From a virus, in IMG/VR virus record IMGVR_UViG_3300025131_000356, positions 1 to 26,427 of that record: a stretch of 26,427 nt of DNA; one strand, 5' to 3'. Positions 1 through 26,427 of the stretch are shown piece by piece. Numbering within the stretch: the first letter of the stretch is position 1; each line of letters opens with the position of its first letter. The notes under the pieces were generated by a model. The model was given only the letters and a program-made list of their open reading frames with translations, did not search any database and was not told the DNA's origin. The translations under genes and the position numbers were made by a program.

Positions 1-92
1 GGATAAATTCTATCCCCACAGGATAAATTCTATCCCCACAGGATAAATTCTATCCCCACAGGATAAATTCTATCCCCACAGGATAAATCTAT
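1..92. repeat. 20-bp tandem iterons (4 full copies plus a partial fifth)
   Basis: The unit GGATAAATTCTATCCCCACA occurs at 1-20, 21-40, 41-60 and 61-80, followed by a partial, diverged copy at 81-92. Each unit contains the dyad GGATA / TATCC around a 5-nt centre, so every 20 bp presents a palindromic site on roughly the same DNA face. The four copies are identical. The window begins exactly on a unit boundary, so the array may extend further left or mark a contig or assembly edge. Iterons of this kind are typical of initiator or repressor binding sites; which one applies here is inference. Confidence 0.95.
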
Positions 93-266
93 CTTTTCCC
101 CCACCAGTTCTCAGAAAAGATGTAAGGCCGTAAGGGGTCGGCCAAGTGCGAATACATCACAGGCTATTCTAAAGAAACAAGAAGTTGAAAAACAGAGAGG
201 AGGTTTCCTGTTAATAATGCCCCGCATTATTATCAGGAAAAGAAGCGACCGTCAACACTTTATCTA
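93..266. other. Gene-free stretch with two hairpins
   Basis: No credible ORF is present. Two inverted repeats are visible. GGCCG (126-130) pairs with CGGCC (139-143) over an 8-nt loop. A longer one spans 204-240: TTTCCTG at 204-210 pairs with CAGGAAA at 234-240, and after one T-T mismatch TAATAATG (212-219) pairs with CATTATTA (225-232) over a short C-rich loop. The second is about a 15-bp stem without a following T tract, so it is unlikely to be a rho-independent terminator. It may be a protein-binding or origin hairpin. Confidence 0.7.
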
Positions 267-602
267 TATTGTCGGTTTTGTGTTTTGTATTGTCGGTTTT
301 TCGTTTTGCTAAGTTATTGATTCTAAAGTAATGTTCATAATGTTCCTTTTGTCGGTCGATTTTAAAGTGAATACGGCAAAAAGAAAGAGCTTAAACCTTC
401 TCGCATATGTACTCCTCTATCTATCTCATATGAAACATTATATATAGAGACACAAAGAAAACAGAGAAAACATTTGTCGGTTTTTACATTTTCCCAGATG
501 TACTTAAAAACTACCGACAATACCGACAAAAGGAACAAAACTTATTTATCAATAACTTACGTCATCCCAAAAACCGACAATAGGCGAACTAATCCGACAA
601 TA
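267..602. repeat. Large inverted array of TATTGTCGG boxes; candidate origin or control array
   Basis: Eight copies of a 9-mer related to TATTGTCGG are arranged as a mirror. Forward copies are at 267-275, 288-296, 347-355 (TTTTGTCGG) and 472-480 (ATTTGTCGG). Reverse copies (CCGACAAWA) are at 514-522, 523-531, 574-582 and 594-602. The outer pairs are 21 and 20 bp apart. Symmetry extends beyond the boxes: TAAGTTATTGAT (310-321) and GTTCCTTTTGTCGG (342-355) on the left reappear as reverse complements at 548-559 and 523-536. The centre, about 360-470, is AT-rich with a TATATATAG run. This fits a replication origin or a cooperative repressor array; nothing in the window decides between them. Confidence 0.85.
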
Positions 603-629
603 TCTTATCCATTCTAAATTAGTAGGTAC

Positions 630-670
630 TTGACAAACACTAGTTTTTAGTGTATAATGGTCGTAGACCA
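630..670 (+). promoter_or_regulatory. Consensus sigma70-type promoter with two operator-like dyads
   Basis: TTGACA (630-635) and TATAAT (653-658) are both perfect consensus hexamers with a 17-bp spacer. The spacer carries the inverted repeat ACACTA (637-642) / TAGTGT (648-653), which touches the -10 box. A second perfect dyad, TGGTC-GTA-GACCA (658-670), covers the expected transcription start. The first gene starts at 709 with GGAG at 697-700. A strong promoter with dyads in the spacer and at the start suggests tight repression until needed (inference). Confidence 0.85.
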
Positions 671-708
671 TGTGGGATGATTAATTAAAAGTTACTGGAG
701 ATTAATTT

Positions 709-1197
709 ATGAGAAAAATAACGAGGGAAATATCGACAGCCTTCTTAGATAGCCGTAGCTTGTATCGGGGTAACACTACGACCGATGGCAGCGAGATTAG
801 GTTGTTCGGTAATCTTATCGCTTACTGGGATACTGATTTTACAGTGGCGATAACTCTAGCCGGATGGAATACCGCAACGACTAGAGAACGATTGAACGGT
901 CTACTGGAATTGATGAATGTAGAAAAACGCATCGTATCCAAAGGTGGCGTGCCTTACATGAGCTATCAAAACAGGGTCCATTTTAAACGAATACACCTTC
1001 ATGGGCATTATACGGTCGAGTATGACTTCTTGAGTCCAGAAAACTATGCACGAATTACAGGCGAAAAGGAGGTTAGTAAAACGTCCGTTGCGCATGAGGT
1101 CGCTGACCAATTAGGTATGCGCTTGGAATTTATGGATTGTGCAAGTATGGATCTTGTCAATCTGGGTATCTTGGTTCCAAACACAAAGAGGAGATAG
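709..1197 (+). CDS. Chimeric phage protein: small phage ORF fused to a decayed MoxR fragment
   Basis: The 162-aa product is a mosaic. Residues 1 to about 117 resemble a small phage protein type of unknown function, with GNLIAYW, LAGWNT and TTRERLNGLL segments and the tail FLSPENYARITG. Residues 118-158 are homologous to residues 31-71 of the MoxR ATPase encoded at 1597. Over 123 nt (1060-1182 against 1687-1809) 107 bases match by hand count. In this copy the Walker A motif GEKGVGKTS has become GEKEVSKTS, so the glycine before the lysine is lost and nucleotide binding is not expected. GGAG lies 8 nt before the ATG, and the gene is first behind the 630-658 promoter. The N-terminal part may be functional; the C-terminal tail is probably recombination debris. 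Confidence 0.8.
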   Translation: MRKITREISTAFLDSRSLYRGNTTTDGSEIRLFGNLIAYWDTDFTVAITLAGWNTATTRERLNGLLELMNVEKRIVSKGGVPYMSYQNRVHFKRIHLHGHYTVEYDFLSPENYARITGEKEVSKTSVAHEVADQLGMRLEFMDCASMDLVNLGILVPNTKRR

Positions 1198-1199
1198 GC

Positions 1200-1529
1200 A
1201 TGATGATGAATAAAATCTGCAAAACTGACATCGCGGCTGAACTCGCCGTGCAAGAAGAGCTTGTCTCGGTCGGGGGAGCGTTACAAGTCGCTATCGGAAT
1301 GCGGGCAATGCAGGACGGTGCAGACCCTACGGACGCATTCTGGTCTACAGCGTTCAATCTGGGTGTCCGAGAATTTCCGACAAAAGCCGAAATCCATGTA
1401 AGTTTTAACCCTTTAAAACACGAAGATATGAAGGGTGGACTTCTACGTGGAGACGACGCCAAAATCCTCCAAGTCGGATGGACCTTTGGCAAGTTAGTTT
1501 TATTACGGGCGCAAGTCGAACCCGTATAG
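1200..1529 (+). CDS. Hypothetical protein, 109 aa
   Basis: This small soluble protein of unknown function starts with a run of three ATGs (1200, 1203, 1206) behind AGGAG at 1189-1193, so any of the three may initiate. Its first codons (MMNKICK) and 18 nt of DNA (1202-1219) are identical to the start of the Cys-rich gene at 3102, after which the sequences diverge completely. The 5' end therefore looks borrowed by recombination at the start-codon region. The rest has a hydrophobic stretch VGGALQVAIGMRAM and a C-terminal beta-like segment (ILQVGWTFGKLVLL), with no recognised motif. It follows the chimeric gene by 2 nt, so the two are probably cotranscribed. Confidence 0.7.
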   Translation: MMMNKICKTDIAAELAVQEELVSVGGALQVAIGMRAMQDGADPTDAFWSTAFNLGVREFPTKAEIHVSFNPLKHEDMKGGLLRGDDAKILQVGWTFGKLVLLRAQVEPV

Positions 1530-1562
1530 GGGGGTCGGAACTGGGGGGCAATCATAAACAGG

Positions 1563-1578
1563 TGTGAGTCCACTCACA
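1563..1578. promoter_or_regulatory. Palindromic operator-like site, copy 1 of 3
   Basis: TGTGAGTCCACTCACA is a 16-bp palindrome with a 2-bp centre, extended here to GGTGTGAGT / ACTCACACC (1561-1580). It lies in the gap before the MoxR-type gene, 18 nt ahead of its ATG. The same 7-bp arms recur at 5850-5865 and 11200-11215, each in an intergenic gap. A shared regulator is the simplest reading. The ribbon-helix-helix protein encoded at 5888 is the best candidate in this window (inference). Confidence 0.75.
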
Positions 1579-1596
1579 CCCAATCGGAGAACGATT

Positions 1597-2673
1597 ATGA
1601 AATTAGAAGTACACACACATGCGTCACTCGAAGATGCAGTTAGAATTATCAGTGGGAGTGGAGGGAGAAATACCTTTCATATGCGTGGCGAAAAGGGAGT
1701 TGGTAAAACGTCCGTTGCGCGTGGGATCGCTGATCTGTTAGGTATGCGTCTGGTACTTATGGATTGTGCAAGTATGGATCTTGCCGATCTGGGTATCTTG
1801 GTTCCGAACCATGAGGAACGATGCACCATGTTCTATCCCAATGCTCATTGGGGTTTTCACCATAACGAGCCTTTGTGTATTGTCTTTGATGAGTGGACAA
1901 AAGCACCCGCCAACTTACAGGCGATGCTCCACCCTGTCCTGACTCACCCCAGACGCATCGGGGACATCAATATTCATCCTGATTCTATAGTAATAACAAC
2001 AGGCAATCTCAAAACAGAGAATGTCGGGGATCGTATGAAGGGTCACACTTCCAATCGAGTTATTGATATCCATATCCGCAAGCCCAACGCTGCCGAGTTG
2101 GTTCACTTTGGATCGGAGAACGATTGGCACCCGGCAGTATTGGCATGGGTAAAGCGCGAGCCACAACTTCTGCAATCCTATGTGGATGACCCTGAAGGAC
2201 AGAACGTGTACATCTCAAATCCTAAGAAGGGGGATGATAAGTGTGTCACGCCGAGGTCATTGGAAATGGCATCGCACCAAGTCTGGGATTACTTCAAGAA
2301 CAAGATCACCAAGTCCGATTTGCTTGTGACATTGGAAGGTTGCATAGGCATGGCAGGGGCGCGGCAGTTGATTACCTTTATTGACTTGGCCGAGCAGCTA
2401 CCGACACCGGATGAGATTATTGAAGATGCAGAAGGGGCAATTGTTCCCGATAGCCCACCGGCTATGTGTATCACAGTGATGTCGGCGCTAACGTGGGTAG
2501 ATAGTTCACCCAAGTTAGGCGCGTGGTTTACCTATCTCAAACGGTTGCCGACCGAGAACCAAGCCATGTTTGTTCTTCAGGCTAAAGAAAAGAGAGACTT
2601 GGCGAAAATAATGTACGCGCATAAGGAGTTTGGTGCGTGGTGCAAAACTAATTCACATTTATTTGGAGTGTAG
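1597..2673 (+). CDS. MoxR-type AAA+ ATPase
   Basis: The 358-aa product is an AAA+ ATPase of the MoxR/CobS-like group, whose members remodel partner proteins together with VWA-domain proteins. Walker A is GEKGVGKTS (31-39), Walker B is LCIVFDE (93-99), a sensor-1-like TTGN lies at 134-137, and GHTSNRV shortly after may hold an arginine finger. The C-terminal third has no recognised domain. I chose ATG 1597 because CGGAGA precedes it and the upstream in-frame ATG at 1564 lies inside the operator-like palindrome. The gene belongs with the DUF3150-like and HExxH/VWA-like genes downstream (3555, 4477), a grouping known from phages and bacteria, often annotated CobS/CobT-like. Substrate unknown. 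Confidence 0.9.
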   Translation: MKLEVHTHASLEDAVRIISGSGGRNTFHMRGEKGVGKTSVARGIADLLGMRLVLMDCASMDLADLGILVPNHEERCTMFYPNAHWGFHHNEPLCIVFDEWTKAPANLQAMLHPVLTHPRRIGDINIHPDSIVITTGNLKTENVGDRMKGHTSNRVIDIHIRKPNAAELVHFGSENDWHPAVLAWVKREPQLLQSYVDDPEGQNVYISNPKKGDDKCVTPRSLEMASHQVWDYFKNKITKSDLLVTLEGCIGMAGARQLITFIDLAEQLPTPDEIIEDAEGAIVPDSPPAMCITVMSALTWVDSSPKLGAWFTYLKRLPTENQAMFVLQAKEKRDLAKIMYAHKEFGAWCKTNSHLFGV

Positions 2674-2675
2674 TT

Positions 2676-2882
2676 ATGAATACAAGAATAATAAAGGAGA
2701 TCCCCAACGAGCATTTTAAACTCTTAGTAGAGATTAAAGATCAGTTGGCTCCCATTAGTGAGTGGTTTGGCAATCCTTGTGAAGATTATTGCGAGGGGTG
2801 TGCGTCATGTGATGCTTGGAAAAGGGTAATAATTTTTCTAACAGAAACCCCAGATAGTTTAACTTGGGGAGATGATATATGA
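2676..2882 (+). CDS. Small Cys-rich protein, 68 aa
   Basis: Function is unknown. The product has a cluster of four cysteines (CEDYCEGCASC, residues about 35-45) that could bind a metal. It starts 2 nt after the MoxR stop codon, with GGAG upstream, and its stop overlaps the next start by 4 nt (ATGA), so it is translationally coupled in the same operon. It has no recognised domain. It is one of several tiny genes inserted between the ATPase and its presumed VWA partner. Confidence 0.65.
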   Translation: MNTRIIKEIPNEHFKLLVEIKDQLAPISEWFGNPCEDYCEGCASCDAWKRVIIFLTETPDSLTWGDDI

Positions 2883-3112
2883 GTATCAAACTAGAATTGG
2901 AAAAACATGAATGGTCAGCGATCATACGATTGGTCCATGAGGAAAGGGATCCGCAGGGACGGAATAAGCGTTTCCTTTCAGGTGAAGGTTGGAATGTGCT
3001 TTGTAATAAGTTAATTAATGCCGGAATAGAGCAGGTATTAGCCTTACCTGAGGATCAGGATTTGATTGATGGGATATTTAATTTTTTAGTGCAGGAGAAA
3101 GATGATGAATAA
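2879..3112 (+). CDS. Hypothetical protein, 77 aa
   Basis: A small acidic protein of unknown function, predicted largely helical, without cysteines in a metal pattern. It overlaps the previous gene by 4 nt. Its last five codons and stop (EKDDE, stop) are made by the repeated junction GGAGAAAGATGATGAATAA, which also supplies the ribosome binding site and ATGs of the next gene. The same end occurs on the next gene (3102-3263), so this end may have been copied rather than evolved in place. Confidence 0.65.
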   Translation: MSIKLELEKHEWSAIIRLVHEERDPQGRNKRFLSGEGWNVLCNKLINAGIEQVLALPEDQDLIDGIFNFLVQEKDDE

Positions 3113-3263
3113 AATCTGTAAACACTGCGGTGAAGTAATTCATCGCGGTGAAATCATGTGGCGGGACTCTGCGAAAGAGTACCCGCAGTATTGCCGAATG
3201 GGCCGTGCGCGACCCGATTTGGGTGGAAACCTGCACGAACCTAAGGAGAAAGATGATGAATAA
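3102..3263 (+). CDS. Small putative zinc-binding protein, 53 aa, tandem paralogue A
   Basis: The short product begins MMNKICKHCGEVIH, contains PQYCRM and ends KEKDDE. CxxC near the start and the later Cys/His suggest a small treble-clef or ribbon zinc site (inference). The start lies within the repeated GGAGAAAGATGATG junction, with ATGs at 3102 and 3105, and overlaps the stop of the previous gene. The next gene (3253) repeats the same pattern: CRHCGEVIH, PQYCR, HEP. The two are therefore tandem paralogues. Confidence 0.7.
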   Translation: MMNKICKHCGEVIHRGEIMWRDSAKEYPQYCRMGRARPDLGGNLHEPKEKDDE

Positions 3264-3546
3264 ACCTTGTAAAAGTGTTTGTAGACATTGTGGTGAAGTG
3301 ATTCACCTAACCCACTGGAATCCGCCGCATTTGCCGATGTATGTGGGTTCCGGGTTGGTCTTCCCGCAGTATTGCAGACAAAGCAGTAAGGCCATAAGCC
3401 TCCTTGGCTTGGGGATCAATTACTGCGAGGGTGGCGGCCATAGGCACGAACCCACATGGTGGGTTCGTGACCTGTCGAGGCGTCGAGCTTTGGCGATACC
3501 GGACACTTGGAGTCCGAGATGGCCTTCCAATGGTAGCAATGGATAA
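3253..3546 (+). CDS. Putative zinc-binding protein, 97 aa, tandem paralogue B with an unusual tail
   Basis: The product begins MMNKPCKSVCRHCGEVIH and contains PQYCR and HEP, matching paralogue A (3102). I chose ATG 3253 because the GGAGAAAG junction precedes it; the longer frame from 3148 would read through paralogue A. After PQYCR the sequence departs from A and runs through a block of nested inverted repeats (3383-3526), giving a Trp/Arg-rich, low-similarity tail (PTWWVRDLSRRR). The tail may be real protein or the accidental translation of a structured insert. Function unknown; probably metal-binding. Confidence 0.6.
   Translation: MMNKPCKSVCRHCGEVIHLTHWNPPHLPMYVGSGLVFPQYCRQSSKAISLLGLGINYCEGGGHRHEPTWWVRDLSRRRALAIPDTWSPRWPSNGSNG
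3383..3526. other. Structured insert with nested inverted repeats
   Basis: Several perfect inverted repeats lie within 144 nt. AAGGCCAT (3388-3395) pairs with ATGGCCTT (3519-3526) and encloses the block. GCAGTA (3383-3388) pairs with TACTGC (3421-3426). AAGCC / GGCTT (3396-3400 / 3406-3410) forms a 5-nt-loop hairpin. CACGAACCCAC / GTGGGTTCGTG (3445-3455 / 3459-3469) is an 11-bp perfect stem with a 3-nt loop. CGGAC / GTCCG lies at 3500-3504 / 3512-3516. This density is unlike the neighbouring coding DNA. It could be a structured RNA or a small inserted element inside paralogue B. Confidence 0.6.
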
Positions 3547-3554
3547 GGAGAAAG

Positions 3555-4466
3555 ATGATGAATAGCACAATATCAATTAGTAGTTCAGCGCGTCTGGTAG
3601 AACTTGGTATTTCTGTAATGACAGGAAGTAAGTTAGACCGGAAAGCGAGTGAGAAGATTAACAAGGATATGAAGGCAAAGAAGAAAGTGGCGCGGGTGAC
3701 AAAGAATATCTTTGCTCATTCGGAAGTGCTGCCCGAGATTGTGAAGTTCGCGGCGCAGGTGCGACAGGCAAGTACCCAATTGACGTTACCCTGGAATGAT
3801 GCGGGGCAACGGTTGATCCCCAACGCCATGATTCAAAATCATATGAAGGCGATGGGAGAGTATCAGGATAAGTTTGAGTCGATGGTTGGTGACTTTAAAA
3901 AAGAACTACCGGCTCTGCTCAACGATGCCAAGGATGCACTTGGCGAACTCTACAATGAGTTGGACTATCCAATCTATGATGAGGACATCGATTACTACGT
4001 CGCACGGAAATTCAAATTTCGTCTGGACTATCCACCTGTACCCGAAGATGGCGGTTTCATCAATGGGGTTCTTGATGATGTAAAAGGTGAGTTGAATAAC
4101 TTGCACCAGGAAGGATTCGACCGGAAGTTGAAGGCGGCGACTAAAGATGCGTGGGACAGGATGTACAAATGCCTTGAAAGATTGTCTCTTCAGTTGACAG
4201 ATAAAGAGGATGGTACACCGTCCAGATTGTATGAATCACTTCTGACCGAAGCGGAAACGGTGTGTGAAAATCTCAAGGCATTCAACCTGACGAATGATCC
4301 AGAGATGGAGAAAGCCAGAGTTGACTTGTGGCGCATCATTGAGACTGCCGACATAAAGGATCTACGTGATAAGAATTATGGGGATTCCACTCGCGCAGAT
4401 ATGAAGGAAAAGGTTGACGATGTAAAAGCATCAATCGACTCAATTACATCTAAGTTTAATTTCTAG
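3555..4466 (+). CDS. DUF3150-like protein of the MoxR/VWA cassette
   Basis: A 303-aa, strongly charged, mostly helical protein with no catalytic motif. Its position between a MoxR ATPase and an HExxH/VWA-like protein, its size and its character match the DUF3150-type proteins found in phage MoxR cassettes; I assign this from memory and context, not by a search. A conserved-looking middle section is rich in Tyr, Asp and Pro (YNELDYPIYDEDIDYYVARKF). The start has two ATGs (3555, 3558) behind GGAGAAAG, the same junction used by the small genes upstream. The stop is 10 nt before the next gene, which has its own AGGAGAAGG. Its role may be scaffold or substrate adaptor (inference). Confidence 0.6.
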   Translation: MMNSTISISSSARLVELGISVMTGSKLDRKASEKINKDMKAKKKVARVTKNIFAHSEVLPEIVKFAAQVRQASTQLTLPWNDAGQRLIPNAMIQNHMKAMGEYQDKFESMVGDFKKELPALLNDAKDALGELYNELDYPIYDEDIDYYVARKFKFRLDYPPVPEDGGFINGVLDDVKGELNNLHQEGFDRKLKAATKDAWDRMYKCLERLSLQLTDKEDGTPSRLYESLLTEAETVCENLKAFNLTNDPEMEKARVDLWRIIETADIKDLRDKNYGDSTRADMKEKVDDVKASIDSITSKFNF

Positions 4467-4476
4467 GAGAAGGATA

Positions 4477-5847
4477 ATGGAACATAGATTCACAGCAGAG
4501 CAGCGCGTCCAACGCGCACATGTGGTGATGATGGACACCAAAAAATTGCGGTTTTTTGGGTCGTTATCGTTATACGGGGATATCAATATCGATGTAGATG
4601 TTACTTCTACAGCAGCCACAAATGGAATTGATACTTGGTTCAACCCTGAGTTTGTGCAGACCTTGGACGACAAGGAACTTATGTACGTTGCAATACATGA
4701 GCAAATGCACAAAGCACTCAAGCACTCGGTAGTGTGGCAACATCTTAGGGACATAGATGCATTGCTGACTAATATGGCGTGTGATTACGTCATCAACCTA
4801 AAGCTACAGGATATCGACCCACATGGGGAGTTTATGAGAATGCCGATCTTCAAGGATGGCGATAAAAAAGGTCAGCCCCACGGATTGATTGATGAAGCCT
4901 ATCGGGATATGAACACCCAACAGGTGTTTGACATCTTGTATCAGAAGAATCAGCAATCACCCCCGCCACCCCCGCCACCCCCGCCACCCGGAGGTGAAGG
5001 TGAAGGTGAAGGTGAAGGTGAAGGTGAAGGTGAAGGTGAAGGTGAAGGTGGTGATCCAGTTGATTCCCCAGAGCCACCAAAAGGTCAAAACGGCACTTAT
5101 TCTGAGGAGATCTTAGAAGAAGCAGAGAAGATGCATGATGAGCATAACTACGATGAAGAAGGGAAGTCCGTAGAGGAACTTGAGGAAATTGCTGAAGAAT
5201 TAGACCGTGCAATTCGTCAATCTGTCGAAGTGGCAGGGGATGACGCAGGAGGATTTGCAAGTACGATCAAAAAATTACTAGAGGTCAGCACCCCCTGGGA
5301 AGAATTACTTGCTGATTTTATACATTCAGTATGTAAAGGCAACGATATAACGTCCTATCGTCGGTATAACAAACGTTTGATTGGCTCAGATATTTTGATG
5401 CCACATACGATTGGGGAAAGTATCGGTGGCATTGTAGTAGCTATAGATATGTCAACATCGATTTCACAGGATGCCGTTGATAAATTCTTGTCAGAGGTGA
5501 AGGTCATAGTTGAGGATGTTATGCCGGACAAGGTGCATCTATTGTACTGGGATACCAGAATGGCAGTACATGAGCAATATGATGAATCGAACTACGACGC
5601 ATTGCTCGATCTAACAAAGCCCAGAGGTGGAGGCGGCACTAATCCTGTCTGTGTTGTAGAATATGTAGAGAATAATATTCTACTAGATTCTCATATAGAA
5701 TGTGTGTTATTCTTAACAGATGCTTATGTAGGTGGATTACCGGAAGATATCTGGGGGCAGTTGGAATATCCCATTATGTGGGCGGTCTGTCCTGATGGTT
5801 GTCAGCCTTTTAATCCCCGCGTAGGCCAAGTTATACATCTGGATTAA
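4477..5847 (+). CDS. HExxH metallopeptidase-like / VWA-like protein (DUF2201 type), MoxR partner
   Basis: The 456-aa product has two parts joined by a low-complexity linker. The N-terminal part (1-160) carries HEQMH at 74-78, an HExxH zinc-protease signature followed by a helix with LKH. The linker (162-191) is ten prolines followed by nine Gly-Glu pairs, then an acidic coiled region (about 205-250). The C-terminal part (about 315-456) is VWA-like with a MIDAS-type DMSTS (324-328), T388 in GGGGTNP and D415 in LFLTD. This architecture fits the DUF2201 family, which is encoded beside MoxR ATPases. The likely model is that the ATPase acts on or through this protein; whether it is a working protease is not shown by sequence alone. 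A strong AGGAGAAGG precedes the ATG. Confidence 0.85.
   Translation: MEHRFTAEQRVQRAHVVMMDTKKLRFFGSLSLYGDINIDVDVTSTAATNGIDTWFNPEFVQTLDDKELMYVAIHEQMHKALKHSVVWQHLRDIDALLTNMACDYVINLKLQDIDPHGEFMRMPIFKDGDKKGQPHGLIDEAYRDMNTQQVFDILYQKNQQSPPPPPPPPPPGGEGEGEGEGEGEGEGEGEGGDPVDSPEPPKGQNGTYSEEILEEAEKMHDEHNYDEEGKSVEELEEIAEELDRAIRQSVEVAGDDAGGFASTIKKLLEVSTPWEELLADFIHSVCKGNDITSYRRYNKRLIGSDILMPHTIGESIGGIVVAIDMSTSISQDAVDKFLSEVKVIVEDVMPDKVHLLYWDTRMAVHEQYDESNYDALLDLTKPRGGGGTNPVCVVEYVENNILLDSHIECVLFLTDAYVGGLPEDIWGQLEYPIMWAVCPDGCQPFNPRVGQVIHLD
4960..5046 (+). repeat. In-frame microsatellite: (CCCCCGCCA)3 then (GGTGAA)9
   Basis: The linker of the VWA-like gene is made of two DNA repeats: 9-bp units encoding ten prolines (4960-4989) and nine perfect GGTGAA hexamers encoding Gly-Glu (4993-5046). 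All units are multiples of three, so slippage would change linker length without breaking the frame. The hexamer copies are identical at DNA level, which suggests recent expansion or ongoing slippage. Confidence 0.95.
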
Positions 5848-5849
5848 CC

Positions 5850-5865
5850 TGTGAGTGTACTCACA
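5850..5865. promoter_or_regulatory. Palindromic operator-like site, copy 2 of 3
   Basis: TGTGAGTGTACTCACA lies in the 40-nt gap between the VWA-like gene and the ribbon-helix-helix gene, 22 nt ahead of the latter's ATG. The arms are identical to those at 1563 and 11200 and only the central two bases differ. Placement just before a small DNA-binding protein gene suggests autoregulation. Copies 1 and 2 also bracket the MoxR/VWA cassette. Confidence 0.75.
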
Positions 5866-5887
5866 CCCAAATAGAAAGAGGTGTTTT

Positions 5888-6109
5888 ATGTCACATGTTG
5901 TGATTAGTGTTTCACCGGAAACAAAGCAGAGGATTGATGTTCTTAGAGATCAGATTGAATCTGCGAATGGGTATCGGTTGTCTTATAGCGATATTGTCAA
6001 GATGTTGCTGAAGACGTATGAGGATGGTGGGCCTGTTAAAGATGAGAGGCAACTTGAGGTGGATTTTGGCGAGGACAGGTCTGACATCCTTGAACGATAC
6101 AAAGGTTAA
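5888..6109 (+). CDS. Ribbon-helix-helix (Arc/CopG-like) DNA-binding protein, 73 aa
   Basis: The N-terminus VVISVSPETKQRIDVLRD reads as the antiparallel beta strand of a ribbon-helix-helix fold followed by helix A. YRLSYSDIVKMLLKTYED fits the turn and helix B. Such proteins bind as dimers to palindromic or repeated operators through the strand residues. The C-terminus (about 46-73) is acidic and could be a partner-binding tail. I chose ATG 5888 because AAAGAGG lies about 6 nt upstream and the earlier in-frame start at 5855 falls inside the palindrome. No toxin-like gene is recognised beside it, so a regulator role is more likely than an antitoxin role. Confidence 0.75.
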   Translation: MSHVVISVSPETKQRIDVLRDQIESANGYRLSYSDIVKMLLKTYEDGGPVKDERQLEVDFGEDRSDILERYKG

Positions 6110-6127
6110 CAAACACGAGGAAAACCA

Positions 6128-6496
6128 ATGCAAATAATTAAACTTAACGGGAAAAAACTACGAGTGTCGGCGAGCGATGAACGGTGCTTGTTGATTCTAA
6201 AAGAATCAAATTTTGCATCGAAAAAGTCGGAATTTGTTGAAGGGCGATATGCTCGTTATCGCAATACGATTTTACCGCGAGATCGGAAAAACCTTGCTGA
6301 TCTCGGGATCAGTGAGCTATCGGCGCGTACAAACGGGTATGACTTCTTGAGTCCAGAAAACTATGCACGAATAACCGGAACACAGTCTACCCGCGTTCGT
6401 AAATTCTTTGAGACTAACCCGCGCTGCCGTTCTGGTATTTTCGGAAATCCCCGCCGGATTAACGCTATCCTTTCGAAACTAGGAGCAGACGCATAA
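6128..6496 (+). CDS. Hypothetical protein, 122 aa, with the shared YDFLSPENYARITG segment
   Basis: A basic protein of unknown function. The middle contains NGYDFLSPENYARITG, and the DNA encoding it (6337-6372, 36 nt) is identical to 1020-1055 in the chimeric first gene, while the flanks are unrelated. The C-terminal part (VRKFFETNPRCRSGIFGNPRRINAIL) is Arg-rich and could contact nucleic acid (inference). Start: ATG 6128 with CGAGGAAAA upstream. It is followed by a hairpin at 6503-6528. Confidence 0.65.
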   Translation: MQIIKLNGKKLRVSASDERCLLILKESNFASKKSEFVEGRYARYRNTILPRDRKNLADLGISELSARTNGYDFLSPENYARITGTQSTRVRKFFETNPRCRSGIFGNPRRINAILSKLGADA

Positions 6497-6502
6497 AAAA
6501 GA

Positions 6503-6528
6503 AGAAGTCCTACGGGGGTGGGACTTCT
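6503..6528 (+). terminator. Hairpin, weak terminator or attenuator candidate
   Basis: AGAAGTCC (6503-6510) pairs with GGACTTCT (6521-6528), and the stem extends inward by about three pairs including one G-U, around a G-rich loop. The following DNA is only moderately T-rich, so termination may be partial. It sits 7 nt after the stop of the previous gene and about 30 nt before the next start. Confidence 0.5.
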
Positions 6529-6559
6529 AGTTATCTATTTTATAGGAAGGAGAAGAAGT

Positions 6560-6823
6560 ATGAAGACGTTGTTCGCAAGATTCCTTATGTATTCAATCTG
6601 GAATAATGAGTTCTATTACGCTCAGAGTCTGGGTGCAATGGTAGTTGGTATGTCGTTATTTGTTTTCGGGGGGGTTAATTTAAATGTGGCTTGCATGATC
6701 GCAGGGTTCACCTTGATGGGAACTGGCGTGGTTTTGCTAGCGTGTGGCGAAATGTTTCGTAAGATAGGCGATTACCTATATGAAAAGTATGAGGAGGAAA
6801 TGAAGGGGGAGGAAGATGAGTAA
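6560..6823 (+). CDS. Small two-helix membrane protein, 87 aa
   Basis: Two hydrophobic segments are clear, roughly AQSLGAMVVGMSLFVFGGV (residues about 24-42) and CMIAGFTLMGTGVVLLACG (about 48-66), joined by a short loop, with a charged N-terminus and a very acidic tail (EKYEEEMKGEEDE). It should sit in the host inner membrane. Start ATG 6560 follows GGAGAAG; the longer frame from 6518 would begin inside the hairpin. Size and topology resemble small holins, but no lysin, spanin or other lysis gene is adjacent, so I leave function open. Confidence 0.7.
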   Translation: MKTLFARFLMYSIWNNEFYYAQSLGAMVVGMSLFVFGGVNLNVACMIAGFTLMGTGVVLLACGEMFRKIGDYLYEKYEEEMKGEEDE

Positions 6824-7388
6824 TGCTGACTTTCTAAAAGAGAGATTAAAAAGGATTGGAGTTCCTGAAGATGAAATCACCGACAGTCCTGATTTTGTGT
6901 ATGACGATGGTGGGATGTACGAAGCTGGAGAGAGTTTTAACGACCCCACATCTAGGCGCGCAAAAACTGGAAAAATATTTTTGGAGGAACTGTGTGATTT
7001 TGATCATATCCGAGCTATAGCTATAACAAGTGGGAGGGGCTGGGGAGAAGTGCGCGAGAGATATGCGGAGTTTAGAGGAGGACAAGACCATATGAGGGTC
7101 AAAGCACATTCTCGCATTGTTAAAGAATTTATCGAAGGTGAATTAGGGTGGAAGTGGACACCTGTTATGAGAATTGGATCAGGGGTGACAATGCACTGTT
7201 GTAAAGGTGAGTTACCAAAAGGTCATTTGATCTTGCGGTGCAGTAAGTATTATATGGCGAGTATCGACGGAATTATCCACGATGCTTTTGATAATACTAG
7301 AGAAGGAGCAAGAGCAGTATATGGGTACTGGGAAGCAAACTTCTTCACATCAGAAAACTACAAAGTAATTACGGGAGAATCGTTATGA
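6816..7388 (+). CDS. Phage protein of unknown function, 190 aa
   Basis: It overlaps the membrane-protein gene by 8 nt. The C-terminal half (LPKGHLILRCSKYYMASIDGIIHDAFDNTREGARAVYGYW, given here as a region around residues 133-172) is of a kind I recognise from small uncharacterised phage proteins. The very end, FTSENYKVITGESL, is a diverged version of the SPENYARITG segment seen at 1020 and 6337, which suggests that this motif is normally a C-terminal tail. No catalytic motif is visible. Confidence 0.7.
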   Translation: MSNADFLKERLKRIGVPEDEITDSPDFVYDDGGMYEAGESFNDPTSRRAKTGKIFLEELCDFDHIRAIAITSGRGWGEVRERYAEFRGGQDHMRVKAHSRIVKEFIEGELGWKWTPVMRIGSGVTMHCCKGELPKGHLILRCSKYYMASIDGIIHDAFDNTREGARAVYGYWEANFFTSENYKVITGESL

Positions 7389-8554
7389 GATTAACAGGCC
7401 AAGACCAAGACATGTATCCGATGGTTAAGGAAACCGTGAAATTTATGGATAAACAATTAGGGTACAAATTCAAAGACAAGGTAGTTTGCAATCTGAGAGA
7501 TCATGAATGGGTTAAAGACCACATCGGATTTGATGGAGCCATTCTGCAATTTTTGGATAACACCCCTAATGGCACCACGCGATATGACATGCACCACCGC
7601 GTAAACGGATTGGGAGTCCCGAAAGTACAGGCACTTGTATTTTCTATGGAAGCAATAGAGCAACCGCTAGGAGTACTGTTTCTATTCGACAATAGCTGTT
7701 GGTCAGCTCTACCTGTTCGTTTTCCGCATGAGCAATACACAACCTTGTATATTTACTCGCCTTTTATTCATAGGTCTAAAACTCCCCCGATAAAAATAGC
7801 GAGGGTGCGTATGGATACGGTAGGGTGTTATCCAAAAACAAGTTGCATATACGCAACCGCTAAAACGAAAATGGAATATCAACTCCCTAATGGCTTTCGC
7901 GCTACGTTGAAAAAGTTCTACACATCAATCAAAGCAGAAGTAGAAGAATCGAACAAGGAGTGGGGGAGGGGCTATGTGTTTCAGGAGCAAAAGAGAAGGT
8001 TGCAATCCATCCTTGAACAAGCGGTGAACAAAAATGTTAGAACGTTTAATGACACCTTGGAAAAATTATTTTCTGACCATATTTATGAAGGGGTTGCCGT
8101 TAAAGCAGCGACCATTTCAAAACAACAATACTTGATTCGGGAACTGTTCAAAAATCCAGAACGGGTACGCCATATGGTGGAAACCTATGAACAGCAGCAA
8201 GGGTTAAATCTCTTAGCTGAAATTGACAAGGTAGAAGATGACGTTGCACTTCTCCAAAAAATTGTATGCAAACACCGAGTTCTACATTATCACGGAAGCG
8301 ATAAAGTATTACATGTAGGCGAAAATGATATGGAGCGCCGTTGGTTCCCTAGTATTGATGATTTTACAGCAGCCATAGATCCTGTGGTTGTAAACAAACT
8401 GTGCATTCTGGATGCTGCAATGGATAGGGCTTCAGGGCAAACCCCCTATGTCGCGGGGGTTGGGTTCGCGATGGATCAAGTGGAAAGAGGAACAGTGTTC
8501 GGGAGTACATTCGTGCGGATGTACTATCTGGATTCTCAAAACGATGAGGGGTAA
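7385..8554 (+). CDS. Hypothetical protein, 389 aa
   Basis: Start overlaps the previous stop (ATGA). The product is soluble, with a beta-rich N-terminal half (about 1-180), a helical region (about 185-300) with coiled-coil character (EVEESNKEWGRGYVFQEQKRRL), and a short C-terminal part. Cysteines and histidines are scattered without a clear metal site. I do not recognise the family. It is the last gene of the operon that begins at 709; the terminator is at 8711. Confidence 0.7.
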   Translation: MRLTGQDQDMYPMVKETVKFMDKQLGYKFKDKVVCNLRDHEWVKDHIGFDGAILQFLDNTPNGTTRYDMHHRVNGLGVPKVQALVFSMEAIEQPLGVLFLFDNSCWSALPVRFPHEQYTTLYIYSPFIHRSKTPPIKIARVRMDTVGCYPKTSCIYATAKTKMEYQLPNGFRATLKKFYTSIKAEVEESNKEWGRGYVFQEQKRRLQSILEQAVNKNVRTFNDTLEKLFSDHIYEGVAVKAATISKQQYLIRELFKNPERVRHMVETYEQQQGLNLLAEIDKVEDDVALLQKIVCKHRVLHYHGSDKVLHVGENDMERRWFPSIDDFTAAIDPVVVNKLCILDAAMDRASGQTPYVAGVGFAMDQVERGTVFGSTFVRMYYLDSQNDEG

Positions 8555-8710
8555 TGCGGGTCTCCCAATGTAATCGTGTCCGGGCTATGCGGTACTCACC
8601 TATCCTCATTCTAGTAAAACTCCCCTCTGCAAGTTCATAGTTTTACTGGACTGTAAAGGATACTGCGTTAGGTAAGAATAAATATCTAAAGGATAGGAAG
8701 CCCACCACCC
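8555..8710 (+). other. Intergenic stretch with imperfect stems
   Basis: No ORF fits. AGTAAAACT (8613-8621) pairs perfectly with AGTTTTACT (8639-8647) over a 17-nt loop, and TATCCT (8601-8606) can pair with AGGATA (8657-8662) outside it, giving a stacked two-part stem. This could be a 3' UTR structure or a small RNA processed from the operon end. I tested it by eye for a tRNA cloverleaf and found none. Confidence 0.5.
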
Positions 8711-8737
8711 AACCCCCCTACTCAGGGGGGTTTTTTT
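8711..8737 (+). terminator. Rho-independent terminator
   Basis: AACCCCCC (8711-8718) pairs with GGGGGGTT (8725-8732) around TACTCA, and seven Ts follow at 8731-8737. It closes the first long operon (709-8554) and insulates it from the promoter at 8751. Confidence 0.92.
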
Positions 8738-8750
8738 CGCCTAAAAAATG

Positions 8751-8779
8751 TTGTAACACTGTACACAGTATAGTAGAAT
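8751..8779 (+). promoter_or_regulatory. Promoter with operator-like dyad for the 8837 operon
   Basis: TTGTAA (8751-8756) and TAGAAT (8774-8779) are separated by 17 bp. The spacer holds the dyad ACTGT-AC-ACAGT (8758-8769). The arrangement mirrors the 630 and 17118 promoters, which also carry short inverted repeats in or near the spacer, although arm sequences differ. Confidence 0.65.
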
Positions 8780-8836
8780 AAATGGGTCTTAAAAAAGACG
8801 TTAAACAAAACAATCTTTAACAAGAGGAAAAATGTT

Positions 8837-9481
8837 ATGGCAATTATCACACTAAGAGAGATAAAGGTGGACGACGTAGAACTACGAATAGTAGGTACGA
8901 GTCCTGTCGTCCAACACAAGTGGATCGAGAAAATGAAGAAACAGATCCGCGATAAGAAATTGGGCGTGAAGACCAAGAACCGGGAAAAGTGTGACCCGAA
9001 TCAAGAGTATCTTGATGCTACATATGTCGGGGCAGAAACCGGCAAACATGGAGTTCCGTGCGATGCTATCAAAAAATGCATGGTGAATGCCGCGCATAAG
9101 GATATCGGGATCGAAAAAACCTTGGTTCGCAAGGCTATCTTTGTCGTACCACAAGATCGGGACAACACGGATAATAGGGACTTGGTTCTGTTTGATAAGG
9201 CCGATGATCCTATTATGCGTGAGGATATTGTACGTGTTGGATCAGGGTCTGCTGATTTACGGTATCGCCCTGAGTTTAGGAACTGGTCGATCATATTCAC
9301 TGTTCAAGTAAACACAGATGATGTTCCAGTTGAGAGTTTAATGAATCTCCTCAATCGAGCGGGGTTCGGTGTGGGGCTTCAGGAAATGCGTCCCGAGAAA
9401 GGCGGGGATTATGGACGATTCCAGATCGACAAGGATTATGTTGCTACAACTACAGTCAGCCAAATAAGAGGGGTCGCGTAA
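8837..9481 (+). CDS. Conserved phage protein of unknown function, 214 aa
   Basis: Hallmarks are VGTSPVVQHKW near the N-terminus (about 19-29), a central MREDIVRVGSGSADLRYRPEF region (about 128-148) and RAGFGVGLQEMRPEKGGDYGRF near the C-terminus. I recognise this combination from uncharacterised phage proteins, often encoded near replication or recombination genes. The alternating beta pattern with a Gly-rich C-terminal loop suggests a nucleic-acid-binding fold, but that is inference. ATG 8837 follows AAGAGGAAAA. It is the first gene after the 8751 promoter and is followed after 1 nt by the gene at 9483. Confidence 0.7.
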   Translation: MAIITLREIKVDDVELRIVGTSPVVQHKWIEKMKKQIRDKKLGVKTKNREKCDPNQEYLDATYVGAETGKHGVPCDAIKKCMVNAAHKDIGIEKTLVRKAIFVVPQDRDNTDNRDLVLFDKADDPIMREDIVRVGSGSADLRYRPEFRNWSIIFTVQVNTDDVPVESLMNLLNRAGFGVGLQEMRPEKGGDYGRFQIDKDYVATTTVSQIRGVA

Positions 9482-9482
9482 T

Positions 9483-10040
9483 ATGGATGTAGAAAGAACG
9501 GTTCATATAGTGTGTTCTTCAGATGATACTGCTGTAGCACCAACAAAAGCTCGGTTAGCTTTAACGTGGGCGAAAGGTTCACGTTTTGGGAAGGCCGATG
9601 CCGAGGCATGTTACAACGAGATCGTTGAGGTCGCTGATGCTTTCGGGGGGACTCCCCCCGAGGGCGCTCTCATGGAGAAAGCAAGAGATAAGAGTTCAGC
9701 ACTACATGGTCTTTTTGATTGGGATCAGGAAGTAGCCGCAAAAAAATGGTGGGCGCATACTGAAAGGCTAATCAAAGCACAGATTGTCTATGTTAAAAAA
9801 GGTACAAAAGTAAGAGAGCAACATCAGATTCGTGCTTTCACGAACATAAAAGAAACAGATGCAGAAGGTAATAGTATCGGTGTTTATTACGATACGTTTG
9901 ATGTGATCAATGATCCTGAAAAGCGAAAAAAACTATTAACCCGCGCAATGCGAGACATGGAGACATTTAAAAAGCGATATGGGTTGCTTGAAGAATTGTC
10001 TTCTGTAATTGATCCTATCGAGGCTTTTCTGAATAAGTAG
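9483..10040 (+). CDS. Conserved phage protein of unknown function, 185 aa
   Basis: The segment SALHGLFDWDQEVAAKKWWAHTERLI (read here as a region around residues 72-97) matches a recurrent phage/prophage protein type with an LHxxFxWD motif followed by an amphipathic helix. A beta-rich stretch (RAFTNI, YYDTFDVI) and a helical C-terminus follow. Function is unknown. It begins 1 nt after the previous stop and its own stop is close to the start of the pentamer array, so the two-gene operon ends there. No clear terminator hairpin is visible before the array. Confidence 0.7.
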   Translation: MDVERTVHIVCSSDDTAVAPTKARLALTWAKGSRFGKADAEACYNEIVEVADAFGGTPPEGALMEKARDKSSALHGLFDWDQEVAAKKWWAHTERLIKAQIVYVKKGTKVREQHQIRAFTNIKETDAEGNSIGVYYDTFDVINDPEKRKKLLTRAMRDMETFKKRYGLLEELSSVIDPIEAFLNK

Positions 10041-10052
10041 TTCTCTAGTTAT

Positions 10053-10510
10053 AGGGTTTGGTTTGGCAGTTCCGTTCCGCTTTGTTATGGTGCGGCTCGT
10101 TGTGGCATGTTTTGGCAGTCGGGTTCTGTTGGGCTAAGTTAGGTTACGTTAGGTTCTGTTCTGGCAGTTACGTTCCGTTTGATTCAGTTCAGTTGTGTTC
10201 TGTTTTGTTCCGTTACGTTGGATTAAGTTTCGTTCTGGCAGTTAGGTTAGGTTCCGTTCTGTTCCGGCTTGTTAGGTTAAATTGGGTTCTGGCAGTTGGG
10301 TTGGGTTGAGCTGGATTGTGTTGGGTTAAATTGGGTTCTGGCAGTTGGGTTCCGTTCAATTTTGGCCTGTTAAGTTCTGTTGGGTTCGGTTTTGTTCTGG
10401 CAGTTAGGTTGTGGTTTAATGCGTTTAGCTACGTTCCGTTTGGTTACGTTCAGTTTAGTTTTGGCAGTTGGGTTCCGTCACGTTTCGTTTGGTTTGGTTA
10501 AGTTTTGACA
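10053..10510 (+). repeat. Phase-locked GTTNN pentamer array broken by GGCA tetramers
   Basis: From 10069 to 10506 the top strand parses without remainder into 82 pentamers and 7 GGCA tetramers (410 + 28 = 438 nt). Sixty-three pentamers begin GTT; most of the rest are GCTNN, ATTNN or GGNNN. GGCA starts at 10065, 10114, 10163, 10237, 10291, 10340, 10399 and 10463, so blocks hold 9, 9, 14, 10, 9, 11, 12 and then 8 pentamers. The pentamer just before each of these interruptions is always GTTTT or GTTCT. After the last block the phase continues into GACA (10507-10510), which completes the -35 box TTGACA. Two overlapping ORFs in this region give Val/Leu/Gly/Phe-rich repeats with no ribosome binding site and are best read as shadows. 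Function unknown. Confidence 0.95.
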
Positions 10511-10533
10511 TAAGAAACTTTATGGTTGATATA
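10505..10533 (+). promoter_or_regulatory. Promoter at the end of the pentamer array
   Basis: TTGACA (10505-10510) is a consensus -35 formed by the last in-phase units of the array. At 17 bp lies GATATA (10528-10533) within an AT run (ATATATATTTT), a weak -10. The gene at 10559 follows with AAGGAG upstream. The repeat array therefore occupies the position of an upstream control region for this promoter. Confidence 0.6.
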
Positions 10534-10558
10534 TATATTTTCAAGAAGGAGTAATAGA

Positions 10559-10783
10559 ATGACATGTAAACAAACACTACATACGATAGAGCGTTGGGAA
10601 GACCAGCCGACTCCAAGCGAAGTACGCATGGAACAAGTCCGCGAGAACCTAGCTTCTTTCACTGAGGAAGAAGTGCAACCTCATCCCCCTGCAAGTATGC
10701 GGGATTACAAAGACCTGAAGATGAGCTTCAAGACGCGGGTGAAAATTTGGCTAGAGCGGGTTTTAGTGCTGCCAAATTTTTGA
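10559..10783 (+). CDS. Hypothetical protein, 74 aa
   Basis: A small charged protein (MTCKQTLHTIERWEDQPTP at the start) of unknown function. The ATG at 10559 is preceded by AAGGAG; the earlier in-frame start at 10526 lies inside the promoter. The C-terminal part is basic and amphipathic (KTRVKIWLERVLVL). It is the first gene after the pentamer array. Confidence 0.6.
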   Translation: MTCKQTLHTIERWEDQPTPSEVRMEQVRENLASFTEEEVQPHPPASMRDYKDLKMSFKTRVKIWLERVLVLPNF

Positions 10784-10824
10784 ATAGCAGGAGTTAGCAG
10801 CCGCAATTCGCAATGGAGGATAAT

Positions 10825-11022
10825 ATGGCAAACCGAGTCTACCAGTATGAGCAGAAAAGAGGACAGGTTGGCGTCATTAAGGAGTATTTCGAAATGGCGG
10901 CTGGCGACATGCGAAAGGAAGGCAGAGACCTTTCCGTAGACGATAAGTTGGAGCTGGCTCAAGAGTCAGCGAAAGCATTGGGCCTAAAGGCCCACGAAGT
11001 TTCCTTTCCGCTCGACGATTAA
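10825..11022 (+). CDS. Hypothetical protein, 65 aa
   Basis: A small, highly charged, probably helical protein (KRGQVGVIKEYFEMAAGDMRK). GGAGG at 10815-10819 is ideally placed for ATG 10825; the in-frame ATG at 10813 overlaps the GGAGG and is not favoured. A strong terminator follows directly. Function unknown. Confidence 0.65.
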   Translation: MANRVYQYEQKRGQVGVIKEYFEMAAGDMRKEGRDLSVDDKLELAQESAKALGLKAHEVSFPLDD

Positions 11023-11032
11023 CCCTATAACC

Positions 11033-11072
11033 AAAAACCCCTATCGGCTTAAATGCTGGTAGGGGTTTTTTT
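11033..11072. terminator. Rho-independent terminator, possibly bidirectional
   Basis: AAAAACCCCTA (11033-11043) pairs with TAGGGGTTTTT (11060-11070) and Ts continue to 11072. The A tract on the left makes it a terminator for either strand. It ends the short operon of 10559 and 10825. Confidence 0.9.
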
Positions 11073-11105
11073 CCATCCAAAAAAAGTGTAGACTAACTTT
11101 GTACT

Positions 11106-11194
11106 GAAAAGCGCCAACTCCGTACCCCCTTGTTCACGGATGGCACATACGCTTTTCCTTCTTCTCCGTAGCCCCACCCGTGTGGGGCTTTTTT
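11106..11194 (+). ncRNA. Candidate small structured RNA with its own terminator
   Basis: Between two terminators lies a stretch with no ORF but nested pairing: GAAAAGCG (11106-11113) with CGCTTTTC (11150-11157), GCCA (11113-11116) with TGGC (11141-11144), and CCGT (11120-11123) with ACGG (11136-11139), all compatible in one long arm except for the shared base at 11113. A strong terminator hairpin follows at 11170. I could not identify a convincing promoter; TAACTT at 11094-11099 is a possible -10 without a good -35. The gene could equally be an untranslated spacer. Confidence 0.45.
11170..11194 (+). terminator. Rho-independent terminator
   Basis: AGCCCCAC (11170-11177) pairs with GTGGGGCT (11182-11189) around CCGT, and Ts run from 11189 to 11194. 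It is the second strong terminator within 130 nt, with no gene between the two, which implies that something is transcribed from the interval. Confidence 0.92.
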
Positions 11195-11199
11195 ATGCC

Positions 11200-11215
11200 T
11201 GTGAGTACACTCACA
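11200..11215. promoter_or_regulatory. Palindromic operator-like site, copy 3 of 3
   Basis: TGTGAGTACACTCACA lies 24 nt upstream of the -35 box of the replication-operon promoter at 11240. Arms are identical to the copies at 1563 and 5850. Here it sits outside the promoter core, so it could act as an activator site or a cooperative repressor site, unlike the other two copies, which lie just before start codons. Confidence 0.75.
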
Positions 11216-11239
11216 CGCAAAATTATTATTATAAGTTGC

Positions 11240-11267
11240 TTGACTCCCCGTACTTCTTTGCTAAACT
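11240..11267 (+). promoter_or_regulatory. Promoter of the replication and recombination operon
   Basis: TTGACT (11240-11245) and TAAACT (11262-11267) are spaced by 16 bp. The expected start is near 11274, which coincides with the 5' strand of the first stem in the leader described next. The promoter would serve the VRR-NUC, polymerase and following genes. Confidence 0.65.
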
Positions 11268-11273
11268 ATGTTA

Positions 11274-11350
11274 AGAGGGTATGGCTTAGGGGTAACTCAC
11301 TAGCCTCCACCGGATGCTTGGGATAGGCAAACCCTATCACCCTGCCCTCT
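11274..11350 (+). promoter_or_regulatory. Structured 5' leader RNA before the VRR-NUC gene
   Basis: AGAGGGTA (11274-11281) pairs with TGCCCTCT (11343-11350), with one G-U, enclosing two hairpins: GGCT plus AG (11283-11289) with CTAGCC (11300-11305), and GATAGG (11322-11327) with CCTATC (11333-11338). The closing stem begins at the predicted transcription start. The ribosome binding site AAGGAAGG (11358-11365) lies just 3' of it. It resembles a multi-branch leader, superficially tRNA-like, but lacks a T-loop consensus and a 3' CCA. Possible cis-regulatory element (inference). Confidence 0.5.
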
Positions 11351-11368
11351 CTTTTTAAAGGAAGGTAT

Positions 11369-11701
11369 ATGGCAACACCTGAGAAAAAAGTTAAAGCGCG
11401 GGTTAAGAAAATCCTAGATGAGTTAGGCGCGTATCATTTTTCTCCAGCTACAGGTTATGGAGGACGTAGAGGCATCCCCGATATCATTGCTTGCTACCAA
11501 GGCGTGTTTATCGGTATCGAATGTAAAGCTGGAAAGAACAAACCCACAAAACTTCAGGAATACGAACTTAAAAAAATAGAAGATGCGGGGGGGTTAACGT
11601 TAGTCTTTACTGATTCTACAAAAGCAGAAGAGTTGAAAGAACTCTTACTGGGCGAAGAAAAAAAAGATATGACGCACTGGGCGCTCCAGAATATCTCGTA
11701 G
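11369..11701 (+). CDS. VRR-NUC domain nuclease, 110 aa
   Basis: A stand-alone VRR-NUC nuclease of the PD-(D/E)XK superfamily. The core is visible: GIPD with D38, then beta strand FIGIECKAG with E51 and K53, then Q63 in TKLQ. Phage-encoded single-domain VRR-NUC proteins are known as structure-specific DNA endonucleases, so it likely cleaves branched or recombination intermediates during replication. Start ATG 11369 has AAGGAAGG upstream. It is the first gene of the operon, just before the DNA polymerase. Confidence 0.9.
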   Translation: MATPEKKVKARVKKILDELGAYHFSPATGYGGRRGIPDIIACYQGVFIGIECKAGKNKPTKLQEYELKKIEDAGGLTLVFTDSTKAEELKELLLGEEKKDMTHWALQNIS

Positions 11702-11743
11702 GAAAAACGAGAACTGGTAAGGTGTAGTGCATGGGGTACGGGC

Positions 11744-13555
11744 ATGGATTTAGTTACACTAGATTTTGAAACTTTTTATAGCAAAGAATACTCTTTGTCT
11801 AAACTGACTACTGAAGAGTACATACGGGACTATAGATTTGAAGCCATTGGGGTTGCTATCAAGATTAATGATGGCAAGGCTGAGTGGTTTGCTAATTATT
11901 CTGGTGCAATAAAACATCATTTAGCCGAGGTTGATTGGGGCAATACTATTCTTATCGCCCACAACGCAATGTTCGATGCGGCTATCTTGTCTTGGCGGTA
12001 TGGGGTCAAACCTAAAATTATTGCAGACACTTTATCTATGTCTAGGGCAATCGATGGGGTTAACGCTAAACACTCCCTTAAATTCTGTAGTGAACGATAT
12101 GGTATTGGAGAGAAAGGAACAGAAGTCCTTAATGCTTTAGGGAAACAATTACGGGATTTTTCAGAACAAGAACTACATAGGTACGGACGCTATTGCATAA
12201 ACGATGTAGACCTTACATTCAAATTATTCTGCATCTACGCAAAGCGGTTTAACGCGGAAGAGTTAGAAGTAGTCAGCACTACCATGAAGATGTTCACAGA
12301 ACCTGTATTGGAGCTGAATGTCCCCATGTTAGAACAGCATCTTGATTCTGTAGTGTCAGAAAAAGAAAAATTGATGCGGGCCGCGAAATCAAATTCTGAA
12401 GTATTACAGTCTAATCCCAAATTCGCAGAGTGTCTTAAATCATTAGGGGTAGAACCCCCCACCAAAATATCTCCAAGAACGAATAAAACAACTTTTGCCT
12501 TTTCTAAAAGTGATAAAGGTATGACCGAATTGCTAGAACACCCTAATCTAGCGGTGCAAACCTTGGTTGCTGCACGAATTGGAGTGAAGTCCACGTTAGA
12601 AGAAACCCGTACTCAAAGACTTCTTGGCATTGCAAAAAGAGCGGGGGTTTTACCCGTGCCTTTACGCTACTACGCCGCGCACACTGGCCGATGGGGCGGT
12701 AGTGACAAACTGAACATGCAGAACCTACCTTCGCGTGGTAGTAACACAATCAAGCAGTCTATCCTTGCGCCTGATGGATATGTATTAATTGATGCAGACT
12801 CCTCTCAAATAGAAGCGCGAACTTTGGCTTGGCTGTCAGGACAATATGATTTGGTTAACGCATTCGCCAATGACGAAGATGTTTACAAGATTATGGCTTC
12901 CCAGATTTATGGTAAGCCCCAAGAAGAAATTACCAAGAACGAACGATTTGTAGGTAAGTCAGTTATCTTGGGAAGTGGCTATGGGATGGGGCATGAAAAA
13001 TTTAAAAACCAGCTCGCTGGCTTCAACGTAGATATCGATGCTGAAGAAGCAAAAAATATCATAGCTATCTATCGTAAAACATACGACCATATCCCTGCCC
13101 TATGGCGACAAGCCAACCGTTGTCTTAATGCGTTACATCGCAATCAATCTTGTCAGTTAGGTAAACATCCGAAAGCCATTCGGCTTGATGAGGGAGGATT
13201 CTACCTACCGAATGGGATGTTGCTAACTTACCCACAGTTGGCACTCGATCAGGAAGATAACTATTCTTACATATCAAGAAACTCCAGAACTAAAATTTAT
13301 GGGGGTAAGGTGATTGAGAATGTCTGCCAAGCGTTAGCTCGGTGCATTATTTCATGGCAGATGGTGAAGATTGTACAAAAATACAAAATTGCACTGACAG
13401 TGCATGACTCATTGGTATGTGTGGTTAAGGAAGAAGAGGTACAAGAAGCACAGGAGTTTATTGAAACCATTATGCGAACAAGCCCGGTGTGGGCGAAGGG
13501 ATTGCCATTGGACTGTGAAAGCGGGGTGGGCAAAAGCTACGGAGAGTGTGGGTAA
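11744..13555 (+). CDS. Phage family A DNA polymerase with 3'-5' exonuclease
   Basis: The 603-aa product is the phage replicative polymerase. The N-terminal DnaQ-like exonuclease has D7 and E9 (LDFETF), LIAHNAMFDA (Exo II) and YGRYCINDVD (Exo III). The polymerase domain has motif A DADSSQIEA (D352, E357), motif B with R401 and K405 in RFVGKSVILGSGYG, and motif C VHDS (554-556 is HDS, where E. coli Pol I has HDE). There is no 5' nuclease domain. Length fits compact phage polymerases. The start at 11744 begins directly at the exonuclease strand but has only a weak upstream purine run (GGGGTACGGG). The next gene follows after 5 nt. Confidence 0.95.
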   Translation: MDLVTLDFETFYSKEYSLSKLTTEEYIRDYRFEAIGVAIKINDGKAEWFANYSGAIKHHLAEVDWGNTILIAHNAMFDAAILSWRYGVKPKIIADTLSMSRAIDGVNAKHSLKFCSERYGIGEKGTEVLNALGKQLRDFSEQELHRYGRYCINDVDLTFKLFCIYAKRFNAEELEVVSTTMKMFTEPVLELNVPMLEQHLDSVVSEKEKLMRAAKSNSEVLQSNPKFAECLKSLGVEPPTKISPRTNKTTFAFSKSDKGMTELLEHPNLAVQTLVAARIGVKSTLEETRTQRLLGIAKRAGVLPVPLRYYAAHTGRWGGSDKLNMQNLPSRGSNTIKQSILAPDGYVLIDADSSQIEARTLAWLSGQYDLVNAFANDEDVYKIMASQIYGKPQEEITKNERFVGKSVILGSGYGMGHEKFKNQLAGFNVDIDAEEAKNIIAIYRKTYDHIPALWRQANRCLNALHRNQSCQLGKHPKAIRLDEGGFYLPNGMLLTYPQLALDQEDNYSYISRNSRTKIYGGKVIENVCQALARCIISWQMVKIVQKYKIALTVHDSLVCVVKEEEVQEAQEFIETIMRTSPVWAKGLPLDCESGVGKSYGECG

Positions 13556-13560
13556 GGAAG

Positions 13561-14019
13561 ATGAATGAATCAGTACATTTCATGTCCAGACGGGACGATT
13601 GGGCTACCCCCCAAGATTTTTTTGACAAATTAAATGAGAAATTTAAATTTGATTTGGATGTTTGCGCCGATGCTTCAAATGCAAAGTGCAAACGATATTA
13701 TTCTATTGAGGATGATGCGTTATTAAAAACATGGAGAGGGTACTGTTTCATGAACCCTCCATATGGTAGAGAAATAACAAAGTGGGTAAAAAAAGCGTAT
13801 GAATCTGCAAGTACAGGAGAGGCAACCGTGGTTTGTTTATTGCCTTCCAGAACAGATACAAGATGGTGGCACGACTATGTTATGAAAGCGAGTACAGTTT
13901 GGTTTTTAAGAGGGCGGTTAAAATTTGACGGTCATAAAAATTCAGCCCCGTTCCCATCTGTTGTAGCTGCATTTGGGAAATACCCACAGTACCAATGGGG
14001 ATTTTTTACTTATGAGTAA
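13561..14019 (+). CDS. Phage Dam-type DNA N6-adenine methyltransferase, 152 aa
   Basis: The compact product matches the phage Dam family (DNA N-6-adenine-methyltransferase). WATPQDFFDKLN near the N-terminus and FDLDVCAD are typical, and the catalytic motif NPPYG is at 65-69. The family methylates adenine and lacks a separate target-recognition domain; GATC is the usual but not proven target here. AAGGAAG precedes ATG 13561. Its last codons overlap the ATG of a broken gene remnant at 14012. Likely role: protection of phage DNA from restriction or marking of replicated DNA. Confidence 0.9.
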   Translation: MNESVHFMSRRDDWATPQDFFDKLNEKFKFDLDVCADASNAKCKRYYSIEDDALLKTWRGYCFMNPPYGREITKWVKKAYESASTGEATVVCLLPSRTDTRWWHDYVMKASTVWFLRGRLKFDGHKNSAPFPSVVAAFGKYPQYQWGFFTYE

Positions 14020-14059
14020 TTTTACTTGGTCATACAGTGGGATATCTTTATTCAAACAG
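14012..14059 (+). pseudogene. Orphan 5' end of a Cas4/RecB-like nuclease gene
   Basis: ATG 14012 begins MSNFTWSYSGISLFKQ, which matches the first 16 residues of the intact nuclease at 14458 (MGNFTWSYSGLSLFKQ) at 14 positions. The DNA matches at 39 of 48 bases, and most differences are synonymous. After codon 16 the frame continues into unrelated sequence that overlaps the small gene at 14074. An ancestral nuclease gene therefore seems to have been split or replaced here by insertion of the two small genes at 14074 and 14259. Confidence 0.8.
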
Positions 14060-14073
14060 GGAGATTACAGACA

Positions 14074-14256
14074 ATGCAGACAAAGACGGAAACGTGCGAC
14101 CAATGCGGTGAGAAATTCGCTCTCGGAGAGGATACCTTTCTTGGTGTTCTCAACAAGGACGAAGAATGCTCCCCGTTCACTCCTCTTACTTCGTTGTGTG
14201 CAAAGTGTTGCGCACGGCGCGAGACAGTAATCAGAACAACAAATAATGGAGATTAA
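14074..14256 (+). CDS. Small putative zinc-binding protein, 60 aa
   Basis: Two CxxC pairs, CDQC (near residue 8) and CAKC (near 42), point to a zinc-ribbon-like fold, often seen in small phage proteins that bind nucleic acid or host enzymes. ATG 14074 follows GGGAG; the longer in-frame start at 14026 lies in the nuclease remnant. Function unknown. With the next gene it forms an inserted pair between the remnant and the intact nuclease. Confidence 0.65.
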   Translation: MQTKTETCDQCGEKFALGEDTFLGVLNKDEECSPFTPLTSLCAKCCARRETVIRTTNNGD

Positions 14257-14258
14257 CC

Positions 14259-14465
14259 ATGTCGGAGAGACCAGAGTCCGCTGACTCGCGCAAACGGATC
14301 CGTAAACTTCAGAAGAACCTGTTGCAGATAACGGCTGAGAGGGACTTGTATAAAAAGGCAGTCGAGGACGCATACGAAAAGTATCAACTTGCCCCGTCAA
14401 TTGTTGCTGGCGCTGCGATGTCAACTATACTTCGCAAAGCACTGGAGCAAACAAAATATGGGTAA
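14259..14465 (+). CDS. Small coiled-coil-like protein, 68 aa
   Basis: It starts 2 nt after the previous stop; TGGAG precedes. The product is mainly one long charged helix (RKRIRKLQKNLLQITAERD and onward) followed by a small hydrophobic patch. It could oligomerise as a coiled coil. It overlaps the start of the nuclease gene by 8 nt, so the two are probably coupled. Function unknown. Confidence 0.6.
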   Translation: MSERPESADSRKRIRKLQKNLLQITAERDLYKKAVEDAYEKYQLAPSIVAGAAMSTILRKALEQTKYG

Positions 14466-15123
14466 CTTTACTTGGTCGTACTCTGGGTTGTCTTTGTTCA
14501 AACAATGCCCTCGTAAATTCCATCGAACTAAAATTCTTAAAAATATAAAAGAAGAGGCACAGGATCATCTGATTTACGGCAAAGAAGTACATAAAGCGGC
14601 TGAAGAATATGGTCGGGATGGGACAGAGATTCCAGAACGCTATAAGTTTATACAACCTTTTGTAGATACTTTAATGAACACAGCAGGGGATAAACATTAC
14701 GAATTAAAAATGGCGTTAACTGTGGATCTAGAACCCTGTGGATTTTTTGATCCTGAAGCGTGGTGGCGTGGAATTGCTGATTTTATAGCAATAGATGGTA
14801 AGACTGCCTTATTAGTTGATTATAAGACAGGGAAATCAACCCGGTACGCCGATACAAAACAGTTGGAAATATTATCTTTAGCTTTATTTAAGCACTTCCC
14901 TGAAGTTAAAACGGTAAAAGGTGGCCTAATGTTTGTGGTCGTAGGGAAGCTCATTGAGTCTAAATTTTACAAGGAACGAGAGGAAGATTATTGGGAGTCT
15001 TGGGATAAGGATATTAGCCTGTTAAATTTATGTTTTGAATCAGGTACATGGAACCCAAAATCTAATTTTTCTTGTTATAGATTTTGCCCTGTGACAGACT
15101 GTGAATTAAACGGAAGGGGATAA
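14458..15123 (+). CDS. Cas4/RecB-like PD-(D/E)XK nuclease with probable Fe-S cluster
   Basis: The 221-aa product belongs to the PDDEXK_1 (Cas4/RecB/AddB) group. The catalytic core reads GIADFIAID with D108, then LLVDYKTGK with D121 and K123, then a Gln in DTKQLEI. A histidine in EVHKAAEEY fits the RecB-family upstream His. C17 near the N-terminus and C206, C210, C215 at the C-terminus are placed like the four ligands of a Cas4-type 4Fe-4S cluster. It likely acts as a DNA exonuclease in recombination-dependent replication or end processing. No cas1 or cas2 lies nearby, so a CRISPR role is not indicated. Confidence 0.85.
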   Translation: MGNFTWSYSGLSLFKQCPRKFHRTKILKNIKEEAQDHLIYGKEVHKAAEEYGRDGTEIPERYKFIQPFVDTLMNTAGDKHYELKMALTVDLEPCGFFDPEAWWRGIADFIAIDGKTALLVDYKTGKSTRYADTKQLEILSLALFKHFPEVKTVKGGLMFVVVGKLIESKFYKEREEDYWESWDKDISLLNLCFESGTWNPKSNFSCYRFCPVTDCELNGRG

Positions 15124-15126
15124 AAT

Positions 15127-15345
15127 ATGCCACTTAAAGAAGGGAAAACTGATAAAATTGTTAAAGCAAATATTGCAGAATTGATTAGGTCGGGAACACC
15201 GCGACAACAAGCAATTGCTGTTGCTCTTGATAAAGCGAGAGGTACGAAGAAAAATGCCATACGTAAACAAAAAAAGACCGTACAAAAAAGAATACAAACA
15301 ACAAAAAGCAAGGGGCGAAAAAGAAAGACTAAGGCGAAACGCTAG
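15127..15345 (+). CDS. Small basic phage protein, 72 aa
   Basis: The N-terminal half, with NIAELIRSGTPRQQAIAVAL, is a recognisable small phage protein type (MPLK...GK.....NI.EL...G.P..QA.AIAL) of unknown role. The tail is extremely Lys/Arg-rich. The last 89 nt overlap the HNH gene in another frame, and the basic tail may be partly a by-product of that overlap. Confidence 0.7.
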   Translation: MPLKEGKTDKIVKANIAELIRSGTPRQQAIAVALDKARGTKKNAIRKQKKTVQKRIQTTKSKGRKRKTKAKR

Positions 15346-15565
15346 AGAGAGGGCTAGATATAGAGCTAAAAGAGATGGTACGGATGTCAAAGGGGAAGAT
15401 ATTGATCACAAGAAGCCTTTATCAAAAGGTGGTACGAATAAAAAGAGCAATTTGCGAAGTGTATCCCCTAGCAAGAATCGGTCTTTTAGCCGTAATGCGG
15501 ATGGTAGCGTAAAGAAAAACGTGCCGAAGAAGAAAAGAAAAACAACTAAGAAAAAGAAGAAATAA
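15257..15565 (+). CDS. HNH endonuclease, 102 aa
   Basis: An HNH nuclease signature is present: IDHKKPLSKGGTN (D51, H52) followed by SNLRSVSPSKN, which carries the conserved Asn. The flanks are very basic, with a poly-Lys C-terminus (KKKRKTTKKKKK). ATG 15257 gives the usual MPYVNKK start of small phage HNH proteins; the frame from 15215 would add residues read only through the overlap. The stop abuts the helicase start. No flanking intron was evident, so free-standing phage nuclease is the simplest reading. Confidence 0.8.
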   Translation, partial: PYVNKKRPYKKEYKQQKARGEKERLRRNARERARYRAKRDGTDVKGEDIDHKKPLSKGGTNKKSNLRSVSPSKNRSFSRNADGSVKKNVPKKKRKTTKKKKK

Positions 15566-17131
15566 ATGCAGGTACTAGATAATACATTAATCTTACGAAC
15601 AAGAAACCCAGAGAAGATTCAAAACAAGATACCCAACAGCGATATTGTCCAAATCAATAACGACATCTATACGATGGCTGTCGGGTGGGATTTATCTACC
15701 GCTCAACAATTAACGCGGCTACAGATGAAAAATATCCCTTCTCCGATTATGAGAGATTACGAATGGTCGGGGGTTTATACCCCTATGGAGCATCAAAAAA
15801 CCACGGCTGAGTTTCTGACATTAAACCCCAGAGCGTTTTGCTTTAATGAACAGGGTACAGGAAAAACTGCCGCTGCAATCTGGGCTTCAGACTATTTATT
15901 GGAAGAAAGCTACCGGGAAAGGGTACTTGTTATATGTCCCCTCTCTATTATCAAGAGTGCATGGTCAGCAGATTTATTTAGTTTCGCACCCCATAGATCA
16001 GTGGGGGTTGCATACGGTGCAAAAGAAAAAAGGAAGCAGATTATTGAGGGTGACTACGATTACATTATTATTAATTACGATGGAGTTGATGTAGTTAAAG
16101 AAGTAATTGCGGCAAGCGGCTTTGATCTGATTATCATTGATGAAGCGAATGCCTATAAAAATTGCACTACAAAACGATGGAAACTAATTAATAAACTTGT
16201 CGATCTTTCTACATGGATGTGGATGATGACAGGAACCCCCGCTGCTCAATCTCCGGTAGACGCGCATGGTTTAGCGAAACTATGCGTTCCTGATAACGTC
16301 ACTCCGTCTAAAACAAGATTCAAAGATTCTGTAATGTACCCTATATCTAAATTCAAATGGGTCGCTAAACCCAATGCACAAGACATCGTACATAAAACAC
16401 TTCAACCTGCTATTCGATTCACTAAAGAACAATGCCTTGATTTGCCGGAAATAACTTATGTAGATCGTGAAGCCCCGTTAACTTTGCAACAGAAACATTA
16501 TTACAAAATTTTACGCGAAGAATTTATCATGGAAGCGGGGGATGAACATGTCACCTCTGCTAATGTTGCTGTTAACATGAGTAAGTTGTTGCAGTTGTCA
16601 GGGGGCGCGGTTTATTCAAACAGCGGTAACGTAGTCCAGTTTGATGTGTCTAACAGACTCAAAGTTGTTAGAGAAGTGATTGACGAAGCAATTGCTAAAG
16701 TTTTAATTTTTGCTCCCTTTAAACACACCATAGAAATTTTATATGAGTTCCTGAATAAAACAGGAATCGTAACGGAGTGTATTACAGGAGATGTCACACT
16801 TAACAAACGAACAAAATTAATTCAGGATTTTCAGACACTACCTGAACCGAGAGTTCTTGTAATCCAACCACAAGCAGCAGCGCATGGTGTAACTTTAACT
16901 GCTGCTAATACTGTAATTTGGTACTCACCGATTACATCCATTGAAACCTATCTACAGGCCAATGCCCGAATTAATCGTAAAGGGCAGAAGAACGCTATGA
17001 CTGTGGTAAACATAGAAGGCTCTGCTGTAGAAAGAAGGTTATATAGGCTGCTATCAGGCCGACTCGAAGCACACATAAAACTTCTCGATTTATATGAAGA
17101 AATTATAGATAAACCACTTGACTCTGTATAG
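15566..17131 (+). CDS. SNF2-type DEAD/H helicase-like ATPase
   Basis: The 521-aa product is a superfamily 2 ATPase of the phage SNF2 type. Visible motifs are GTGKT (97-101) in Walker A, DEAN (192-195) in place of DEAH in motif II, MMTGTPAAQSP (motif III) and NARINRKGQKN (motif VI). An insertion domain is small, and length is typical for phage versions. It probably drives branch migration or origin or fork remodelling in the phage replisome. It begins immediately after the HNH stop. Its 3' end contains the -35 of the next promoter (17118). Confidence 0.92.
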   Translation: MQVLDNTLILRTRNPEKIQNKIPNSDIVQINNDIYTMAVGWDLSTAQQLTRLQMKNIPSPIMRDYEWSGVYTPMEHQKTTAEFLTLNPRAFCFNEQGTGKTAAAIWASDYLLEESYRERVLVICPLSIIKSAWSADLFSFAPHRSVGVAYGAKEKRKQIIEGDYDYIIINYDGVDVVKEVIAASGFDLIIIDEANAYKNCTTKRWKLINKLVDLSTWMWMMTGTPAAQSPVDAHGLAKLCVPDNVTPSKTRFKDSVMYPISKFKWVAKPNAQDIVHKTLQPAIRFTKEQCLDLPEITYVDREAPLTLQQKHYYKILREEFIMEAGDEHVTSANVAVNMSKLLQLSGGAVYSNSGNVVQFDVSNRLKVVREVIDEAIAKVLIFAPFKHTIEILYEFLNKTGIVTECITGDVTLNKRTKLIQDFQTLPEPRVLVIQPQAAAHGVTLTAANTVIWYSPITSIETYLQANARINRKGQKNAMTVVNIEGSAVERRLYRLLSGRLEAHIKLLDLYEEIIDKPLDSV

Positions 17132-17145
17132 TGACAAACTATAAT
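17118..17145 (+). promoter_or_regulatory. Internal promoter with operator-like dyad
   Basis: TTGACT (17118-17123) and a perfect TATAAT (17140-17145) are spaced by 16 bp. TATAGT (17127-17132) and ACTATA (17138-17143) form a perfect dyad with a 5-bp gap that overlaps the -10 box. The -35 box lies inside the end of the helicase gene (stop 17129-17131). The promoter would allow separate control of the ssDNA-binding protein and primase genes. Confidence 0.75.
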
Positions 17146-17173
17146 GACTGAGAACATACTAGGGAGAAAATTT

Positions 17174-17581
17174 ATGTCTGCTGTGGTAAAAGACGAGTAT
17201 TCATTAGAGCAAGTTGCCGCTGCAATTGTAGCTATACGTGACGAAATTACTAAGATTAATAAAGAGGCAGATAAAAAGATAAAGCATCTGGAGCGTGAGA
17301 AAGAATCACTCGAAGGATACTGCGACCAAAAATTAAATCAGTCAGGAGCAGAATCTGTAAAGACCGCTTCAGGCACTATTATCCGTCAGGAAAAAATACG
17401 TTACTCAACAGAAGATTGGGAACGGATGTACAAATTTATCGAGGATCACGACGCATTTGAATTGTTGGAAAAGAGGATTCACCAAACCAATATGCGTAGA
17501 TATCTGGAAGATAATCCAAACAACCATCCTAAAGGTCTAAATACTTTTAGGGAATTTAAAATAACTGTTAGACGTTCATAA
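17174..17581 (+). CDS. Gam-like / coiled-coil phage protein, 135 aa
   Basis: The N-terminal half (about 8-55) is a charged coiled coil. The C-terminal half reads VKTASGTIIRQEKIRYSTED and onward to a conserved-looking RIHQTNMRRYLEDNP and EFKITVRRS end. Coiled coil followed by GxxKTxxGxxxxR resembles the architecture of Mu Gam-type dsDNA-end binding proteins that block host exonucleases; this is by architecture only. GGGAG precedes ATG 17174, which I prefer over the in-frame 17144 start located in the promoter. Confidence 0.55.
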   Translation: MSAVVKDEYSLEQVAAAIVAIRDEITKINKEADKKIKHLEREKESLEGYCDQKLNQSGAESVKTASGTIIRQEKIRYSTEDWERMYKFIEDHDAFELLEKRIHQTNMRRYLEDNPNNHPKGLNTFREFKITVRRS

Positions 17582-17590
17582 GGGTATAAC

Positions 17591-18346
17591 ATGGAAAATG
17601 AAACTTTAAGATATGTAATTACAGACGTAGAGGCTATGTATCCTCGCATTAACAGACCATATCGGTTTGACCAGAAGGCACAGAAGACAATGCCTTGCGA
17701 AGCTCATGAAGACGGCGCGGAATATAGATTGCAATTTCGCATGAATAGAGAACAAGCAGGTGAATTATTTAAAGTAATGCACCAAGCCTACGCTGCAACT
17801 AAAACAAACAATTGGCCTGAAAAACTCGAACCTCCTTTTAAAGATGAAGGTGATGATTTTTATACGTTCAATACAAAGATCAAGGCGCAGTACAACAACC
17901 AGATTACACGCCCCATTTCCCACATGGATTCAAAAGCTAATCCACTACCTGAAGGGTTTGAATTGACCCACGGAAGTATGATTAATATCGCTTGTGTATT
18001 GATACCCTACAACACCAAGGCAGCAGGGGCGGGTGTATCCTTACGGCTAAGTGCTGTACAAGTTATACAGTTAGCAGAACGTCAGGGGTACAACCCCTTT
18101 TCTAGTGTAGATGGGGGCTTTACTTTGCTAAAAGAAGAGAACCCTTTTGCGACAAATCCCGTCGATGCTGATGTTGGTGTTGAAGAAGATCCTTTTGCAG
18201 ATCCTGTGGAAGAAAAACCCAAAGTTAAAACTCGTAAAAAGAGAGCCGCTAAAGTTGAAGCTACTGAAGAACAACCTAAGTCAGACCTAAACGACATATT
18301 AAGTAAGTTTGCTCCTTCTTCTGATGAAGTGGACGATAATGAGTGA
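17591..18346 (+). CDS. Putative phage single-stranded DNA-binding protein, 251 aa
   Basis: The protein has a beta-rich core (about 20-190) with GVSLRLSAVQVIQLAERQGYNPF near its end, typical of phage OB-fold ssDNA-binding proteins of the DUF2815/gp2.5-like kind. A flexible tail follows with acidic, Lys-rich and Pro segments, ending in an acidic tip (SDEVDDNE), as SSB proteins use to contact partners. NPFATNP and EEDPFADP repeats sit at the tail start. It lies between the Gam-like gene and the primase-helicase and overlaps the next start by 8 nt, which fits a replisome role. Confidence 0.75.
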   Translation: MENETLRYVITDVEAMYPRINRPYRFDQKAQKTMPCEAHEDGAEYRLQFRMNREQAGELFKVMHQAYAATKTNNWPEKLEPPFKDEGDDFYTFNTKIKAQYNNQITRPISHMDSKANPLPEGFELTHGSMINIACVLIPYNTKAAGAGVSLRLSAVQVIQLAERQGYNPFSSVDGGFTLLKEENPFATNPVDADVGVEEDPFADPVEEKPKVKTRKKRAAKVEATEEQPKSDLNDILSKFAPSSDEVDDNE

Positions 18347-18584
18347 CAACAGAGGTTATTCTAATAAATTAGCAAACGTTAACCGTAATGCAGATTTCTC
18401 TAGTGCAGGGGTAAAACTAGGGAGGTTCTGCATCGCGGAAGATAAACGTGTTACTGCAATTGCAAAAAAATTTAACGTAACCAAATTAACTATTTATAAA
18501 TGGTTTGAGGGTAGTTGGATTCCTAACGAAAAACACACCGATCAAATCTTAAAATATCTTGAGAGAGAAGATGCAAAGGTTTAG
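18339..18584 (+). CDS. Small helix-turn-helix protein, 81 aa
   Basis: The segment RVTAIAKKFNVTKLTIYKWFEGSWIP (here a region around residues 35-60) reads as a Cro/XRE-like or homeodomain-like helix-turn-helix with a clear recognition helix. It could be a regulator, or an accessory DNA-binding protein of the replisome. ATG 18339 overlaps the end of the ssDNA-binding gene; the longer frame from 18309 is not favoured. It ends 2 nt before the primase start. Confidence 0.65.
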   Translation: MSDNRGYSNKLANVNRNADFSSAGVKLGRFCIAEDKRVTAIAKKFNVTKLTIYKWFEGSWIPNEKHTDQILKYLEREDAKV

Positions 18585-18586
18585 TT

Positions 18587-21367
18587 ATGCCAACATTTAT
18601 ACAAAAGATCCTTCCAGATGAAGGGTATTATTGTGTCGTTGGCCTAAAAGATGGTGTAAGTCCACAACAAAGTTTTTATGATACATGGGAAGGTATTGAA
18701 ACAGGGGTAGAGGATTTACTAGAAGGGGACTTTAACGTATATTTTGCATGTTCTTCATTTTCAAATTCCGAAAGAAGAACCCAAGAAAACGCAATATACA
18801 TGAAGTCTTTCTGGCTTGATTTAGATTGTGGGGAAAGCAAACCTTACCCAAGTCAAGCTAATGCGCTGGAAGCATTGCTGTCTTTTTGTCAAACGATGAA
18901 ATTACCTACGCCGACTATTGTTGATAGTGGGCGTGGTATCCATGTGTACTGGGTGCTAAAAGAATCTATAAAAAAAGATGAATGGAACCCAGTTGCTAAA
19001 CAGTTAAAAATTCTATGTAAGGAGAAAGGTCTTGAGGCAGACCCAGCGGTTACGGCGGATAGTGCGAGAATATTACGTGTACCAGACACATTCAACTATA
19101 AAACAAGCCCCCCTGCCAAAGTATCGGTGTTACATGAATCTCCCGAAACTGATTTTGAAGAAATTAAAAAACTTATAGGGACCACCGAAGCAACCAACAG
19201 ACATACATTTGCAGAGACGGATTCACGCCAAAAAGATAATCAACAATATTCCTTTTCTAAAATTGTACAGAAAATCGTTAAAGGAAAGGGATGTCCTCAA
19301 ATAGAATACGCATTAAAACATCAAGCTGACGTTAACTATAACGTATGGCGAGCAGTTCTTTCTATTGCTGCTAATTGTAAAGATTCCGATGTTGCTATTC
19401 ATGCAGTATCTGACAAACACCCAGAATACGACCCTCAAGAAACTGAAGAAAAAGCAGTTGATTTAATCAACAAACCTTATCGATGCGACACTATAGACGG
19501 AATTAACAGCAATGTCTGTGATGACTGTTCTCATTTTGGGAAAATAAGAAGTCCTATAGATTTAGGTCTTAAAGTTATAGAACAGGAAGGCACTGATCCT
19601 ATTTTAGATTTCCTTCCTCCTAAACTCCCAATGCCTTTTTTTAGGGCTGCTAAGGGGGGGATCTACAGAAAAGCCCGTGACCCAGCCGATGATGATTTAT
19701 TGATCTATCACAATGATCTTTTCTTAATTAAACGTCTACACGATAAAGAAAAAGGAGATATGGCGCTCGCCAAACTAATACTCCCTAAAGATGGAGTACG
19801 GGAGTTTTTAATCCCTCTGGCTTGCATGACGAGTAAAGAAGAACTGCGTAAGATTCTTTCGGCGCAGGGTGTTGTAATGATGCCAAAGCAATTAGATAAC
19901 ATGATGGTCTATCTAATAGAGTGTACCAAAAATCAACAAGCCCAAGATGAGGCCGAGATTATGAGGACACAATTTGGCTGGGTTGATGAAGATACCAAAT
20001 TTATTCTTGGGGATAAAGAGATTAACTGTTCCAATATCCGTTACTCTCCTCCTTCTCCAAAAACAGAATCTATTTGTAAATGGCTTGTCTCCAAAGGAAA
20101 TATAGAAGAATGGAAACATGTTATCCAAGTGTACAACAAACCTGATTTTGAGCCTCATGCGTTTGGGTTTTTTACTGCGTTTGGTGCGCCATTAATTAAA
20201 CATCTAGGATTTAATGGAGCGTTGATTAACCTGATTAATTCTTCTTCAGGTACAGGAAAATCTACTGTTTTAAAAATGTGCAATAGTGTATACGGGCATC
20301 CTGATAAATTACTAGCACAAGAAACGGATACGTTTGCTCATAAGATGCACCGATTAGGGGTTATGAATAACTTACCATACACGGTAGATGAAATAACTAA
20401 CATGCACCCTGATTCAGTTTCTACTTTGTTATATAACGTATCTCAAGGTTCCGGCCCTGGACGGATGCAATCTCAAAGTAACATGGAGCGTAAGAATGAT
20501 ACCAACTGGAGTCTGATTGCGCTTGCAAGTTCTAATGCGTCTATGGCGGAAAAACTATCTTTGATTAAACAGTTTGCCGATGGGGAGATCATGCGGTTAC
20601 TGGAATACCGTGTTGACCGTACTGATAATATCAGTAAGTCAGATGCCTATAAATTGTTTGAAGGGACTTTATTAAGTAACTATGGTTTGGCAGGGCCGAT
20701 TTACATTGAATATCTGGTTAAAAATTTAACTAAAGCTGTTGATTTAGCGCAAGGTATTCAGGAACATCTTGATGCTAAAGCTAATTTAAACTCTCGGGAA
20801 CGATTCTGGTCGGCTGTTATATCCTGCAATATTGCGGGGGCGCAGATAGCCAACCATTTACGATTGATTAATTTGGATATTCCTAGAGTATTGAATTGGG
20901 CGAGTAACGAACTTGTAGATACTCTACGACAACAGATCATAGAACCTGAGATAGATTTTGTAAGTGTATTAGGGGGATTTTTAAATGTGAATCGTGGGCA
21001 TATTCTGGTGGTTAATGGGGCGTATGACGCTAGAAATTCTATAACCCCTCTTCCTATCGTAGAACCAAGATATGAATTAACAACCCGACTTGAGCCAGAT
21101 ACAGAAACTTTGTTTGTATTTAGTAAAGCCATTAGAAACTATTGCGCCAGAGAACAAATTATCTTTAAAGATTTAGTTCGAGATTTAAAGGAGAAGGGTA
21201 TTCATCAAGGTACGGTACGGAAACGGTTAGCAAAAGGAACCTCTATCGATAGTCCTCCTGTTGAAACACATGTTTTTAAACTGGAAGGAACCGACTTAAT
21301 AGACACAGAATTTATGCAAAATTTAGGACGGGAAGTTGATGATCCAGATACACGGGATAGAGTTTGA
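18587..21367 (+). CDS. Primase-helicase: AEP-type primase fused to a superfamily III-like ATPase
   Basis: The 926-aa product fuses two replication activities. The N-terminal archaeo-eukaryotic primase domain has FWLDLDCGE (D78, D80), DSGRGIHVYWVL with the catalytic-type His, and an ADSARILRVPDTFNYK segment. A small Cys cluster (C300, C311, C314) follows, probably a zinc site. The C-terminal ATPase (DUF927/SF3-like) has SSGTGKST (553-560) as Walker A and VDE (600-602) as Walker B, with NASMAEK further on. It should prime and unwind at the phage fork with the family A polymerase. It is the largest replication gene and its 3' end overlaps the small gene at 21339. Confidence 0.9.
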   Translation: MPTFIQKILPDEGYYCVVGLKDGVSPQQSFYDTWEGIETGVEDLLEGDFNVYFACSSFSNSERRTQENAIYMKSFWLDLDCGESKPYPSQANALEALLSFCQTMKLPTPTIVDSGRGIHVYWVLKESIKKDEWNPVAKQLKILCKEKGLEADPAVTADSARILRVPDTFNYKTSPPAKVSVLHESPETDFEEIKKLIGTTEATNRHTFAETDSRQKDNQQYSFSKIVQKIVKGKGCPQIEYALKHQADVNYNVWRAVLSIAANCKDSDVAIHAVSDKHPEYDPQETEEKAVDLINKPYRCDTIDGINSNVCDDCSHFGKIRSPIDLGLKVIEQEGTDPILDFLPPKLPMPFFRAAKGGIYRKARDPADDDLLIYHNDLFLIKRLHDKEKGDMALAKLILPKDGVREFLIPLACMTSKEELRKILSAQGVVMMPKQLDNMMVYLIECTKNQQAQDEAEIMRTQFGWVDEDTKFILGDKEINCSNIRYSPPSPKTESICKWLVSKGNIEEWKHVIQVYNKPDFEPHAFGFFTAFGAPLIKHLGFNGALINLINSSSGTGKSTVLKMCNSVYGHPDKLLAQETDTFAHKMHRLGVMNNLPYTVDEITNMHPDSVSTLLYNVSQGSGPGRMQSQSNMERKNDTNWSLIALASSNASMAEKLSLIKQFADGEIMRLLEYRVDRTDNISKSDAYKLFEGTLLSNYGLAGPIYIEYLVKNLTKAVDLAQGIQEHLDAKANLNSRERFWSAVISCNIAGAQIANHLRLINLDIPRVLNWASNELVDTLRQQIIEPEIDFVSVLGGFLNVNRGHILVVNGAYDARNSITPLPIVEPRYELTTRLEPDTETLFVFSKAIRNYCAREQIIFKDLVRDLKEKGIHQGTVRKRLAKGTSIDSPPVETHVFKLEGTDLIDTEFMQNLGREVDDPDTRDRV

Positions 21368-21545
21368 TATTCAATGGGATAAATTTAAACCCAGCAGTAG
21401 TTTCTTTATCCCATGTCTCAATACTAAAGAAGCAAAAAGAGTTTTACGGATAGCCTGTAAACACCAGAAATTTAAAATCCGTATGAAAGTGGTAACAGAA
21501 AATAAAGTGAGAGGGGTTAGAGTATGGAGATTAAAAAATGAGTAG
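21339..21545 (+). CDS. Small basic phage protein, 68 aa
   Basis: The start MIQIHGIEFDIQWDKFKP and the end KVRGVRVWRLK resemble a recurrent small phage protein with a beta-rich, basic make-up; function unknown. ATG 21339 overlaps the last 29 nt of the primase gene in another frame, and a TTG lies just upstream. It is the last plus-strand gene of the replication operon. No hairpin with a T tract is visible in the 55-nt gap to the convergent giant gene. Confidence 0.65.
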   Translation: MIQIHGIEFDIQWDKFKPSSSFFIPCLNTKEAKRVLRIACKHQKFKIRMKVVTENKVRGVRVWRLKNE

Positions 21546-21600
21546 TGGGCGTCTTTATTGTGTGTGGAACTGGTAAGAAATAGTATACGGGGTGCAGCTT

Positions 21601-24600
21601 TCAACTTAGTTCTATCCCTACGTCTTCTAATATAGGATCTCGTAGTTTCTTATTTATGTATAGCCCATTAATATATTCTTCACTACGTTTAAGTTTTGCT
21701 TTGAAGCTTTTTATTTCGCTAGAAGCGTTTATAGGCATGAAGCGTCCAAAGCGGCTGTTATTAAATTTAGCTATTTCTTTCCGCACCTTTCCTTCTTCTT
21801 TATAGTCTCCGGTTACTTTAGCGCCAAACAGTTTATTTAATAAACCGTCACGACGTTCCAATACTGCTCTTTGGTATTGTTTTGCAGATGAATTTGCTCT
21901 ATATCGCGCAGTTACTTCTTTAGGTCTTAGACCAAACATATTCGCTACTATAGACCCCACAGGCACTGGGGCCATTATAGGAGTCATACCATCCCGAGTT
22001 AGTACGCCATCGTCACCAAGAGCACTATACCTAAGTGATTCTATAGGGTTGCTCACGAAGGATGGGGTGATTTTTTCGAACGCCCGTATAACTTTCCCTT
22101 CAGAAAACAGCTCCATACCATCATATATACTCCCTGCAATCCCTGCTGCTGGCCCCGCAAAAGCTACTGGGTAATACAACCACTCTAACTGTTCTCGTTT
22201 ATAGGGGTTATCATAAGGAAATAACATATTCCCAAAACCTGTCCGACTTGCTAGATCAGTTCCCAATACCGCATTGAATAATCCAAAAAAGGCAAAATCC
22301 CCCATTTTAGCGTTAAGGGAAGTATCAAACTCCCACGGTTCGTCCTCATCTCCCAATAAGAAGTCACTCATCGCCATACTTACAACTGCATCCACTGCGC
22401 CATAAAAAGGTAAACCTTTCATACCCGCTAGTGTATAAGCCGGTATCATGATCGCCGCAATTTGTTTAAACGCGATACCTCGTTCTTTAGGATCTACGTG
22501 GGACACGGCATCTCTTGCTAGGCGGTATTGCAGATAAACTTGTGAAAAAGCAAATCGTTTAAAAGTACCCATTACTTTCCCAACACCATCTTGGAAATGT
22601 GTAGGCCCAGTTTCTGCAATCGCAGCGCCGTTTATGGTGTCTACAAAATCAACTGCAAAGTTAATAGCCGATTTTTTATCTGTAGCTCCCTTTTCGGCCC
22701 CGTACTCACTACTCCCCGCTCTTATTTCTGCCGTTCCTTTTTTTCTAGCTAAATCGTAAGCCGCAATCAAAGCAATTTCCCGGTTGGCCCGCTCAGTATT
22801 TTGGAAATACCAACTTAATGCATAAGTGTATTTGTGAACCCGCTGAGAAAGCTTTCCGGTTCGGCCTTTTTGCATATCGATTAATTCTTGACCTGTAGTC
22901 CTTCGGACAGCGCCGCGAGCGAGTCCAGCGTCGTACAACGCTCTATACTCAGGGGATAAATTTTTATTCGCCCCAAAAGTTTTATCTGCAAGCGATGTAT
23001 CAAAACCAGCTAGGAAACCAAGTGCTTTCGGTATTTTAAATTTAGTATTGTTATCCCGTCCCCCGTTCACGTACATTTTCGTTGCGTTCATAAAAGCTTT
23101 ATGGGTATCTACCAAACCATATCGCCCAACCATATAAAAATACCCAATCGCTACCTGTGATAAGTTTACAAATGCAGAAGATAGGTTGCCCAGGATGTAC
23201 CACACATAGCTTCCCCATGAAAGCGTTGCAGCCCATGACTTAGGTTGCGGGTTTTCTAAAAACTCCCTTCTATCTTTTACGCTTTGTATAATTTGGGCAA
23301 CGTTAGATTCAGCTTTAGTTGCCCCCGAATCATCGTCGCTCCTTATGTAGCCTTCGGGTTCGGCAGATGTTCTTTGAATTTCGTCAAGGGCCGCATAAGC
23401 ATCACGTAGTTCTTTTGATTGCTGCATTGAAGCTAGCTGATTTGCCATCTGATGGCCTATCTGCGCAAAATTACGTACTGAATCTTTTCTAAACCCCGCT
23501 ATCTTTTTACGTTTTTTAAACTGTTTCTTTAGAGAAGAATCAGGAAACATATTAAGATAGTTATCGACTATTAATTTTTTAGTTGAGGCCGGTAAATTCG
23601 CATCCCCAGTTAGTGCGCTCAAAAGTTTTTCTATATCTGGATTAGGTACTTCACTACTTATTGAAGCATCGTTGGGACGGGCGTAAGTAAGTATGCTGTC
23701 TTTGATTACATCAGGATCTTTTTCGAGTATTTGTTTCGCAGCAAGCCGTTGTTCGGGGGATTCATACGATAGAGTTACACGTTTGACAAAGGCTGCTCCG
23801 GTGTCGTCCATAATGAGCGCACCAGACGCATCCCTTAGATTGGTTACTCTAAAGTCTAGCCAATAATTTCCGTTATGCCTAAGTAGCGGGAAATATGGAG
23901 TTATCTGTCCCTTTAAGAGATTAAGCATATTTTTATGCGCGTCAGCTATACCTGCATCGTCTAGGAACTTTTCTAAAGTTGCTATATATTCTGTGGCAAA
24001 ATTTTCATATTTATTTGCTAGCCGAATATAGACCTCTTGCAGAGGGGCAGGTAATTTTTCAAACTGTGCATATAAATCAGTACCACGAACTACTCTGTTT
24101 GGATCGGTTCGGTCTGTATTGTTTCGTAGGTCTATTTCGTCAATAGTTGAGTCGTGAACAATATCCTCGAAAGCCTCTCTGTAAGGTTTGTACTCTTCAC
24201 TATTTAGTACTGTATCTAGGTAGAGGGAGAAATCTTCTACTTCCCTACGTTTATCATCTATTATCTGTTTCCGCGTGTTAACAATAGTTTCAATTTTGCG
24301 TATAACTCCCGCAAGCTCCGGGTATTTCTTAGACACCTGATTAGCAAGTTGAAGTAACCCCATAAAGTTATAGACCTGTTTTTTATAGTTTGTAGCCCTT
24401 TCTAACGTTGTTTTTCCTAGCCCTTTTAGACCTATATCATTAATTGCGGCAAAAAAATCACGATCTTGTGTGTTTACATTGACTCTAGATTGGGTCTCTA
24501 CATATTCATTACCCGCAGTAGTAGCGATAGAATATAGTAATTGCTTATCTATATTACTTAGCATAGCCGTTGGGTTACGGACTACTAAGCCAGCAGCCCC

Positions 24601-26427
24601 ATACGCCATGTCTACCACTTCTTGTGCCGTTGGGTTGTTGTAGGGGTACTGAAAAAGCTTACGCCACGCCGCCTTAAAAGCTGCCATTATTGACCTAAAG
24701 AAATTCCCTACCGGAGATTTCTCTTTCCTAACTTCTACAGGATCAACTCCCGCATCGACGGCTTCTTCAATAAAGTAAGCTAGTAGTTCATCATTAGGTA
24801 ATACGCTTTTATCTAATACATCTTCTGCTAATTTAAGCCTGTCCATAGCTCGTTTAGCAAGACGACTTTCAAAACTTCCGTCTGTTTTACTAGCAAACCG
24901 TTTAATGGTATTGATTAATCGATTGTAGCTACCTTTTCCCACATAAGCTTTCATCCCCACATGGGAGCCTACTTCATGCAGAAACACACCTAATTCATTA
25001 CCTGCTTCTATGTTATCGGTGAATAGGTATACCCGTTTATCTAAAATAACGCCTTTTGCAGTAGGTTCTAATTGAGTTAGGCCAAGTTCTTGAGGGTTTC
25101 TGGCAATCGTAACAGTATCGTTAATATCCCGCCCCATTCGCGTGGACAGTATGGCACTCATTACTTCAGGGCTTGTTGGTGTAGTTACCGTTTCGGGAGC
25201 AATTGAATAGGCAACTTTCGCCGGTAGCATCGCCTCGGCTATTTTAATGACTTCGTTATAAAAATCTTCTGCGGCTCCAGATAGTGCTTTTAAAGCTTTA
25301 CCCGTTAAGCGGGTATCTCCGCCCGATCTCGTGCCTCCTACGACGAATGCTCGGTTAGCAAGACCAGCAAGACCAGGATCAAATGTACGGTAAACATATT
25401 CTTTAAAATTCTGTTGTAGCACTTCTTCCGTGAGAGCGGGTTTATCGCCTTCGCGTTTTATATCTTGGGCCGCTGCCTCTTCCGCAGCATCTATAGCGTC
25501 ATCTTCTACGGATGTACCTATTCCCTCGTCTAATCTGTCTGCCGATAGCTCGTTTGAACCAACAATGGAAGCATCCGCCTCTAATCCCTTATCTACGTCA
25601 GTTTTTGCGGCGGCAGTTGCTGCTTCTCTGCTCTTCTGGACCCTCTCAATAAAACGCTTAAACACGAGACCGTTTGTAATTTCTTCGATTTTTTGATCAT
25701 CGTATATAGCATCTTGGGTATCAGCAGCAACTCTCTTATCCGCTAACCGTGCTGCCTCTCCTACGGCAGATGCACGATCTGCTAGTTGTTTTACCCTCTT
25801 CTTTTTCTTGTCCCAAAGCTTTACAAGCTGTGTTCCTGTAAATTTCTTATTTGCCCCCTCGGGTGTTGTGTTCTTTAAATCTTCCAAGGTAAGTGGGTTA
25901 TCACCGCCTGTTACTTGGTCGTATGCAGATTGCTTACCATCTTTACGTAGTCTAAGCGCAGCAGGATGCAATAAATCTTTGAATGCTTGGACCTCAGAAC
26001 CAGCTTCAGTTTCTAGGTCTTTAGCTTTTTCAGCTAATAAATCGTTAATTTCACCCCCAAAATTTGCAAGTAATTGTCTGTCGTCGATGCTTAAAGTAGC
26101 TAAAAAATCGTCATAAGTTTCCAATTCATTATCAGGATCTTGTGCGGCAAGTATTCTATCTACAAAGGGTGCTACATTAGCTTTATCCTTGTAATAGGGT
26201 ATTGTTGGATCTCCTCCTGTTGGTACTTCTTCAGTATCACCACTGCCAGCAACTTGGGTAGGAGGTTGGCCTTTGTCTAACCTTGCTTGGACTTCTGCAT
26301 CTATACGCTCTTGTACTCGCCTATTAAATCTATCACCTGCCTCATCGCCATAATTTCGACGGATCGTGCTTTCCATATCTTCAGCATCATGACCAAATTT
26401 AACTGTGTCAGCACGACGGTCAATCTC
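21601..26427 (-). CDS. Giant phage polyvalent-type protein with HExxxH motif (partial, 5' end outside window)
   Basis: The frame stays open to the right edge: 17 codons lie upstream of the internal ATG at 26376, so at least 1608 residues are present and the true start is outside. From that ATG, HEVGSH is at 467-472, within a metallopeptidase-like LHEVGSHVGMKAYVG context seen in large phage polyvalent proteins. The N-terminal region (to about 330) is acidic, Ala-rich and coiled. The C-terminal half (about 1080-1480) has amphipathic helices and motifs such as KVMGTFKRFAFSQVYLQYR and NTERANREIALIAAYDLARKKG, which I associate with the C-terminal domains of virion-injected polyvalent proteins. It is probably packaged and ejected with DNA (inference). 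It opens the opposite-strand, likely virion, region. Confidence 0.75.
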   Translation of the reverse strand, partial: EIDRRADTVKFGHDAEDMESTIRRNYGDEAGDRFNRRVQERIDAEVQARLDKGQPPTQVAGSGDTEEVPTGGDPTIPYYKDKANVAPFVDRILAAQDPDNELETYDDFLATLSIDDRQLLANFGGEINDLLAEKAKDLETEAGSEVQAFKDLLHPAALRLRKDGKQSAYDQVTGGDNPLTLEDLKNTTPEGANKKFTGTQLVKLWDKKKKRVKQLADRASAVGEAARLADKRVAADTQDAIYDDQKIEEITNGLVFKRFIERVQKSREAATAAAKTDVDKGLEADASIVGSNELSADRLDEGIGTSVEDDAIDAAEEAAAQDIKREGDKPALTEEVLQQNFKEYVYRTFDPGLAGLANRAFVVGGTRSGGDTRLTGKALKALSGAAEDFYNEVIKIAEAMLPAKVAYSIAPETVTTPTSPEVMSAILSTRMGRDINDTVTIARNPQELGLTQLEPTAKGVILDKRVYLFTDNIEAGNELGVFLHEVGSHVGMKAYVGKGSYNRLINTIKRFASKTDGSFESRLAKRAMDRLKLAEDVLDKSVLPNDELLAYFIEEAVDAGVDPVEVRKEKSPVGNFFRSIMAAFKAAWRKLFQYPYNNPTAQEVVDMAYGAAGLVVRNPTAMLSNIDKQLLYSIATTAGNEYVETQSRVNVNTQDRDFFAAINDIGLKGLGKTTLERATNYKKQVYNFMGLLQLANQVSKKYPELAGVIRKIETIVNTRKQIIDDKRREVEDFSLYLDTVLNSEEYKPYREAFEDIVHDSTIDEIDLRNNTDRTDPNRVVRGTDLYAQFEKLPAPLQEVYIRLANKYENFATEYIATLEKFLDDAGIADAHKNMLNLLKGQITPYFPLLRHNGNYWLDFRVTNLRDASGALIMDDTGAAFVKRVTLSYESPEQRLAAKQILEKDPDVIKDSILTYARPNDASISSEVPNPDIEKLLSALTGDANLPASTKKLIVDNYLNMFPDSSLKKQFKKRKKIAGFRKDSVRNFAQIGHQMANQLASMQQSKELRDAYAALDEIQRTSAEPEGYIRSDDDSGATKAESNVAQIIQSVKDRREFLENPQPKSWAATLSWGSYVWYILGNLSSAFVNLSQVAIGYFYMVGRYGLVDTHKAFMNATKMYVNGGRDNNTKFKIPKALGFLAGFDTSLADKTFGANKNLSPEYRALYDAGLARGAVRRTTGQELIDMQKGRTGKLSQRVHKYTYALSWYFQNTERANREIALIAAYDLARKKGTAEIRAGSSEYGAEKGATDKKSAINFAVDFVDTINGAAIAETGPTHFQDGVGKVMGTFKRFAFSQVYLQYRLARDAVSHVDPKERGIAFKQIAAIMIPAYTLAGMKGLPFYGAVDAVVSMAMSDFLLGDEDEPWEFDTSLNAKMGDFAFFGLFNAVLGTDLASRTGFGNMLFPYDNPYKREQLEWLYYPVAFAGPAAGIAGSIYDGMELFSEGKVIRAFEKITPSFVSNPIESLRYSALGDDGVLTRDGMTPIMAPVPVGSIVANMFGLRPKEVTARYRANSSAKQYQRAVLERRDGLLNKLFGAKVTGDYKEEGKVRKEIAKFNNSRFGRFMPINASSEIKSFKAKLKRSEEYINGLYINKKLRDPILEDVGIELS

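Follow-up and report, generated by a model that had tools for sequence, protein, structure and literature searches.

A non-coding element at about positions 200–620 of a 26,427-nt virus fragment (hereafter the window, i.e. the whole stretch of DNA that was analysed), followed by a promoter at 630–658, probably serves as the origin of replication in this phage and in a broad range of its relatives. The non-coding interval 204–658 holds a hairpin, eight copies of a short box, two IHF-consensus sites, and a sigma-70 promoter. From the mirrored boxes and flanks, the AT-rich centre, and the neighbouring repeats and promoter, the first-pass annotation had proposed either an origin or a repressor array. 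We find the origin half of that proposal partly supported by conservation, the IHF sites, and a minimum in duplex stability, as well as by a fixed position beside early genes, while an array that controls transcription is still the main rival.

The eight TTGTCGG boxes lie at 267–602, in the number and at the coordinates originally annotated, and the proposed split into four forward and four reverse copies is borne out, with every forward copy to the left of every reverse copy. The exact 9-mer TATTGTCGG accounts for five of the eight boxes (starts 267, 288, 514, 574, and 594), TTTTGTCGG for two (starts 347 and 523), and ATTTGTCGG, with two mismatches, for one (start 472). On the plus strand, TATTGTCGG boxes at 267–275 and 288–296, the second 21 nt past the first, are followed by three contiguous 9-nt units at 329–355 (TAATGTTCA, TAATGTTCC, and TTTTGTCGG, recognized by eye), of which the third is a box and the first two resemble degenerate boxes, and then by the ATTTGTCGG box at 472–480. 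The minus strand carries three contiguous 9-nt units at 514–540 (TTTTGTTCC, TTTTGTCGG, and TATTGTCGG), in which boxes 523 and 514 form a 9-nt tandem, and TATTGTCGG boxes at 574–582 and 594–602. The outer boxes (267–275 and 594–602), an inner pair (347–355 and 514–522), and the IHF-consensus sites (310–322 and 547–559) share a dyad at 434.5; the pair 288–296/574–582 is centered at 435, and box 472 is without a mirror partner. Matching flanks are present on both arms as reported, i.e. TAAGTTATTGAT at 310–321 and 548–559, and GTTCCTTTTGTCGG at 342–355 and 523–536. The inverted repeat is imperfect, as described, its longest reported arms being 56 nt with 73% complementarity.

This clustering of boxes is beyond chance. 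TTGTCGG occurs 8 times in 336 nt, versus a mean of 0.03 and a maximum of 2 in 5000 first-order Markov copies of the region, and when the whole window was simulated in 300 Markov copies, no 340-nt cluster held more than 2. Elsewhere in the window the word is found only once, at 1377. The element thus has the cluster of repeated short sites that characterizes origins of the repeat type.

The TAAGTTATTGAT flank on each arm matches the IHF consensus (WATCARNNNNTTR, as printed in PMC8407004), giving a left site on the minus strand (AATCAATAACTTA, 310–322) and a right site on the plus strand (TATCAATAACTTA, 547–559). The whole window has 5 such matches, 2 of them inside the element. Across related loci, IHF-consensus sites are present in 42 of 47 distinct arrays (600-nt regions, 73 sites in total), compared with 118 of 1098 GC-matched windows from the same loci, and the pattern read backwards is found in 0 of 47 arrays. 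Arrays usually have one or two sites, and up to six (L148). The five without a site (L104, L107, L135, L088, and L129) were kept in the count of 47 and may be unrelated repeats. With consensus sites within the array, the element would, judging by sequence, fit an IHF-assisted nucleoprotein site. Counted over whole genomes, 2 of the 3 IHF matches of TM3_14A fall in the element, as do 1 of 2 in Rollin and 1 of 9 in phiA008. The complete KPP25 genome has zero IHF-consensus matches, so either IHF is not universal or the KPP25 site has drifted. In two loci (L147, 4900–5304; L148, 14138–14540), a single element contains six IHF-type anchors, spaced 46–67 nt from one another and arranged as two triplets.

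Using nearest-neighbour energies, we find that the least stable 100-nt stretch of the whole genome falls within the homologous gap in all four complete cultured relatives (KPP25, TM3_14A, phiA008, and Rollin); in KPP25 this is a 675-nt gap at the same place in the same gene order (26,219–26,894), and in the other three the gap is taken as homologous from its position and, in Rollin, also from its boxes. The least stable 100-nt stretch within the element of the window lies between the arms (410–509), and 0.23% of window positions are weaker, compared with 1.3% in G005 and 0.05% in G015; i.e. other stretches are less stable than the element in the window and in these two AT-rich relatives. An easily melted AT-rich stretch is therefore present, as a genome minimum in the cultured phages and at the level of the top 0.23% in the window. 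This minimum is the most direct support for an unwinding element, and it would not be expected of an operator.

Cumulative GC skew, suggested earlier as a check on the origin, has its turning points elsewhere than at the element in all four complete genomes. The AT skew turns near the element in KPP25 (minimum at 27,358), phiA008 (3,205; gap 2,812–3,226), and Rollin (1,347; gap 1–800), and the minimum in TM3_14A is at 17,614 (gap 19,356–20,124); this support is weak because the direction of transcription switches within a few kb. In 34 element regions, DnaA boxes show no enrichment (3 found vs 1.5 expected), which does not point to a DnaA-dependent origin.

BLASTN of window positions 1–1500 against phage and plasmid records gave no match, and an initial search with the AAA protein alone gave no relative. 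A PolA scan returned 14 related contigs, among them G005 with the same array at the same place, and a DNA pattern located the array in L038/G015 and in L041, where the contig ends within it. Three phage contigs besides the window share the conserved element; that of the window is 84% identical to the G005 copy and 82% to the G015 copy, versus 65–72% or no DNA alignment for the adjoining genes in the same comparisons, and a 45-nt stretch (TAAAGTAATGTTCATAATGTTCCTTTTGTCGGTCGATTTTAAAGT) is identical across all four aligned sequences. In both G005 and G015, the array lies between several small genes and the AAA ATPase, a few kb into a rightward early cluster, and not at a point of transcription divergence. 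A terminator-like hairpin with a T-run precedes the G005 array (by eye).

The left edge of the element is formed by a 17-bp hairpin (TTTCCTGTTAATAATGC / GCATTATTATCAGGAAA, 204–240) without a T-run, which is kept in all four aligned close relatives and might act as a start site on single-stranded DNA or be bound by a protein. The "palindromic iterons" annotated nearby do exist as repeats at 1–100, but they consist of a 20-nt direct repeat (GGATAAATTCTATCCCCACA), present in four and a half copies at the left edge of the contig, where the assembly probably stops inside a longer repeat; by eye, G005 and G015 do not have the repeat at this position. A second motif (GAACTGGT/ACCAGTTC or a near match) is found left of the array at 103–110, on the same side in L060, L061, L063, L071, L072, L090, G005, and G015, and left of many arrays. 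No Rfam families or tRNAs were found.

Alignment of the AAA protein extended the comparison to at least 80 loci, and a core-profile search finds diverged copies of the element upstream of the AAA gene in many of them, including many uncultured phages. Among the matches listed, scanning for over-represented 7-mers picked up arrays in 47 of the 80 loci and none in the other 33, many of which have little upstream DNA. The 47 exclude the cultured phages, L041 (below threshold), and loci on the same contigs or with near-identical arrays (L059, L067, L108, L136, L146, L152–L154, L157, L159, L160, and L162); L119 and L121 look alike and are both counted.

The box word varies between phages and is largely uniform within one. 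In 48 regions bounded by hand, the words include TGTCGG, TGTTCC/T, TGTTAC, TGTTAG, TGTTAT, TGTAAG, and TGTAAA, with TATTAG in L118, and mixed-word arrays also exist (e.g. TGTTAC and TGTTAT in L124 and L128). KPP25 has its own word, TGTTACG, with 8 of 14 genome copies in the gap, as does Rollin (TTGCATA, 8 of 9 copies), and no clear box word was found in TM3_14A or phiA008. The commonest layout, seen in most of 32 hand-bounded arrays, is forward boxes, IHF site, forward boxes, and reverse boxes, often with further reverse boxes beyond. The forward box is on the left in 826 of 1114 opposite-orientation pairs from these 32 arrays; L148, with its six IHF sites, is an exception (26 of 72 pairs), and several arrays are mixed. 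Spacing between same-strand neighbours peaks at 8 nt (35 cases) and 9 nt (25), with a second class at 20 nt (9) and 21 nt (19). At one contig edge (L104, 1–79), there are 11 tandem copies of the 7-nt unit CCTAACA.

These differences suggest that initiator specificity has changed repeatedly, with all boxes of an array changing along. We tentatively raise the possibility that, in this phage group, the recognition word of an essential origin is replaced in all boxes of an array at once, with the architecture left intact. Such a swap within a kept architecture would imply a fast-changing pairing of initiator and origin, which, if true, keeps co-infecting relatives or satellites off each other's replication machinery.

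On the origin reading, a phage-encoded initiator would bind the oppositely oriented clusters of 9-nt boxes, host IHF would bend the DNA at the two symmetric sites and bring the clusters together, and the AT-rich centre would melt and have the phage primase-helicase loaded onto it; transcription from the strong adjoining promoter may aid opening. Consistent with the first-pass annotation, no initiator gene of a known Rep type is found among the 20 ORFs of the window, itself a fragment, that were scanned against Pfam. Two box-binding proteins had been put forward. The ribbon-helix-helix protein (5855–6109) is an unlikely binder because it is poorly conserved (26% to G005) while the boxes are identical, and its only Pfam match is a weak one to DUF7557. 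In 20 of 20 relatives examined, the helix-turn-helix protein (81 aa, 18339–18584, plus strand) is encoded directly upstream of a DUF927 primase-helicase (926 aa, 18587–21367, plus strand), which is likely the helicase that the origin loads. However, the recognition helix of the helix-turn-helix protein does not follow the box word, and the model of this protein has no match in KPP25, TM3_14A, phiA008, or Rollin. Specifically, the recognition helix is near-constant (SRMTVYNWF and close variants) across differing box words, with M in one TGTTAG phage and Q in another, and the association of protein columns with box word, which is confounded by relatedness (19 proteins, L187 and L188 left out), peaks at the N-terminal arm and not at the recognition helix. 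Of 31 further records, mostly fragments, 5 contain the protein. AlphaFold predicts five helices (mean pLDDT 86), and Foldseek returns weak matches, many of them to Cro/cI-type repressors and none at E < 0.001. We consider this protein the leading initiator candidate.

KPP25 and phiA008 have a DUF5906 helicase in place of the DUF927 type, and Rollin encodes at the same position a 104-aa protein that reads like a helix-turn-helix protein and has no Pfam match. Several phages encode a protein of ~260 aa immediately left of the array; these proteins were set aside as binders, having no detectable mutual similarity, and those of G005 and G015 match no Pfam family at 0.01 or better. The C-terminus of the primase-helicase was also examined as a possible binder, with nothing conclusive. 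Window positions 709–1197 encode a Kyano_Gp96-like domain and, after it, an incomplete duplicate of the N-terminal region of the AAA ATPase encoded at 1564 (48% over 80 aa); the ORF at 6128 also contains FLSPENYARITG from this region, and the one at 6816 a similar SENYKVITG.

The boxes could instead be bound by a phage regulator that, cooperatively and with IHF-made loops, represses or activates the promoter at 630–658 and perhaps also acts on upstream transcription, a reading that we consider rather unlikely. The promoter annotated beside the array is indeed a consensus one (sigma-70 TTGACA-17-TATAAT, plus strand, 12 of 12 matches) that faces the early genes. Of 33 arrays in regions bounded by hand, 25 have a promoter immediately to their right, versus 74 of 1660 background windows; this speaks for transcriptional control, though it also counts toward the origin. 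Transcriptional control is further favoured by the resemblance of the helix-turn-helix candidate to Cro/cI-type regulators in family scans and loose fold matches. However, 8–15 boxes over 300–450 nt with conserved spacers are a large number for a single promoter, which is itself located outside the boxes, and an operator needs no genome-wide stability minimum, yet one is present in all four complete genomes.

Sites other than an origin or transcriptional control are improbable even when taken together. Arrays of short repeats near a promoter, along with the 5855–6109 protein that had been called ribbon-helix-helix, would suit a centromere or partition site to which a ParB- or ParR-like protein binds, but the low conservation of that protein beside identical boxes, and the lack of any ParA, ParM, or ParB family or partition NTPase among the 20 ORFs scanned in this fragment, make such a site very unlikely. 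We give equally little credence to a packaging or recombination site, i.e. either an attachment site or a cos/pac site that uses IHF in the manner of lambda cosB. IHF sites beside short repeats do occur at sites of this kind; here, however, the element is inside the early gene cluster, the large terminase gene of L041 is about 5 kb off, no integrase family is found among the scanned window ORFs, and a symmetric array gives no direction.

If the origin reading is right, it provides a recognizable origin for a large, mostly uncultured phage group (KPP25-like phages and others), a matched series of box words for finding the initiator, and a lesson on how DNA-binding specificity changes when some ten sites must change together. 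The literature searched, which included PMC4859162 and PMC13340246 and did not cover the Miyata 2014 paper on KPP25, holds no description of the element or of a Kochitakasuvirus origin.

At P4 ori1/crr and lambda ori, a phage initiator or primase-helicase acts at repeated sites with an AT-rich stretch. The element differs from these in its repeat words and spacing, and its own initiator is putative. Iteron plasmid origins such as those of RK2, F, and R6K have repeated replicon-protein sites by an AT-rich element, some with IHF, according to PMC10797057. The phage element likewise has repeats beside an AT-rich stretch with IHF-consensus sites, but its repeats face each other instead of running one way, and no Rep gene of a known family is recognized among the 20 ORFs of the window fragment. 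The Escherichia coli oriC, as described in PMC8407004, has two oppositely oriented box clusters, an IHF site, and an AT-rich unwinding element. The phage element resembles it in its opposed box clusters, IHF-consensus sites, and AT-rich stretch; unlike oriC, its boxes are not DnaA boxes, their word varies between phages, and most arrays have one or two IHF sites, with six in L148. The component parts are of known kinds; what is new is that the box word switches from phage to phage across the group while the architecture stays fixed.

Follow-up and report, generated by a model that had tools for sequence, protein, structure and literature searches.

The tract at positions 10055–10510 of the window (the whole 26,427-nt stretch of viral DNA that we analysed) is very probably the vrRNA array of a VIPR locus, with about eight guides. 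The observations behind this reading are the array itself, the RAMP fold and Vipr homology of a protein encoded upstream, the linkage between array and protein, the shuffling of modules between relatives and the conservation of their NN letters. VIPR (Viral Interference Programmable Repeat) was made public in a 2026 preprint (PMC13142463) and put forward as possibly ancestral to CRISPR effectors; the preprint describes it as a RAMP protein, a vap gene and tandem GGY/NN pentamer RNAs in phages. Its vrRNAs consist of 9–16 GGY/NN pentamers, with one base skipped per NN, and in the SUSP1 system target binding silences the gene (PMC13142463). The preprint also allows "a related consensus" to GGY and mentions staggered arrays. 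Because VIPR had been described in 2026 in these terms, we class the locus within it: it is best explained as a member of an already described kind, from which its GTT consensus and its tail-less GGCA punctuation set it apart. The original prediction had known of no named feature with this grammar, and the preprint supplies one.

A phased pentamer array punctuated by GGCA

Our recount of positions 10069–10506 (438 nt) reproduced the originally noted tiling: 82 pentamers, of which 63 start with GTT, together with seven GGCA tetramers account for every base. The other triplets are ATT (6), GCT (4), GGC (4), GGT (2), GTC (2) and AAT (1). Entropy at pentamer positions 1–5 is 0.42, 0.75, 0.38, 1.99 and 1.96 bits; positions 1–3 are nearly fixed and positions 4–5 (NN) nearly free. 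The tract is thus made of tandem noncoding pentamers with a constant triplet and a hypervariable NN, GTT being a variant consensus. All seven GGCA spacings in the original list (49, 49, 74, 54, 49, 59 and 64) are correct, while the list skipped a further GGCA at 10104, which keeps the phase as part of a pentamer, GGCAT. The array also starts earlier than first described, at 10055, with GGTTT GGTTT GGCA (Table 1). Its modules hold 9, 9, 14, 10, 9, 11, 12 and 8 pentamers, matching the 9–16 repeats of vrRNAs except for the last, which falls one short.

GTT recurs at a lag of five bases 41 times in the tract; in 2000 dinucleotide-preserving shuffles the mean count was 2.8 and the highest 9. The pattern GTTNN ×5 with up to 3 mismatches occurs 54 times in the window, where 1.0 match is expected. 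A scrambled-sequence simulation had been named as a possible refutation of the phase; 0/2000 shuffles approached it. The original view that the phase implies selection is upheld. The claim that the tract lacks coding capacity also stands: a coding reading (ORFs of 83 and 61 aa) was dropped because a 5-nt phase with free NN differs from codon phase. The tract is GT-rich, with A and C scarce. Folding of the array RNA was unremarkable relative to shuffles (z = -1.0), an Rfam search gave no match, and a tRNA search found none.

The pentamer preceding GGCA in the window is GTTCT or GTTTT in 7/7 cases (p = 7e-6), exactly as first noticed. At locus L194, the NN ahead of GGCA is AC or TT in 9/9 cases, and at L141 18/18 modules begin with GTT despite an interior triplet GGT. 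Because the preceding NN is restricted and the L141 modules all begin with GTT, GGCA(GTT) together with the preceding NN looks like a boundary or processing element. The array ends in GTTTT-GACA (10502–10510), and the TTGACA at 10505–10510 had been taken for the -35 box of the next promoter. The hexamer is present, yet no -10 hexamer was found 16–18 nt from it; with no such partner, GACA would be better and more simply read as a degenerate or decayed GGCA after GTTTT.

A conserved structured 3′ tail such as that of the SUSP1 vrRNAs was not found in the array, only GGCA between abutting modules. This excludes a SUSP1-type layout, not VIPR, because the preprint describes other architectures (PMC13142463). 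Variations on the layout occur elsewhere. At L027:967-1931, several GTTNN arrays have repeated tRNA-like fragments (CAGGAATCGAACCTGC...AACCATTGGCTCGC) between them, perhaps tRNA-like processing sites between vrRNAs. Loci L015, L054, L072 and L101 carry GTTNN arrays without GGCA, with Vipr homologues in L072 and L101.

Table 1 Features of the proposed VIPR locus in the window
Feature	Positions	Strand	Basis
Intrinsic terminator-like hairpin upstream of vipr	8711..8732	+	Consensus match only
Sigma70-like promoter candidate for vipr-vap-array, weak (9/12)	8751..8779	+	Consensus match only
vipr, RAMP (Cas7/Csm3-like), 214 aa, phrog_4652	8837..9481	+	Fold model, family HMM, hhalign
Candidate vap, 185 aa, phrog_15946	9483..10040	+	Right behind vipr stop codon
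Array start, GGTTT GGTTT and first GGCA (10065-10068)	10055..10068	+	Same opening in L183, L184, L185
Guide module 1, 9 pentamers	10069..10113	+	Tiling
GGCA punctuation	10114..10117	+	Tiling
Guide module 2, 9 pentamers, NN = GG CT GG AA AG AC AG CT	10118..10162	+	Tiling
GGCA punctuation	10163..10166	+	Tiling
Guide module 3, 14 pentamers	10167..10236	+	Tiling
GGCA punctuation	10237..10240	+	Tiling
Guide module 4, 10 pentamers	10241..10290	+	Tiling
GGCA punctuation	10291..10294	+	Tiling
Guide module 5, 9 pentamers	10295..10339	+	Tiling
GGCA punctuation	10340..10343	+	Tiling
Guide module 6, 11 pentamers	10344..10398	+	Tiling
GGCA punctuation	10399..10402	+	Tiling
Guide module 7, 12 pentamers	10403..10462	+	Tiling
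GGCA punctuation	10463..10466	+	Tiling
Guide module 8, 8 pentamers	10467..10506	+	Tiling
GACA, putatively degenerate last punctuation (originally a -35 box)	10507..10510	+	Phase; no partner -10

A RAMP protein encoded upstream of the array

The vipr gene lies two ORFs upstream of the array. Its 214-aa product had no match in Pfam, and PHROG 4652 is of unknown function. A likeness to the glycine-rich loop found in RAMP proteins was evident at its C-terminus (GFGVGLQEMRPEKGGDYGRF). The AlphaFold2 model of the protein, obtained with 32 sequences, reached a pLDDT of 89. Among the matches listed by Foldseek, all were CRISPR backbone subunits of the Csm3/Cas7 kind (best E = 9e-7), and VIA-align placed the model on Csm3 (5yjd_A) with a Z of 12.6 over 148 residues.

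For comparison with SUSP1, we identified its Vipr as the 195-aa ORF at L197:28477-29061, which lies between two pentamer tracts. A family HMM of 29 window-type relatives, from which SUSP1-like sequences had been excluded, found this assigned ORF at E = 2.4e-19, the next ORF having E = 0.23, and hhalign gave 99.7%. Residues G176, G180, R185 and G193 are invariant in alignment A1. The 214-aa protein has the make-up of a minimal RAMP, with an RRM core, G-loop and thumb, and is kin to SUSP1 Vipr.

Homologues of the 185-aa ORF that follows vipr adjoin vipr and array in many loci. Its AlphaFold2 model was fair (pLDDT 81) and had no solved relative in the PDB; the protein is unrelated to SUSP1 Vap. 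Judged from its position, it is probably the accessory protein Vap.

Linkage between arrays and Vipr in other phages

A tolerant GTTNN-GGCA search across phages had been suggested at the outset. A stringent search pattern (GTTNN ×3, GTTYT, GGCA, GTTNNGTT) retrieved two viral contigs in which 5n+4 modules adjoin related genes; at L009, homologues of both window neighbour genes lie upstream of the array. A looser pattern retrieved many more loci. A homologue of the 214-aa protein is present in at least 21 of the 52 new loci that were chosen by this DNA pattern alone, and short flanks hide others. Chosen by the Vipr protein alone, 14/14 viral loci carry GGCA-punctuated pentamer arrays directly downstream. 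A GTTNN-only scan of IMG/VR returned, besides true arrays, mostly chance matches or simple repeats.

The consensus triplet differs by clade, being GTT in the window, GGT in L141 and GGC in actinophages. The combination of vipr with GGCNN arrays punctuated by GGCA also occurs in cultured phages of Mycobacterium (Cheoctovirus) and Gordonia. In L200, L202 and L237-L240 (Mycobacterium Cheoctovirus) and in L198 and L199 (Gordonia), the RAMP gene is annotated only as "hypothetical protein". In the Pseudomonas aeruginosa prophage LESphi2 (L201), several separate GGC/NN tracts lie upstream of a gene for a Vipr homologue.

Conservation of NN and exchange of modules

Comparing NN between related phages had been proposed with the original prediction. 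In 30 independent homologous module pairs, NN differ less than triplets (21/596 substitutions against 59/894), and 84 non-independent pairs gave rates of 0.044–0.063 for NN and 0.086–0.144 for the triplet. The NN letters are therefore conserved when modules are inherited, though hypervariable across an array, and conservation above the "fixed" triplet is expected if NN is the guide. In our reading, the "freely varying" NN of the original description is the part that carries the information. Modules are also shuffled and exchanged between related phages: L009 and L010 have modules in common at 98–99% identity in a different order, with flanking genes 74–81% identical. The window and L183 encode Vipr proteins that are 76% identical, yet have no recognisable module in common.

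A coding-likelihood test under a three-periodic coding model compared skips of 0–4 bases. Codon-phase readings (skip 1 or 4) were favoured over skips 0, 2 and 3 by 28–37 nats in the L009 group and by 12–45 nats in the L131 group, and skip 1 was favoured by 6–16 nats in L141. As evidence for the guide reading this preference is supportive only: any uniform NN bias could yield it, and the test is powerless for the window group. In the same test, 34/49 modules of the L009 group and 57/96 of the L131 group read as sense codons.

Searches for targets

Across the viral loci of this analysis (309 modules, skips 0–4), nothing exceeded chance at any skip. No target emerged for the guides of the window: exact scans of IMG/VR with modules 2 and 7 gave none. 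The NN of module 2, taken as the first two letters of codons, decode as G-L-G-[KN]-[RS]-T-[RS]-L, which may resemble a P-loop and is only a lead. Matches of module 3 in IMG/VR and GTDB genomes have the look of chance or, at best, are marginal. They do not extend, except in L235, where 11 NN pairs are exact; this match is marginal and lies outside a likely reading frame. A 16-nt scan with a conserved guide of the L009 family gave 23 matches in ~9 independent families, which is chance level. One of these families (LQFSIWGAVAPPIE, 8 loci) agrees at all nine NN at wobble phase, a result not significant after multiplicity.

Relatives gave a better result, with the guide AA TT AT TT TT AT GC CC TC of mycobacteriophage Quico, which agrees at 18/18 letters with the tape-measure gene of Che8 and Squirty at skip 1 (predicted target coordinates L241:1432-1461 and, in Squirty, NC_026588 10289-10314). 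The bases skipped are those at codon position 3, the sole difference between the Squirty and Che8 sites is at a skip base, and the match is antisense to its target gene. The Quico genome itself has no match to the guide within 3 mismatches. In ~0.97 Mb of phage sequence, 0/2500 order-shuffled guides reached 18. Of 18 actinophage guides examined, only this one gave a target, and at skip 2 it also has a 17/18 match that is unexplained.

Proposed function and alternatives

With two letters read out of each five, the array would probably enable the virus to detect rival viruses and repress them; transcription, loading, the skip rule and silencing would follow the pattern suggested by the relatives and by the preprint (PMC13142463). 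The Cas7-like Vipr would polymerise along the transcript with one subunit per pentamer, as Cas7 does on crRNA, gripping the near-constant GTT and withholding it from pairing. The exposed NN pairs would jointly specify a DNA target in an xNN reading, in which each step skips one base. Each GGCA-bounded block of 8–14 pentamers would be a separate guide, the last pentamer (NN = YT) and GGCA belonging to the boundary. Such complexes may attach to the double-stranded DNA of competing phages or satellites, and the most likely outcome would be silencing of the target gene, with the 185-aa neighbour probably as accessory protein. In our judgement, cooperative binding of the constant triplets by a protein is probable, as the original prediction held. 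A more tentative possibility is that the GGCA-punctuated, tail-less array represents a distinct guide architecture: a continuous Vipr filament would load one long transcript, GGCA would reset the 5-nt register and mark guide starts or cuts, and the modules would be mobile guide cassettes that phages trade, forming an exchangeable record of rivals with no CRISPR-type acquisition machinery.

The half-turn binding array and the transcription-control tract put forward originally would make the locus a set of cooperative DNA sites for a phage DNA-binding protein. We regard this as very unlikely. A 5-base step comes close to half a helical turn, the 185-aa neighbour could bind DNA and a TTGACA hexamer closes the tract; however, such spacing would put contacts on alternate faces of the helix, no promoter was found with the hexamer, and the linked protein is a RAMP with the Cas7 fold, which binds RNA. 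Constant DNA sites would, moreover, predict the opposite of the observed conservation of NN above the triplet, and the evidence points to a guide RNA on a Cas7-like filament. That same constraint on NN within homologous modules weighs against the sequence-diversifying element of the original prediction, in which diversification or cassette exchange would itself be the role and no guide function would exist. The exchange of modules between related phages and the lack of recognisable shared modules between the window and L183 speak for it, but one array has a match in a rival phage whose skips are wobble-aligned, and no reverse transcriptase was recognised among the scanned window ORFs, so we give it very little credence.

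Within the guide reading, it is rather improbable that the vrRNAs act as antisense on mRNA instead of DNA. Type III Cas7/Csm3 relatives bind RNA targets and the Quico match has antisense orientation, but most modules of the L009 and L131 groups read as sense codons, which are unable to pair with mRNA, and the preprint shows double-stranded DNA binding and repression from either strand (PMC13142463). Simple repeat slippage or an artefact of base composition, with no function at all, is suggested by the skewed GT content and is hardly credible: no composition-matched shuffle approached the phase, the near-maximal NN entropy is incompatible with slippage, and the same architecture stands beside Vipr in unrelated phages.

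Comparison with known systems

The VIPR of Escherichia phage SUSP1 (type II VIPR) is alike in its homologous RAMP, its phage-borne setting with a second small gene adjoining, and its noncoding pentamer tracts of three constant and two free bases. It differs in its GGY/NN consensus, in its unrelated Vap and in its separate ~100-nt vrRNAs, each with a structured 3′ tail, whereas the window has GTT/NN and eight guides head to tail, punctuated by GGCA, with no tail seen. The Gordonia and Mycobacterium (Cheoctovirus) arrays, such as those of Donkeykong, Quico and UmaThurman, share GGCA and the 5n+4 phase with the window, and their Vipr is 33–37% identical; they differ in their GGC/NN consensus and, in Mycobacterium phages, in having the array upstream of vipr. 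The Class 1 CRISPR-Cas backbone (Csm3/Cas7) has the RAMP fold and a periodic interruption of guide-target pairing in common with the locus, but its step is 6 nt rather than 5 nt, and the window guides sit in a fixed pentamer scaffold. A tandem-repeat scan of the 26-kb window revealed no CRISPR repeat array with unique spacers, and Pfam and PHROGs scans of the main window ORFs named no Cas proteins. In the TRAP-bound trp leader RNA, triplet-plus-two-nucleotide RNA repeats are held by a protein oligomer; TRAP is a ring-shaped regulator of GAG/UAG triplets without targeting. A TRAP-like ring regulator, suggested by the 3+2 spacing, was dropped because a RAMP partner was found, and no TRAP homologue was recognised in the window.

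The locus and its relatives represent a multi-guide, GGCA-punctuated form, with GTT/NN in environmental phages and GGC/NN in cultured phages of Mycobacterium smegmatis and Gordonia, whose records say only hypothetical protein. With named guide-target pairs, such as Quico against Che8 and Squirty, the noncontiguous code can be put to the test in cultured phages, and the trading of modules between phages suggests how guides might be gained without Cas1.

Other features of the window

Three further features lie away from the locus. The contig end (positions 1–93) holds 4.7 copies of a 20-nt iteron-like repeat, GGATAAATTCTATCCCCACA. Codon repeats at 4958–5050 encode poly-proline and (Gly-Glu)n inside a 456-aa ORF (4477–5847, phrog_1314). 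On the opposite strand, positions 21601–26376 (-) hold a 1591-aa ORF with an LPD39 large polyvalent protein domain.
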